Shown: in pieces, positions 1 through 54,072 of the stretch
Layout of the letters: every line of letters begins with the position of its first letter
How positions within the stretch are numbered: position 1 is the stretch's first letter
NCBI GenBank assembly: GCA_017415185.1
Contig: JAFQHZ010000023.1
Coordinates: 1-54,072, forward strand
Reading direction: 5' to 3'
DNA: 54,072 nt
Source: Candidatus Gastranaerophilales bacterium
GTDB taxonomy: Bacteria; Cyanobacteriota; Vampirovibrionia; Gastranaerophilales; Gastranaerophilaceae
The notes under the pieces: model-generated
What the model was told of the DNA's origin: nothing
Database searches by the model: none
The model's input: the letters and a program-made list of their open reading frames with translations, nothing else
Position numbers and translations under genes: made by a program

Positions 1-854
1 CCATGGCAGAAGCAATATTAGTTATGACAATCCTCGGTATCATAGCAACAATCATGATAACAACCCTAAAACCTGCAGAATTTAAAGAAAAAGGTTTAAA
101 AGTTTCAGCAAAGAAAGTTCTTTCTGAAATTGATACTGCAACTACTCAAATTTTAGTTAATAATACTAAACTAGGCTCTTTTAATTCTTTAGTTCATGAT
201 AATGGCACTAATTTCACATGGAAAGGAAATGGTGCTACTGTTCTTGAATATTATAAAAAATATTTAACAACAATAAGAACAATAGTACCTTCAACTTCAT
301 TTTGCATTACAGGAGATTCATCAAGAAATGCTAAGGCAGTATATTTAAAAGATGGTGCTTGTATTGGAATATATGATTCTGAAACAACAAATGCACAAAC
401 AATATTCCCTGGAGAAACAACAACAAAACAAAGCAATGCTTCTCAAGGATTATTACTCTTTGATACAAACGGAGAAGAAGAACCAAACACAATAGGTGTA
501 GATAGATTCATCCTTCCAATTGATTCTAGTGGAATTGCCTATGACACAATTGCTGATGCTGGAGGAGGAGCAAGTCCTGAACCTGAACCAACTCCTGAGC
601 CAGCGCCTGAGCCAACTCCAAGCCCTAGCCCTGAATCTGAACCTGAATCTGAATATATCCCTCCTGATTTAGTAACCTTGCCTAGCGAATTTCAAAATAT
701 ATTGCGCACCTCTTTTCCTGATGTTTCTGTAGAAGGTTGGCGAAAATATGGCGCTTCTTCGTATATTAAATGGGTTGATTGGAATAATTCATGGGATGTA
801 GAGTCAGCACATTATTATTGCACTACAACAAGTTGCGTTTATAGGGGTGTTTAA
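1..854 (+). CDS. Prepilin-like protein (type IV pilus / type II secretion), 5' truncated by the window
   Basis: The frame is open to the left edge, so the true start lies outside. The first visible residues, M-A-E-A-I-L-V-M-T-I-L-G-I-I-A, match mature pilin positions 3 onward, with the invariant Glu5. The bases before them (cc) fit the Thr2 codon of a G-F-T-x-x-E cleavage motif. A hydrophobic helix of about 20 residues follows. Near residues 153-171 is a D-T-N-G-x(4)-N-x(2)-G-x-D-x-F motif common in minor pilins. A Pro/Glu/Ser/Thr linker spans about residues 190-218, then a roughly 60-residue tail with W-D and paired Cys residues. Family knowledge: PilD-type peptidase processes such proteins, which assemble in the inner membrane. 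Whether this is a pilus subunit or a pseudopilin cannot be told from the window. Confidence 0.8.
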   Translation, partial: MAEAILVMTILGIIATIMITTLKPAEFKEKGLKVSAKKVLSEIDTATTQILVNNTKLGSFNSLVHDNGTNFTWKGNGATVLEYYKKYLTTIRTIVPSTSFCITGDSSRNAKAVYLKDGACIGIYDSETTNAQTIFPGETTTKQSNASQGLLLFDTNGEEEPNTIGVDRFILPIDSSGIAYDTIADAGGGASPEPEPTPEPAPEPTPSPSPESEPESEYIPPDLVTLPSEFQNILRTSFPDVSVEGWRKYGASSYIKWVDWNNSWDVESAHYYCTTTSCVYRGV

Positions 855-944
855 ATTTAATTGTAAATATTTATAGATGTTCTCTTCTTTAAGGTAATTT
901 AAAAATTGTTTTTTTCTGTTAATATTCCCAAAAAGGAGAATTTA

Positions 945-1202
945 ATGAAAAACATCGAAATTTATACGCTTGATTATTGTCCTTATTGTCAAAAGGCGAA
1001 ATTCTTTTTAAAAGAATTAAATCAGGAATTTAAAGAAATTCCTTGTGATGATAATGAAGAAGAAATGAGAATCAAATTAAGTAAGGAATATAATTTGCCA
1101 AGTTTGGCGACTTTTCCTCAAATAATTATTGATGGAGAAAATATTGGTGGATATTCTGATTTAATTGAAAAATATAATTCTAAAGAAATTCGCTTTGATT
1201 AA
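945..1202 (+). CDS. Glutaredoxin
   Basis: Eighty-five-residue protein with the dithiol motif C-P-Y-C at residues 12-15 in the usual b-a-b context. Later come a T-F-P-Q-I-I segment (cis-Pro) and a G-G-Y-S-D motif for glutathione-type binding. The full length is normal for a class I glutaredoxin. A longer frame opens at a TTG at 906, but AGGAG at 934-938 sits 6 bases before the ATG at 945, which fixes the start. The stop overlaps the end of the convergent thioredoxin gene by 4 bases. Predicted role: cytoplasmic thiol-disulfide reduction. The reductant is unknown, since no glutathione synthesis gene is visible here. Confidence 0.88.
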   Translation: MKNIEIYTLDYCPYCQKAKFFLKELNQEFKEIPCDDNEEEMRIKLSKEYNLPSLATFPQIIIDGENIGGYSDLIEKYNSKEIRFD

Positions 1203-1525
1203 GAAAGATATTTTTTAATATTGGAAACTATTGCGCTTTTTTGCATCATTCCAGCCATCATCTCTTTAACTTCGCCATTTTTAAAAATTAGAATAGTTGG
1301 AAGTGAGGAAATTCCATATTCTTTAGCGGAATTTATATTTTTATCAGCATCAATTTTAAAAATTTTAATTTCTTCAACAAATTCATTTTGAATTTGTTCT
1401 AGTAGGGGTGTTAATTTTCGGCAAGGTCCGCACCATTGCGCCCAAAAATCTACCACGACAATTCCTTTTTGCTCTAAAACATTTTGATTAAAATTGTTGT
1501 CTGTAATTTCTTCTATTATTGCCAT
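1199..1525 (-). CDS. trxA: Thioredoxin
   Basis: A 108-residue thioredoxin of normal length. W-C-G-P-C is at residues 31-35, preceded by V-D-F-W-A, and the cis-proline segment S-S-L-P-T is near residue 76. An AAGGAG ribosome site precedes the ATG on the minus strand at about 1532-1545. It is convergent with the glutaredoxin and divergent from nth, whose start is only about 30 bases away. It acts as the general cytoplasmic disulfide reductant and is likely part of the redox cluster with the ferritin and superoxide reductase downstream. Confidence 0.93.
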   Translation of the reverse strand: MAIIEEITDNNFNQNVLEQKGIVVVDFWAQWCGPCRKLTPLLEQIQNEFVEEIKIFKIDADKNINSAKEYGISSLPTILIFKNGEVKEMMAGMMQKSAIVSNIKKYLS

Positions 1526-1556
1526 ATTTATTTTTTCTCCTTATCATTATTTTATC

Positions 1557-2207
1557 ATGGATTTTGATAATATTGTTTTAAATTTAAAAAATGATTATCT
1601 TGAAAAACGCGTTTTTCATACTGAATTTGTTGATTTTATGGAAGAGCTTAAAGACCCGTATTTGGTTTTAATTTGTTGTATTTTATCTTTAAGAACAAAC
1701 GACAAAATTACATATGGGGCGGCGTGTCGAATGCTTGAGTTAGGCAAGACGCCTGAAGAAATTGCGAAATTAGATGTTGAAAAGCTCGCTTGTGCAATTT
1801 ATCCTGTTGGATTTTATCAAAACAAAGCACAGCAAATAATTCAATTATCAAAGGAAATTGTTGAAAAATATAATTCGAAAACGCCTGATAGCATTGAAGA
1901 ATTGACTAAATTTAAAGGTGTTGGAAGAAAAACTGCTAATTTGGTTTTAGCAAAAGGGCATAATATTCCTGCAATTTGCGTTGATGTTCATGTTCATAGA
2001 ATTTTGAATCGCCTTGGAATTGTTAAAACAAAAAATCCTGATGAAACAGAAATGGAATTAAGAAAAATTTTGCCAAAAAAACATTGGATTGATTTCAATA
2101 CTCTTTTGGTAACCCATGGGCAAAACATTTGTAAGCCTCAAAAGCCCCTTTGTCATAAATGTTCAATTCAGGATTTTTGCTCTAAAAATTTTAAAGAGAA
2201 CAAATAA
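1557..2207 (+). CDS. nth: Endonuclease III, DNA glycosylase/AP lyase
   Basis: A 216-residue HhH-GPD base-excision repair enzyme that removes oxidised pyrimidines. The helix-hairpin-helix motif F-K-G-V-G-R-K-T-A-N carries catalytic Lys125, and V-D-V-H-V gives catalytic Asp143. The 4Fe-4S loop C-x6-C-x2-C-x5-C is at residues 192, 199, 202 and 208. The usual L-S-x-Q-T-x-D near residue 45 reads L-S-L-R-T-N-D here, so the Gln is replaced by Arg. The ATG at 1557 is chosen because it gives the family length; longer starts would run into trxA. No clear Shine-Dalgarno is seen. The 3' end overlaps the convergent ferritin gene by 17 bases. Confidence 0.92.
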   Translation: MDFDNIVLNLKNDYLEKRVFHTEFVDFMEELKDPYLVLICCILSLRTNDKITYGAACRMLELGKTPEEIAKLDVEKLACAIYPVGFYQNKAQQIIQLSKEIVEKYNSKTPDSIEELTKFKGVGRKTANLVLAKGHNIPAICVDVHVHRILNRLGIVKTKNPDETEMELRKILPKKHWIDFNTLLVTHGQNICKPQKPLCHKCSIQDFCSKNFKENK

Positions 2208-2673
2208 TTTCGTCTAAATGTTCAATGTTTGCTGTAATTATGTTTGCATTTTTTATTCTGAAAATTAATTTCCTAAAATGACCAACGCTTTTAATTTGTT
2301 CGTTCAATAAGTGCGAAACGTATTCCATTGCGGCGATGTCGTCGGCTTCTTTTGCTATTGAATAAAGTTCTTTAATTTGTGTTAGCATAAATTCTTCATG
2401 CGATAGCGCGGAACTGAAAACGTCTGAAACGTTTATCCAATCAACAGATGGCTCTTCTATTTTTGAAAAAATAAGTTTTTCGTCTCTTAAAATTAAATAA
2501 TCATAAATTTTTTGTGCGCATTCAAGCTTTTGCGAGGTTTTGTGCTTCATAAAATCACAAAATCCTTGCATTGCGATTTCGCTAAAATAAGTTGACATTG
2601 CAAAATAAAGATAAGCGCTATAAAATTCGTGATTTATTTGTTTATTAAATGCTTGAAGTAATTTTGTATCCAT
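2191..2673 (-). CDS. Ferritin-like protein with altered ferroxidase residues
   Basis: A 160-residue four-helix ferritin clearly related to bacterial FtnA: N-H-E-F-Y-S-A-Y-L-Y near residue 16, H-E-E near 93 and N-E-Q near 125. Aligned by eye with E. coli FtnA, Glu17 and Glu94 are kept. Glu49, Glu50 and His53 become Gln48, Lys49 and Cys52, and Glu129 and Glu130 become Lys128 and Ser129. Most of the di-iron ferroxidase centre therefore appears lost. It may store iron without fast oxidation, bind another ligand, or form a structural shell. The gene lies directly before (5' of its ATG, on the minus strand) the superoxide reductase stop, with no gap, so the two are probably co-transcribed. Confidence 0.85.
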   Translation of the reverse strand: MDTKLLQAFNKQINHEFYSAYLYFAMSTYFSEIAMQGFCDFMKHKTSQKLECAQKIYDYLILRDEKLIFSKIEEPSVDWINVSDVFSSALSHEEFMLTQIKELYSIAKEADDIAAMEYVSHLLNEQIKSVGHFRKLIFRIKNANIITANIEHLDEIICSL

Positions 2674-3063
2674 TTATTTTGCCTCTGTGTTTGTTTTGTT
2701 TAAATTGTGGATATTGCAATAATTTCGAACATAAAACCCTTCCTTGCATTCGCATTTAAAGATTAGTTGTGCTGTTTCGTTAGGTTTTAGATGTTTTCTT
2801 TTAATGTATTTATTATCAAGCGAAATCACTTCAATAAATTCAATATAATGCTCGTCATTCATTGGATGATTGAAATAGATTTTCTTTGTAATTTCGTCAA
2901 TATTTTCAATATGTGCAAAGTGCGCATCTTCTTGATTTGGCGTTTTTTCTTCTAAAAGCTCCATATTTTTGTTGCAACAAATAATTTCTCCGATTCCTTC
3001 GTGTGTAATTTCTATAATATTGTTGCAAATATTGCACTTGTAAAGTTCTAATAATTTTGTCAT
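2674..3063 (-). CDS. dfx: Desulfoferrodoxin / superoxide reductase
   Basis: A 129-residue two-domain superoxide reductase. The N-terminal desulforedoxin-type iron site has C10-x2-C13 and C29-C30. The catalytic Fe(His4Cys) centre has His48, His66 and His72 (H-P-M-N-D-E-H) and the C-N-I-H motif, Cys116 and His119. All metal ligands are present. The residue before the first His, normally the catalytic Lys of E-K-H, is Ala here (D-A-H). The enzyme reduces superoxide to peroxide without releasing oxygen, typical of anaerobes. AAGGAGG stands 6-8 bases before the ATG. It is first in an operon with the ferritin, and the reverse rubrerythrin elsewhere in the window could take the peroxide produced. 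Confidence 0.92.
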   Translation of the reverse strand: MTKLLELYKCNICNNIIEITHEGIGEIICCNKNMELLEEKTPNQEDAHFAHIENIDEITKKIYFNHPMNDEHYIEFIEVISLDNKYIKRKHLKPNETAQLIFKCECKEGFYVRNYCNIHNLNKTNTEAK

Positions 3064-3147
3064 AATTTCCTCCTTGATGTTGATTTTTGCTCAAGGGGTA
3101 AAATTTTAAAATAGGACACTTGGACAACTTTTTGTTTTATTTGAATC

Positions 3148-3178
3148 TTGCGACATAAGAACAAAAATATGTTATAAT
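3148..3178 (+). promoter_or_regulatory. Sigma70-type promoter for the RHH gene
   Basis: TATAAT at 3173-3178 is preceded by TG one base upstream (extended -10). A weak -35 TTGCGA lies at 3148-3153 with 19 bases between. It is 24 bases before the RHH start codon. Confidence 0.55.
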
Positions 3179-3201
3179 TGCCAAAAAAGGAGCGATACAA
3201 T

Positions 3202-3390
3202 ATGGCTAGAATTTTAATTTCAATGAAAGATGCATTTTTAAAATCAATTGATGAAGTTGCACAAAGCGAACAAAGAACCCGCTCGGAACTTGTCAGAGAG
3301 GCTCTTCGTGTATATTTAAAGAAAGCAAAAGCAACTGCGCCAAAAAATGCGCAAGAAAATGCTAATTTGCTTGAGAATTTGCTAGATTAA
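3202..3390 (+). CDS. Ribbon-helix-helix (CopG/MetJ-type) DNA-binding protein
   Basis: Sixty-two residues beginning M-A-R-I-L-I-S-M-K, an N-terminal strand followed by a two-helix R-T-R-S-E-L-V-R-E-A-L unit typical of RHH repressors and antitoxins. AAGGAG at about 3187-3192 fixes the ATG at 3202 rather than an earlier in-frame start. The C-terminal tail is Ala/Asn/Lys-rich. No toxin gene follows: the next gene is a convergent glycoside hydrolase whose end it overlaps by 29 bases. It is therefore either an orphan antitoxin or a small autoregulated repressor; its operator is not identifiable here. Confidence 0.8.
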   Translation: MARILISMKDAFLKSIDEVAQSEQRTRSELVREALRVYLKKAKATAPKNAQENANLLENLLD

Positions 3391-4897
3391 TCATATAAAC
3401 TTGAAGTTCTAATGGTTCAAGAGTTGCTTCAATCATATCTTGATTGAGTTGTGGATGTCTTTTTGTATTTATAAGCGAAAAAAGATTATCCTTTTCTAAA
3501 TATTTTGATTTAACCGAGGCTTTTTGTTCTTTACTTTCGTCTAGTGAACCAATGACAATTAATTCTTTGTCTTTGTTGATGATTGAATAAGAAAAAACTT
3601 TTTCGTTTCCTGTTTTTAATAGTGAAAATTTTCCTTCTGCAATTAGTTCTTGGTTTCTTTTTCTAAAATCAATCGCACGAACATATTTTCCTTTTAAGCG
3701 AGGATATTTGGTTTTTGCAGGAGTAGAAAAATTAAATATATCAAGCATTCCTGAATGAACAAAATAATATTCGTCGTCCGTATAAGTTTTTGTTGCTTTT
3801 TTTCCTTCGTATGAATATGTGAAATCATCGCCAGTATTAAAGCCATCTAAAAAATACATGTTAGAAGGCAATGTGGCATTAAGCCACAAAACCATATTCC
3901 AATAATTCAAACCCCTTAAAATGGGTGCTTGTTGGTCGTGGGTTGCAAAGGCTGAAATATGGGATTTTCCTTTGTTTTTTTCTAAAATTTTTTGATTTTT
4001 TACAATTTTATTATCAAATTCTTCTTTTGTTTTGATGTTTTTAAAATCGCTCCAAGAGGCATAATAAGAATCAAAGCCAGCTTCCAAAAGTTCATCAACA
4101 CTTGAATAATGACTTACTCCATTAGGAGCAGGATTATTCCATTCAACATTGGCTTCTGCTAAAAAATAGAAATCTTTGTTTTGTTTTCTTGCGTGTTTTA
4201 TGATTTCTTGCCAAAATTTGGGTGGTTTAATTGCAGCAACATCAGCCCTTATGCCATCAAATCCAAGTTCAATAGACATATCAACAAAACTTTTAAAATT
4301 GTTTAAAGTTGCTTCATTTAAGTTATTATCTTCATTATGAATTTTAAAAAGTCTAACATCTGTCCAATCAGCGGGAATTAGGGGTTCTTTTTTCTCGTTT
4401 AAAATAAACCATTCTGGTCTTTTTAGAGTTAAATCGTATGAACCGCAGCTAGGCAAATCAATGATTACATTTAAATTTAGTCTGTGTGCTTCTTTGATAA
4501 AGTCTTTTGCCTCTTCTTCGATTGTTTTGTCGTTTGTTAAATCATCAAGCTCGGGTGCAATTTTATTAAAATCATCCATAGCATATAATGAACCCGCTGT
4601 TCCTAGGGCTTTTAGCTTGCCTGTTGGTGTGATTGGAAGAACATAAATTGTATTAATTCCTTGTTGAGCTAGTTCTTTTAATTTTGTTTTTGCATTAACA
4701 AAATTACCCGTTTTGTCGCCTTTTTCAACTTCAATTATGCCATTTAAATCTTTATCTATTGAAGCAAAATTTCTTATGTTTATTGTATAAATAATTGCTT
4801 CGTTGTTTTTAAAAAGTTCTCTTAAATTTTCTTTTGCGTTTGCAAAAGGCAACGATAAAGCTAAAACTATCCCCGAGTAAATCAATATTCTTTTCAT
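3362..4897 (-). CDS. Exported GH13 alpha-amylase family glycosidase
   Basis: A 511-residue protein with a signal peptide (M-K-R then a hydrophobic core ending A-N-A, cut near residue 21) and a TIM-barrel GH13 domain. Conserved regions seen: V-I-I-D-L-P-S near 145-150 (region I, lacking the usual N-H), G-I-R-A-D-V with nucleophile Asp219, F-L-A-E-A with acid/base Glu248, and A-T-H-D with His320/Asp321. The catalytic triad is complete, so it should be an active alpha-glucan-type enzyme in the periplasm or outside the cell. A beta-rich C-terminal domain follows after about 430. Exact substrate is undetermined. It is a single transcription unit divergent from pgpH. Confidence 0.85.
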   Translation of the reverse strand: MKRILIYSGIVLALSLPFANAKENLRELFKNNEAIIYTINIRNFASIDKDLNGIIEVEKGDKTGNFVNAKTKLKELAQQGINTIYVLPITPTGKLKALGTAGSLYAMDDFNKIAPELDDLTNDKTIEEEAKDFIKEAHRLNLNVIIDLPSCGSYDLTLKRPEWFILNEKKEPLIPADWTDVRLFKIHNEDNNLNEATLNNFKSFVDMSIELGFDGIRADVAAIKPPKFWQEIIKHARKQNKDFYFLAEANVEWNNPAPNGVSHYSSVDELLEAGFDSYYASWSDFKNIKTKEEFDNKIVKNQKILEKNKGKSHISAFATHDQQAPILRGLNYWNMVLWLNATLPSNMYFLDGFNTGDDFTYSYEGKKATKTYTDDEYYFVHSGMLDIFNFSTPAKTKYPRLKGKYVRAIDFRKRNQELIAEGKFSLLKTGNEKVFSYSIINKDKELIVIGSLDESKEQKASVKSKYLEKDNLFSLINTKRHPQLNQDMIEATLEPLELQVYMINLANSQAN

Positions 4898-4973
4898 AAT
4901 ATAAAAGTATATAAGAAAAATAAATTTATTGTATAATAATTTAAGTATTACGCGTATTTTAGGTTAATTATTT

Positions 4974-7184
4974 ATGAAAAATTTTTTTAATAATTTAAAA
5001 GGTGACGATATTTTTCAAACTTCAAAACCGATGGTTCTTGCGGCTTTTTTGCTTGTTGCAATTATTCTTACATCTTTGTTGTCTTTTAGATATTATTTGC
5101 TGCAAGACATTGTTAAAAACGGCATTGCCACAAAAACAGTGCCAGCTAAAAATACATTTCAAGTTATCGACAAACAAAGAACTCAATTAATTAAGCGAGA
5201 AGTTGCAAACAAAATTAGACCAGTTATTGTTCCTGTTGAAGAAAGTTATATTGAAAGCGATTTGGATAGAGTTATCTCTCAAATTGAAAAAATAAAAGAC
5301 GAAAAAGCAACAATTGAAACAAAGAAAAAAGAACTTGAAAACTTATTAAATGTTACTGATTTAAATAGAAAAAATAACACAGTTGCATATATTCTTTATT
5401 CTAATGAAGCAACCTTGAATGCTGCATTTAGCTCATCAAGACAAGTTTTGTCCGAATTGTTAAATGTTGGGGTTTTTGATACTGATGTTGATAGTTTTGC
5501 TTCAGAAGCAGAAATAAGCAAAATATTGGGAACACATACAAAAAAAGCGCAATATCCTTTGATTATAAGTCTTGTTGAGCATAGTATTGTTCCTAATTTA
5601 ATAATTGATGAATATGCAACAGAAATTGCAAGGAAAAAAGCTGAAAGTGCTGTTAAGCCTTATCTTGTGACATATAAAAAAGGCGACATTATTATCAGAG
5701 AAGGCGAAAAGCTTACAACATTAAAAAAAGATGCACTAAAACAAAACGGAAACAATGCTTTCGAATTGAATAAAAGTGGAGTTTTTGGGATTTTTGCCCT
5801 TGTTTGTTTAACAATGTATTCTTTTATTTTATACACAAGACAATATGAAAAGAAATTTTATACACCAAGATATATGATGTATATTGCTTTGTCTTCAATA
5901 ATTTTGACGTTTGTTTGTGTATTTATTTCTTATTCTGCAATAGTTTCAAATTATTTGATTCCTTTTATTGCTTTTACAATGCTGTTGGCGATTTTTACAA
6001 ATCCAGTATTGTCTTTCTTGGTTTCAATTTTGTTGCTTGCAGTATTGTCTGTGACATTGTTTTTTGATTCACAATTGATTTTCACATTTGTTAGTGCAAT
6101 TTTAGCTTCAAGTTATCTTGTTTCAAAAATTTCATATTCAAAAAGATTTGATATAATTGGTTGCTGTTTTAGGGTTGGCTTAATTATGTCTGCTGCAATG
6201 TTGTTTATCGCATTTTTTGAAGTTCAAACGCAAGCTTTTTCAAGAATGTTTGATTTTGGTGCAACAAACAATCCTTTTATCGGCGTGTTAAATGGTTTTC
6301 TTTCTTCAATTTTGGTTGTGTTTTTTGTACCAATTATTGAAAAATTATGCAAAATCGTTTCTCCTTATGCTCTAATCGAATTAGCAGATCAAAACCAAGA
6401 GTTATTGTCAAAAATGAGAAGTTCAGCTCCTGGCACTTTCCATCATTCGCTTATGGTTGCAAATTTGTGCGAAGCGGCAGCTTCAGCAATTGGCGCAGAT
6501 TCGATTTTGGCTCGTGTTGGTGCTTTTTATCATGATATTGGAAAACTTCAAAGACCTTTGTTTTTCATTGAAAATCAGTCATATTTTGGGGTTGAAAATC
6601 CTCATACGACTTTGACTCCAAGACAAAGTAAAATGGTAATCACATTGCACACCAAAGACGGGGTTGAAATTGCGAAAAAATATGGTTTACCTCAAGTTGT
6701 TATTGATTTTATAGTTCAACACCATGGGGAAAGTCTTGCGGGGCATTTTTATAATAAAGCAATTGAGCAAGAAGGTGCTGAAAATGTTACAGAAGGGCAA
6801 TTTAGATATCCTGGTCCAAAACCTCAAACAAAAGAAACTGCGATTTTAATGTTGGCTGATGCATTAGAAAGCGCTGTTCGTTCTCTTAAAAAGCCTACTC
6901 AAGAAGAAATTGAGGCGATTGTTAATAAAATATTCACTGAAAGATTAAATGACGGACAACTTTCAGATAGCCCATTAACATTGAAAGATATTAAAATTAT
7001 TGCAATGACTTTTAACAAAATACTTCGTGGTATGCAACACGATAGAATTAAATATCAAGAAAGAGTCATGAATGAAATTCAAGATAAGGGAAAATTTGCA
7101 ATTCAAAGCGGTCAAGACGACGAATTTGAAAAGAAAATAATAGAACTTCAGGAAAAATCAAAAAAGAAAGATGAAGATGTATAG
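4974..7184 (+). CDS. pgpH: 7TM-HD domain cyclic-di-nucleotide phosphodiesterase (PgpH type)
   Basis: A 736-residue membrane protein. One transmembrane segment at about 20-42 leads to an extracytoplasmic 7TMR-HDED-type domain with a coiled coil (about 90-130). Several membrane helices follow (about 268-455), then a cytoplasmic HD domain. Metal ligands are visible in G-T-F-H-H-S, F-Y-H-D-I-G-K near residue 518 and V-Q-H-H-G-E. The family hydrolyses c-di-AMP in Firmicutes and related bacteria. The gene order pgpH-ybeY-dgkA is a conserved neighbourhood, which supports the call. The stop overlaps the ybeY start by 14 bases. A TATAAT at 4932-4937 could serve as -10, but no good -35 is seen. Confidence 0.9.
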   Translation: MKNFFNNLKGDDIFQTSKPMVLAAFLLVAIILTSLLSFRYYLLQDIVKNGIATKTVPAKNTFQVIDKQRTQLIKREVANKIRPVIVPVEESYIESDLDRVISQIEKIKDEKATIETKKKELENLLNVTDLNRKNNTVAYILYSNEATLNAAFSSSRQVLSELLNVGVFDTDVDSFASEAEISKILGTHTKKAQYPLIISLVEHSIVPNLIIDEYATEIARKKAESAVKPYLVTYKKGDIIIREGEKLTTLKKDALKQNGNNAFELNKSGVFGIFALVCLTMYSFILYTRQYEKKFYTPRYMMYIALSSIILTFVCVFISYSAIVSNYLIPFIAFTMLLAIFTNPVLSFLVSILLLAVLSVTLFFDSQLIFTFVSAILASSYLVSKISYSKRFDIIGCCFRVGLIMSAAMLFIAFFEVQTQAFSRMFDFGATNNPFIGVLNGFLSSILVVFFVPIIEKLCKIVSPYALIELADQNQELLSKMRSSAPGTFHHSLMVANLCEAAASAIGADSILARVGAFYHDIGKLQRPLFFIENQSYFGVENPHTTLTPRQSKMVITLHTKDGVEIAKKYGLPQVVIDFIVQHHGESLAGHFYNKAIEQEGAENVTEGQFRYPGPKPQTKETAILMLADALESAVRSLKKPTQEEIEAIVNKIFTERLNDGQLSDSPLTLKDIKIIAMTFNKILRGMQHDRIKYQERVMNEIQDKGKFAIQSGQDDEFEKKIIELQEKSKKKDEDV

Positions 7185-7650
7185 CGTTTTTACTTTAGAA
7201 AAACTTGACAATGTGAAAATCATTTTGAAAGATTATAAGCCTAAAATTAAGAAAATGATGGATATAATCCTTGAAATTGATGAATTAAAAACAAATAAAA
7301 TTTTTAGCGAAAATATTTCTAAAATTCGTTTTGATATTGCATTTTGTAACGATGAAACAATTTGGCAAATAAATAAAGAATATAGACAAAAGGATTCTCC
7401 AACAGACGTTATAACGTTTTCTCTTTTTGCTGATGATGAAAATGCTTTAATTTATCGAAAAACAGCAGATTTGGGACAAATCATTGTAAGTGTTGAAACA
7501 GCGAAAAAACAAGCAAAAGAATCGCTTGAAAGGGAAATATTAACTTTGATTTGTCATGGCGTTTTGCATTTATTTGGATTTGACCATTTAACAAAAAAGG
7601 ATTACGATTTTGTTGTCGGGATACAAAATCGGGTAATGGAAAGATTATGA
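7171..7650 (+). CDS. ybeY: Endoribonuclease YbeY, rRNA maturation factor
   Basis: A 159-residue metalloendoribonuclease with the zinc motif H-G-V-L-H-L-F-G-F-D-H at about 129-139 (three His ligands). The upstream R-Q-K-D-S-P-T-D-V-I-T-F-S segment matches the family signature. It acts in 16S rRNA 3'-end maturation and ribosome quality control. The start overlaps pgpH by 14 bases; a second in-frame ATG two codons later is equally possible. The stop overlaps dgkA by ATGA, which implies translational coupling. Confidence 0.92.
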   Translation: MKMYSVFTLEKLDNVKIILKDYKPKIKKMMDIILEIDELKTNKIFSENISKIRFDIAFCNDETIWQINKEYRQKDSPTDVITFSLFADDENALIYRKTADLGQIIVSVETAKKQAKESLEREILTLICHGVLHLFGFDHLTKKDYDFVVGIQNRVMERL

Positions 7651-8027
7651 AAAAATTTCAATCAAGAAGTTTTCAAAAAAGTCTGTCTTATGCGCTAAAC
7701 GGTGTTCGACTTGCTTTTCGTTCGCAAAGAAATTTTAGAAAACATTTGGTGATTGCTTTTTTGACTTTTGCAATAGCTTTTTTCTTAAGAGTCGAAATTG
7801 TTGAATTTTGCATTATTCTTTTTGCAAATGTGCTTGTTTTGGTTTGCGAAATGTTTAATTCGGTGATTGAATTTGTCATTGATGCTTATTATAAAAATAA
7901 ATGGGCAAAATTAGCAAAATTATCCAAAGACATTGGGGCTGGTGCAGTTTTAATTAGTGCTTGCGTCAGTGCTTTAATTTCTTTATTAATATTTGGCAGT
8001 AAGATATATCAACTTTATTATATTTGA
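7647..8027 (+). CDS. dgkA: Diacylglycerol / undecaprenol kinase
   Basis: A 126-residue integral membrane kinase with three hydrophobic segments. The signature C-E-M-F-N-S-V-I-E carries catalytic Glu68 and metal-binding Glu75, and S-K-D-I-G-A-G-A matches the A-K-D-x-G segment. The amphipathic N-terminal region R-S-Q-R-N-F-R-K-H has Gln27 where the family usually has a metal-binding Glu (E. coli Glu28). In Gram-positive relatives the substrate is undecaprenol, and the pgpH-ybeY neighbourhood is that type. Start overlaps the ybeY stop in ATGA. Confidence 0.88.
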   Translation: MKKFQSRSFQKSLSYALNGVRLAFRSQRNFRKHLVIAFLTFAIAFFLRVEIVEFCIILFANVLVLVCEMFNSVIEFVIDAYYKNKWAKLAKLSKDIGAGAVLISACVSALISLLIFGSKIYQLYYI

Positions 8028-8040
8028 GGATTAAATTAAA

Positions 8041-8451
8041 ATGAAATTTGTAGATTTAGCACCAAAATATTTTTTAAACGAAGGTTATTCTTGTTCTGAA
8101 TCATTTGCTCGTGCGGCACTTGAGATGGGTTTAATTGATGAAAAGTTCATTTCAATTGCAACAAGTTTTTCTGGCGGTATGGGTTCAGGTTGTCTTTGTG
8201 GTGCGGTTGCAGGGGCACAAATGGTTATTGGTTTATTACATGGAAAAACTAAAGACAATAGCGCAAGAGCTTTGGCTAAAGAATTTTATCAACGTTTTGT
8301 TGAAAAACATAAAGTGACTTGTTGCAAGGTTTTAACCAAAAATTTTGATGATTTTCATTCAAAAGAAAGAAAAGAACATTGTGCGAATATGGTTTATGAT
8401 TGCGCAAAAATATTGGATGAAATTCTTGAAAAAGCAAAACAAAAAGTTTAA
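8041..8451 (+). CDS. C_GCAxxG_C_C family protein
   Basis: A 136-residue cysteine-rich cytoplasmic protein. The signature G-S-G-C-L-C-G-A-V-A-G-A is at residues 49-60, with further cysteines at 18, 94-95, 114 and 121. This is the C_GCAxxG_C_C family, small proteins presumed to be redox-active or metal-binding in anaerobes; the biochemical role is not established. GAGGA at 8026-8030 precedes the ATG. It follows dgkA by 13 bases and probably closes the pgpH operon, ending at the hairpin at 8450-8471. Confidence 0.85.
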   Translation: MKFVDLAPKYFLNEGYSCSESFARAALEMGLIDEKFISIATSFSGGMGSGCLCGAVAGAQMVIGLLHGKTKDNSARALAKEFYQRFVEKHKVTCCKVLTKNFDDFHSKERKEHCANMVYDCAKILDEILEKAKQKV

Positions 8452-8471
8452 AACAGGCATTGGCCTGTTTT
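8450..8471. terminator. Bidirectional intrinsic terminator
   Basis: Perfect 9-bp stem AAAACAGGC/GCCTGTTTT with loop ATTG. It is flanked by A-rich sequence on one side and T-rich on the other, between convergent genes that end at 8451 and 8475. Confidence 0.85.
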
Positions 8472-8474
8472 AAT

Positions 8475-9341
8475 TTAGCTTTGTATTTTGTTTACGACAT
8501 CTCCTAAAATATCCATCGATTTTTGGAAGATATCTGAATTATACCAGTCTGTAAATGTGTCGAATTTTTCGCTTAAATCGTCGTCGTGGATTTGCGTTGC
8601 AATTTCTACATCTTTACAAATCAAATCTTTAACGTTTTTAATTTCGCAATTATAAAAAGCAAGTTTTTGTGCTTTTTTTAGTTTTGGAAGGGATTTTAAA
8701 GAAGCGTTTGCTACAAAAAGTTTTGAAACTTCTTTTAATTCTTTTAATGTTTTAATATCGATTTTTTGATTTTCATCACTAGAGCAAATAAACATATCTT
8801 GCACATTTTCTAATGAATTTAAATCTTCAAAAGGACAATCGATAACGCAAATTTTTCCTGCATTAATTAAATTTGGCAATTCTTTAAGAGAAGAATTTTG
8901 TGCAATTAAAATCCCTGCTTCTTTAAGTTTTGGAAGTGTTTTAATTGGGGATTCTTCAAGGATTATTGAACCGACTGCTTTTAATTTTGGCAGTTTTTTA
9001 AGTGTTTTATTGGTTAGAATTTTGCCTGCTGCTCTTAGGTTTGGCATTTCTATTATTTTTGTATCTTCGTATAATTTTATTTCTTGAGAAGCTTCAAGCG
9101 GAAATGTTGTTAAGCTTGATTTTCTTGTATCAAAAATACCCATACAAGCAATTACATCTTTTATTAAATCATCCTCGTTTATGCCTAATTCGCTGAATGT
9201 CGCTTCTTTTGGTTGTGCGTAATGAGAAATAATAATCTTATTATTTTTTGTTATAGAAGTTTTTATTCCATATTTTTCAAATATTTCAACACAAGATTTA
9301 ACGTCATTCATTACTAAAGTCTCCACTTTACTATCCTTCAT
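8475..9341 (-). CDS. Leucine-rich-repeat-like cytoplasmic protein
   Basis: A 288-residue protein without signal peptide. Residues of about 88-240 carry degenerate repeats of about 21 residues built on L-P-K-L-K-x-A-G-x-I-x(5-7)-L-K-x-L-P. The pattern suggests a solenoid of short beta strands and turns, as in leucine-rich repeats. The flanking N-terminal 85 and C-terminal 45 residues are unique. No catalytic motif seen. A start ten codons later (ATG at 9309-9311) has a better GGAG upstream and may be the real one. It lies 42 bases after the GH38 gene's start side in the same orientation, so the two could share a transcript. Function is unknown; protein-protein interaction is the usual role of such folds. 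Confidence 0.6.
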   Translation of the reverse strand: MKDSKVETLVMNDVKSCVEIFEKYGIKTSITKNNKIIISHYAQPKEATFSELGINEDDLIKDVIACMGIFDTRKSSLTTFPLEASQEIKLYEDTKIIEMPNLRAAGKILTNKTLKKLPKLKAVGSIILEESPIKTLPKLKEAGILIAQNSSLKELPNLINAGKICVIDCPFEDLNSLENVQDMFICSSDENQKIDIKTLKELKEVSKLFVANASLKSLPKLKKAQKLAFYNCEIKNVKDLICKDVEIATQIHDDDLSEKFDTFTDWYNSDIFQKSMDILGDVVNKIQS

Positions 9342-9383
9342 TAAACTTTTCTCTTGAGGTTTATATTCCCCAAAAACAATTTT

Positions 9384-11615
9384 TTATATCAGTGAAATTT
9401 TATTTTCTTTGTAATTGTAAAGTATTTTTTTGTGTTTATTTATGCCATAAAAATATGAATTGTCTGGCATTTCGTCTATTTTAAAGTTTATTGCTTCCTT
9501 AAATTCACCATCAATGGCGATATAGTTTTCAAACAAATTATCGACGGTTTTAAATGCTTTTTGCTCGTTTCCAAAGCCAATAATAAACTTTGCTTTGCTT
9601 TCGCCTAAAACTTGTGCATTTGGTGTTAAAAGATTTGGTCCTGCAGGAATTGAACGAGCTGGGTTTTTTGGGTTTGAGATTGTTCCTGTTGAGCGAAGAA
9701 GACAAATTCTTAATTCGTTTTGATATATTTCATATTCATGTAAACCCTTTGTTAAAACCATTACACCATTTGTGCAGACAAAATTCTGCATTGGAAAAGA
9801 GTTTGTCTTAAGTTCAACTGGTCTTTTTGCAGGCATAAAATCTTGCATTTTATAGTTTGAATCAATTTTTCGCATTATTGAGCCGATTGCGTCTTGAGCG
9901 ATTGTTTTTGTAATTTTGTCTTTTAAAATCAAAGCAATTTGAATTTTGTGATTTTTTGTTTTGTTATTAATTATTGATTCGAATTTTATAAAATCACAAT
10001 GATTGTCGATGATTGCTTTTAGTGTAATATTTTTAAAATTTAAATTGAGGGCGCTTTGAATATTTCCTTGGTAATCAATTTCTGTTTTTAAAAGCTTATA
10101 TTCTTCTAATTTTCCTTTTGGAGCAAAGTTATAGCTATCGCCTTCATCTTTAATATTAGTTAATTTTAGTTCAAAATTTTCTTTTGTTTTTTTGTTTTGG
10201 ATGTAAATTTTGTTGTTTTTAATTTCTAATTTTATATTTTTATTTTCAATTGAAGAAGGGGTGATTTTATGCGCAATGGTTGGTTTTTTTATTTTTAGCG
10301 TATTGAATTCAAAAATATTATTTTCTTCAATTTCGACAAGTTGAGTATAAATTTCAGTAATATCTTCTGTTACTGGGATTTTATAGCAATCGTATAATAA
10401 TTCATCACAAAATGCTCGTTTTGTGTTTAATATTTGAGAATTAGCTAAAACATAAGGCAGCTTTATTTTTATAGATTTAATTTTTGAATTAGACAAATTC
10501 AACAAACCAATTTTGTTTTTGCTTTGTCCTTTGATTTTATTTTTCTTTTTAAAATTGCCCGTCATTCTTTTTTTAAGAGCATTAATCATTAGTTCGCACT
10601 TTTCAAACCTTGAATCAACATTTTTTGCGACGCTATCTAATGAACAGCCGTATATGCCATCATGTGCATGGTTTTTAATTAATGTTTTATAGATTTCTTT
10701 GATATTTTCTTCAAAATTTTCTTTTAAATAATAATTTAGTGGTTCGATAATTTTTGATAAATCGTTTTGAATTTCGTTATTTTTTATTTTTTGTGGAATT
10801 CTTGTGCTGTAAACTCCGCCAAGGATATATGTGTTTGAATTGTCTAAGAATTCTTGTTCTTTTGTTGTGTTTTTGTGGTTTGTTTTTTTGAAATATTCAA
10901 ATGGGCTTGTGAGTATTATTTCATAATTTTCAAGCATCGAGTTTGCTTTTTTGATTTTTTTATTGGCATCTTGAAGCATTCCAAGATGGTCTGCGCCAAT
11001 TGGCAAAAGCAAGTTATCTGATGAATATTTTGCTATTTTATCAAGATAATTTTTTAATCCTTCAATATTATCAGCGTGTAAAAAGTCATTAAAATAGCCT
11101 TGAGCAAGCCAAGTTGTTTTGATGTCGTTTTTTATAAAATCGCAATTGTTATTAATTTTTTGCGGGTTTACCCCTCTCCAAATCAAGGCTTTGTCAATAT
11201 TTTTTATTTTTAGAGCTTCAAAAATTGAATTCGAGATTCCAAAAATATCAGATAAATAGCCAATAAATTCTTTTTGTCCGAAAGATTTGGAAATTTCCAT
11301 TCCTAAATCAAGATTTTTCAACATTGAAGCAAAATTAATTAAATAGCTATCTGCGCTAACAAAATATGGACCTATTGCAAGTTTTTTTGCTTTTATGAGT
11401 TCAATTATTTCGTCTTTTTTGTTTGGACGATATTTAAGATATTCTAACAGTGCAACAACTTGCCCATCGAGATAGAAAAAAGGCGCTTTGTTTTGTTTTA
11501 ATTCTTTTAAAACAATATCCATTACTTCAAGAAGTCTTATATTAAAATCTTCTTTATCTCGATACCATTCTAAATCCCAATGTGTGTGTAAATATGCCCA
11601 AACTTGCTTTTTCAT
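9384..11615 (-). CDS. GH38 alpha-mannosidase family protein (MngB-like)
   Basis: A 743-residue cytoplasmic enzyme. The N-terminus H-T-H-W-D-L-E-W-Y-R at residues 10-19 and the S-D-I-F-G segment with presumed nucleophile Asp123 match the GH38 catalytic domain, as does H-A-H-D-G-I-Y-G near 315. The layout resembles E. coli MngB (mannosylglycerate hydrolase), including D-G-Q near 50. Beta-sandwich domains fill the C-terminal half. It likely removes alpha-mannosyl groups from a small or imported substrate. Lack of a signal peptide means intracellular action. The protein is Lys/Asn-rich, which fits the genome's AT bias. It heads the minus-strand unit that continues into the LRR-like gene. Confidence 0.85.
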   Translation of the reverse strand: MKKQVWAYLHTHWDLEWYRDKEDFNIRLLEVMDIVLKELKQNKAPFFYLDGQVVALLEYLKYRPNKKDEIIELIKAKKLAIGPYFVSADSYLINFASMLKNLDLGMEISKSFGQKEFIGYLSDIFGISNSIFEALKIKNIDKALIWRGVNPQKINNNCDFIKNDIKTTWLAQGYFNDFLHADNIEGLKNYLDKIAKYSSDNLLLPIGADHLGMLQDANKKIKKANSMLENYEIILTSPFEYFKKTNHKNTTKEQEFLDNSNTYILGGVYSTRIPQKIKNNEIQNDLSKIIEPLNYYLKENFEENIKEIYKTLIKNHAHDGIYGCSLDSVAKNVDSRFEKCELMINALKKRMTGNFKKKNKIKGQSKNKIGLLNLSNSKIKSIKIKLPYVLANSQILNTKRAFCDELLYDCYKIPVTEDITEIYTQLVEIEENNIFEFNTLKIKKPTIAHKITPSSIENKNIKLEIKNNKIYIQNKKTKENFELKLTNIKDEGDSYNFAPKGKLEEYKLLKTEIDYQGNIQSALNLNFKNITLKAIIDNHCDFIKFESIINNKTKNHKIQIALILKDKITKTIAQDAIGSIMRKIDSNYKMQDFMPAKRPVELKTNSFPMQNFVCTNGVMVLTKGLHEYEIYQNELRICLLRSTGTISNPKNPARSIPAGPNLLTPNAQVLGESKAKFIIGFGNEQKAFKTVDNLFENYIAIDGEFKEAINFKIDEMPDNSYFYGINKHKKILYNYKENKISLI

Positions 11616-11803
11616 ATAAATATTTTAAGGTTTTTTTTAATATCAAAAATACTATAAACAATTGAATCAATAAGACAAAATATCATACGATTGAATGCTA
11701 TTTTTTTATTTTACATATTTCGGATGAGTTTTAAAATTTTAAATGTTGTATGATAAAAAAGCAAAGAGAAAAGTTATCCCCCATTATTTAGAAGAGTTTA
11801 AAA

Positions 11804-12067
11804 ATGAGAAACAAAGACACACAAAGAACCCTTGAAGCAGAAATTTTGAACTGCAAAAAACGTTTAAAAGAACTTGCCCCTTTTATTGAAGAAGACGAAG
11901 AAAAATCAAAAGAGTATAATAAAGTAATTGTTCAAAAGGCAATATTGGTTGATAGTTACAAAAAACTTTGCTATAAGCCTTCTTTAAGACAAAGAATCAA
12001 AGAAGCTTTGGCATTTAATCCATTTGAGAAAAAAGAAAAACTTATTTGTGATTATTTTTTATCTTAA
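11804..12067 (+). CDS. Small charged coiled-coil protein, function unknown
   Basis: Eighty-seven residues, highly charged. Helix-forming heptad-like stretches (about 7-60: T-L-E-A-E-I-L, K-R-L-K-E-L) are followed by a short basic C-terminus. No signal peptide or membrane segment. GAAGAG about 7 bases upstream may serve as a weak ribosome site, and a TATGAT stands at about 11749. A strong terminator follows at 12089. I do not recognise the family; monocistronic expression is the main thing the context shows. Confidence 0.6.
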   Translation: MRNKDTQRTLEAEILNCKKRLKELAPFIEEDEEKSKEYNKVIVQKAILVDSYKKLCYKPSLRQRIKEALAFNPFEKKEKLICDYFLS

Positions 12068-12088
12068 ATTGATTTAGTTTGATATTAT

Positions 12089-12121
12089 AAATGGGATTGA
12101 ATTATAAATTCAATCCCATTT
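12089..12121. terminator. Bidirectional intrinsic terminator
   Basis: A perfect 15-bp stem, AAATGGGATTGAATT (12089-12103) pairing with 12107-12121 around a 3-base loop. It lies between the convergent small coiled-coil gene and the PEBP-like gene. Confidence 0.85.
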
Positions 12122-12137
12122 TATTCGAATTAAAAAT

Positions 12138-12692
12138 TTATTTTCTTTCAAATAATCCTGTTATTGTTGAATTTGCAAGGCTATGAGCTTTGATTTTTTT
12201 CTCAACTTCGACAGGGTTTTCGTTTTTATTTACATCCAGTTTTTCAACATCAAGAGCATAAATTGTGAAATGATAATGATGAATTCCATGTCCAACAGGA
12301 GGATATGCTCCGCCATAGCCTGTTGTTTTAAAGTCGGTTACTGTTTCAAGCGCACCTTCGATTTTTCCGCCTTGTTCTATTGATTTTATATTTAACGGAA
12401 TATTTACTAAAAGCCAATGATACCAGCCATTTTCCTTTGGAGCGTCGGGGTCATGGCAAACTATTGCAAAACTTTTTGTATTGATTGGAGGAGTGTTCCA
12501 AGAAAGTTGCGGTGAAACATTTCCGCCTTTAGTATCTGGCATATTTAAAACTTGTTCGATTGGCAATAAGCCATTGTGTATTAATTTATTACTTGATAGT
12601 TTAAAAGTGTTTTCTTCAACTTTATCGATTGCGCTAGACACGATAATTCCTCCTAGATATAAACAGATTATTAATAAAATTATCTTTCTCAT
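12138..12692 (-). CDS. Exported YbhB/YbcL family (PEBP-like) protein
   Basis: A 184-residue protein with an N-terminal hydrophobic signal (about 1-21). The phosphatidylethanolamine-binding-protein fold shows S-P-Q-L-S-W, the anion-pocket motif H-D-P-D-A-P at 80-85, G-W-Y-H-W near 89-93 and G-Y-G-G-A-Y-P-P. The bacterial family is widespread but its ligand is mostly unknown. It lies 12 bases downstream of the prenyltransferase gene on the same strand, so the two are probably co-transcribed. Export would place it in the periplasm. Confidence 0.85.
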   Translation of the reverse strand: MRKIILLIICLYLGGIIVSSAIDKVEENTFKLSSNKLIHNGLLPIEQVLNMPDTKGGNVSPQLSWNTPPINTKSFAIVCHDPDAPKENGWYHWLLVNIPLNIKSIEQGGKIEGALETVTDFKTTGYGGAYPPVGHGIHHYHFTIYALDVEKLDVNKNENPVEVEKKIKAHSLANSTITGLFERK

Positions 12693-12704
12693 ATTTCCTC
12701 TTGT

Positions 12705-13688
12705 TTATGACATTGCACCAATGCTTGCAAATAACGCAAAAAAGAATGAAAAATTTCTTGCTAAATAAAATCTGAACATAAAGAAATCGAGCTTTCTTTC
12801 TTGGATTTCTTTCCAATTTTCAAATATTCCCCAATACCAACGGGGTTTGAATTCAACATCTTTTATATTTATATAGTCTTTCATTGATTGATTCAATTTT
12901 GTTGCAATAGGTAAAGTTAGGAATACAAAAAGCATGTATGGGTTAAACATTCCTTTTAATACTCCAAAGAAAACTATATAATATGATAAAATTATCATCC
13001 ATTTTGTTGCTGTTATTGCTTTTTTCTTGCTTCCCAAAAGAATTGCAAAAGTGTTTTTATTGTTTTTGATATCAAACTCCCAATCCATAATATTGTGGGT
13101 GTGTAATAAAATTATTGTTGTTAAAAATAAAGCCCAAGACAATAAAAACAAGTTTGAATTAAAATCGCCTGTGAGTGCGTAATATCCGCCCATAATCATT
13201 AATGGACCAAAAATTAAACCAACAATAGCTTCTGCCATATAAAATTTTGATGAAATTGGGTATAAAAGGGTTAAAATTCCCCCAAAAAGCGCAAATAATA
13301 AAACCTTCCATCCTGTTTCAAATGCGAAATATACGCCAATTATTGTTGCTAAGAAAAATAATATAAATAATACTATTTCTACTTGTTTTAATGAAAAAGT
13401 GCCGTTTCTGATTAATCTTGCTTTTCTTTCTGTTGAAAATTCCATGTTTTCAAAATTGAAGCCTTGTTTTAATTTTGTTCTTACATCGATATAACAATCA
13501 AACAAATTTGCTCCCATTTGAACCATACATAGGGCTAATGTTAATAAAATAAAATTTAAAAAGGTAAATTTTTCGCTGTAATATGCATAAGAAAATATAA
13601 CAAAGCAAGAAGCTAGAGTCATATTAATGCTATAAAAGCGTGTAAGTTCCATTAAATCTTTGCATTTTAGTAAAAATTTATTATCCAT
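12705..13688 (-). CDS. UbiA-family prenyltransferase (MenA-like)
   Basis: A 327-residue polytopic membrane protein with about eight to nine hydrophobic helices. The first aspartate motif reads N-L-F-D-C-Y-I-D (residues about 61-68), the second H-N-I-M-D-W-E-F-D followed by K-N-T-F-A. These are the Mg-diphosphate-binding sites of UbiA/MenA enzymes, which attach a polyprenyl chain to an aromatic acceptor. MenA is the closest guess, but no men genes are nearby, so the acceptor is open. The ATG at 13688 is preferred to an upstream TTG because GAGGG sits 9 bases before it. Confidence 0.78.
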   Translation of the reverse strand: MDNKFLLKCKDLMELTRFYSINMTLASCFVIFSYAYYSEKFTFLNFILLTLALCMVQMGANLFDCYIDVRTKLKQGFNFENMEFSTERKARLIRNGTFSLKQVEIVLFILFFLATIIGVYFAFETGWKVLLFALFGGILTLLYPISSKFYMAEAIVGLIFGPLMIMGGYYALTGDFNSNLFLLSWALFLTTIILLHTHNIMDWEFDIKNNKNTFAILLGSKKKAITATKWMIILSYYIVFFGVLKGMFNPYMLFVFLTLPIATKLNQSMKDYINIKDVEFKPRWYWGIFENWKEIQERKLDFFMFRFYLARNFSFFFALFASIGAMS

Positions 13689-13875
13689 CAATGTATCCCT
13701 CAACCCAATAATATTAATTAATTATACTGCATTTTCACAAAAAGCAACTTGTTTACATAGCTAATAATGTAAAGTTATGTTAAGGATAAAAATTTAAATT
13801 GGCAATATCGAACTAAAAAAATACTTTATAAATTCACAGGGGAACACACGAGATTTTTTATAGGGGAGAATGGGT

Positions 13876-14772
13876 ATGGCTGGAACAACAGTGTCTGCAA
13901 ATGATATGTATAGTGTTATTAAAGATTGGTCTGTTTATCAAAATTATTATCAAAATATGCAAACTTATGCATCAAATGGCGATACAACTGGACTTGAAAA
14001 TGTTAAAAGTCAATTGGCAAACGAAGTTTGCAATGTATATTTAAACGATGGCGATGATAATACAAATATAGATTACGCAGGAGCAATGTCATTTGTTAAT
14101 ATGGCATATTCTTCATATAGTTCGCAAAATCCTATTACAACAACAGGCAATACAAATAATGGCGGCTCAACTACTGGAACAACAGGTGCTCCTAACGCCA
14201 ATGGAGGTAATTTTAATACATCTACTCCAACAGCAATGAGCTCAGGAGTTGTAGATTGGGCAACTTATGATACGCAAATTCAAATTATGTATAATCGTTT
14301 AAGCGGAAATGAGGAAGAAGAAGCTTTAGCTATGCGACAACAAATGGCGCAAAGTGTTATGAATGCTTACAATAGTGACGATGATACAACTAACGATATT
14401 ACAATGGAGCAAGCATTAAGCTATATAGATGCAAGATATCAACAAGTTACAGGTCAATCAGTTATTGCTACAATTGATGAAACAACAAAAACATCATTCT
14501 GGAACTATGTGCCAATTGTAAATTGCTTTGTTAATGAAACAAGTGCTGAAGATTTGTATAAAATAATGGAAGGGGAAGACCCTGAAAACGTTGAACACGA
14601 AGAAGATAAAACTGCTGGCGGAACAGCAGGAACAATTGCTGCTTGTACGGCCGCTGGTGCGACAATCGGTACTGCGGTTGGTGGTTGGGCATTTGGATTG
14701 GGTACCGTAGTTGGTGCTGGTGTCGGATTCGCGGTTGGCGTAGTAAACGAATTAATTGACTGGTTGTCTTAA
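13876..14772 (+). CDS. Protein with duplicated acidic domain and glycine-zipper C-terminus, unknown
   Basis: A 298-residue protein I cannot assign. Two homologous units of about 60 residues (about 16-76 and 125-193) share D-W-x-x-Y, a helical stretch and an acidic loop (N-D-G-D-D-N-T-N-I and N-S-D-D-D-T-T-N-D-I). The loop resembles an EF-hand or dockerin Ca-binding loop, then comes a helix with A-x-x-Y/F-I. A Thr/Gly/Asn-rich linker separates them. The last ~55 residues are a glycine/alanine-rich hydrophobic stretch with repeated G-x3-G spacing ending in W-L-S, like a membrane-inserting glycine zipper. No cleavable signal peptide. GGGGAG at 13863-13868 is spaced correctly for ATG 13876, not for the ATG at 13870. 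Monocistronic, closed by a GNRA-loop terminator. Confidence 0.65.
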   Translation: MAGTTVSANDMYSVIKDWSVYQNYYQNMQTYASNGDTTGLENVKSQLANEVCNVYLNDGDDNTNIDYAGAMSFVNMAYSSYSSQNPITTTGNTNNGGSTTGTTGAPNANGGNFNTSTPTAMSSGVVDWATYDTQIQIMYNRLSGNEEEEALAMRQQMAQSVMNAYNSDDDTTNDITMEQALSYIDARYQQVTGQSVIATIDETTKTSFWNYVPIVNCFVNETSAEDLYKIMEGEDPENVEHEEDKTAGGTAGTIAACTAAGATIGTAVGGWAFGLGTVVGAGVGFAVGVVNELIDWLS

Positions 14773-14790
14773 AAAATATTATAATATGCA

Positions 14791-14818
14791 AATAACCCTT
14801 ACGAAAGTAGGGGTTATT
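14791..14818 (+). terminator. Intrinsic terminator with GAAA tetraloop
   Basis: A 12-bp stem (one T-G wobble) from 14791-14802 to 14807-14818 capped by GAAA and followed by a run of eight or more T. Confidence 0.9.
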
Positions 14819-15049
14819 TTTTTGTTTTATATTTTTTGTTAAGAGAAATTTACAAAATATTAAATTATTTTTTTAAAGTAACGAGTTTTAAACATAAAAA
14901 TATTTCATTTGAAAATGTGGTTAAAACTCTTTTGAATAAAGAGTTATGAGCGAAAAGATCTCTTTTAATGTGTTTAAAGTTTAAAAAAATAATTATACAA
15001 AAATAATGAAAAACACCATTTTTCTTGGTTTTTATAGGTTTTTACATGT
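14819..15049 (+). other. Intergenic region upstream of the infA operon
   Basis: No gene seen. It contains a hairpin with an 8-bp stem AACTCTTT/AAAGAGTT (14925-14932 with 14938-14945, loop TGAAT) and a short AAAAGA/TCTTTT palindrome just after it. Much of the rest is A/T runs. It may hold promoter or leader elements of the ribosomal operon, but no known riboswitch or r-protein binding site is recognisable. Confidence 0.4.
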
Positions 15050-15076
15050 TGCAAAGAAAGTTTTAGCAAATATGAT
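15050..15076 (+). promoter_or_regulatory. Possible promoter of the infA-rpsI operon
   Basis: TTGCAA at 15050-15055 and TATGAT at 15071-15076, with a rather short 15-base gap, stand 31 bases before infA. AAGGA follows at 15097-15101 as the ribosome site. The short spacer makes this tentative. Confidence 0.35.
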
Positions 15077-15106
15077 TAAATATACTGAGAAAAAATAAGG
15101 AAAACT

Positions 15107-15322
15107 ATGTCAAAAGACGTAATTGAACTAGAAGGAACAATACTTGAATCATTGCCGAATGCAATGTTTAGAGTTGAGCTTGAAAATGGGCATGAAATTT
15201 TAGCTCATATTTCAGGAAAAATCAGAAAAAATTTCATTAGAATTTTGCCTGGGGACAAGGTTAAAGTTGAAATGACACCTTACGACCTAAGCAGAGGAAG
15301 AATTACATACAGATTAAAATAA
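15107..15322 (+). CDS. infA: Translation initiation factor IF-1
   Basis: Seventy-one residues, a single S1-type OB-fold of normal IF-1 length: [14 protein letters not shown] at the N-terminus, [11 protein letters not shown] in the middle and R-G-R-I-T-Y-R at the end. It binds the 30S A site during initiation. It is the first gene of the cluster, 13 bases before rpmJ. In cyanobacteria infA also precedes rpmJ-rpsM-rpsK, which is one of the lineage hints here. Confidence 0.97.
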
Positions 15323-15335
15323 AAAGGATAAAAAA

Positions 15336-15449
15336 ATGAAAGTAAGAGCATCAGTAAAAAAAATCTGTAAAGATTGCCAAATTATCAAAAGACGTGGCAG
15401 AGTTACAGTAGTGTGCAAACACCCAAAACACAAACAAAGACAAGGTTAA
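15336..15449 (+). CDS. rpmJ: 50S ribosomal protein L36
   Basis: Thirty-seven residues starting M-K-V-R-A-S-V-K-K. It has the zinc-ribbon cysteines C-K-D-C (11, 14), then Cys27 and His32 (V-V-C-K-H-P-K-H), the C+ form of L36. AAAGGA at about 15321-15329 precedes the ATG. It lies between infA and rpsM as expected. Confidence 0.95.
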
Positions 15450-15465
15450 TAATAGGAGAAAATAA

Positions 15466-15834
15466 ATGGCAAGACTAGTTGGGGTAGATTTACCTCGTAA
15501 TAAAAGAATGGTTATAGCTTTAACCTATATCTATGGTATCGGACCAACAAGAAGTGCTAAAATCTTAGCTGCTTGTGGTATTTCTCAAGATTTGAGAACA
15601 GATGATTTAACTGAAGACGATATCAAAAAATTAAGAGGCGAAATTGCTAATTACACAGTTGAAGGTGACTTAAAAAGAGAAGAATCTCTTCACATTAAAC
15701 GTTTAAGCGAAATCGGTTCTTATCGTGGTATTCGCCACAGAAGAAAATTACCATGTCGTGGTCAAAGAACAAAAACAAATGCTAGAACACGCAGAGGTAA
15801 AAAGACTGGACCAATTGCTAATAAAAAGAAATAG
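15466..15834 (+). CDS. rpsM: 30S ribosomal protein S13
   Basis: A 122-residue S13 of usual length. The N-terminus [10 protein letters not shown] and helix-two-turn-helix core [10 protein letters not shown] match the family, as does the basic tail with [14 protein letters not shown]. It sits in the head of the small subunit and contacts the P-site tRNA. AGGAG lies 6-8 bases before the ATG. It is part of the infA-rpsI cluster. Confidence 0.97.
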
Positions 15835-15882
15835 GTCTAAGTAAGTAGGTACTTAAACAAATTTAACTAAAAGGAAAGTAAA

Positions 15883-16269
15883 ATGGCTAAACCACAAAAA
15901 ACTAAAAAGAAAGAAAGAAAGAATATATTACAAGGTGTGGTTCATATTCAATCCACATTTAATAATACAATCGTAACTTCAACAGACACTCAAGGTAACG
16001 CTGTTGCTTGGGCTTCTGCTGGTGGTTGCGGTTTTAAAGGCGCAAGAAAAGGTACTCCATTTGCTGCGCAATCAGCTGCTGAAATCGTTGCTAAAAAATC
16101 AATCGATCAAGGCATGAAAAAAGTTGAAGTATACGTTAAAGGTCCTGGTTCAGGAAGAGAAACTGCAATTAGAGCCATTCAAGGCGCTGGTCTTGAAATT
16201 ACTTTAATTAAAGACGTAACTCCAATTCCTCACAATGGTTGTCGTCCACCTAAAAAGAGACGTGTGTAA
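15883..16269 (+). CDS. rpsK: 30S ribosomal protein S11
   Basis: A 128-residue S11: [11 protein letters not shown] near residue 22, [10 protein letters not shown], and the C-terminal [11 protein letters not shown]. The last motif includes the Asn-Gly where isoaspartate forms in other bacteria. It belongs to the platform of the 30S subunit next to S6/S18. AAGGAAAG precedes the start. Confidence 0.97.
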
Positions 16270-16302
16270 TAGTTAGAAAATAATTAATAAATAGGAGCTA
16301 AA

Positions 16303-16905
16303 ATGGCTAAATATACAGGACCAACTAATAAATTATTTAGAAACTATGGTGTTAAAGATTTGTCTAACCGCAAATTAACAACATCTATGAGACAACATGC
16401 TTCTGGTCAGCATGGTGCAACAAGAAAAAAAGCTTCTGATTATGCGCTACAATTAAAAGCTAAACAAACAATCAGAATGACTTATTTAGTAAGCGAAAAA
16501 CAATTTGCTAAATATTATGAAAATGCTTCAAGAAAAACAGGCGTAACAGGTACAATCATGTTACAAACTCTTGAATCAAGATTAGACAATGTTCTATTCA
16601 GAGCAGGTTTTGCTATCACAAGACGTCAAGCTAGACAAATCGTTAATCATGCTCACGTTCTTGTAAACGGTAAAAAAGTTGATATCCCATCTTATTTATT
16701 GAAAGTGGGCGACGTTGTTACAGTTAGAGAAAACTCTAAACAATTTGTTAAAAGTGTAATGGAACAAATCGACTTAGCTTTAAGCTATGCTTGGTTGACA
16801 GTTGATGCTAATGCATTATCTATTACATACGATAGAATTCCTCAAAGAGAAGAATTAGATCCTGAATTCAAAGAACAACTCGTTATCGAATACTACTCTA
16901 AATAA
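16303..16905 (+). CDS. rpsD: 30S ribosomal protein S4
   Basis: A 200-residue S4 with the S4 RNA-binding domain (L-E-S-R-L-D-N-V-L-F-R-A-G-F near residue 88; R-Q-A-R-Q-I-V-N-H-A-H-V-L-V-N-G-K). It initiates 30S assembly and can act as a translational repressor of its operon in other bacteria. The N-terminal zinc cysteines are absent, so this is the C- form. Its position between rpsK and rpoA is the usual bacterial order; typical cyanobacterial clusters lack rpsD here. Confidence 0.97.
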   Translation: MAKYTGPTNKLFRNYGVKDLSNRKLTTSMRQHASGQHGATRKKASDYALQLKAKQTIRMTYLVSEKQFAKYYENASRKTGVTGTIMLQTLESRLDNVLFRAGFAITRRQARQIVNHAHVLVNGKKVDIPSYLLKVGDVVTVRENSKQFVKSVMEQIDLALSYAWLTVDANALSITYDRIPQREELDPEFKEQLVIEYYSK

Positions 16906-16926
16906 TAATTGGGAGAGAATAAAATT

Positions 16927-17907
16927 ATGGAACTTAAAATTAAAAACATTAATACAACAACTTCATCAGATGGTTCACAATACGGTAAATTCGTTATTGA
17001 ACCGCTTGAAAGAGGCTATGGTGCTACAATTGGTAACGCTTTAAGAAGAGTTTTGTTATCAAGTCTTGAGGGCGCTGCTGTAACATCAGTTAGAATCGAA
17101 GGTATTACTCACGAATATACTTCAATTCCTGGCGTTGTTGAAGATGTTATTGATATTATGTTGAATCTTAAATCTGTTGTTGTTAAAACTGATGCAGTTG
17201 AGCCACAACACTTAAGATTAGACGCTTCAAAACCTGGTCCTGTTCTTGCAGGAGATATCGAATTACCAGCAGGCGTTAAAATTGTTAATCCTGATTGCGT
17301 AATTTGTACTCTTTCTCAAGGCGGATCAATCCACGCTGACATTACTGTTGAAGTAGGCAAAGGTTATGTTGCGGTTGACGTTTTAAAAGAACAAAAAAAT
17401 GGTCTTCCAATCGACCTTCTTCCAATCGATGCGGTATTCATGCCAATTAAAAGAGTTAGCTACAATGTTGAACCTGCTCGTGTAGGTGAATCATTGGATT
17501 ATGATAAATTAACTCTTGAAATTTGGTCAAATGGTTCAATCGAAGTTGGCGCTGCTTTATCTAAAGCTTCTAACTTATTAATTGAACACTTCAGCCAAAT
17601 TGCTGGAATTTCAGGAACTCCTGTTCAAATTAAACAAGAAGTTGAAGAAGTTGCAGTTGTAGAAGAAGTTGTTGCTCCAACATTATCAATTGAAGATTTA
17701 GAACTTTCTGTTCGTGCTTACAATTGCTTAAAAAGAGCTTCAATCAACTCAATGACTGAATTATTGAAAAAATCAGAACATGATTTATTAAATATTAAAA
17801 ACTTTGGTAAAAAATCATCAGACGAAGTAATTGAAAAACTTCACCAAATGGGTCTTGATCTTCAACCAAACCCTGAAGATGCTGATGAATTGGAAATGTA
17901 TAACTAA
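16927..17907 (+). CDS. rpoA: RNA polymerase subunit alpha
   Basis: A 326-residue alpha subunit. The N-terminal assembly domain is about 1-232: G-N-A-L-R-R-V-L-L-S-S dimerisation motif, then the region contacting beta. A short acidic linker (V-E-E-V-A-V-V-E-E-V) leads to an alpha-CTD at about 250-315 with the F-G-K-K-S helix-hairpin-helix. GGGAGA at 16911-16916 fixes the ATG at 16927; an upstream TTG at 16909 overlaps that ribosome site and is rejected. Confidence 0.97.
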   Translation: MELKIKNINTTTSSDGSQYGKFVIEPLERGYGATIGNALRRVLLSSLEGAAVTSVRIEGITHEYTSIPGVVEDVIDIMLNLKSVVVKTDAVEPQHLRLDASKPGPVLAGDIELPAGVKIVNPDCVICTLSQGGSIHADITVEVGKGYVAVDVLKEQKNGLPIDLLPIDAVFMPIKRVSYNVEPARVGESLDYDKLTLEIWSNGSIEVGAALSKASNLLIEHFSQIAGISGTPVQIKQEVEEVAVVEEVVAPTLSIEDLELSVRAYNCLKRASINSMTELLKKSEHDLLNIKNFGKKSSDEVIEKLHQMGLDLQPNPEDADELEMYN

Positions 17908-17925
17908 CAAGTAAGGAATATAAAA

Positions 17926-18354
17926 ATGAGACACGGTCGTAAAATTCATAAGCTATCAAAAGCAGCAGATCAAAGAAAAGCATTATTGCGCTCTTTAGCA
18001 TCTCAATTGTTTTTACATGGCGAAATCACGACAACAATGGCTAGAGCGAAAGCTTTAAAACCATTTGCTGAATCAATCATCACTTTTGCAAAAAAAGGCG
18101 ATTTGGCTGCTCGTCGTGAAGCTAAAAAAGATATTTATGATATCGAAACAGAAAAATTTATTGACGTTGAAACAGGTGAATTGTTCGAAGCTCAACCAGA
18201 AGGCAAAAAACTTCCAAAACAAACTGTTTTAAGACAATTATTCTCTGTAATCGGTAAAAAATATGCTACACGCAACGGTGGTTATACTAGAATTTTAAGA
18301 TTAACCCCACGTCGTGGCGATAACGCAGAAATGGCATTAATTCAGTTAGTTTAA
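17926..18354 (+). CDS. rplQ: 50S ribosomal protein L17, with an internal insertion
   Basis: A 142-residue L17 with the family start M-R-H-G-R-K-I-H-K-L and end G-G-Y-T-R-I-L-R...R-R-G-D-N-A-E-M-A. It is longer than the usual 115-130 residues. An acidic segment at about 72-98, containing E-T-E-K-F-I-D-V-E-T-G-E-L-F-E, replaces a short stretch in E. coli L17. It sits near the polypeptide exit tunnel. Nine bases separate it from truA. Confidence 0.96.
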   Translation: MRHGRKIHKLSKAADQRKALLRSLASQLFLHGEITTTMARAKALKPFAESIITFAKKGDLAARREAKKDIYDIETEKFIDVETGELFEAQPEGKKLPKQTVLRQLFSVIGKKYATRNGGYTRILRLTPRRGDNAEMALIQLV

Positions 18355-18362
18355 TGTAATTT

Positions 18363-19160
18363 ATGCGCTACATTATCTGCTTTGAATTTCTTGGAACTGA
18401 TTTTTTTGGAAGTCAAAAACAACCAGATAAAAGGACGGTTCAAGGAGAAATAGAAAAAGCGCTTTGCACATTGATAAAAGATAAAATTAATATCATACCG
18501 TCGGGAAGGACGGACGCCAAAGTGAGTGCTGAATTTCAGGTTGCTCATTTTGATGTATCGGAAAAAATTGAAAACCCAAACAATTTTTTATACAAATTAA
18601 ATTGTATTCTTCCTGATGATGTCAAAGTCTTCGAGCTCAAGGAAGTTTCCGCTAATTTCCATGCTCAAAAAGACGCAAAATATAAGCATTACAGATACAT
18701 TATTCAAAATAATCGTGTTGCTTCCGTTTTTTGTAATAATTGTAATCTGTTTTATCCTTATGTTGATTTAAATATTGAAAGGCTGAATCAAGCTTTGTCT
18801 TATTTAATCGGACATCATGATTTTTCGGCTTTTAAGTCTGTTTGCGATAATCCGTATAATGATTGTAATATCTTTTATGCGCACGCCAAACAAGAGATTA
18901 TTAAAAGACAAAAATTTATCTTTATAGACATTATAGGAAATAGATTTCTCTATAATATGATACGAACAATAGTTGGTCAACTTCTTTTGATTGAAAGAAA
19001 CAATCTCAACCCAAGTGTTATGGATGAAGTTTTGAAATCAAAAGACAGAGCAAAAGCTGCAAATGTTGTTGATGCTTGCGGTTTGGTTTTGAAATATGTT
19101 GGCTATGATAATGTAGAAAATTATATTCAAAAAATAAACTCACAAAAGGAAGGTAAATAA
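18363..19160 (+). CDS. truA: tRNA pseudouridine(38-40) synthase
   Basis: A 265-residue TruA. The catalytic segment reads G-R-T-D-A-K-V-S-A with nucleophile Asp51; in most homologues it is G-R-T-D-A-G-V-H-A, so two flanking positions differ. Further family features are Y-K-H-Y-R-Y, H-D-F-S-A-F, and F-L-Y-N-M-I-R near the C-terminus. It isomerises uridines in the anticodon arm. The truA between rplQ and rplM is a strongly cyanobacterial order. The stop codon abuts the rplM ATG, with AAAGGAAGG inside truA as the rplM ribosome site. Confidence 0.94.
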   Translation: MRYIICFEFLGTDFFGSQKQPDKRTVQGEIEKALCTLIKDKINIIPSGRTDAKVSAEFQVAHFDVSEKIENPNNFLYKLNCILPDDVKVFELKEVSANFHAQKDAKYKHYRYIIQNNRVASVFCNNCNLFYPYVDLNIERLNQALSYLIGHHDFSAFKSVCDNPYNDCNIFYAHAKQEIIKRQKFIFIDIIGNRFLYNMIRTIVGQLLLIERNNLNPSVMDEVLKSKDRAKAANVVDACGLVLKYVGYDNVENYIQKINSQKEGK

Positions 19161-19601
19161 ATGAAAACATTTAGTGCAAAACCACTAGAAGTAGAAAGAA
19201 AATGGTATCTAATTGATGCTAATGGCGCTACTTTAGGTAGATTAGCAGTAGAAGTTGCAAATATTTTAAGAGGCAAAAATAAACCTCAATTCACACCAAA
19301 TGTTGATACAGGCGATTTTGTTGTTGTAATTAATGCAGACAAAGTTGTTGTATCTGGTAAAAAAGAAACTGATAAAATGTATAGAAGCCACTCTGGATTC
19401 CCAGGCGGTTTCAAAGAAATCAGCTTCAAAGCTATGATGGAAAAAACTCCTACAAGGGCTATTGAAAAAGCAGTTAAAGGTATGCTTCCTCATAACACTC
19501 TTGGAGATGAACAATTCCAAAAATTGAAAGTTTACGCTGGTGCTGAACACCCACACGCTGCTCAAAAACCAGTTGTATATGAATTAAAAGGAGATAAGTA
19601 A
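19161..19601 (+). CDS. rplM: 50S ribosomal protein L13
   Basis: A 146-residue L13. [18 protein letters not shown] near the N-terminus, [21 protein letters not shown] and G-M-L-P-H-N-T-L-G are all family signatures. It is an early-assembly protein of the large subunit. It overlaps rpsI by one base (TAATG), which implies coupled translation. Confidence 0.97.
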
Positions 19602-20002
19602 TGGCTGATAACAAAAATGAAATCGTAAAAACCGGTCGCAGAAAATGCTCAATTGCTGTTGCTAAAGTTGTATCTGGTAAAGGCAGAATTTTTGTTAACG
19701 GCAAAACTTTAAAAGGTTACTTTGGAAATAGACCATCATTAGAAATGACTATTTTTAGACCATTAGTTTTAACTGAAAATCAAGACAAATTTGATGTTAG
19801 AGTTAAGGCTGTTGGCGGCGGTGTTAGCGCTCAAGCTGACGCTATTCAATTAGCAATTTCTAGAGCATTGGTTGAAATGAACGAAGAATTTAAACCAGCT
19901 TTAAAACAAGAAGGTTTATTAACTCGTGACGCTCGTATTAAAGAACGTAAAAAATACGGTAGAAAAAGAGCAAGAAAACGCTTCCAATTCTCAAAAAGAT
20001 AA
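19601..20002 (+). CDS. rpsI: 30S ribosomal protein S9
   Basis: A 133-residue S9: T-G-R-R-K-C-S-I-A-V-A-K-V, G-K-G-R-I-F-V-N-G-K near residue 30, G-G-G-V-S-A-Q-A, and the basic C-terminal K-K-Y-G-R-K-R-A-R-K-R-F-Q-F-S-K-R that reaches the P-site tRNA. Last gene of the infA operon; its stop codon lies at the edge of a 19-base sequence that recurs 126 bases later together with its terminator. Confidence 0.97.
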   Translation: MADNKNEIVKTGRRKCSIAVAKVVSGKGRIFVNGKTLKGYFGNRPSLEMTIFRPLVLTENQDKFDVRVKAVGGGVSAQADAIQLAISRALVEMNEEFKPALKQEGLLTRDARIKERKKYGRKRARKRFQFSKR

Positions 20003-20009
20003 TATTTGT

Positions 20010-20038
20010 AATAACCGACCTTCTAAAGGTCGGTTATT
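20010..20038 (+). terminator. Terminator of the infA-rpsI operon, copy 1
   Basis: Perfect 13-bp stem AATAACCGACCTT with 20026-20038, loop CTA, 7 bases after the rpsI stop. Only a short T stretch follows, so copy 2 may finish the job. Confidence 0.8.
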
Positions 20039-20047
20039 CTTAAACGA

Positions 20048-20121
20048 GCGACGTAGGATAATCGAGCGAATTTGCGACAGCGTGAGCGATAGCAAATTTA
20101 AAGCGAGATACCCACAGGAGC
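20048..20121 (+). repeat. Dispersed repeat element, copy 1
   Basis: A 74-base sequence, GC-richer than its surroundings, starts GCGACGTAGGA and ends CCCACAGGAGC. It is clearly related to 54002-54072. It holds an inverted repeat AATTTGC/GCAAATT (7 bp) around a GACAGCG-containing loop. No open frame of note. Possibly a small non-autonomous mobile element or structured RNA. Confidence 0.75.
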
Positions 20122-20135
20122 AAGATAATATTTGT

Positions 20136-20164
20136 AATAAATGACCTAACCAAGGTCGTTTATT
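20136..20164 (+). terminator. Terminator, copy 2
   Basis: A 12-bp stem AATAAATGACCT with 20153-20164 (one wobble pair), 5-base loop, followed by a T run. It is a diverged duplicate of the hairpin at 20010-20038. Confidence 0.8.
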
Positions 20165-20180
20165 TTTTAATAGCAATATA

Positions 20181-20204
20181 AAACTGTTTCGAATGAAACA
20201 GTTT
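20181..20204 (+). terminator. Third hairpin upstream of the leuD-like gene
   Basis: Perfect 10-bp stem AAACTGTTTC/GAAACAGTTT with loop GAAT, then TTGTTTTG. It could be an additional terminator or an attenuator-type structure, though it lies upstream of the predicted leuD promoter. Confidence 0.6.
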
Positions 20205-20236
20205 TTGTTTTGTTAAATTTCAAGTTTTTGTTGTAA

Positions 20237-20264
20237 TTACAACGACAAGATTATAAAATATAAT
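20237..20264 (+). promoter_or_regulatory. Promoter of the leuD-idh unit
   Basis: TTACAA (20237-20242), 16-base spacer, TATAAT (20259-20264). It is 28 bases before the start codon, with AAGGAG in between at 20281-20286. Confidence 0.55.
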
Positions 20265-20292
20265 GTATGATTAGAATAATTAAGGAGTAAAA

Positions 20293-20805
20293 ATGTCTCA
20301 AGATTATATAAAAAAAGGCAAAGCATTCAAATTCGGCGATAATATTTCAACTGATCATATTGCGCCTGGACGCTTGTTTCACTTAAGAAATGATTTAGTT
20401 GAATTTTCTAAACATGTTTTAGAAGATGCAGACGAGACTTTTGCTTCAAAAGTTCAAAAGGGTGATTTTGTTGTTGCAGGAAATAATTTTGGACTTGGCT
20501 CAAGCAGAGAGCATGCTCCTCAAATTATAAAAATTGCTGGAGTTGGGGCGGTTATAGCTAAATCTTTTGCAAGAATTTTTTACCGTAATGCAATTAATAT
20601 TGGTCTTTTGGCAATTGAATGTGATACCGATAAAATCGACGCTGGTGATGAACTAGAACTTGATATTAAACAAGGCGTTTTAAAAGATTTAACTAAAAAT
20701 ATTGAATTAAAAATCACGCCTTTGCCAGATGTTATGATTAAGCTTTTAGCAGATGGCGGTTTGGTTGAGCATTTGAACAAAAATGGAGATTTTAAACTTG
20801 TATAA
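20293..20805 (+). CDS. LeuD-family aconitase-type small subunit
   Basis: A 170-residue swivel-domain subunit of an aconitase-superfamily hydro-lyase: G-D-N-I-S-T-D-H-I-A-P-G-R near residue 15 and G-N-N-F-G-L-G-S-S-R-E-H-A-P near 59-72 (substrate-binding Ser-Ser-Arg). Usual partners are a LeuC-type Fe-S subunit and leuB. Here the next gene is isocitrate-dehydrogenase-like and no large subunit is in the window. The pair may therefore serve citrate-to-oxoglutarate conversion (a two-part aconitase), or LeuD may work with a LeuC encoded elsewhere. The name 3-isopropylmalate dehydratase small subunit is the family label, not a proven substrate. The next gene overlaps its 3' end. Confidence 0.83.
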   Translation: MSQDYIKKGKAFKFGDNISTDHIAPGRLFHLRNDLVEFSKHVLEDADETFASKVQKGDFVVAGNNFGLGSSREHAPQIIKIAGVGAVIAKSFARIFYRNAINIGLLAIECDTDKIDAGDELELDIKQGVLKDLTKNIELKITPLPDVMIKLLADGGLVEHLNKNGDFKLV

Positions 20806-21799
20806 CATTACTTTAATCGATGGGGATGGCATAGGTCCTGAAATTACCCAAGCAGTTGTTGAAATAATTGAAGCAGCAGGGGTTAAAATCAATTGGGAAA
20901 AATGTTTGGCTGGCGCTCGTGCTTATGAAAAATTTAGCGACACAATTCCAGAAGAAACAATAAAATCAATTGAAAAAAATAAAATTTGTTTAAAAGCTCC
21001 AATAACAACACCGATTGGAACAGGGTTTAAATCTGTAAATGTTGCGCTAAGACGCCATTTTGATTTATATGCTAATGTTCGTCCGAGCAAAAATCTTCCA
21101 GCAGTTAAAACTCCATTCAACGATGTTGATTTGGTCATTATAAGAGAAAACACAGAAGACATTTATGCGGGAATTGAAAATAAAATTGATGAAAACACAA
21201 TCCATGGTGTTAAATTAATCACACGAGCTGGTTGTGAAAGAATTTGCGAATTTGCGTTTGAATATGCGCTAAAAAATAATCGCTCAAAAGTTGGCGTTGT
21301 AACCAAGGCAAATATTTCAAAACTTGCTGACGGAATGTTTTTAAATACTTTTAGAGAAGTATCAAAAAAATATAACAATATTGAAACCCATGAAATTTTG
21401 GTCGATAATTTATGCATGCAATTGGTTCAAAAACCAAGTCAATTCGATGTTTTGGTTATGCCAAATTTATATGGCGATATTGTTTCAGACTTGTGTGCCG
21501 GTTTGATTGGTGGTTTGGGTGTTGCTCAAAGTGCTAATATCGGAAAATCATGCGCTATTTTTGAAGCAGTTCACGGAAGTGCTCCTGATATTGCAGGATT
21601 AGGAATTGCAAATCCAACAGGATTGCTAAGAAGTGCTTGTATGATGTTAAATTATATCGGCGAAATTGAAGCAGGAAAAAATATTGAAAAAGCTTTGTTT
21701 GAAGTGCTTCAAGAAGGCAAAGCTTTAACTAAAGATTTGGGCGGTAATGCCACAAGTGAAGAATTCAAAAAAGAAATAATTAAGAAATTAGCAAAATAA
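20798..21799 (+). CDS. NAD-dependent isocitrate dehydrogenase-like enzyme (IDH/IMDH family)
   Basis: A 333-residue beta-decarboxylating dehydrogenase. [10 protein letters not shown] opens the protein. K-S-V-N-V-A-L-R-R carries the Ser/Asn pair typical of isocitrate-binding rather than isopropylmalate-binding enzymes. V-R-P-S-K-N-L-P and [14 protein letters not shown] match NAD-type [12 protein letters not shown] gives the metal aspartates, and H-G-S-A-P-D-I-A-G suggests NAD over NADP. The TTG at 20798 is preferred: GGAG (20785-20788) is 9 bases upstream and the protein then begins like its relatives. An ATG at 20783 is the alternative. It overlaps the LeuD-like gene by 8 bases, so coupled expression is likely. 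Confidence 0.83.
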
Positions 21800-21813
21800 A
21801 AAAGGAGAAAACA

Positions 21814-22350
21814 ATGACAAAATGGGTATGCGCAGTATGCGGTTGGACAGTTGAACAAGAAAATCAACCAGAAATTTGTCCATTATGCAAAGCAACAAAA
21901 TTCAACAAAATGGAAGAAAATGCTGGTTTTGCTTGCGAACATCATGTTGGCGATGGCGTTGTTGAAGATGCTGAAGTTACAAAAGGACTAAAAGACCATT
22001 TCATGGGTGAATGTACTGAAGTGGGAATGTATCTTGCAATGTCTAGAGTAGCAGACAGAGAAGGCTATCCTGAAGTTGCTGAAGCTTATAAAAGAATAGC
22101 ACTAGAAGAAGCAGAACATGCTGCAAAATTTGCTGAATTGTTGGGCGAAGTTGTTTCTTCATCAACAAAAGAAAATCTTCAAGCAAGAGTTGATGCTGAA
22201 ACTGGCGCTTGCTCTGCAAAATTAGATATTGCAGTTAGAGCAAAACAATTAGGCTATGATGCAATTCATGACACAGTTCATGAAATGGCAAAAGACGAAG
22301 CTCGTCACGGTGCAGCTTTCAAAGGCTTATTAAAACGCTATTTTAACTAA
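21814..22350 (+). CDS. Reverse rubrerythrin (N-terminal rubredoxin domain)
   Basis: A 178-residue protein. A rubredoxin domain comes first (C6-x2-C9 and C22-P-L-C25), then a rubrerythrin-type four-helix di-iron domain with E-C-T-E-V, E-E-A-E-H near residue 90 and D-E-A-R-H near 163. Classical rubrerythrins have the opposite order. In clostridia the reverse type is a fast peroxide reductase fed by rubredoxin reductase. Together with superoxide reductase it would complete oxygen detoxification. AAGGAG lies 7 bases before the ATG. It follows the dehydrogenase gene by 14 bases and ends at a strong terminator. Confidence 0.9.
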
Positions 22351-22359
22351 AAAATGATT

Positions 22360-22381
22360 ATCGCTCCCTTTTGGGAGCGAT
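22360..22381. terminator. Bidirectional terminator
   Basis: A 9-bp stem ATCGCTCCC/GGGAGCGAT, loop TTTT, then a T run. It lies between convergent rubrerythrin and YraN genes. Confidence 0.88.
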
Positions 22382-22383
22382 TT

Positions 22384-22743
22384 TTATAATGATATATTTT
22401 CAATGAAATCTATTTTTTTAATTTCTTTTCCATTTAAAACGATTCCAATTGCGTCAATTTGATATTTTTTATATCTTTTTTTGCTTTTTGACATATATTC
22501 GCTTGCGCATGAAAAAATTTGTTTTAGTTTGCTTGGGGTGATTGCTTCTAGTGGCGAACCAAAAAATTCTTGCGTTCTTGTTTTAACTTCCACAAAATGT
22601 AGAACATCTTTTTTGCTTGCTATGATGTCGATTTCGGCAACTCTTGAATATCTATAATTTGTTTCTATGATTTCAAATTTGTTTTTTATTAAGAAATCTT
22701 TTGCAATATCTTCGCCATATTTACCAATAATTTTATTTGTCAT
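22384..22743 (-). CDS. YraN/UPF0102 family endonuclease-like protein
   Basis: A 119-residue protein of the restriction-endonuclease-like fold: G-E-D-I-A near residue 9, A-E-I-D-I-I-A near 36, and F-V-E-V-K-T-R-T near 51-58, giving the E...D...E-x-K nuclease core. The family is found next to ribonuclease HII or processing genes in many bacteria, but its role is unproven; Holliday-junction-like nuclease activity has been suggested. Divergent from gatA, with a short 39-base shared upstream region. Confidence 0.83.
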   Translation of the reverse strand: MTNKIIGKYGEDIAKDFLIKNKFEIIETNYRYSRVAEIDIIASKKDVLHFVEVKTRTQEFFGSPLEAITPSKLKQIFSCASEYMSKSKKRYKKYQIDAIGIVLNGKEIKKIDFIENISL

Positions 22744-22782
22744 AAAATAATTTTAAGACAAATATTATATGGAGTAAAATTA

Positions 22783-24243
22783 ATGGAATTACTTAAAAAG
22801 ACAGCAGTTGAACAGCATAAAGCCCTTGTTAATAAAGAAGTTAGTGCCCTAGAATTAACAAAAGCTTCAATTGAGCGAATTGAAAAATTAGACAAAGAGC
22901 TTGGTTGTTTTAATTCTACAACCTTTGATTCTGCAATTGAAACAGCTAAAAAAGTTGATGAAAAAATTGCTGCAGGTGAAGAAATTCCTATGTTAGCAGG
23001 TATTCCTACTGCTCTAAAAGATAACATGAACTATATTGGTTCAAAAACAACTTGTTCATCAAAAATGTTGGAAAATTTTGTTTCGCCATATGATGCTACA
23101 ATTACAACAAAATTAAAAGAAAATCTTGTTCCAATTTTAGGAAAAGCAAATCTAGACGAATTTGCAATGGGTTCAAGTAATGAAAACTCTGCTTTTGGAA
23201 TTGTTAGAAATCCATATAATTTATCTAAAGTTCCAGGTGGCTCTTCTGGTGGTTCTGCTGCGAGTGTTGCTTCAAGCGAAGTAACTTTATCACTTGGTTC
23301 AGACACTGGCGGTTCAATTCGTTTGCCTGCTTCGTTTTGCGGGATTACAGGCTTTAAACCTACTTATGGAAGAGTTTCTCGTTATGGTTTAATTGCTTTT
23401 GCTTCTTCATTGGATCAAATTGGACCTTTTGGAAAAAGCATTGAAGATATAACTTTATTATATGAGGCAATCGCAGGATATGACTCTAAGGATTCAACAA
23501 GCTTAAAACTTGAGGTTGGCGACATTTATAATAACCTTAAAAAAGACATTAAAGGTTTAAGAGTTGGCGTTATTAAAGAATTAATGTCTGAAGGTGTATC
23601 TGATGATGTTAAAGCGTCAATTGAAAACTCTATTAAAACTTATGAGAAAATGGGTGCTGAAATAAAAGAAATTTCCCTTCCTTTGTTAAAACACTCAATT
23701 GGCGTTTATTACATCGTTGCAACAGCTGAAGCAAGTTCAAATTTGGCTCGTTTTGATGGTGTTAAATATGGATTCAGAGCGGCTGATTGCGAAAATTTAA
23801 TGGATATGTATTGCAAAACAAGAGCTCAAGGCTTTGGTCCTGAAGTAAAAAGAAGGATAATGCTTGGAACTTATGCGCTTTCAAGCGGATATTATGATGC
23901 TTATTACAAAAAAGCTCAACAATTGAGAAGATTAATTGCGGATGATTTTAATAAAGCGTTTGAATCTGTTGATATTTTGGTATCTCCGACATGTCCAACT
24001 ACAGCGTTTGATTTAAATTCAAAAGCTAATAATCCGCTTGAAATGTATTTAACAGATATTGCAACTATTTCTTCAAATTTAGTTGGTGCGCCTGCTTTAT
24101 CTATGCCTTGCGGATTTGATAAGGATGGAATGCCAATTGGGGTTCAAATCATTGCTAAAAACCTTAATGAATTAACCCTTCTTCAAGCTTCTTTTGCGCT
24201 TGAACAAGAGCTTGAAGTTTATACTCAAAGACCAAATATTTAA
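22783..24243 (+). CDS. gatA: Asp-tRNA(Asn)/Glu-tRNA(Gln) amidotransferase subunit A
   Basis: A 486-residue amidase-signature enzyme of normal GatA length. The Ser-cisSer-Lys triad is Lys79 (T-A-L-K-D-N-M), Ser154 (P-G-G-S-S-G-G-S) and Ser178 (G-S-D-T-G-G-S-I-R), the same numbers as in Staphylococcus GatA. It releases ammonia from glutamine to amidate mischarged tRNA with GatB and GatC, which are not in this window. GGAG stands 9-10 bases before the ATG. A terminator follows immediately. Confidence 0.95.
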   Translation: MELLKKTAVEQHKALVNKEVSALELTKASIERIEKLDKELGCFNSTTFDSAIETAKKVDEKIAAGEEIPMLAGIPTALKDNMNYIGSKTTCSSKMLENFVSPYDATITTKLKENLVPILGKANLDEFAMGSSNENSAFGIVRNPYNLSKVPGGSSGGSAASVASSEVTLSLGSDTGGSIRLPASFCGITGFKPTYGRVSRYGLIAFASSLDQIGPFGKSIEDITLLYEAIAGYDSKDSTSLKLEVGDIYNNLKKDIKGLRVGVIKELMSEGVSDDVKASIENSIKTYEKMGAEIKEISLPLLKHSIGVYYIVATAEASSNLARFDGVKYGFRAADCENLMDMYCKTRAQGFGPEVKRRIMLGTYALSSGYYDAYYKKAQQLRRLIADDFNKAFESVDILVSPTCPTTAFDLNSKANNPLEMYLTDIATISSNLVGAPALSMPCGFDKDGMPIGVQIIAKNLNELTLLQASFALEQELEVYTQRPNI

Positions 24244-24261
24244 AAATAGAAAAAATATATT

Positions 24262-24283
24262 AAACGGCTCGTTTGAGCCGTTT
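24262..24283 (+). terminator. gatA terminator
   Basis: A 9-bp stem AAACGGCTC/GAGCCGTTT, loop GTTT, followed by a run of T. It separates gatA from the six-gene array. Confidence 0.9.
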
Positions 24284-24344
24284 TTTTAGCGCAAAAAAAT
24301 AATTTCAGCAGTTTTGTATGAACACTATATGCAAGGAAAAACAA

Positions 24345-25256
24345 ATGAACATATCAATTTCTTCTTTAAATTTTACTAAAAGACATCATAAAAAAATAAA
24401 AAGAAATAATAAAGTCGAACTTCCTCAAAAACAAGAAGTTAAGCCGATGACTCCTTTAAAAACGGATACTTTTCAAACAACATTAAAACCAAATTGTGAA
24501 TTTGTATTATACCCTTATCATGTTGAACAAACTGTTCCAATGATTAAAAAAACTGCTCAATTTGGGCTTAACGAAGCTTCAAAGGTTTTGCACAATTCAA
24601 AAAAACAACAAGAACTTGCGGGAAAATTATATGAAAAATTTTTAGAAAAATTTTCTTTCAGAAAATCAAAAGCAGCATTTTTAAAAGAAGAAAAAAGAAA
24701 CACAATTTTTAGAATCGGGTTTGATAACGCTATTTATGATGTATCTATTAAAAACGGCGAATGTGTTGCAAGAACACGAAACAATGACCGTTGTGATGAA
24801 AAAGTTCGAGAAGACATTTATAAATTAGACTTGAAAACCGGCGAATTGTTATATTGTGCAATTGGAAAAACAACTTATAAAGATGGCGCTTATTGTGCGG
24901 ATGCAGAATATTTTTATGAAGATAATGAATTAGCTTCTTGTGATTTAAATGTTGCAAATAAAAATTTCAAACTAGTTCAAAAAAGTCTTTTCTTTCAAAA
25001 AGACAAGTTGAAAGAATTTTTGCTTGTTGCAAAAGAAGAGGACGAACAAATACACGTTGCAAAAAGATTTAGCTATTTAAATGATAAGCTTCAAAAATAT
25101 GATGGAGATTTCTGTATTAAAACTGGTGGTGTTATAACTTCAAAATTTAGATATGAATTTGACGAATTGACTAATGAATTAAAATATTTTACCGGAAATT
25201 ATGAACAAAGAGGGGCTGACGAGGTTTATTGGGATGTTATCAGTGTTTTTAGTTAG
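24345..25256 (+). CDS. Array paralog 1 of 6, aromatic-repeat protein, unknown function
   Basis: A 303-residue protein, first of six tandem relatives. AAGGA at about 24331-24335 supports the ATG at 24345 over one 27 bases earlier. The N-terminal ~60 residues are basic and low-complexity; a helical stretch follows (about 75-115), then units of the type [KE]-x-[FY]-x-[FY]-x(3)-[DNG]-x-L-x-x-[YCF]. Four are clear: A-E-Y-F-Y-E-D-N-E-L-A-S-C, K-S-L-F-F-Q-K-D-K-L-K-E-F, K-R-F-S-Y-L-N-D-K-L-Q-K-Y and F-R-Y-E-F-D-E-L-T-N-E-L-K-Y. No signal peptide, membrane helix or catalytic motif. It is the most diverged member at the N-terminus, starting M-N-I-S instead of M-K-I. Function cannot be assigned. Confidence 0.7.
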   Translation: MNISISSLNFTKRHHKKIKRNNKVELPQKQEVKPMTPLKTDTFQTTLKPNCEFVLYPYHVEQTVPMIKKTAQFGLNEASKVLHNSKKQQELAGKLYEKFLEKFSFRKSKAAFLKEEKRNTIFRIGFDNAIYDVSIKNGECVARTRNNDRCDEKVREDIYKLDLKTGELLYCAIGKTTYKDGAYCADAEYFYEDNELASCDLNVANKNFKLVQKSLFFQKDKLKEFLLVAKEEDEQIHVAKRFSYLNDKLQKYDGDFCIKTGGVITSKFRYEFDELTNELKYFTGNYEQRGADEVYWDVISVFS

Positions 25257-25263
25257 GTGAAAA

Positions 25264-26376
25264 ATGAAAATTCAAAGTGTTGATAATAGATTTTTAATTA
25301 AAAATTATAATAATTCAAATTTTTCTTGCCCTGTTTCCTTAATAGCGAAAGATAGTGTTTCTTTTAGTGGTTTATTTGAAAAAGGAATAAAAATTCAAGC
25401 AAAATATTTAAATCAAGATGCAAATTCAACATATAAAGAAGCTAGCGAAACAAGAGAATATTCTTATGTTGTTCTGGCCGATGCTTCCGATTTTCAAGAA
25501 GAAGCTATGCAAATAAAAGAAAATTCAAGCGTCGTTTATTTAAAAGCAAAAGAATTATTAAATTTAGGCAGAAACACTAATTTTGAACCAGTTATCAATC
25601 CTTTAAATAATGAAATAACAAGAGAATATTATGATGGGGATGATGGTCAGCTTATTATCGAAGAATATGATGAAGCTGGAAAAACTTCTCGAAAAATAAT
25701 TTTTGATAGACAAGTTGTGATGGTTATGGAAAGAAATCCTGAAACAAGAAAAATGGATTCATATATTTTTGATGTTGATAATGGCGAGATAATACAATTT
25801 GCAAAAGATATTAAAATTAACCTTGATGGATATGAAGCTTCTAAACAATTTATGTTTCAAGATGGCAAAATAACTTCTTGCGATATTAAGCACAAAGTTG
25901 TTGATGAAAAATATGAAAAATCAAAAACTCATTATTCATATCATGATGGAAATTTAGCAAGTTATAGCATAAATTGGCAATATAATAACGACGGCGTTGA
26001 AAAAAGTGAAGAAAATTACACTTTTGTAAAAGGACAATTGAGAAAAGTTTTTTATGGGCTTGTTGATTCTTTTGAAGAAGAAAGAACAGCACAAGCGGAA
26101 TATATATATGGAATTGATGGCGAATTAACTTCTTGCATTTTGGATGTTGTTATGAAAAAAGATGGCAACAATACAATTGGAACAATGTATAAATATGGCG
26201 AAAATGGCTTGCAAAAAGCATATTTAGACATCGAAGCTTTACCAAAAGAAAGAAAAATGACTGCTAAGAAGCTATTTTTCTATGATGACGATGAGCCTTT
26301 AAGATGTTTGTGCGAATATGAATTTTCTAAAAATGGAAAAGAAAAATTTTCAAAGGCTGTGAATTTGAAAGATTAA
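25264..26376 (+). CDS. Array paralog 2 of 6, aromatic-repeat protein, unknown function
   Basis: A 370-residue protein starting M-K-I-Q-S-V. A V-S-F-S-G motif near residue 32 is shared in form with other members. A helical/acidic middle is followed from about residue 170 by six repeats of 30-40 residues: K-Q-F-M-F-Q-D-G-K-I-T-S-C, T-H-Y-S-Y-H-D-G-N-L-A-S-Y, E-N-Y-T-F-V-K-G-Q-L-R-K-V, A-E-Y-I-Y-G-I-D-G-E-L-T-S-C, T-M-Y-K-Y-G-E-N-G-L-Q-K-A and K-L-F-F-Y-D-D-D-E-P-L-R-C. The pattern suggests paired beta strands with a G/N/D turn, as in MORN-type or YD-type repeats, but the consensus is not exactly either. It begins 7 bases after paralog 1. Confidence 0.7.
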   Translation: MKIQSVDNRFLIKNYNNSNFSCPVSLIAKDSVSFSGLFEKGIKIQAKYLNQDANSTYKEASETREYSYVVLADASDFQEEAMQIKENSSVVYLKAKELLNLGRNTNFEPVINPLNNEITREYYDGDDGQLIIEEYDEAGKTSRKIIFDRQVVMVMERNPETRKMDSYIFDVDNGEIIQFAKDIKINLDGYEASKQFMFQDGKITSCDIKHKVVDEKYEKSKTHYSYHDGNLASYSINWQYNNDGVEKSEENYTFVKGQLRKVFYGLVDSFEEERTAQAEYIYGIDGELTSCILDVVMKKDGNNTIGTMYKYGENGLQKAYLDIEALPKERKMTAKKLFFYDDDEPLRCLCEYEFSKNGKEKFSKAVNLKD

Positions 26377-26378
26377 TT

Positions 26379-27386
26379 ATGAAAATAAATTTGGCAAATA
26401 ATATAAATAATTTTAATAAAATCACCCCTAAGACAACTTCTCCTGTTACTTTTTTGGGTTTAAACAAAACAACTAGCGAAGTTCAAAACAAGGCTAATTT
26501 TAATTTTATAAAAAAAATGAGTTGCACATTAGAAGCAAAAAGAATTCAAAAAAAATCAGATAAAAATATAAAACTATCACAAGAATTACTCAAAAGAGCA
26601 CAAGGCATTAAGAAAAACGCAAAAATAGCTTTAATTGAAGCAAAAGCTATCCAAAAACAAGCTCAAAGAATTAAAAAATTTGGTCTTAGCGCTTTAATGG
26701 AGCAAAGCGAAATTAAAGACGGCAAAGCATTTGTTTATGTTGGAAATCCAAAAGATAAAAAAAGAGATTTATTTATTTTTGATGCAAGAAATAGAGAATT
26801 AATTTCTTTTTCAAAAAATGTTGAAATAGATGGTGAATCGTTCAGCGCCGATAAACATTACTCGTTTAATAATGGTAAATTAGACACATACGACGAATAT
26901 TTTTTAAAAATTGAAGGCGAAGATTCTTTGCTTGAAAAATCTTTAGATAGATATATTTTCCAAGAGGATGAACTTTGCGAATATTCTTCTTTAAGAGAAG
27001 CTTGGCAAGGTATAAGACTAAAAATGGATGAAGTTTTTGCTTTTAAGGATGATAAAGTTCATTATTATTGCAATCAATTAACTTATGATTATGAAGAAGG
27101 GCTTGATTATTCAAAAGCACAAATCGATTTTGGCGAAAATGAAGAAATGGCTGAATATATTGAAGGCGAACTTCAAGATGCTTTTGGAGAAAAAACATAT
27201 AAAAGATATTTCAAATATCAAAATAATGCGCTAAAAAGCGTTTCAATTTATCCTATTCAAACAAAACAAGATGGTTTTGTTAGCGATAGGGTTTTTTCTT
27301 GTGTTGAAGGGAAAATAAAATATTGCGCATTTGACCAAAAAGAAAATGGATTAAATGTAACGTATTCGACAAAAATGGAAATTTAA
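26379..27386 (+). CDS. Array paralog 3 of 6, aromatic-repeat protein, unknown function
   Basis: A 335-residue protein starting M-K-I-N-L-A, with V-T-F-L-G near residue 23-27 in the place of V-S-F-x-G. Residues of about 45-105 form a Lys/Ala/Gln-rich probable coiled coil (K-A-I-Q-K-Q-A-Q-R-I-K-K). Then come repeats such as K-H-Y-S-F-N-N-G-K-L-D-T-Y, D-R-Y-I-F-Q-E-D-E-L-C-E-Y, E-V-F-A-F-K-D-D-K-V-H-Y-Y, K-R-Y-F-K-Y-Q-N-N-A-L-K-S and R-V-F-S-C-V-E-G-K-I-K-Y-C. Only 2 bases separate it from paralog 2, and 1 base from paralog 4, so translation is likely coupled. Confidence 0.7.
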   Translation: MKINLANNINNFNKITPKTTSPVTFLGLNKTTSEVQNKANFNFIKKMSCTLEAKRIQKKSDKNIKLSQELLKRAQGIKKNAKIALIEAKAIQKQAQRIKKFGLSALMEQSEIKDGKAFVYVGNPKDKKRDLFIFDARNRELISFSKNVEIDGESFSADKHYSFNNGKLDTYDEYFLKIEGEDSLLEKSLDRYIFQEDELCEYSSLREAWQGIRLKMDEVFAFKDDKVHYYCNQLTYDYEEGLDYSKAQIDFGENEEMAEYIEGELQDAFGEKTYKRYFKYQNNALKSVSIYPIQTKQDGFVSDRVFSCVEGKIKYCAFDQKENGLNVTYSTKMEI

Positions 27387-27387
27387 A

Positions 27388-28518
27388 ATGAAAATAAATC
27401 CTATTAATAAAAATAATTATAGTGTTATTAACAAAAAAAGCAAAAATGCTTTTTCTAAAAGTAATTCTCAAGCTCCAGTTTTAAAAAATCAAAACCAAGT
27501 TTCATTTTGTGGTTTTATGGATGTGATTGCTGATATTAATTTAAAAATGGAGATAAAAAAGCAATCAAACAATATTAAAAAAGATGCAAATGAAACCCAA
27601 CAAAGAGCTGATGAATTGCTGGATGTGGCACATGAATATATTGATGAATCAAATGATATTTTATATGATGCATACGATATTTTAAGAAAAGCAGACAAAG
27701 TTTTTTCTTCTGCTATGAACCAGCTTTTAGAAGCAAAAGAAAATAAATTAGTTGCAGACATTGATGGAAACAAAACAACAACATTTTCGATTAATCAGGA
27801 TAAAACCGAATATCTAAAAGAAACAAGAAATGGCAAAACAACAAAAGAAGTTATTGTTGGTGGCGATAGGGTTCAAATTGTGTTTTATGGGGCAAACAAT
27901 GTTGCATCTCATTATGTTTTTGATAAATTTACTCAAAGATTAATCGAATATTCTTCTAATGTTAGATATAGTGCAGTTGGATACAAAGCTCAAGAAAGAT
28001 TTCTTTTTAATCAAGATAACTTATGTTCTTATGAAGCAGGATATTCTACAAAATATTCAAAAAGCGAACAGGCCTCAAAAAGATATGTGTTTGAAAATAC
28101 TGAATTAAAACAATATGCTTCTAATTATTTGAATGATTTTGATAATTTAATAAGATATGATGAATTCTTTTCTTTTTATGATTCTCAATTGGTGTTGTAT
28201 GCAAAAGAAGGCAGAACTTTAAATAATATTTGTGAAAGCATACAAGAAAGCTTTTTGTTTTATGATGAAATGCTTTATTTGTATAAAGAAATGCAAAACA
28301 TTGCTTTTCAAGGTAAAGACACAATTAAAAAGCAATATAAATTTGGAAGAAATGGTCTTGAAAAGGCAACTTTCAATGAAACAATAGATATGAATGGGAA
28401 AATTACTGCTTCAGATGTTTATTCTTATTTGAATGATAAATTAGAAAGTTATATTTCAAAATATTCAAAAAATGACGGCAAAAAAGAAACGTATGCAAGA
28501 AAGATAAATTTTAATTAG
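27388..28518 (+). CDS. Array paralog 4 of 6, aromatic-repeat protein, unknown function
   Basis: A 376-residue protein starting M-K-I-N-P-I, with V-S-F-C-G near residue 38. A long helical segment (about 50-115) is followed by six clear units from about residue 205: E-R-F-L-F-N-Q-D-N-L-C-S-Y, K-R-Y-V-F-E-N-T-E-L-K-Q-Y, E-F-F-S-F-Y-D-S-Q-L-V-L-Y, E-S-F-L-F-Y-D-E-M-L-Y-L-Y, K-Q-Y-K-F-G-R-N-G-L-E-K-A and D-V-Y-S-Y-L-N-D-K-L-E-S-Y. This member gives the best view of the consensus. No export signal or catalytic residue pattern is apparent. Confidence 0.7.
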   Translation: MKINPINKNNYSVINKKSKNAFSKSNSQAPVLKNQNQVSFCGFMDVIADINLKMEIKKQSNNIKKDANETQQRADELLDVAHEYIDESNDILYDAYDILRKADKVFSSAMNQLLEAKENKLVADIDGNKTTTFSINQDKTEYLKETRNGKTTKEVIVGGDRVQIVFYGANNVASHYVFDKFTQRLIEYSSNVRYSAVGYKAQERFLFNQDNLCSYEAGYSTKYSKSEQASKRYVFENTELKQYASNYLNDFDNLIRYDEFFSFYDSQLVLYAKEGRTLNNICESIQESFLFYDEMLYLYKEMQNIAFQGKDTIKKQYKFGRNGLEKATFNETIDMNGKITASDVYSYLNDKLESYISKYSKNDGKKETYARKINFN

Positions 28519-28530
28519 GGAAATAAAGTT

Positions 28531-29205
28531 ATGAAAATTCAAGGTGTTGGTTTAATAGATTTCAAAAAACAAAATCATAAGACAAATAATGTTAGATTTA
28601 ATTTTTGTGCTAAAAATAAATTTGATTCATTTGAAAGAACAACAAAAGCTCCAACAATCACTACTGCACTAAAAATGCAAGGTGAAGCAATGGCAAAAGA
28701 AGGAAAAGCTGTTTATAAAAAAGCTTGCAAAGTTCAAAAAGATGTTCAAAAAAATTTGGATCTAGTTTGGCAAAATTTTAACCCAATGCTTGATGAAAAT
28801 GATATTGAAATATACGACGAAAATACTCAACAATTAAAAATTAGCGCACAAGTTTTTGACAAAACAATTTCAATGCGTGAATATTATGATGATAAAATTG
28901 CAAAAGACATCTATATTTCTGGAGATTTTGTTGGAGTTTGTGTATATGAACAAGATGGGAAAATGACTTCTTATGAATTTGACAGGGAAACCAAAAAACC
29001 GATTTCTTGTTTATCTGATTCAAAAACAGACGAGCTTAGTTTAATTGCAGATAAGGCTTATTTCTATGATAAAAATGGCAAATTAAAAACAATTTATTAT
29101 GATTATAATAGAACGTTAGGAAAAATTAGTGCAAGTGAAATTTACGAATTTAAAAATGGAAAATTAATTAATTTCATTGATTGCACTAGTGGAATCGAGG
29201 GCTAA
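28531..29205 (+). CDS. Array paralog 5 of 6, short member, unknown function
   Basis: A 224-residue protein starting M-K-I-Q-G-V, with V-R-F-N-F near residue 21 in place of V-S-F-x-G. Residues of about 45-85 form a helical stretch. Only two clear repeat units remain at the end: K-A-Y-F-Y-D-K-N-G-K-L-K-T and E-I-Y-E-F-K-N-G-K-L-I-N-F. It is about 150 residues shorter than its neighbours. It ends with a normal stop directly before the ATG of paralog 6, so it is a short family member, not an obvious frameshift. GGGAAA about 10 bases before the ATG is a weak ribosome site. Confidence 0.68.
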   Translation: MKIQGVGLIDFKKQNHKTNNVRFNFCAKNKFDSFERTTKAPTITTALKMQGEAMAKEGKAVYKKACKVQKDVQKNLDLVWQNFNPMLDENDIEIYDENTQQLKISAQVFDKTISMREYYDDKIAKDIYISGDFVGVCVYEQDGKMTSYEFDRETKKPISCLSDSKTDELSLIADKAYFYDKNGKLKTIYYDYNRTLGKISASEIYEFKNGKLINFIDCTSGIEG

Positions 29206-30348
29206 ATGAAAATACAAGCAATTAGACCATTTAATTATAAAACCAATTTTAACAATAAAGCTAATGTTCAATATTCAACTCCTGCCTTAAAAGCGGACGT
29301 TGTTGAATTGAGCTTAAAAAACAAAATTTCTTTCACTTCAAATTCTCCAAGAACATTGCTTGATGAAGCAAATTTATATATTGAAGAAGTGAAAAATCCT
29401 TTTGGTGGTGTGCTTGATAAATTTCAAGATATTTTAGAAAGTGGCGGAAATTTAATCTATATTTCAAGAACGGTTGCTTCTGATATTGACGGAGCAAGTT
29501 GGGATGCAAAATATCTTTCAGAAGATTTAATTGAAACTTTTAAAGAAGCTCAACAAGGAAAATTTGTTGCAACTGCTGATGCTTTTAGAAATAGCTTAAT
29601 TGTTTTTCGAAATGATGATTCTTTTGGTGGAAAAATTGGCGAAGAATATAAAAAAGGAAAATTGATTTCAACAATTAGAGAAACACTAGACGGTTATGAA
29701 ATAACTCAATATTGCGAAGATGGCACAAAAAATATTGCTTTAATTTCTCAAGATACAAATGAACCAATTGAATATCAAGTTGGTGTTTTGGAGGATAAAG
29801 ACGGCTTCCACGCTAAAATGATATATTATTATGAGCCTGATAATGGCTATATTAGAAGAAAAGATTATCATCTTAGGGAAGATGGGTCTTCTTCTTGGGC
29901 GAACGAATTTTGTTTTGATAAATCAGGGATTAAAAGCATTTCTTATGATTGCATTTCAACATCGACTGGCATGAAAATTGAAGGTTTTCGATATGATTAT
30001 AAAAACATCGGAGAATATGAAGTTGAAAAATTAATTAGTGCAAGCGAAGGTTACAAAACAAATGCAATTGGAACTTGGAAACAAATTGATAAACAATTTG
30101 ATTTTGAAAACAATTGCTTAAAAAGCTGCGCTTTTGGATTAGAATATTGTCCAACTCAAGGAAAAGTAGAAGCAGATAGGGTATATATTTTTTCTAATAA
30201 AAATTCTTTGAATAATGTTTATGTTAATTATTCAAGCGAAAATGGTGAAAATATTGCTCAAAAATGTTTTGTTTATAATTTTAAAACAAACGAACCTCAA
30301 GATTGTTATTTCAATTACAATATCAAAAGACAATTTCATCAAGGTTAA
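29206..30348 (+). CDS. Array paralog 6 of 6, aromatic-repeat protein, unknown function
   Basis: A 380-residue protein starting M-K-I-Q-A-I, with I-S-F-T-S near residue 45. Its ATG follows the previous stop with no gap; GAGG inside the end of paralog 5 may be its ribosome site. The middle is less Lys-rich than in other members and includes acidic stretches. C-terminal units are more diverged (M-I-Y-Y-Y-E-P-D-N-G-Y-I-R, N-E-F-C-F-D-K-S-G-I-K-S-I, K-Q-F-D-F-E-N-N-C-L-K-S-C, R-V-Y-I-F-S-N-K-N-S-L-N-N). Function unknown. The operon ends at the hairpin at 30364. Confidence 0.7.
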   Translation: MKIQAIRPFNYKTNFNNKANVQYSTPALKADVVELSLKNKISFTSNSPRTLLDEANLYIEEVKNPFGGVLDKFQDILESGGNLIYISRTVASDIDGASWDAKYLSEDLIETFKEAQQGKFVATADAFRNSLIVFRNDDSFGGKIGEEYKKGKLISTIRETLDGYEITQYCEDGTKNIALISQDTNEPIEYQVGVLEDKDGFHAKMIYYYEPDNGYIRRKDYHLREDGSSSWANEFCFDKSGIKSISYDCISTSTGMKIEGFRYDYKNIGEYEVEKLISASEGYKTNAIGTWKQIDKQFDFENNCLKSCAFGLEYCPTQGKVEADRVYIFSNKNSLNNVYVNYSSENGENIAQKCFVYNFKTNEPQDCYFNYNIKRQFHQG

Positions 30349-30363
30349 ACATAAACACGAAGG

Positions 30364-30388
30364 AAAAGCTCCCTTTATGGGAGCTTTT
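30364..30388. terminator. Bidirectional terminator closing the six-gene array
   Basis: Perfect 10-bp stem AAAAGCTCCC/GGGAGCTTTT with loop TTTAT. It lies between the array and the convergent phosphorylase gene, whose stop it touches. Confidence 0.9.
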
Positions 30389-31686
30389 TAATAAATTAAT
30401 TTTGGTTTTTCGAATTCTTCTTCTTGAATTTCAAATGAGCTTTGCGCAATTTTGATTGAATCATTCAATTTTGTTTGAGAAACATCATTGTAATATAACT
30501 CCATTACAACATCGTCTTTTTGGACTTTGTCTCCTATTTTTTTATTAAGGATTATTCCTGCTCCAAAATCAATAGAATCGCTTTTTTTGTCTCTTCCTGC
30601 ACCGAGAAGTTTTGCTGCATGAGCTACATCAAGAGCTATTAATTTTGAAATATAGCCATCTTTATTTGCTTTTATTTCTGTTTTGTTTTTTCCAATTTCA
30701 AACAGGCTATAATCCTCAATTACTTCCGTGTTGCCTTTTTGATGAGCTATGATTTCTTTGAATTTGTTTAAAGCGCTGCCGTTTTTAATAACTAAATCAA
30801 CCATTGCTTTTGCTTCTTCTTTTGTTGTTGCTTTTTTGCAATTTAGCAAGGTTTTAATTGCTAATTCAAGAGTTATTTCATACAAATCTTCTTTATAATT
30901 GCCTTTTAAAAATTCAAGAGCTTCAATAACTTCTAAGCTATTTCCAACGCTAAACCCTAGCGGTTGTTCCATTGAACTTATTACAACATCGATGTTTCGA
31001 TTTAATAATTTTCCAGTTTTAATCATTAAATCGCCAAGTTCACGAGCTTCTTGCGGAGTTTTTAAAAATGCTCCTGAACCATATTTAACATCTAAAACAA
31101 TTGAATTTGCGCCAGAGGCAATTTTTTTGGAAACAACGGAAGCGCATATCAAGCTTTTGTTGTCGACTGTTGCAGTAACGTCACGAAGAGCATAAATTTT
31201 ACCATCGGCAGGTGTTAAATTTGGGCTTTGGGATGATATTGCAACTTTAATATCACTGATTTGTTTGAAAAATTCCTCGTTAGTTAATTCTGTTTTAAAA
31301 TTTGGAATAGCTTCAAGTTTGTCGATTGTTCCGCCAGTAAACCCTAGTCCACGTCCTGAGAGCTTTGCAGTATATACATCAAGTTGAGCTAAAATTGGAA
31401 TCAAAGCAAGTGTTACTTTGTCGCCCACGCCACCTGTTGAGTGTTTGTCTGCAATATTTGATGAAATTTTGCTGAAATCTAAAATATCTCCGCTTTCAAC
31501 AAAAGCTTGGGTAAGATATGCTGTTTCTTCATCGTTTAAGCCTTGAAAACATACTGCCATAAGCCAAGCAGACATTTGATAGTCTTCAATGTTGCCTTTG
31601 GTATAATTTTCAACTAAGAATTTTATTTCTTCTTGGGTGTGGCTTTTTCCTTCTTTTTTCTTTTGAATTAAATCAACTGCTCTCAT
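30388..31686 (-). CDS. pdp: Pyrimidine-nucleoside (thymidine) phosphorylase
   Basis: A 432-residue nucleoside phosphorylase II family enzyme. The glycine-rich phosphate-binding segment D-K-H-S-T-G-G-V-G-D-K-V near residue 80, the signature S-G-R-G-L-G-F-T-G-G-T-I-D-K-L-E near 110 and D-V-K-Y-G-S-G-A-F near 195 are all present. It splits uridine, deoxyuridine or thymidine into base and (deoxy)ribose 1-phosphate. Pdp rather than DeoA is the better label for this length and sequence, though the exact specificity is inferred. It is last in the minus-strand unit symporter-rlmH-pdp, with 9 bases to rlmH. Confidence 0.9.
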   Translation of the reverse strand: MRAVDLIQKKKEGKSHTQEEIKFLVENYTKGNIEDYQMSAWLMAVCFQGLNDEETAYLTQAFVESGDILDFSKISSNIADKHSTGGVGDKVTLALIPILAQLDVYTAKLSGRGLGFTGGTIDKLEAIPNFKTELTNEEFFKQISDIKVAISSQSPNLTPADGKIYALRDVTATVDNKSLICASVVSKKIASGANSIVLDVKYGSGAFLKTPQEARELGDLMIKTGKLLNRNIDVVISSMEQPLGFSVGNSLEVIEALEFLKGNYKEDLYEITLELAIKTLLNCKKATTKEEAKAMVDLVIKNGSALNKFKEIIAHQKGNTEVIEDYSLFEIGKNKTEIKANKDGYISKLIALDVAHAAKLLGAGRDKKSDSIDFGAGIILNKKIGDKVQKDDVVMELYYNDVSQTKLNDSIKIAQSSFEIQEEEFEKPKLIY

Positions 31687-31695
31687 ATTCTTTCC

Positions 31696-32112
31696 TTATT
31701 TATGGTATGGCTCGTTATTTAAAATTTTATATGCTCGATATATTTGTTCCATTAAGATTAATACAGCTTCTTGGTGTAAAAATGTTAATTTTGACATTGA
31801 AAACTTAAAGTTTGATTTATTTCTAACGTTTTGAACTAGTCCATCAGAACCACCTATTAAAAACAATATTTCATTATAGTAGCCATCTGTTTCAATTTCT
31901 CTTAATTTTTTTGCAAAGTCAACGCTTGAAAGCTGTTTGCCTTCTATTTCCATTGTTATTAAAAAAGCGTTTTGTTTGTTTTTAATGTATTCTTCAATGT
32001 TGGATGTTTCAATAATTTCAACTCTATTAAGAAGGCGCTTTTGATATTCTTTAGCGCCTTCAAGATAAAAACTTTCTTTTAATTTTCCTTCCAGAACAAC
32101 TTTTATATTCAT
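31696..32112 (-). CDS. rlmH: 23S rRNA (pseudouridine1915-N3) methyltransferase
   Basis: A 138-residue SPOUT-class methyltransferase. The cofactor knot shows F-L-I-G-G-S-D-G-L, then F-S-M-S-K-L-T-F-L-H-Q-E-A, E-Q-I-Y-R-A-Y-K-I and the terminal P-Y-H-K typical of RlmH. Its length is slightly below the usual ~155. It methylates pseudouridine 1915 in helix 69 of 23S rRNA. The start overlaps the symporter stop by one base. Confidence 0.93.
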   Translation of the reverse strand: MNIKVVLEGKLKESFYLEGAKEYQKRLLNRVEIIETSNIEEYIKNKQNAFLITMEIEGKQLSSVDFAKKLREIETDGYYNEILFLIGGSDGLVQNVRNKSNFKFSMSKLTFLHQEAVLILMEQIYRAYKILNNEPYHK

Positions 32113-33431
32113 TACATTTTTTGTTCTACTTGTTTACCACACAAAAGCTCGTAATCTAGTTCGTTTTCATTGTCTGCGATAATCGCCGCAACAACCGCAT
32201 CAGATGTAACGTTTAAAATTGTTCTAAACATATCTAAAAATCTTTCAAGCGTGAACAACAATGAAAAGCCAATTACTAATTGTTCAGGAGTTAAGCCGAT
32301 TCCGTTTAATACAAGCGCAATTGTAATTAAGCCGGCCCCTGGAATACCTGCTGAAGTTGAAGAAGCAACGATTGCTAGAACAGCAATTTCAACAAGTAAT
32401 AGTGGAGTTAATTCAATGCCATACATTTGAGTTAAGAAAATAACCGCTATAACTTGCATGATTGCTGTGCCATCCATATTTAGAGTTGCTCCTAATGGCA
32501 ACACAAATGAACAAATACGGTTTGAAATGCCTCTTTTTTCGCAACAAGTGATTGTTAAAGGCAATGTTGCGCTAGATGAAGCCGTTCCAAAAGCAACCAT
32601 AATTGCTTCAGAGATTGCTCCAAATAATTTTCCAACAGGAACTTTTGAAAATATTTTTAACATTAATGGATATACAATAAAGAACTGGATTGCAATTGCT
32701 GCGCAGAATGCCAAAATATATTTTGAAATGTTAGCAAAAACATCTAAGCCGAAGCTTCCAACAGCAGTTGCAGTTAAAGCAAAAATACCTGGAGCTGCAA
32801 GATACATAATCCAATCGGTAACTTTCATTGTTGCTGCAAATATACTTTCAAATAAAGAAACCAATGGTCTTGAAATTTCGCCTGCTCTTGTTAGGGCAAC
32901 TGCAAAAATAGAAGTAAATATGATAACAGGAATCATTTTGCCTGTTGCTAAAGCTTCAAATGGGTTTTTTGGAATTATATCCATGAAAATTTGAGTCAAA
33001 TTTTCTTTTTGATATTGAATTGCATTTGTAACATATTCTTGGATGTGGTGTGCAATGTCATTGTTGATTAATTCTCTTGCGCTAACTCCTGGCTGTAATA
33101 ATATTGCAGCAGCAGCAGCGATTGAAACTGCACAAATTGTGATTATTCCATAATATAATAACATTTTTGAGCCAAACTTGGTTAATTGCTTTGAATCTCC
33201 AATGTTTGAAATTCCGATAATGATTGCACTAATAACCAAAGGCAAAACAACCATTTGGATAACATTGATGAAGCCTTCGCCTATAAAATTTAAAACAGTA
33301 TAAAGTGATTCAAAATTTTCTTGAGGAAATTTCCAGCCAACTAAAATACCCAAAATTAGACCCATAAATATGTGCCAATTTCTTTTAAAACCTAGCAAAA
33401 CTGCAATAATAACTTGCATATAAATACCCAT
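32112..33431 (-). CDS. Dicarboxylate/amino acid:cation symporter (DAACS/GltP family)
   Basis: A 439-residue inner-membrane carrier with about eight hydrophobic helices and the two re-entrant loops of the glutamate transporter family: S-S-S-A-T-L-P-L-T in hairpin 1 and N-M-D-G-T-A-I-M-Q in helix 7, then A-G-I-P-G-A-G in hairpin 2. It would import glutamate, aspartate or C4-dicarboxylates with H+ or Na+. GAGGAAAA stands about 8-10 bases before the ATG. It is the first gene of the unit with rlmH and pdp. Confidence 0.9.
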   Translation of the reverse strand: MGIYMQVIIAVLLGFKRNWHIFMGLILGILVGWKFPQENFESLYTVLNFIGEGFINVIQMVVLPLVISAIIIGISNIGDSKQLTKFGSKMLLYYGIITICAVSIAAAAAILLQPGVSARELINNDIAHHIQEYVTNAIQYQKENLTQIFMDIIPKNPFEALATGKMIPVIIFTSIFAVALTRAGEISRPLVSLFESIFAATMKVTDWIMYLAAPGIFALTATAVGSFGLDVFANISKYILAFCAAIAIQFFIVYPLMLKIFSKVPVGKLFGAISEAIMVAFGTASSSATLPLTITCCEKRGISNRICSFVLPLGATLNMDGTAIMQVIAVIFLTQMYGIELTPLLLVEIAVLAIVASSTSAGIPGAGLITIALVLNGIGLTPEQLVIGFSLLFTLERFLDMFRTILNVTSDAVVAAIIADNENELDYELLCGKQVEQKM

Positions 33432-33550
33432 CGAGATTTTTCCTCATAATACTATTTTGATTCATTTTACTATGTTTTAGTGAATTTTGCAAAGAATTTC
33501 AAACAAAAAATTGATTTAATTTACAATGTTTAAGAGCTATTATTTTAGCC

Positions 33551-33733
33551 ATGGAAGAAAAAAAGAATTTAAATTTTTTGGGCATAATGTTTGAATGTTG
33601 TAATGTATATGGAAGAATATACAAAAACAAAGAAGGTACACATTATCAAGGCAAATGTCCAAGATGCTTAAGGGAAATTAAAATTAAAATTGGAGAAAAT
33701 GGAACAAGTACAAGGTTTTTTCGTGCGTATTAA
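33551..33733 (+). CDS. Small zinc-ribbon-like protein, unknown function
   Basis: Sixty residues: F-E-C-C-N-V-Y-G-R-I-Y near residue 14, H-Y-Q-G-K-C-P-R-C near 31-39, and G-T-S-T-R-F-F-R-A-Y at the end. The four cysteines (two adjacent, two in C-x2-C) suggest a metal site. The RFF ending resembles small uncharacterised proteins I recall from other bacteria, but I cannot verify that. The start has no strong ribosome site; an ATG 12 codons later is the alternative. Monocistronic between divergent and convergent neighbours. Confidence 0.65.
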   Translation: MEEKKNLNFLGIMFECCNVYGRIYKNKEGTHYQGKCPRCLREIKIKIGENGTSTRFFRAY

Positions 33734-33793
33734 AAAATAAACCCTTGAGTTTGATAACGCAAGGGATAAATACAAAGGAATAATGAAATTTTC

Positions 33794-34819
33794 TTATGAA
33801 CTAAATGTTTTAAATACTTTATCTATTGTGTCTTCAATAACTTTTGTAACTGATTCCATTTCGGTATCTAGCGCTTTTTGTTCTGTATCAAGTTGATTAA
33901 TTTGAAGTTCTAATGCTCTATCTTCTTCTTGAAGTTTTTTTGTTTTGGCGTTTAATTTTTCAACTTCTTTTTCGTAAAGCATTTTTTTATATTCGTAATT
34001 GTTCATTGCTTCATCATACAAAGTTGAATCTTCTACGCTTGAAGTTGTAATTGAATAAACTTTATCAACAAGCTCTGGTAAATCTTCAGAATTAATTATT
34101 TGAATTGTTGATAATCTTCCTGAATTTTCTTGTGTTAGAGCTGCTTTTGCTGTTGCGGTGTTTGTCTTTTTTTGTGCTCCTTGATAATCAAAGGTGTAAG
34201 TTCCGTAATATGTTTCTTTTCCGTCCACTGTTTCATATTCTGTTGATTCAAGGTCGTTTTGAGAAGTATAATATGCAGTTCCGTTTTTCATAAACATATA
34301 AAAGGTGCCGTCTGTTAAACCTTGGTTTTTCATAATTGTGTTCAAACCTTGATATTTTTCATAGTCACCAGTTATTTTTGTGATTGTTGAATTTTCAAGG
34401 TCGTTTTCATCGTATAAATATGAATCCAAACCTAATTGAAAATGTAAATATGAATATCCATCGTCACCTTTTTTTGTTGTAATTACGCTATCCTTAGCAC
34501 TATATGTGTATGCTTTTGCGATTTCTTCATCCCAAGTTAAGCTTACATCATAATATCCTTCATATTCTCCTGAAGTGATTTTTGTGAAATTCTCGATTTG
34601 ATATTTTTCAAGAGTAGAATCAATTGTGTATGTTGTTTTCATATAGTCAGTTACAACTGGAGGTGTTGGAACCTCTAAATCGTTGTATTTGCCATACAAA
34701 CCCATTACTTCGTTTGATAGCGCTACCCTTTGTTGGTTGATTTGTTGAACTTGATATTCAACGTTGCTTTTCCTCGCAGTCAGACCAAGAAAGCGAGCTT
34801 GACTTGCTGCTAATCCCAT
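33794..34819 (-). CDS. Coiled-coil protein with conserved SQARxLxLTARKS N-terminus, unknown
   Basis: A 341-residue protein. Residues 1-40 begin M-G-L-A-A-S-Q-A-R-F-L-G-L-T-A-R-K-S followed by Q-Q-I-N-Q-Q-R, a helical module with no cleavable signal. The middle (about 50-240) is rich in Tyr, Thr and acidic residues and looks beta-structured. The end (about 260-335) is a coiled coil with heptads (L-Y-E-K-E-V-E-K-L-N-A-K-T-K-K-L). The helix-beta-helix plan resembles flagellar- or filament-type rod proteins, which start and end in helices, but no flagellar gene is nearby. AAGGAAAGG precedes the ATG. Possible surface filament or export substrate; not proven. Confidence 0.7.
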   Translation of the reverse strand: MGLAASQARFLGLTARKSNVEYQVQQINQQRVALSNEVMGLYGKYNDLEVPTPPVVTDYMKTTYTIDSTLEKYQIENFTKITSGEYEGYYDVSLTWDEEIAKAYTYSAKDSVITTKKGDDGYSYLHFQLGLDSYLYDENDLENSTITKITGDYEKYQGLNTIMKNQGLTDGTFYMFMKNGTAYYTSQNDLESTEYETVDGKETYYGTYTFDYQGAQKKTNTATAKAALTQENSGRLSTIQIINSEDLPELVDKVYSITTSSVEDSTLYDEAMNNYEYKKMLYEKEVEKLNAKTKKLQEEDRALELQINQLDTEQKALDTEMESVTKVIEDTIDKVFKTFSS

Positions 34820-34907
34820 ATTGTCACCTTTCCTTCGTATTTATGTTTTGATATACGACATTCGGATGATAATTCTTTAGGATTAACTCTTAATTTTGTT
34901 ACATTTA

Positions 34908-34936
34908 TTAACATTTCACAATAACCGCGCTATAAT
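34908..34936 (+). promoter_or_regulatory. Strong sigma70-type promoter for the NagA-like gene
   Basis: TTAACA (34908-34913), exactly 17 bases, then consensus TATAAT (34931-34936), 39 bases before the TTG start. Confidence 0.75.
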
Positions 34937-34975
34937 ATACATGTACCCTTTAATGTTTTATGAGGAAAAGTCAAA

Positions 34976-35869
34976 TTGCCATATAAATTAATTGATAATC
35001 ATATTCATGGAAGCTTTGGAATATCCTTTAATGATGCGGATTATGATGAAATCAAACATGTTCTTTTCGGGCTTTATAAAAAAAATATAGTTGGATTGTG
35101 TCCGACTTTAATTGGTGATGATGATGAAAAAATATATAATCAATTAGTTTTGTTTAAAAAAATTCAAGACGAACAGATTTCTTCTATTAATTCTGAAGCA
35201 TTAATTTTGGGTGTGCATTTAGAAGGAACTTTTCTTTCTGCTCATAAATCTGGAATTCAGGACAAGAAAGTTTTTAAAAAGCCAACAGTTGAAAATTTTA
35301 AAAATCTTGTTAAAGATATGGAAAACATCATTAAAATTGTTACAATTGCGCCAGAGGAAGATATTGATTTAATTGAATATTTAAATTCTAAAAATATTAA
35401 AACTCAAGCAGGGCACACAATTGGCGATAATCTTAATGGTTGTGTTGCAACAACTCATCATTTTAATGCAATGAATTCAATTCATCATAGAAATCCTTCG
35501 ATTGCTCTTGGTGCTTTAATTTGCGATGATGTTTTTTGTGAAATTATTCCAGATTTAGTTCACACATCTTTAGATATATTGAAATTATTTTTAAAAGTTA
35601 AGCCAAAAAATAAAATAATATTAATTAGTGATAGCTTGCCTTCAAGCAACTATGACAAAGAAATTGTCTTTTGTAATAAAAAAATCAATTCTTTTGGAAA
35701 AGATGAAAATGGTGTCTTGGCGGGTTCAAATATGACTCTTGATGAAATATGTTTAAATTTAATCAAAAAAGAAATTTTAACCGAGGAAGATATACGCCAA
35801 ATGGGCTTTGAAAATCAGATTAAATACCTTAATTTGACTAAAGAACAAATTGATATTTTAAATCGTTAA
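34976..35869 (+). CDS. nagA: N-acetylglucosamine-6-phosphate deacetylase-like amidohydrolase, short form
   Basis: A 297-residue metal-dependent amidohydrolase. I-D-N-H-I-H-G (His9, His11), G-V-H-L-E-G-T-F (metal Glu), A-G-H-T-I-G-D, T-H-H-F-N-A-M and L-I-S-D-S-L together give the NagA active site. Typical NagA has about 380 residues with a small beta-sandwich of both termini; here the N-terminal strand set is missing and the protein starts at the barrel. The start is TTG at 34976, with GAGGA 9 bases upstream; no ATG fits. It would deacetylate GlcNAc-6-P in amino-sugar recycling, feeding the same pool as GlmU in this window. Confidence 0.78.
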   Translation: MPYKLIDNHIHGSFGISFNDADYDEIKHVLFGLYKKNIVGLCPTLIGDDDEKIYNQLVLFKKIQDEQISSINSEALILGVHLEGTFLSAHKSGIQDKKVFKKPTVENFKNLVKDMENIIKIVTIAPEEDIDLIEYLNSKNIKTQAGHTIGDNLNGCVATTHHFNAMNSIHHRNPSIALGALICDDVFCEIIPDLVHTSLDILKLFLKVKPKNKIILISDSLPSSNYDKEIVFCNKKINSFGKDENGVLAGSNMTLDEICLNLIKKEILTEEDIRQMGFENQIKYLNLTKEQIDILNR

Positions 35870-35912
35870 AAAATATGATAAACTTAAAGCTAAAGGACTT
35901 ATAGAGGAAAAA

Positions 35913-36395
35913 ATGAAAAAAAATATATTATTAATATTTGGTTTTGTGGCAATATTGAGCGTATGGTGTTTGGAGCTTGATAAAACTTCAGCGATTGCTG
36001 CTCCAATTAAAGCTCAACAAGCTCAAAGTGCTAAAGTGATTAGTGCAACGCCTTTGAATATTGTTGCTTCGCCAAGTAAATATCTCAATAAGACTGTTAA
36101 AATGCAAGCAACTTTTGACAAATTTTCTACTCTTGGACTTGATTATTCAAAAGCATTAAGAAAAAGCAGCGAATATATTGGAATTTTGATTCAAAGAGAC
36201 GATGTTTCAGACCATAACATTCCTTTATCTGAAATGAAATTGTTTATGAAAAAAACATTGGCTGAAAAATTCATTGATTTAGACACCGGGGATAAAATTG
36301 AAATAACTGCAAAAGTCTTTTCAAATGCATTAAATGACCCTTGGTTAGAAATTGAAAAATTAACAATAATTCAAAAAGCAAAAAAGTCTAATTAG
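35913..36395 (+). CDS. Exported small protein, unknown function
   Basis: A 160-residue protein with a signal peptide (M-K-K-N then hydrophobic core to about residue 17; a second possible A-I-A-A cut near 30). The mature part from about 40 has alternating strands with G-D-K-I-E-I-T-A-K-V and an ending L-E-I-E-K-L, reminiscent of an OB-fold or nucleic-acid/oligosaccharide-binding barrel, though this is only a pattern impression. GAGG stands about 8-10 bases before the ATG. It lies 18 bases before the GH57 gene and after nagA by 43, so the three could form one transcription unit. Confidence 0.6.
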   Translation: MKKNILLIFGFVAILSVWCLELDKTSAIAAPIKAQQAQSAKVISATPLNIVASPSKYLNKTVKMQATFDKFSTLGLDYSKALRKSSEYIGILIQRDDVSDHNIPLSEMKLFMKKTLAEKFIDLDTGDKIEITAKVFSNALNDPWLEIEKLTIIQKAKKSN

Positions 36396-36413
36396 TAAAA
36401 ATAGAGTTGGAAG

Positions 36414-38921
36414 ATGAGCGAAAATAAAAAATACCTTACGATACATGGACATTTTTATCAACCTCCAAGAGAAAACCCTTGGATTGAAGAAATTGAAATA
36501 CAAGACAGTGCTGCGCCAAATCACGATTGGAACGAAAAGATTTGTTGGCAATGTTATAGTCCAAATAGCGTTTCTAGGATTGTTGATGGGACAAATTCAA
36601 TTATTGAAATTTCAAATAATTATAAATATATGAGCTTCAATTTTGGTCCAACTTTATTAAGCTGGATGGAAAAATATAACAAGCCTGCTTACGATAGAAT
36701 TATTCAAGCGGATATTGAATCTCGTGAATTATATGATGGACATGGTTGCGCTATTGCGCAAGTATATAACCACATTATTATGCCTTTAGCAAATCAAAAT
36801 GATAAGATTACTCAAGTTATTTGGGGGCTTAAGGATTTTCAAAAAAGATTTGGCAGAAATTCTGAAGGCATTTGGCTTGCGGAGACTGCGGTTGATGCGC
36901 AAACTTTGGAAGTTTTGATTGATTGCGGGGTTAAATACACTATTTTATCGCCTCATCAAGCAAAATGTATTAATAAAATTGGCGAACATAACTGGCAAGA
37001 TGTTTCTTGGGGTTCAATTGATCCATCAAGAGCATATAGATATTTTGTTGAAGGAACAGATAAAGAAAAATATATCGATTTATTTTTCTATGATGGTTCA
37101 ATTTCAAAATCTGTTGCTTTTGATAATTTATTGTGTGATGGCAAAAAGTTTTCTTATCGCTTGAATGATGGCTTTGTTCAATCAAGAAATCATGCTCAAA
37201 TTGTTAATATTGCAACTGATGGCGAAAGCTATGGGCATCATACAAAATTTGGCGATATGGCTCTTGCTTATGTTTTAAAAGTTGGCGCAAAAGAATTAGG
37301 ATTTGAAATCACAAATTATGCTCAATTTTTAGAAAAACATCCGCCTCAATACGAAGTTGATATCAAGCCTGTTAGCGCTTGGTCTTGTGCTCATGGTGTT
37401 GGAAGGTGGATGGATGATTGCGGTTGTTCGACAGGCGCACAGCCCCATTGGAATCAAAAATGGAGAAAACCACTTCGTCAGGCTCTTGATTATTTAAGAG
37501 ACGAGCTTATTAATCTTTGCTCTATTCAAGGAACAAAATATTATAAAGATTTTTGGGAAGCAAGAAATAACTATATTGATGTTATTTTGGATAGAACAAA
37601 AGAAACTATTGATGAATTTTTCAAACAAAACGCTAAGAAAAATTTGTCTGAACAAGACAAAATAAAAGCAATTAAATTAATGGAAATTCAACGTTTTTCC
37701 CAATTGATGTTTACAAGTTGCGGTTGGTTTTTTGCTGATATTTCAGGAATTGAGACTACTCAAATTATGAAATATGCTGCAAGAGCGATGGAGCTTGCAA
37801 GCGAATTTTCAAAAACAAATTATGAAAAAACATTCCTTTCAATTTTGCAAAAAGCAAAAAGTAATATTATGGAGTTCGGCAACGGAAAAGACATCTTTAA
37901 TCGTTGGGTTAAGCCTTCTGCGGTTGGTTTTGAAAAAATTACTGCGCAATATGCTATTGAATCAAGCTTTGATATTAATGATGATAAAAAAGAGACAGAT
38001 TTATATTGTTTTAAAGTAAAAAGAAATAACGTTAAAAAATATGCAAGCTTTGACAACATTTTGTCTTTTGGAAAAATTGACGTTACTTCAAAAATTACTT
38101 TTGAAAAGAAAGAAATGTCTTATGTTATTTTGCAAACGCAAAATTATGATTTTTATTGCGCTGTGAAACAATATAAATGCGCTGAAGATTATAATCTTGA
38201 AGCAAAAGAGATTTCTAAAATATTTAAAAAAGAAAGCATAGTTGAAACACTGCAAGCAATTGAGCTTTATTATGGTTCAAAATTCTATTCTTTGAAAGAT
38301 ATCCCAATTGATAGAAGAAAAAATACTCTTGAAAACATGATTCAAACTAAGCTTCAAAAAGCAGCACAAACTTATGCTGATATGTATGATGGTTTGTTGA
38401 ATCCAATTAGCCATTTGAACGATTTGGGGATGGATATTCCTGAAGGATTCAGAGTATGTGCAAAATATACTTTATTATCAAATCTTGAAGAAGAGCTTCT
38501 GGAAATTAAAAAATATGACGATAAAGCTTCGCTTGAAAGGCTTGTCGGTATTAAGCAATTAGCAGATAAATTCAAAATTAAGCTTAATACTCCAAAAATT
38601 AGAACAATTTTGTCGGCTAGTCTTGCAAGGCTTATGGGCGCTCTTGAAGAATCTTTGACGATAAAAAATGCTAAAGAATTGATTAATTATTTCGAATTGC
38701 TTGAAAAATTAAATATTGAAACAGAAATTTCAACAGCTCAAAACACATTCTATGCAATGTTTTGCAAGAATTTTGAACAATTTTTTGACAAAACAAAAGC
38801 AAAATTTGGCTCAAACACACGAGAAATAATGCTTTGTTTGTTGGAAATTGGCAAAAAATTAAATATCAATGTTAATTTTTATAGAGATAAGATTGATAGT
38901 TTAACTGGAAAAATTAATTAG
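36414..38921 (+). CDS. GH57-type glycosidase with DUF3536
   Basis: An 835-residue cytoplasmic enzyme. The GH57 catalytic part occupies about 1-330: H-G-H-F-Y-Q-P-P-R-E-N-P near residue 10, G-I-W-L-A-E-T-A with presumed nucleophile Glu (about residue 158) and A-T-D-G-E-S-Y-G-H-H with the acid Asp near 268. The remaining ~500 residues are helical and match the DUF3536 architecture, often annotated as alpha-amylase/alpha-mannosidase-like. It probably acts on intracellular alpha-glucan such as glycogen. GGAAG about 6 bases upstream supports the ATG at 36414. The stop overlaps the convergent next gene by 8 bases. Confidence 0.85.
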   Translation: MSENKKYLTIHGHFYQPPRENPWIEEIEIQDSAAPNHDWNEKICWQCYSPNSVSRIVDGTNSIIEISNNYKYMSFNFGPTLLSWMEKYNKPAYDRIIQADIESRELYDGHGCAIAQVYNHIIMPLANQNDKITQVIWGLKDFQKRFGRNSEGIWLAETAVDAQTLEVLIDCGVKYTILSPHQAKCINKIGEHNWQDVSWGSIDPSRAYRYFVEGTDKEKYIDLFFYDGSISKSVAFDNLLCDGKKFSYRLNDGFVQSRNHAQIVNIATDGESYGHHTKFGDMALAYVLKVGAKELGFEITNYAQFLEKHPPQYEVDIKPVSAWSCAHGVGRWMDDCGCSTGAQPHWNQKWRKPLRQALDYLRDELINLCSIQGTKYYKDFWEARNNYIDVILDRTKETIDEFFKQNAKKNLSEQDKIKAIKLMEIQRFSQLMFTSCGWFFADISGIETTQIMKYAARAMELASEFSKTNYEKTFLSILQKAKSNIMEFGNGKDIFNRWVKPSAVGFEKITAQYAIESSFDINDDKKETDLYCFKVKRNNVKKYASFDNILSFGKIDVTSKITFEKKEMSYVILQTQNYDFYCAVKQYKCAEDYNLEAKEISKIFKKESIVETLQAIELYYGSKFYSLKDIPIDRRKNTLENMIQTKLQKAAQTYADMYDGLLNPISHLNDLGMDIPEGFRVCAKYTLLSNLEEELLEIKKYDDKASLERLVGIKQLADKFKIKLNTPKIRTILSASLARLMGALEESLTIKNAKELINYFELLEKLNIETEISTAQNTFYAMFCKNFEQFFDKTKAKFGSNTREIMLCLLEIGKKLNINVNFYRDKIDSLTGKIN

Positions 38922-39540
38922 ACATGGAACGTGCTAGTACTGGAATTTCGTCAATTTCAAACATTGTTGAAGTTTGAATATTGTTTGCGTTTTCCATTGC
39001 AAACATTGCGGCAATTATTGCTTCAAGAGCTGAAGCGCTTAACATATTATCAGGCATTTCGCTAAAATTATATTTTAATTTTAGCGATGTTTGAAGATTT
39101 TTGCAGTCTATGCTTGTTCTTGAAAGATAATGAGAACATAAGCCATAAGCTTGTCTCAATTGGTTAATATCTGCTCTTATGATATTGATGTTTTGTTCTT
39201 TTAATTTTTTAAAAGTGTCGCAACATCTTTTTGAAATTCTATTTGTCCAATCGTTTTTGTTGATTTTAAAATAATCACCAAGCGATTGATAATTTTTAGA
39301 ATGAATTCGCCATTTGCCATCTAAAAGCTTATTGTCGTAAGGAACTGTTGCGCAAATTGCGCTTTTTGAAACATAGGGTGAGCTTTCAAAAAAATAGTCG
39401 ATATCTTGCGCAAAATAAAATTTATCAAGCAAAACAATATTAGAATTTCTATCTAAAACACAAATTGAGCTATCGTAGCTTGAAGAGTTTGATAAAGCTA
39501 ATCCAATGAAATAATTTTCTTTACTTGACAGGCTTTGCAT
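38914..39540 (-). CDS. RNase H-fold-like protein (DUF429-like), tentative
   Basis: A protein of 208 residues from the ATG at 39540, or 220 from a TTG at 39576. The pattern Y-F-I-G-L-A-L-S, a central T-V-P-Y-D, R-C-C-D and the C-terminal S-A-S-A-L-E-A-I-I-A-A-M-F-A is reminiscent of DUF429 predicted nucleases of the RNase H fold. Catalytic acids are not clear. The TTG lies in a predicted -35 box and lacks a ribosome site. However, the extra residues from it would look like a signal peptide, so the choice is open. From the ATG the mRNA would be almost leaderless. It shares its promoter region with the divergent ABC exporter. Confidence 0.5.
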   Translation of the reverse strand: MQSLSSKENYFIGLALSNSSSYDSSICVLDRNSNIVLLDKFYFAQDIDYFFESSPYVSKSAICATVPYDNKLLDGKWRIHSKNYQSLGDYFKINKNDWTNRISKRCCDTFKKLKEQNINIIRADINQLRQAYGLCSHYLSRTSIDCKNLQTSLKLKYNFSEMPDNMLSASALEAIIAAMFAMENANNIQTSTMFEIDEIPVLARSMSN

Positions 39541-39555
39541 AATTAAGAGTATAAT
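39525..39555 (+). promoter_or_regulatory. Promoter of the ABC exporter gene
   Basis: Perfect hexamers TTGACA (39525-39530) and TATAAT (39550-39555), but 19 bases apart. It overlaps the opposing promoter at 39548-39576. Confidence 0.6.
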
Positions 39556-39576
39556 TAAACTAGCAAGTTTTTTCAA
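39548..39576 (-). promoter_or_regulatory. Promoter of the RNase H-like gene
   Basis: On the minus strand, TTGAAA (39576-39571), 17 bases, TATACT (39553-39548). The predicted start of transcription falls near 39541, right at the ATG. Confidence 0.6.
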
Positions 39577-39586
39577 GGAATTAATT

Positions 39587-41305
39587 TTGGGAATAAATTT
39601 TTTTAGCGAAATAATAAACAGGTTTTATTTTAAAAACAAAATTAAGTTTTATTTTTTAATATTTCTTTCTTTGCTTGCTGGGTTTTTTGAGTATATGGGG
39701 TTGATTTTAATATTTCAATTTGTTTTGTTTTTAACAAATCCAACAACTCTTCATTGCGAAAAAATTATTCTTTTTTTTCAAAATCAATTGAATATTTCTG
39801 ATTTTTCAAAAATTAGTTTAATATTAGGGATTGCAATTGCTTCAATATATATTTTAAAAAATATATATATGCTTATTTTTACTAATTTCAATAATGCAAT
39901 TTTACAAGATTTATCTGTAAAAATTACAACAAAAACGATTAAAAACCTTTTATTTCAAGATTTTGTTAAAGTGAATTCAATAACCAATGAAGAAAAATTA
40001 AATCTTATTTCAAAAATTTCTTTTGTCGTTTGGCAATATTGTTATAAATATATTAATTTATTGATTAATTGCGCAATTGCTTTGATTTTATTAGCTTATT
40101 TATTTGTGAAATTCACAATTCCTGCTTTTGTTGCAACGCTTTTTATTTCAATTTTGGCAATTGTTGAATATAAATTTTTAAAGAAAAATTCAACGCATCA
40201 AAATAAACATTTTTCAGTTTGTTTTGATGAAATGAATTCTTTAATTTTAAAGATTATTACTTCTTTTAAGGAAATAAAATTAAATAATGAGCAAGATTAT
40301 TTTGTTGAAAAAATTGAAAAAAAATGTCTTGATTATGCAATTTTAAACAAGAATAGAAGCTTTTGTGATATTTTTCATATTTATTTCACTGAAATTTCTG
40401 TTATGCTCGCTTTTATTTTGGTTCTTGGAATTTTGTTTTATACAACAAATTTTGATAATCAACTTTTGATTACAACTATTTCAACAATTTGCGTTATTAT
40501 TCTTCGTTTAACTCCTGTTATCAATAGAGCGCAAAGTTGTCTGTATTCTATAAATTCAAATAAAAGTTTAGTTTTGGAATTGCTGGAGTTTGATAAAAAA
40601 TTTGGCATTGATTTTGAATTTTTAACCACAAAAGAAAAACTTCCTTTTGAAAAATCAATTCAATTATCAAAAGTCTTTTTTGCTTATAAGAATAATTTTG
40701 TTTTAGAAAATATTGATTTAAAAATCAACAAAGGAGAATTTGTTGGAATAGTTGGAAAATCTGGATGTTCAAAGACAACTCTTTCTTTGCTTTTGTCTGG
40801 GTTGATTAAGCCTAATCAGGGTGAAATTTTTATTGATGATAAGCCTTTAAACAAAGACGATTTTCAAAAATGGCAAAATAATATTGCTCTTTTGAGTCAA
40901 GATTATGCAATTCTTTTTGATAATGTTGAAAATTTAAATAAAGAATATGTTGAAAAATTAAATCTTAAAACTAATTTAAAAATTAACGAAATGTCTTATG
41001 GGGAGCGCCAGCGCTTGGCCTTGGCGAATGTTTTAAACAAGGACAAAGAAGTTTTAATTTTGGATGAAATTTCAAGTTCTTGTGATGTTATTTCTGAAGA
41101 TAAAATTAACGACGTTTTGTTGAATTTAAAAGGTCAAAAAACAATAATTGCTATTGCGCATAGGCTGAATATTTTGAAATATTGCGACAAAATAATTTAT
41201 ATGGATAATGGCAAAATAATTGATATTGGCGATTTTAAAACCTTAAACAACAAATATGATGAATTTAGAAAGATGGTTGAGTTGTCGGCTTTTAAAATAA
41301 ATTAG
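39587..41305 (+). CDS. ABC transporter, fused membrane and ATPase domains
   Basis: A 572-residue half-transporter. Six hydrophobic helices occupy about 1-330, and the nucleotide-binding domain about 350-565. Walker A reads G-K-S-G-C-S-K-T-T, with Ser in place of the last Gly of G-x-x-G-x-G-K. The Q-loop is L-L-S-Q-D-Y. The signature is M-S-Y-G-E-R-Q-R and lies unusually close to the Q-loop, so part of the helical subdomain is missing. Walker B is V-L-I-L-D-E and the H-loop A-I-A-H-R. These changes suggest a specialised or weakened ATPase. Start is TTG at 39587 with AAGGA 7 bases upstream. Substrate unknown; lipid, peptide or polysaccharide export are typical for this class. Confidence 0.82.
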   Translation: MGINFFSEIINRFYFKNKIKFYFLIFLSLLAGFFEYMGLILIFQFVLFLTNPTTLHCEKIILFFQNQLNISDFSKISLILGIAIASIYILKNIYMLIFTNFNNAILQDLSVKITTKTIKNLLFQDFVKVNSITNEEKLNLISKISFVVWQYCYKYINLLINCAIALILLAYLFVKFTIPAFVATLFISILAIVEYKFLKKNSTHQNKHFSVCFDEMNSLILKIITSFKEIKLNNEQDYFVEKIEKKCLDYAILNKNRSFCDIFHIYFTEISVMLAFILVLGILFYTTNFDNQLLITTISTICVIILRLTPVINRAQSCLYSINSNKSLVLELLEFDKKFGIDFEFLTTKEKLPFEKSIQLSKVFFAYKNNFVLENIDLKINKGEFVGIVGKSGCSKTTLSLLLSGLIKPNQGEIFIDDKPLNKDDFQKWQNNIALLSQDYAILFDNVENLNKEYVEKLNLKTNLKINEMSYGERQRLALANVLNKDKEVLILDEISSSCDVISEDKINDVLLNLKGQKTIIAIAHRLNILKYCDKIIYMDNGKIIDIGDFKTLNNKYDEFRKMVELSAFKIN

Positions 41306-41892
41306 CTCATTTTATTATAAACTTCAAGAATTTTTTGAGCTTGTTTTTCTTTGTGTAGTTGCTTATAGCAATATGCCAGGTTGTAATAGTAATCTTTGTT
41401 TTGAGGATTTAATTCGATTGCTTTAATTAGGTTTTTCTTTGCTGATTCAAAGTTTTTAAGCTTAATTTGACAACAAGCAAGATTATAATAACTGCTTGGA
41501 AAAGTTTTATTATATTTGATTGCTAATTCAAAATTGTTAGAAGCTAGAAGATATGAATTTTTAGAAGCAAAAATGCAGCCTAGATTGTAATATGCTTTAT
41601 AGTATGAATAATTTTTGTCTAAAGCTTTGTTTAGGTTTTGAATTGCCATATTGTCGTCATTGTTTTCTTGGGCAATATTAGCCAAAAGAAGGAAAACTTC
41701 TTCGTTTTTTTCGCTTGCAGGAATATTATCAAGCAATTTGAATGCTTCGTTGAAATTTCCAGTCGTATAAAGCGCAATTGCTTGTTGTTTGATTTCGTTA
41801 GTGTTGCTATTATTCTTTGCAAATGTTAAATTATTAATGTTTAATAAAAACAAAAAACAAAAAACTATTAGAATTTGATTTTTTTTAAACAA
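41302..41892 (-). CDS. Exported TPR protein
   Basis: A 196-residue protein with a signal peptide (M-F-K-K-N then hydrophobic to about 25, T-F-A). Four to five tetratricopeptide units of 34 residues fill the rest (A-I-A-L-Y-T-T-G-N-F-N-E-A, A-Y-Y-N-L-G-C-I-F-A, S-S-Y-Y-N-L-A-C-C, Y-Y-Y-N-L-A-Y-C-Y-K). It probably scaffolds periplasmic protein interactions. The start codon appears to be TTG with AAAGGG upstream. The end overlaps the ABC exporter by 4 bases, tail to tail. Confidence 0.8.
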   Translation of the reverse strand: MFKKNQILIVFCFLFLLNINNLTFAKNNSNTNEIKQQAIALYTTGNFNEAFKLLDNIPASEKNEEVFLLLANIAQENNDDNMAIQNLNKALDKNYSYYKAYYNLGCIFASKNSYLLASNNFELAIKYNKTFPSSYYNLACCQIKLKNFESAKKNLIKAIELNPQNKDYYYNLAYCYKQLHKEKQAQKILEVYNKMS

Positions 41893-41988
41893 AAAAATAT
41901 TCCCTTTGAAAATACCTCAATAGAATAATACATCAAATTGATGAGTTTGTGTATATCTAAGAAAAAATAAATACCCTAATTTTTTATG

Positions 41989-41997
41989 TGATATAAT
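41989..41997 (+). promoter_or_regulatory. Extended -10 promoter of the LCP gene
   Basis: TGATATAAT, a full extended -10 element (TGn plus TATAAT at 41992-41997). No convincing -35. The predicted start of transcription is near 42004. Confidence 0.55.
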
Positions 41998-42025
41998 AGC
42001 AATTGTGAACAACTACGGAAACAGA

Positions 42026-43312
42026 ATGAATAGTAGCTTAGAAGATAGAATGCAAGTTTACCGCATTCCGATTAGACCGCAATATAAAAGAAGAAGACGC
42101 CCAAGAAAGCCAAATAATTTTCCAAAATTTATGTTCTTTTTGGCATTGGTTGTAGGCTGCATATTTTATTTTGTAAATCATAGCATTGAAGCGGATTCAA
42201 ACACTGCAAGCGCTCCTAGTTCTTCTCATTCACCAATTGATTTTAATTTCAATTTTTCTCCAAGAACGCAAAATATCCTTGTTTTGGGCGTTGATTCAGC
42301 AAGTAATGAAGAAAATCCATTTAAGGGAAATCGTTCTGACACAATGCTTTTGGTGAGCGTTGCACCCTATGGAAGAAATATTAATGTAATTTCTATTCCA
42401 AGGGATTCAAAAGTTTATATTGCAGGCAAAAACAAAACTGACAAAATTAACCACGCTTTTTCTCATGGTGGCGCAAAGCTTGCCGTTAAAACAGTTGAAG
42501 AAACTTTTGGCGTTAAAATACATAATTATCTTGCAATTTCAAATGCTGGCGTAATTAAAGCAATCGATGTTTTGGGCGGTTTGCCAATATATGTTGAAAA
42601 AAATATGAAATATGATGATTATACTGCAAAGCTTCATATTAATTTAAAACAAGGTAATCATATTTTAACTGGCAAACAAGTAGAAGGATATTTAAGATTT
42701 AGACACGATTCTTTTGGTGATATTGGAAGAATTAGACGTCAACAATGGTTTTTTGATGCTTTATCAAATCATTTGAAAAATCCTGTTGTAGTTGTAAAAT
42801 TGCCTGAATTATTGAAAATTATTCCTGAATATATTCAAACGGATTTGTCTGCTTATGATTTAACAAAATATTTGGGAATGGCTAAAAATATCGATTCTTC
42901 TTCTGTTCAAATTGCAACAATTCCTGGTGCGCCATCAACAAAAGGGGTTATTAGCTATTGGATTATTGACCCTGAAAAAACCCAAGAACTTATTAACAAA
43001 ATGGTTTATAGAAACAAATCCGATGTAGATACTAAAGATTTATCTGTTGGAATATTGTATGCGGCTTCAAGCCAAGATAGCGCAACTGCACTCAAAGAAG
43101 AACTTGAAGCAAAAGGCGCAAGCGTTAAAATGCAAGAATCTGATAGTATTTCTAAAAACTATATTGCAATACACAATCTTGATATTACGGGCGATGTTAT
43201 TTCTGAATTGAAAAAAACAATCCCTTCAATAAAAGATAAACATACAATTTATGACCCAATTGGCATAAATCGCACAGGTCGTGATATGACAATTGTTGTT
43301 TCTGATTTATAA
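42026..43312 (+). CDS. LytR-CpsA-Psr (LCP) family cell-wall glycopolymer ligase
   Basis: A 428-residue membrane-anchored protein. A basic cytoplasmic N-terminus (K-R-R-R-R-P-R) and one membrane helix (about 36-55) come first. The LCP domain follows: I-L-V-L-G-V-D-S, R-S-D-T-M-L-L, I-P-R-D-S-K-V, K-I-N-H-A-F, Y-L-R-F-R-H-D and R-R-Q-Q near residue 235. A C-terminal LytR_C-type domain spans about 335-428. LCP enzymes transfer polyprenyl-linked glycans to peptidoglycan. A GTG at 42005 is possible but coincides with the predicted transcription start, so the ATG at 42026 is preferred. In a two-membrane lineage an LCP protein matches the cyanobacterial relatives. Confidence 0.87.
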   Translation: MNSSLEDRMQVYRIPIRPQYKRRRRPRKPNNFPKFMFFLALVVGCIFYFVNHSIEADSNTASAPSSSHSPIDFNFNFSPRTQNILVLGVDSASNEENPFKGNRSDTMLLVSVAPYGRNINVISIPRDSKVYIAGKNKTDKINHAFSHGGAKLAVKTVEETFGVKIHNYLAISNAGVIKAIDVLGGLPIYVEKNMKYDDYTAKLHINLKQGNHILTGKQVEGYLRFRHDSFGDIGRIRRQQWFFDALSNHLKNPVVVVKLPELLKIIPEYIQTDLSAYDLTKYLGMAKNIDSSSVQIATIPGAPSTKGVISYWIIDPEKTQELINKMVYRNKSDVDTKDLSVGILYAASSQDSATALKEELEAKGASVKMQESDSISKNYIAIHNLDITGDVISELKKTIPSIKDKHTIYDPIGINRTGRDMTIVVSDL

Positions 43313-43398
43313 AAATACATTGTTTGAACTATCAATTTTTGGTTTAAATTGTTCTTACGGTTGATTTAATAAGTCTGATTATATTAGAAAATTGTTCT

Positions 43399-43584
43399 AT
43401 GATTTGTAATCAGAATGAAAAATATTTATTAAAATTCATATCTTCGCCAACGGGTTTAAATAATAATGAAAATGACCTTTTGAGCGTTATTTTAAAACTT
43501 GGAATTAAATTAAATTTTCAAAATTCTAATCCTGTTTATCAGATTATTGATGAACTTAATTATGCAAATTACCACATAAGTTAG
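43399..43584 (+). CDS. Small open frame, possible gene
   Basis: Sixty-one residues, with L-L-S-V-I-L-K-L-G-I-K-L and V-Y-Q-I-I-D-E-L stretches that could be helical. No Shine-Dalgarno is seen. It lies on the same strand 11 bases before the CHASE2-GGDEF gene and could be a leader or translational partner. Low confidence that it is translated; the alternative is a spacer with a chance frame. Confidence 0.3.
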   Translation: MICNQNEKYLLKFISSPTGLNNNENDLLSVILKLGIKLNFQNSNPVYQIIDELNYANYHIS

Positions 43585-43595
43585 ATTGGATAGTT

Positions 43596-45383
43596 ATGAA
43601 TAAAGATAATAAAAAATTACTGACATATATTATTTATGCTTTTATTGTTGTTGGTATTTCTTTGTTTTTGTTTAATTTAAGCAAAATTAATTTCTTGCAA
43701 ACCTTTATTAATACAATTGAGTTTAGCTCTTTTGATTTAAGACAAACAATTGTTTCTAAATATAAAACTCCAAATAAAGATATTGTTATTGTTGCAGTTG
43801 ATGATGAAACTTATGAATACATAATGAACAATTATGGTTCTTGGCCAATAACAAGAAAAGTTTGGGCTGATATGATTAATTATGTTGAGTTAGCAAAGCC
43901 AAAAAACATAATTTTTGATTTATTGTTTATTAAACCAAATTTGAATGATATTGAATCTGATAAAGCTCTTGTCGAGGCGGTTAAAAATAATGACAATGTT
44001 TATCTTTCGATGAATTTGGATAATTATCCGCAAGAAGTCAGAAAGCCTCCTGTTCTTGATGAAAAATTGAAATTAAATTTAAAAGAAGGCGAATTTAAAG
44101 ACAGCAACTATATTACTTTTGCGAATGCAAGGGTTGTTATGGATGAATTAAGCGCTGTGACTGACAATATTGGTCTAATTAACGTTGAAAGAGAGGCAGA
44201 TGGCGTAATTCGCAGCATGACTCCAGTTTTTAAATATAATGGAGAATATTATCCAAATCTTTCTTTTAGAGTTGCTTTGGATATGTTGAATCTTGACGAA
44301 ATAAAATTGGTTAATAATTCAATTTTGTTGGATGAAAATCACTATATTCCTCTTGATGAAACTCAAAGAGCTGTTTTGAATTGGTATGGAGGTTCTCATA
44401 CATATAAACATATTTCAATGTGGAGAGTTATTGACGCATTAAAAAATAACAACACTGAATATTTGAAAGATTTTGAAAATAAAACAATTTATATTGGAAC
44501 AACTGCAACAAGCTTGTCTGATGTTAAAAGTGTTCCAACAGAATATAGGCTTGCTGGGGTTGAGTTGCACACTACTTTTTTAAATAATGTTATGGATAAT
44601 AATTTTATTAAAAAAGTGCCAACAAACATCAATCTTTTGATTTCAATTTTAATGTCTGCTTTGGTAGGATATTGTGTTTTAAGATTGACTTCTGTTTTAA
44701 AAACAATAGTCTTTTTAATTGTAACTTTGGTGTTTTATGGTGTATTAAGCGTTGTTCTTATGGCGCAATTTAACCTGTGGATTGGCGTTGTATTGCCTTA
44801 TATTTCAACAATAACAATATTTGTTTTGACATATTGTGAAAAATATATCCTAAAATCAAAAGATTATGAGCAAACATATAAATTAGCTGTGACTGATGGA
44901 TTGACTCAATTGTATAATCATAGATATTTCCAAGAGCAAATGATTAACAATGTCAATGCTTTTAAAAGATACGGCACAATGTTTTCTTTAATTTTGATTG
45001 ATATTGATTTTTTCAAAAAATTCAATGACACTTATGGACATCAATCTGGCGATTGCGTTTTAAAGCAAGTTGCAAATATTTTAAAGAAAAATTCAAGAAC
45101 TTCAGATATTGTTTGTCGTTATGGCGGTGAAGAAATGGCTATTATTTTGACAAACACAAATAAAGAAGAAGCAGTAATTACTGCAAACAAGGTTTGCTTA
45201 GCTGTGAGAAATAATAAATTTGTTCTTGCAAATAATGAAAAAGTTAATGTTACAATTAGCGTTGGTGTTGCAACAGTTGGCGAAAACGGCGAAAAACCTC
45301 AAGAAATTATTGAGTTTTCGGACAAATGTTTATATGTTGCAAAAGAAAACGGTAGAAATCAAGTTGTTTCTGAAGTTGACTAG
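43596..45383 (+). CDS. CHASE2-GGDEF diguanylate cyclase
   Basis: A 595-residue sensor. One N-terminal membrane helix (about 10-30), an extracytoplasmic CHASE2 domain to about 345, a cluster of three helices to about 420, then a GGDEF domain from about 430. The active loop reads R-Y-G-G-E-E-M, and R-T-S-D five residues before it is an intact inhibitory I-site. F-x-L-I-L-I-D-I-D-F-F-K-K-F-N-D carries the metal Asp residues. It should make c-di-GMP in response to an external signal and be product-inhibited. No phosphodiesterase or PilZ gene lies nearby; the pili hinted at by the prepilin gene are a possible output. Confidence 0.93.
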   Translation: MNKDNKKLLTYIIYAFIVVGISLFLFNLSKINFLQTFINTIEFSSFDLRQTIVSKYKTPNKDIVIVAVDDETYEYIMNNYGSWPITRKVWADMINYVELAKPKNIIFDLLFIKPNLNDIESDKALVEAVKNNDNVYLSMNLDNYPQEVRKPPVLDEKLKLNLKEGEFKDSNYITFANARVVMDELSAVTDNIGLINVEREADGVIRSMTPVFKYNGEYYPNLSFRVALDMLNLDEIKLVNNSILLDENHYIPLDETQRAVLNWYGGSHTYKHISMWRVIDALKNNNTEYLKDFENKTIYIGTTATSLSDVKSVPTEYRLAGVELHTTFLNNVMDNNFIKKVPTNINLLISILMSALVGYCVLRLTSVLKTIVFLIVTLVFYGVLSVVLMAQFNLWIGVVLPYISTITIFVLTYCEKYILKSKDYEQTYKLAVTDGLTQLYNHRYFQEQMINNVNAFKRYGTMFSLILIDIDFFKKFNDTYGHQSGDCVLKQVANILKKNSRTSDIVCRYGGEEMAIILTNTNKEEAVITANKVCLAVRNNKFVLANNEKVNVTISVGVATVGENGEKPQEIIEFSDKCLYVAKENGRNQVVSEVD

Positions 45384-45808
45384 TCAACCAATTGAAAAGG
45401 ACATTTTGAACATCTTGCTTTTGGTCTAAGAATCAAATTGTCTTCTAAATCGTATAATTTTGCAATTCTTGTGATTAATTTTTCACCACAAAGAGGACAT
45501 TCTATTGTAAAATTTGGATTTTGAGAATTTAACAAAATTGCTTCTCGAATGGAATCCATTTGGGAATTTTTTGCTAAGGCAAAATCGGTTTTTATTTCGT
45601 ATTGTTTGATTTCTTTGTTGTCGATTTTTAATCCTTTAGCAAGTTTTTGTCTTATTGTTGAAGCTAAAAAAAGTTCCAAGCCTTGCTCTATTGATTGAAC
45701 TTGTTCTATGCTTAAGCTTGATTTTAAGGCTAAATCTTCTTGAGATAAGCCTAAAAGCTCTCTTTTTTGTGCTATGAATTGTCCGAGTGAAATATCTTGT
45801 TTTTTCAT
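45380..45808 (-). CDS. XRE-type HTH protein with C-terminal zinc ribbon
   Basis: A 142-residue protein. A helix-turn-helix of the XRE/Cro class is at about 8-62 (F-I-A-Q-K-R-E-L-L-G-L-S-Q-E-D-L-A). A linker follows, then a zinc-binding segment with C-P-L-C-G-E near residue 103 and C-S-K-C-P-F at about 133-138. It probably is a DNA-binding regulator; the target is unknown. It overlaps the end of the diguanylate cyclase gene by 4 bases (convergent) and lies downstream of the activase gene on the same strand, with a hairpin between them. Confidence 0.8.
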   Translation of the reverse strand: MKKQDISLGQFIAQKRELLGLSQEDLALKSSLSIEQVQSIEQGLELFLASTIRQKLAKGLKIDNKEIKQYEIKTDFALAKNSQMDSIREAILLNSQNPNFTIECPLCGEKLITRIAKLYDLEDNLILRPKARCSKCPFQLVD

Positions 45809-45828
45809 AAATATATTTTATCATTAAA

Positions 45829-45852
45829 AAACGTCGGATTGAACCGACGTTT
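45829..45852 (-). terminator. Terminator of the activase gene
   Basis: Perfect 9-bp stem AAACGTCGG/CCGACGTTT, loop ATTGAA, followed on the minus strand by T-rich sequence. It lies between the activase and HTH genes. Confidence 0.75.
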
Positions 45853-45858
45853 GAAATT

Positions 45859-46869
45859 TTATGAAATATCCCATCTTCCGCAAGTTCCGCCCCAGCGTGC
45901 GATGATATTTCCTTTTATATCTCCAATTTTTGTTATTGTGCTTCTATCTTGCTCTTCTTTGCCTTCCAAAATTGTGATTACTTCGCAATTGTTAGAGCAA
46001 CCTGTGCAAGTGCAAGTTATTGAATGAAATTCCATATCTTTAATTGTCCAACCTTTGAATTTTGTTGGAGCATTTGTATATTGATGATGTTCCATTGCAA
46101 GCATAGCTGCACCTATCGCACCCATTGTTTGATGATGTGGTGGAACAATGATTTCGCAACCCAATTCTTCTTCAAAAGCTTTAACCATGCCTTTGTTTGT
46201 TGCAACACCACCCTGGAATGAAATTTTTGGTAATAAATCTTTTCCAAGTGCTAAGTTTGCAATGTAATTTCTTACAAGCGCTTGGCATAAGCCATATAAT
46301 AAATCTTCAACAGCATAGCCTAATTGTTGTTTGTGAATTAAATCAGACTCAGCAAAAACACCGCAACGACCTGCAATTCGAGCAGGAGATTTTGATTTAA
46401 GTGCGATATCGCCAAAATCTTTAATATCAACATTTAGTCTTTGTGCTTGATGGTCTAAAAAGCTTCCTGTGCCGGCTGCACAAACTGTGTTCATTGCAAA
46501 ATCGGTAACAATTCCGTCTCTTAGGATGATAATTTTAGAGTCTTGTCCGCCAATTTCAAGAATTGTTTGAACTCCCGGAACTGCTGAGCTTGCTGCAACA
46601 GCGTGGGCTGTGATTTCGTTTTTAATTACATCAGCTCCAACTAAAGCTCCTGCAAGATTTCTTCCTGAGCCTGTTGTTCCAACTGCGCAAATTTCATATT
46701 CTCGACCATTAGCTTGAGACAATAAATTATCTAAACATTTTTGAACTGCAATAACGGGTTGTCCCGCAGTTCTTGTCATGTAGCTATCTACATGAACTCC
46801 GTTTTCGTCAACAAGGGCGATTTTAGTAGTAACGGAACCTACGTCTATTCCTAAATATACTTTCATCAT
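45859..46869 (-). CDS. Acyl-CoA dehydratase activase (BcrAD/BadFG/HgdC family ATPase)
   Basis: A 336-residue ASKHA-fold ATPase. G-I-D-V-G-S-V-T-T-K is the phosphate loop. The iron-sulfur cysteines lie in N-T-V-C-A-A-G-T-G-S and A-G-R-C-G-V-F-A-E-S-D; each monomer supplies two to a bridging 4Fe-4S cluster. The C-terminus has an extra motif C-T-C-T-G-C-S-N-N-C seen in longer fused homologues, hinting at another metal site. Activases inject electrons into 2-hydroxyacyl-CoA dehydratases or related reductases. No dehydratase subunits are adjacent, so the partner is unknown. The start has two ATG codons in a row. Confidence 0.87.
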   Translation of the reverse strand: MMKVYLGIDVGSVTTKIALVDENGVHVDSYMTRTAGQPVIAVQKCLDNLLSQANGREYEICAVGTTGSGRNLAGALVGADVIKNEITAHAVAASSAVPGVQTILEIGGQDSKIIILRDGIVTDFAMNTVCAAGTGSFLDHQAQRLNVDIKDFGDIALKSKSPARIAGRCGVFAESDLIHKQQLGYAVEDLLYGLCQALVRNYIANLALGKDLLPKISFQGGVATNKGMVKAFEEELGCEIIVPPHHQTMGAIGAAMLAMEHHQYTNAPTKFKGWTIKDMEFHSITCTCTGCSNNCEVITILEGKEEQDRSTITKIGDIKGNIIARWGGTCGRWDIS

Positions 46870-46924
46870 AGTTTAATTTTATTACAAAAATAGATTTTTA
46901 AAAGAATTTTGTTATAATGCTTTT

Positions 46925-48298
46925 ATGGAAAAAACAGTTATTAAATTTGGAACAGACGGCTTTCGTGGAATAATCGCTCGTGAATTTACTTTTGAAACAG
47001 TTGAGCGAATAATTAAGGCAATTGCTTTATACATAAGAAATTTGTCGCAAGAAAAAAATACTATTATTGTTGGTTATGACCCTCGTTTTATGGCGAAGGA
47101 TTTTGCAAAATTTTGTGCTGATTTGTTAAAAAAATATGGCTTTAAGGTTGTTTTATCTTCAAAAGTCGTTCCAACTCCAATTGTTGCATATTGCGCAAAA
47201 TATTATCCTGATTCAATCGGGGCGATTATGCTTACTGCTTCGCATAATCCAAAAGAATATCAAGGAATTAAGTTTATTCCTAATTATGCAGGACCTGCGA
47301 CTAAGGAAATAACTGATGAAATATTAAAATATATCGATTGCAACCCTGAAGAAAAAGACGGCGGTGAAATTGTTGAAAAAACATTAGAAGAAGAATATTT
47401 TAAACATCTTGAAGCTTTGATTGATTTTGAAACAATTAAAGCAAATCAACCTCAAATTATTTTTGATGGCCTATATTCTTCATCGATTGGCTATTTTGAT
47501 AAAATTTTAGACAAACATAATATTAAATATGAAGCTTGCAATATGTTTCATTCTTCTGATTTTGGAGGCGGACTGCCTGAGCCTAAGCCAAAATTTATGA
47601 AATTCAAGCAAGAAGGATATGTTGTTTTAGCAAACGATGGAGATGCAGACAGATATGGCGTTTTGGATGAAGAAGGAAATTATATTAGCCCAAATATCGT
47701 AATGGCTATGCTTTTAAAATACCTTTATTCAAAAGGCAAAACTGGCTGCATGATTAAAACTGTTGGTGTGTCAAATGTTGTTGATGTTGTTGCAGAAAAA
47801 TTTGGAATTAAAACAATAACTACTCCTGTTGGATTTAAATGGCTATCAGAAGAAATGCGAAAAAATGACACAATTTTAGCAGGAGAAGACTCCGGCGGAC
47901 TTTCGGTTGGTGAACATATTCCTGAAAAAGATGGGATATTTGCTAATTTATTGATTTTGGAAATGATTTCAAGCGAAAATAAAACCCTTAAACAATTAGC
48001 GGATGAAATTAAAGAATTTGCAGGATGTGAATTTTATACCGATAGGGTAGATGTTGAACTTGAAAATGATATTCAAGCAAATGGTTTAATGGAAAACTTT
48101 GCTAAAATGCCTATAATTGCTAATTTTGAAATTAAAGATAAACTTGAAATTGATGGCATAAAGTTATTTTTAGACAATGGCTTAAGTTCTTTATTAATTA
48201 GAAAAAGCGGAACGGAGCCACTTTTAAGATTTTATATTGAATCTGATGACATTCAAAAATTGGAATCAATTAAAGATTTTGTTAAAAATAACACTTAA
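46925..48298 (+). CDS. Phosphoglucomutase/phosphomannomutase family enzyme
   Basis: A 457-residue alpha-D-phosphohexomutase. The four canonical loops are all present: T-A-S-H-N-P with phosphoserine Ser106, D-G-D-A-D-R metal loop near 238, G-E-D-S-G-G sugar loop near 320 and R-K-S-G-T-E-P-L-L-R phosphate loop near 428. It interconverts hexose 1- and 6-phosphates; glucose or mannose is likelier than glucosamine judged by the G-E-D-S-G-G loop. Its products would feed glycogen or nucleotide-sugar synthesis. Divergent from the activase, with 55 bases between. Confidence 0.92.
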   Translation: MEKTVIKFGTDGFRGIIAREFTFETVERIIKAIALYIRNLSQEKNTIIVGYDPRFMAKDFAKFCADLLKKYGFKVVLSSKVVPTPIVAYCAKYYPDSIGAIMLTASHNPKEYQGIKFIPNYAGPATKEITDEILKYIDCNPEEKDGGEIVEKTLEEEYFKHLEALIDFETIKANQPQIIFDGLYSSSIGYFDKILDKHNIKYEACNMFHSSDFGGGLPEPKPKFMKFKQEGYVVLANDGDADRYGVLDEEGNYISPNIVMAMLLKYLYSKGKTGCMIKTVGVSNVVDVVAEKFGIKTITTPVGFKWLSEEMRKNDTILAGEDSGGLSVGEHIPEKDGIFANLLILEMISSENKTLKQLADEIKEFAGCEFYTDRVDVELENDIQANGLMENFAKMPIIANFEIKDKLEIDGIKLFLDNGLSSLLIRKSGTEPLLRFYIESDDIQKLESIKDFVKNNT

Positions 48299-48397
48299 TT
48301 TAAGAAATATTACAAAAAATTCAAAACTTGAAATTATATCAATAGAAAATACTTTATATATATAAGGATATCTATATCTAAAATTAAGGCAGCAAAA

Positions 48398-49309
48398 TTG
48401 ATACAATTACAGGTAGATTTCGGTTTATTAAATAAGTTTTTTGGTGTTTCGCCTGCCAAAGCGGTTCAATATGCTAATAAAGATTTTAAAGAAATCATGG
48501 AGCTTGAAGCGCAACAGGGAAATACTCGTGCTGCTGAATATAAGAAAATTTTATCTGATCCTGATAAGATTCAAGACATTTTTAAGCTTGCTAATTTAGA
48601 AAATAAATTTATAATTTTGCAGAATATGTCTGAAGCCGATTTAGACGATTTGTTGCCATATTTAAAACAAGACCAATTAACTCGTGGACTTCAATTTTTC
48701 ACAGAAGAAAAATTGATTGAAATGTGCAAAGAACTTCCTATGGAAGAACTTCTTGTGATGATGTTTCAAAAATTCCAAATGATGGATATTTTAAAGCTCA
48801 TGGAAGACGATGCAATGAATGAATTTATTATGCAGCCTCAAGTTGAGAGAAAATATGCTCAAACTTATATGGAAACACTTGATAATAAATCATTAGAAAA
48901 AATTATGGTTCAATCCTTTGGTGATAGTTTTAAAGGCAAAAATAAAGAAGAATATTTAACACATCTTGAAGAATTAAGTGATGACGATTATAAGCGCTTT
49001 ATGGTTTCAATGGAGCGTGAACAAAAAATGTTTATGATTAACGGAATTGTTGATCAAGAAGCCGATTTATTAATGCTTTTCAAGCCTGATGATATAGTAA
49101 AACCTATGGAAATGCTTATGAAGGGCGACAAAATCAAAATGATGTCAAAATTGGATCCAGAATTCCTTGTTCCAATGATACAAGAGCTTCCTATTGATTT
49201 GACGCAAATTGTCCTAACTCAAATTGATCCAAAAGATTTTAGTGAAATTTTGGCTGAAGATTTCCAAGATATTTTATCTTCTGTTGTTTTGTTTTCAAAT
49301 AAAATGTAA
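48398..49309 (+). CDS. All-helical repeat protein, MgtE-N/FliG-like, unknown function
   Basis: A 303-residue soluble protein, Met/Leu/Glu/Asp-rich, apparently all helical. Repeated short segments such as L-P-Y-L-K-Q-D-Q-L, L-P-M-E-E-L-L-V-M-M, L-D-P-E-F-L-V-P-M-I-Q-E-L-P and I-D-P-K-D-F-S-E-I-L recall the superhelical N domain of MgtE or FliG. No membrane or CBS domain. Start is TTG at 48398 with AAGG 8 bases upstream. I do not recognise a specific family. Its end is 3 bases from the end of the convergent LptF/G gene. Confidence 0.6.
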   Translation: MIQLQVDFGLLNKFFGVSPAKAVQYANKDFKEIMELEAQQGNTRAAEYKKILSDPDKIQDIFKLANLENKFIILQNMSEADLDDLLPYLKQDQLTRGLQFFTEEKLIEMCKELPMEELLVMMFQKFQMMDILKLMEDDAMNEFIMQPQVERKYAQTYMETLDNKSLEKIMVQSFGDSFKGKNKEEYLTHLEELSDDDYKRFMVSMEREQKMFMINGIVDQEADLLMLFKPDDIVKPMEMLMKGDKIKMMSKLDPEFLVPMIQELPIDLTQIVLTQIDPKDFSEILAEDFQDILSSVVLFSNKM

Positions 49310-49312
49310 AAA

Positions 49313-50479
49313 TTAGATTTTATAGGCTTTTTTATAATATAAAATTCCGCCGATAATGTTTATTATAATAACTGGAAGCCAAGCTGCCAAAAGCGGATGG
49401 ATTGTTCCTGTTTCGCCTAAATTTAGTGAAAAAGCTCTTATAACGTAATATATAAATATAATTAAAATGCTAAACAAAAAGCCACGATTGTATCGAACCC
49501 TTGGAGGTGTAATTGCTAAAGGCACACCAATTAATGCAAGAGCAAATGTTGTGACTGGCAGAGCTAATTTATCAAAAAGATTGATTTTGTATTCTAATCT
49601 TATTTTTTCAGATAAGATATTTTTTTGTTTTTTGATGTGTTTTGCCAGTTTAAAGAAGTTAAATTCTGCGGTTGTTTCTTTAACCATTTCATTTACATCG
49701 CCAATTCCAAAGCTAACGTTTGATTCTTCAAAAAAGCTTGTGTTGAATATTTTGCCATTTTTTGAAATTGTATAAACGATTCCATTTTCAAAAAGCCACC
49801 CGTAATCAGATGTTGAACCTTTTTTAGCTTGCACAATTTGAATATTTTTTGGATTAGAAATATCGATAACAGTAACGTTATTCAAAGTTTTGTCTTTGCA
49901 CCATTGAGCATAAAAAAGTCTTTTTAGTTGACCTTCTTTGTCGATGTCTTTAACTGTGAAATTCATTTTGTTTTCAGGGATGTGTTTTTGTTCAAGTGAA
50001 TAAATTGCTAAGGATTTTGATTGAACAGAAGCAGCAGGAACGATAAATTCATTTATAAAAAAGCTAACAAAAGTCATTACAATAGCAAAGCAAAAAATTG
50101 GCTTTGCAACACGATTAATCCCGATTCCGCAAGCTTTAAAAATTGTTATTTCAGATTTTAAACTTAAATCGTTTACTGTCATAACCGTTGCAAACAAAGT
50201 TGAAATTGGAATGGTTAAAACAAAAACTTGAGGCAAATTTAAAATTACCATCATTAGTGCAATATGAAAAGGGATTCCATAAAGCGAAATTTGCTTGATT
50301 AATTGAGTAAATGTTTCAGAGGCAAAAATGATTGATGTGAAAATAATTACGCCGAGCGTAAAAACATCAAGTAATTGTTTTAAAATATATCTATCTAAAA
50401 TTGATAAAGAATCATATTTTTCTTTAATTTTAGATTTTATTTCTTTAAATTTAGAATATATTTTTTCCATTAATGTCAT
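49313..50479 (-). CDS. LptF/LptG family permease
   Basis: A protein of about 388 residues with helices near the N-terminus (L-G-V-I-I-F-T-S-I) and three or more near the C-terminus, flanking a periplasmic beta-jellyroll-type domain. L-K-S-E-I-T-I-F-K-A-C-G-I-G is the coupling-helix signature of the YjgP/YjgQ family. It would extract lipopolysaccharide or a similar lipid with LptB and supports an outer membrane. Longer starts run to 50533 inside tyrA. The ATG at 50479 (GAG nine bases upstream) or 50470 keeps the family length; the overlap with tyrA is then 29 or 20 bases. Confidence 0.85.
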   Translation of the reverse strand: MTLMEKIYSKFKEIKSKIKEKYDSLSILDRYILKQLLDVFTLGVIIFTSIIFASETFTQLIKQISLYGIPFHIALMMVILNLPQVFVLTIPISTLFATVMTVNDLSLKSEITIFKACGIGINRVAKPIFCFAIVMTFVSFFINEFIVPAASVQSKSLAIYSLEQKHIPENKMNFTVKDIDKEGQLKRLFYAQWCKDKTLNNVTVIDISNPKNIQIVQAKKGSTSDYGWLFENGIVYTISKNGKIFNTSFFEESNVSFGIGDVNEMVKETTAEFNFFKLAKHIKKQKNILSEKIRLEYKINLFDKLALPVTTFALALIGVPLAITPPRVRYNRGFLFSILIIFIYYVIRAFSLNLGETGTIHPLLAAWLPVIIINIIGGILYYKKAYKI

Positions 50480-51242
50480 ACATTTTTGCTCTATTTTTTG
50501 CAAGCTTTTTGAATAAGTCGATTTTCTCATCATCAGACATTTTTTTCAAGGAATTTAATTTGTCTGTTAAGTTATTAAAAGCTTTTAGAATATTTTTTTT
50601 ATTATCATTAAACATTGAAAGAGCTAAATCGCTGTTTGTAATTGCAAGACGGGTTGTATCCCTAAAGCCACTAGAGGCGATTTTTTTTGCTTTTAAAGAT
50701 GTGCTGTCAAACAATAAAAAAGACAATATTGTTGGAAGATGGGAAATTTGAGCACACAATTCATCATGTTCTAGCATGTTGATTTTTGTTGGTTTTGCGC
50801 CTAAAACCAAAATAATTTGATTTAAGATTTTGTTGTTCTTTTCAATTAGCCATTTTGCATTTAAAAACAAATCTTTTTCGCTTGCGTCAAATCCGCTTTT
50901 TTCGCTTCCTGCCATTGGATGAGATAAAATAAAATTGAAATTAAATTTTTTGTTTAATAGTTCTTTTTTAATAGAAGCAACATCAGCAACAATTGTTTTT
51001 TTGTTTAATAATTTATCTAATTTTTTTAGTGTTTCAAGTGTTTTTGAAATATTTGTGCAAACAAAAATAATATCGCAATTTTTGATTATTTCAATGTTAT
51101 TTGAAGAGTTTTTTGTGTATTTTAAAGCTTTTTTAAATGACGAATTTGAATAGCAAAAAATTTCGTAATTTTTGTTATTATATAGAGCTTTTAAAATTGA
51201 TGCTCCGATTAATCCTAATCCAATTATTCCAACTTTAATCAT
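50451..51242 (-). CDS. tyrA: Prephenate dehydrogenase
   Basis: A 263-residue NAD(P)-dependent enzyme of tyrosine synthesis. G-I-I-G-L-G-L-I-G-A-S forms the Rossmann loop, L-S-H-P-M-A-G-S-E-K-S-G near residue 107 contains the catalytic His, and S-S-G-F-R-D-T-T-R-L-A near 195 matches the dimer/substrate helix. Length is normal for the monofunctional form without an ACT domain, so tyrosine feedback by ACT is not expected. It is upstream of, and overlaps, the LptF/G gene on the same strand. Confidence 0.9.
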   Translation of the reverse strand: MIKVGIIGLGLIGASILKALYNNKNYEIFCYSNSSFKKALKYTKNSSNNIEIIKNCDIIFVCTNISKTLETLKKLDKLLNKKTIVADVASIKKELLNKKFNFNFILSHPMAGSEKSGFDASEKDLFLNAKWLIEKNNKILNQIILVLGAKPTKINMLEHDELCAQISHLPTILSFLLFDSTSLKAKKIASSGFRDTTRLAITNSDLALSMFNDNKKNILKAFNNLTDKLNSLKKMSDDEKIDLFKKLAKNRAKMYDINGKNIF

Positions 51243-51316
51243 AAAGAAATTATATCATAATTTTTGCTTGCTAACTATTTTAAAAAATGTTATAAAATAG
51301 AAAAAAGGAGAAAAAG

Positions 51317-51499
51317 ATGGGTAAGTTATTACTAGTTTTTGCAATTGCATGGATTGGTTGGTATCTTCAAAACAATATTGATTTTGAACAATGGAAACAA
51401 GACGCAATAAACAAAATGAGTCAAGAAAAGACAATTAATGCAGTTAATTCAAAAAGAGCTGCAGAGCAAGCGGAAATAAATGACGCTATAAATAGATAA
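51317..51499 (+). CDS. Small membrane protein, unknown function
   Basis: Sixty residues. One N-terminal hydrophobic helix (about 3-17, L-L-L-V-F-A-I-A-W-I-G-W) leads to a charged helical tail with Q-W-K-Q-D-A-I-N-K-M and A-A-E-Q-A-E. AAAGGAG 6-7 bases before the ATG argues strongly that it is translated. It likely sits in the inner membrane with a cytoplasmic or periplasmic helix. No family recognised. Followed by a hairpin. Confidence 0.72.
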   Translation: MGKLLLVFAIAWIGWYLQNNIDFEQWKQDAINKMSQEKTINAVNSKRAAEQAEINDAINR

Positions 51500-51501
51500 T
51501 T

Positions 51502-51531
51502 TTTTAACCCTCGCATTTGTGAGGGTTAAAA
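51502..51531 (+). terminator. Hairpin after the small membrane protein gene
   Basis: An 11-bp stem, TTTTAACCCTC with GAGGGTTAAAA (51502-51512 with 51521-51531), extended by two inner pairs. The downstream T run is weak, so termination may be partial. Confidence 0.6.
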
Positions 51532-51629
51532 TTTGTAAAAAATATATTAAAACAAGTCTATATTTATTTTATAAAACAAATTTTCATGAGAAAATCACTG
51601 TAAAAAAACAATAAAAAGGTGGAGTTAAT

Positions 51630-52925
51630 ATGGAAAAAGAAATTAGAGCAATTGTTCTTGGTGCTGGCAAAGGTACTAGAATGAGGTCTAATTTACCAAA
51701 GGTTTTACACGAGATTTTTGCTAAACCTTTAATTGGATGGGTTTTAGATAGCATTAACAATTTGCCTTGTCAAAATGAAAGCATTGTCATTATTGGACAT
51801 GGCGCTCATGATGTTGAAGAATATTTAAATCATAATTATAAATATGCAAAAACTACTTTGCAAAAAGAACAATTAGGAACAGGCCATGCGGTAGCTCAGG
51901 CATTACCTCTTTTGCATGAATATAGAGGAACAGTTCTTATTACTTGTGGTGATACTCCATTAATTACAACAAAAACTTTGACAAAATTAATTAAATATCA
52001 TCATGAAAATAATTCCGATTTAACCGTTATGACAACAAAATTTGATAATCCTACTGGTTATGGAAGAATTTTAAGAAGTGCAACAGACGAAGTTTTGAAA
52101 ATCGTTGAAGAAAAAGATGCTTCTGATTCTGTTAAGGAAATTAAAGAAGTAAACACTGGTGTTTATTGTCTTGAATGGGCAAAAATTAGAAAAGCATTCA
52201 ATGAATTAAGCAACAATAATGCTCAAGGGGAATATTATTTAACTGATATTGTAAAATGGGCAAGACATAACCAATATAAGGTTCTTGGATATCAATGCGA
52301 AGATAGTGATGAAATTTATGGAATAAATTCAAGACAAAATCTTGCGATTGCAACTTCCATCATGAGAAAAAAATATTTGGATGAATTAATGGAAAAAGGA
52401 GTTACGATAGTTGATCCTGATTCAACATATATTTCTCCAGATACTTCAATTGGAATGGATACAACCATTTTTCCAAACACATATATTGAAGGAAAAAATA
52501 AAATTGCTAAGAAATGTAAAATTGGTCCAATGGCACATCTACGAGGCGGTTGTGAGGTAGGAGAAGGGTGCAAAATTGGTAATTTTGTTGAATTAAAAAA
52601 TGCTCAACTAGCAAAAAATACTAATGTTTGTCATTTAAGTTATATAGGTGACGCTGAAATTGGAAATCATGTCAACGTTGGGGCAGGAACAATTTTTGCA
52701 AACTATAATTCAATAACCAAAGAGAAAAAACGCTCAATTTTAGAAGACGGCGTTTCAATCGGCTCAAATTCAGTTATAGTGGCACCTGTTCATATAGGCG
52801 AAGATGCTTTAATTGCAGCTTCAAGCTGTATCACAAAAGATGTTGAAGCTCATGCGCTTGCGATGAGCAGAGGACATCAGAAAGAGATTAAAAATTGGGT
52901 TAAAAGCAATAAGGAGAAAAAATAA
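51630..52925 (+). CDS. glmU: Bifunctional GlmU (UDP-GlcNAc synthesis)
   Basis: A 431-residue enzyme. The N-terminal uridyltransferase has L-G-A-G-K-G-T-R-M, P-K-V-L-H, G-T-G-H-A-V-A-Q-A and T-C-G-D-T-P-L. The C-terminal left-handed beta-helix has hexapeptide repeats from about residue 255, with G-N-F-V-E-L-K-N and the N-V-G-A-G-T-I-F-A-N-Y acetyltransferase signature. It is about 25 residues shorter than E. coli GlmU, mostly at the C-terminus. It makes UDP-GlcNAc for peptidoglycan and lipid A. AGGTGGAG lies about 7 bases before the ATG. The TAATG overlap couples it to prs, as in Firmicutes and others. Confidence 0.94.
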   Translation: MEKEIRAIVLGAGKGTRMRSNLPKVLHEIFAKPLIGWVLDSINNLPCQNESIVIIGHGAHDVEEYLNHNYKYAKTTLQKEQLGTGHAVAQALPLLHEYRGTVLITCGDTPLITTKTLTKLIKYHHENNSDLTVMTTKFDNPTGYGRILRSATDEVLKIVEEKDASDSVKEIKEVNTGVYCLEWAKIRKAFNELSNNNAQGEYYLTDIVKWARHNQYKVLGYQCEDSDEIYGINSRQNLAIATSIMRKKYLDELMEKGVTIVDPDSTYISPDTSIGMDTTIFPNTYIEGKNKIAKKCKIGPMAHLRGGCEVGEGCKIGNFVELKNAQLAKNTNVCHLSYIGDAEIGNHVNVGAGTIFANYNSITKEKKRSILEDGVSIGSNSVIVAPVHIGEDALIAASSCITKDVEAHALAMSRGHQKEIKNWVKSNKEKK

Positions 52926-53941
52926 TGAGTCTTGAACTTGAAACACAACTTAGTCAACTTGAAAAAATTCTTCCAACTCATGATATTAAGCTTTTTTCAG
53001 GTCGTTCTAATAACCCGCTTGCGCAAGAAATAGCGCAATATCTTGGAACAAGCCTTGAGCCTATTACAATTAAAGATTTTTCAGATGGCGAAATTTATGT
53101 TCAAATCCAAGATTCTGTTCGTGGGGATGATGTTTTTATTGTTCAGCCTGTTTGCTCTCCTGTTAATGAAAATTTAATGGAATTATTAATTCTTTTAGAC
53201 GCTTTTAAGCGTGCTAGTGCGAAATCAATTACAGCAGTAATTCCATATTATGGTTATGCAAGACAAGATAGAAAAGCATCAGGCAGAGAAGCAATTACTG
53301 CTAAACTGGTTGCTGATTTATTAACACAAGCTGGCGCAACAAGAGTTTTGACAATGGATTTGCATACTGGTCAAATTCAAGGTTTTTTTAATATTTTGGT
53401 TGACCATATATATGCGACTCCTGTTATTGTTAATTATGTTAAAAATATTGATTTAGATGGCGCAGAGCTTGTTTGTGTATCTCCTGATATGGGTGGCGTA
53501 AAAAGAACAAGAGCATTAGCAAAACAAGTGGGCGCTCCAATTGCAATTATTGATAAACGTCGTGATAAGCATAATAGCGCAGTTGCTTGTAATATTATTG
53601 GCGATGTTAAAGATAAAGTTTGCGTGATGTTTGATGATATTATTGATACTGCAGGAACAATTTGCGAAGCTGCTAGAATGTTGGTTGAACATGGTGCTAA
53701 AGATGTTTATGTTTGCGCAGTTCACCCAGTGTTCTCTGGTCCTGCTTTAGAAAGACTTGAGGCTGCTCCAATTAAAGAGGTTATTGTAACTAATACAATT
53801 CCTATGAAAGACGCAGTAATTCCTGAAAAAATTAAACAAGTTAGCGTTGCTCCACTGTTGGGTGAAGCAATTTCAAGAATCCACGATGACAAATCTGTTT
53901 CAAGCTTGTTCGGCTTTGAAATAGAATATAAAAAAGACTAA
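52925..53941 (+). CDS. prs: Ribose-phosphate pyrophosphokinase (PRPP synthetase)
   Basis: A 338-residue PRPP synthetase: F-S-G-R-S-N-N-P-L-A near residue 20, F-S-D-G-E-I-Y-V, Y-Y-G-Y-A-R-Q-D-R-K (ATP site), D-L-H-T-G-Q-I-Q-G-F-F, and the PRPP loop D-D-I-I-D-T-A-G-T-I near 240. It makes PRPP for nucleotide, His and Trp synthesis. The pyrimidine phosphorylase in the window works in salvage of the same compounds. AAGGAG inside the end of glmU precedes the start. The dispersed repeat begins about 60 bases after its stop. Confidence 0.95.
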   Translation: MSLELETQLSQLEKILPTHDIKLFSGRSNNPLAQEIAQYLGTSLEPITIKDFSDGEIYVQIQDSVRGDDVFIVQPVCSPVNENLMELLILLDAFKRASAKSITAVIPYYGYARQDRKASGREAITAKLVADLLTQAGATRVLTMDLHTGQIQGFFNILVDHIYATPVIVNYVKNIDLDGAELVCVSPDMGGVKRTRALAKQVGAPIAIIDKRRDKHNSAVACNIIGDVKDKVCVMFDDIIDTAGTICEAARMLVEHGAKDVYVCAVHPVFSGPALERLEAAPIKEVIVTNTIPMKDAVIPEKIKQVSVAPLLGEAISRIHDDKSVSSLFGFEIEYKKD

Positions 53942-54001
53942 ACTGTGCGAAGCATGATTTGCTTGCGATGAGCAAGAAAATCTTGCGAAGACCTTAGAAA
54001 T

Positions 54002-54072
54002 GCGACGTAGGACAATTGAGTCAATGAGCGACAACGAAGTGATAGCGAATATGACGAAATGCCCACAGGAGC
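54002..54072 (+). repeat. Dispersed repeat element, copy 2 (reaches the window edge)
   Basis: GCGACGTAGGA at the left and CCCACAGGAGC at the right frame a sequence related to 20048-20121, with shared inner blocks GCGACA and GATAGC. The region just upstream (53950-53995) contains the inverted repeat CTTGC/GCAAG twice, which may belong to a longer form of the element. No gene or terminator is seen between the prs stop and the window end. Confidence 0.75.

What the first reader, a model, noticed from the sequence alone, without database searches (positions are those of the whole stretch)
24345..30348. Six-gene tandem array of unknown repeat proteins
Six adjacent same-strand genes, spaced 0 to 12 bases apart and closed by a strong terminator, encode relatives of 224-380 residues. 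Each has a short N-terminal segment (M-K-I in five of six), a helical middle and C-terminal units of the form charged-x-[YF]-x-[FY]-x(3)-[GND]-x-L-x-x-[YC]. The units resemble paired beta strands but do not match MORN, YD or Kelch consensus exactly. Expansion of one family into an operon with varying repeat numbers suggests a system under diversifying pressure, for example surface, effector or self-recognition proteins. I see no signal peptide or enzyme motif, so the function is open.
Basis: partly seen in the sequence, partly recalled or inferred. Interest (0 to 1): 0.78.

Follow-up and report, generated by a model that had tools for sequence, protein, structure and literature searches.

The report
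Tagged beta-sheet repeat protein gene array
A gut bacterium related to cyanobacteria carries six side-by-side copies of a fast-changing, unnamed protein family built from a flexible start tag, one long helix and a flat ladder of beta strands; the same start tag also sits on many unrelated proteins of this lineage, which suggests an undescribed protein-sorting signal.

Summary
Six intact genes (24345-30348) form one terminator-bounded unit, and leave-one-out profiles place each in one family (E 5e-17 to 4e-66). No Pfam, NCBIfam or PADLOC model claims them. AlphaFold2 predicts a disordered N-terminus, one long helix and a single-layer antiparallel beta sheet; g4 repeats every 28 residues. The best fold match is engineered OspA (Z 10.9). 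The genome belongs to Candidatus Gastranaerophilales. The family occurs in 23 of 28 genus genomes, often as 1-8 genes beside deoA, and has dN/dS 0.32-0.35 against 0.03-0.04 for its neighbours. [IV]-S-F-x-[GS]) recurs on many unrelated proteins of the genus (about 6% by eye) and was not seen outside the order. I read it as a sorting signal. The favoured but unproven route is a second type III export set (FlhA2/FliP2) kept even in flagellin-less relatives. Export, partner and function are inferred, not shown.

The parts
24262..24283 (+). Terminator of the upstream gene gatA; separates it from the array
   Evidence: 9-bp stem and T run, -13.5 kcal/mol
24345..25256 (+). g1, 303 aa; tag MNIS..., helix, beta meander (most divergent member)
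   Evidence: leave-one-out profile E 5e-17; AF2 model pLDDT 76, same architecture
25264..26376 (+). g2, 370 aa; tag MKIQSV...DSVSFSG, helix, beta repeats
26379..27386 (+). g3, 335 aa; tag MKINLA...PVTFLG, helix, beta repeats
27388..28518 (+). g4, 376 aa; tag MKINPI...QVSFCG, helix 42-118, six 28-residue repeats, about 20 strands
   Evidence: AF2 model pLDDT 89.5, pTM 0.82; repeats; OspA match
28531..29205 (+). g5, 224 aa; shortest member, fewer repeats
   Evidence: leave-one-out profile E 1e-21
29206..30348 (+). g6, 380 aa; tag MKIQAI...KISFTS, helix, beta repeats
   Evidence: leave-one-out profile E 2e-30
27388..27513 (+). N-terminal tag segment of g4 (residues 1-42), mostly disordered in the model, holding both motif halves
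   Evidence: pLDDT below 50 for nearly all of residues 1-38
30364..30388 (.). Terminator shared by the array and the convergent gene deoA
   Evidence: -17.6 kcal/mol, z -5.5, no shuffle as stable
30388..31686 (-). deoA (pyrimidine-nucleoside phosphorylase); family arrays lie at its 3' side in several relatives
   Evidence: function named from general knowledge

Best explanation
The array is a locally duplicated set of one lineage-specific family. SHOWN: six related genes, one terminator-bounded unit, and family members at several other loci of the genome. PREDICTED with good confidence: each protein is a disordered N-terminal tag, one long helix, and a single-layer antiparallel beta sheet made of hairpin units of about 28 residues. 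INFERRED: the tag, shared with many unrelated proteins of the genus, is a sorting signal. The helix and the two-faced sheet form a binding scaffold, and arrays change copy number and sequence because the sheet meets variable partners outside the cytoplasm. The most likely route is type III export: the genome has a flagellar set (FliPQR-FlhB-FlhA1) and a second set (FliE-FliF-FliH-FlhA2 and FliG-FliI-FliMN_C-FliP2Q2R2) that is also present in flagellin-less relatives.
For: Family and architecture. Fold: engineered OspA 2fkj Z 10.9 over 225 residues, MORN1 Z 7.5, CPAP G-box Z 8.6. Family range: 23 of 28 genus genomes, 14 of 146 order genomes. Tag on unrelated proteins: with a motif written from the family, the head M[KNQR][IV][NQSTLA]x[IVLA] is seen on 13 of 289 other proteins of the own genome (shuffle mean 1.2, max 4 of 500), head plus [IVL][ST]F[GSTKC] on 4 (shuffle 0.03, max 1), Fisher p 2.8e-4; no head on 164 proteins from non-Gastranaerophilales loci and none on 82 from another order. 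Repeated on genus-mate G003: heads 13 of 330 (shuffle 1.4, max 6), joint 2 (0.04, max 1). Carriers match PARP, dual-specificity phosphatase, lipase, Mn-pyrophosphatase, RNase III, alpha-amylase and 5'-nucleotidase models. Tag kept on orthologs: 10 orthologs of one protein keep [VIL][NS]FGR; Mn-pyrophosphatase of G000 and G017. Second export set: FlhA2-score hits in 53 of 57 order genomes by my count of the table, the other four being incomplete; the only full-length FlhA of flagellin-less G033 is 78% identical to FlhA2 and 39% to FlhA1. Tagged genes lie close to it (L144, L170, L171).
Against: No experiment shows export of any tagged protein. Several carriers have usually cytosolic domains (RNase III, AAA, CheR, Mn-pyrophosphatase), which fits an internal role as well. 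Other orders of the class have FlhA but no recognisable tag, so tag and export gate do not simply co-occur. Known type III signals have no strict consensus (general knowledge). In G003 the two motif halves are not significantly associated (Fisher p 0.11). With the strict motif, none of 245 proteins from other genera of the order carries both halves; looser forms are seen by eye. I had seen own-genome examples before writing the motif, so only G003 is a clean replicate. Some head matches are ordinary proteins (e.g. MKILVING..., AroQ-like). No translocon, needle or dedicated chaperone was looked for.
Confidence: 0.4

Rival explanations
1. The tag is an intracellular docking peptide: tagged proteins, the sheet proteins included, are recruited to an internal scaffold, membrane patch or compartment, and are never exported.
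For: Carriers include enzymes that normally work in the cytosol (Mn-pyrophosphatase, RNase III, AAA, CheR, alpha-amylase family). Orders with FlhA but without the tag exist.
Against: No compartment shell or scaffold gene was found or sought; carriers also match lipase, 5'-nucleotidase and PARP models, which suit an outside role.
Confidence: 0.27
2. The tagged proteins leave by another route (an undescribed Sec-independent system, or insertion through the hydrophobic segment that some relatives carry behind the tag), not by type III export.
For: Several relatives have a hydrophobic helix after the tag (L046, L047, L048). The tag is order-specific while FlhA is not.
Against: No other candidate machinery was identified here; the six window proteins have no hydrophobic segment in the sequence.
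Confidence: 0.15
3. The array is a defence, toxin-immunity or self-recognition cassette.
For: Tandem expansion, variable copy number, fast sequence change.
Against: No PADLOC hit, no toxin or nuclease domain, no cognate small partner genes, all members share one architecture.
Confidence: 0.06
4. Tandem duplicates under weak constraint with no special role; the N-terminal likeness follows from shared descent and AT-rich sequence.
For: dN/dS is raised but below 1.
Against: All six frames are intact; dN/dS 0.32-0.35 is far below neutral; the tag recurs on unrelated proteins above composition shuffles.
Confidence: 0.12

Closest known systems
OspA single-layer beta sheet (Borrelia outer surface protein A and engineered extensions, PDB 2fkj)
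   Same: Free-standing single-layer antiparallel beta meander; best structural match (Z 10.9, 225 residues)
   Different: No sequence-family match; no lipoprotein signal; long N-terminal helix and disordered tag instead
MORN and MORN_2 repeat proteins
   Same: Flat hairpin-repeat sheet; MORN1 Z 7.5, viral MORN proteins top the BFVD list
   Different: 28-residue unit; no Pfam MORN match for the six proteins
YD/RHS repeat proteins (teneurin, Rhs, Tse5)
   Same: Tyr-rich strand-turn-strand units; Foldseek E 2e-5 to 3e-4
   Different: No RHS match in Pfam; far fewer units, no sign of a closed shell
Type III secretion substrates with N-terminal signals
   Same: Disordered N-terminus ahead of folded domains; varied enzymes share the leader; export genes in the genome
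   Different: A recognisable shared motif; route unproven; a works-like claim only

Membership tests
MORN / MORN_2 repeats (Pfam) | Match to the family model over its curated cut-off | tested here: not met
   No MORN hit for any of the six up to E 1
MORN / MORN_2 repeats (Pfam) | MORN-type repeat sheet | tested here: inconclusive
   Structural match Z 7.5, in the range of common arrangements
YD/RHS repeats | Match to the family model | tested here: not met
   No RHS_repeat hit up to E 1
YD/RHS repeats | Closed beta shell | tested here: inconclusive
   Weak Foldseek matches only; coordinates not inspected
OspA lipoproteins | Lipoprotein signal with lipobox cysteine | tested here: not met
   N-termini MKI/MNI with polar residues, no hydrophobic segment with lipobox
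OspA lipoproteins | Single-layer beta sheet fold | tested here: met
   Z 10.9, rmsd 6.1, 225 residues to 2fkj, predicted model
Type III secretion substrates | Genome encodes type III export apparatus | tested here: met
   FlhA1, FlhA2, FliPQR sets, FliI, FlhB
Type III secretion substrates | Export depends on the apparatus | not testable with these tools
   Needs an experiment
Type III secretion substrates | Dedicated chaperone or translocon genes | not tested
   Not searched
Known anti-phage defence proteins | Match to PADLOC models | tested here: not met
   No hit up to E 0.1

The most novel reading that the evidence does not exclude
Gut Gastranaerophilales use a sequence-recognisable N-terminal tag (M-K-I-x-x-I ... 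[IV]-S-F-x-[GS]) to send something like a hundred unrelated proteins, these expandable beta-ladder proteins among them, through a second, non-flagellar type III export apparatus that the family keeps after losing flagella.
Probability: 0.25. Interest if true: 0.87.

Novelty: new variant of a known kind. Interest (0 to 1): 0.62.

Why it matters
Gastranaerophilales are common gut relatives of cyanobacteria, mostly known from metagenomes, and how they act on their surroundings is unknown. A recognisable leader shared by many unrelated proteins would allow the exported or localised proteome to be listed from sequence alone. It would also give a role to the partial flagellar gene sets that Soo et al. 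2014 (PMC4040986) reported as unable to make a flagellum: here they look like a separate paralogous set rather than a remnant.

Tried and rejected
Pfam, NCBIfam and PADLOC gave no family for the six proteins; PHROGs gave one hit below 1e-3 (phrog_1950, unknown function, E 4e-5) on the helix of g3 only. The PDB sequence search found only coiled-coil, repeat and designed-protein matches. The search for related loci with g2 found nothing; deoA was used instead to name the lineage and fetch syntenic loci. An exact DNA pattern for M[KN]IN[SPT][IV] across the class was too narrow: about 44 hits against 15 for the reversed control in the window's family (my count of the table). A loose form of the tag motif diluted the signal. 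L044_6 of the G017 array is not confirmed as a family member by leave-one-out. I considered calling the tag a plain type III signal and left it as a hypothesis, because other orders have FlhA without it.

Full report
CHECK. The six genes are intact open frames on the + strand with gaps of 7, 2, 1, 12 and 0 bases. gatA upstream ends in a terminator at 24262-24283. The array ends in a strong hairpin at 30364-30388 (-17.6 kcal/mol, z -5.5) that also serves convergent deoA. BLASTP links the members with E from 8e-19 (g2-g4) to 4e-4 (g1-g2). The cleanest test is leave-one-out: a profile of the rest of the family finds each member at E 5e-17 (g1) to 4e-66 (g2), scaled to one genome, while the reversed and shuffled copies of the window proteins do not score.

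ANATOMY. AlphaFold2 on a 26-sequence alignment gives g4 a mean pLDDT of 89.5 and pTM of 0.82: residues 1-40 disordered, one helix 42-118, then about 20 antiparallel strands to residue 374. The most divergent member, g1, gives the same order of elements at lower confidence (pLDDT 76), though its alignment holds the same relatives. The sheet matches engineered OspA best (Z 10.9, 225 residues), then other single-layer sheets (CPAP G-box Z 8.6, MORN1 Z 7.5); viral MORN proteins lead the BFVD list. A shared fold does not show a shared function. No sequence family in Pfam, NCBIfam or PADLOC claims the proteins.

WHERE IT OCCURS. Record titles around deoA name the lineage: Candidatus Gastranaerophilales. 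The 25-row profile finds the family in 23 of 28 genus genomes and in 14 of 146 genomes sampled from the order. The own genome has ten matching places, on contigs 10, 11, 19, 20 and 43. The 3' side of deoA is a recurrent site: 6 genes here, 8 in G017, 4 in L090 (three by profile, one tagged only), 3 in L055, 2 in G003 and G009, single genes in L053 and L085, and none in many relatives. Other members lie beside metK, uvrC and YtxH-like genes. Between G009 and G003 the two family genes have dN/dS 0.32 and 0.35 against 0.03 and 0.04 for gatA and deoA. They change fast but under purifying constraint; positive selection is not shown.

THE TAG. The N-terminal segment is not private to the family. In stretches of the own genome, unrelated proteins begin MKIxxI-like and carry [IV]SFx[GS] within about 70 residues. 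I wrote a strict motif from the family (head M[KNQR][IV][NQSTLA]x[IVLA]; second half [IVL][ST]F[GSTKC]) and tested it on other proteins. Own genome: heads 13 of 289 (composition shuffles 1.2, max 4), both halves 4 (0.03, max 1), association p 2.8e-4. Loci of other phyla: 0 heads of 164. G057 of another order: 0 of 82. Genus-mate G003, fetched after the motif was fixed: heads 13 of 330 (1.4, max 6), both 2 (0.04, max 1), association not significant (p 0.11). A few head matches are ordinary enzymes, so the strict test both over- and under-counts; my reading by eye is about 6% of proteins. Nine further genomes from outside the order gave one head among about 305 proteins, an ordinary enzyme. Orthologs keep the motif: ten copies of a 490-residue protein keep [VIL][NS]FGR, and Mn-pyrophosphatase keeps it in G000 and G017. 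Carriers match PARP, phosphatase, lipase, RNase III, alpha-amylase, 5'-nucleotidase, AAA and CheR models.

HOW IT MAY WORK. A short disordered N-terminal motif on unrelated proteins is most simply a sorting signal (inference). Type III export is the favoured route for three reasons. First, all 57 Gastranaerophilales genomes searched have FlhA-family proteins, and the second kind (FlhA2, about 720 bits) is kept in members of the family without flagellin or FlhA1. Second, the only full-length FlhA of such a genome (G033) is 78% identical to FlhA2 and 39% to FlhA1, and FliP behaves alike, so the second set is a distinct paralog and not flagellar decay; it has FliE, FliF, FliH, FliG, a FliI-type ATPase, a FliMN_C protein and FliPQR. 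Third, tagged genes lie near these clusters, though at a tag frequency of some 6% this could be chance. Against it: other orders have FlhA and no tag, and several carriers look cytosolic. I therefore give the sorting-signal reading more weight than the type III route. Published surveys report complete flagellar sets in some members and partial sets in others (PMC3787301, PMC4040986); my searches of the paper library found no description of the tag or of a type III secretion role in this order, but that library is partial.

VERDICT. A real, expandable, fast-evolving, unnamed protein family with a well-predicted architecture; its most interesting property is a leader it shares with a sizeable share of the proteome. 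Anatomy is secure; sorting, route and function are open.

Noticed in passing
L143 (G000:C17:35001-55000), L144 (G000:C20:29922-49921), L170 (G000:C29:13001-33000): Two type III export sets in one genome; the second (FlhA2, FliP2) is also the only one in flagellin-less members of the family.
   Followed up: partly
L148:3824-5272, L149:3789-5237, G000:C40:72338-73363: A third protein of about 490 residues matches only the cytosolic part of FlhA (FHIPEP 321-656) and is present in nearly all order genomes searched.
   Followed up: no
L103-L122, L150-L169 and other Gastranaerophilales loci: N-terminal tag on many unrelated proteins, including enzymes with PARP, RNase III, lipase and Mn-pyrophosphatase domains.
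   Followed up: partly
L046:7794-10157, L047:7853-8845, L048:8776-10968: Relatives with near-perfect repeats of about 31 residues (e.g. YSYSNGKLDEF...DGTKSWAE) and, in some, a hydrophobic segment after the tag, beside metK or uvrC.
   Followed up: partly
L093:14659-16131 and orthologs in L069-L082: Conserved tagged protein of about 490 residues, two to three genes from a flagellar rod gene, in flagellated relatives.
   Followed up: no
window 26529-26681 (g3 helix): Weak match of the g3 helix to phage family phrog_1950 of unknown function (E 4e-5); probably helical likeness.
   Followed up: no
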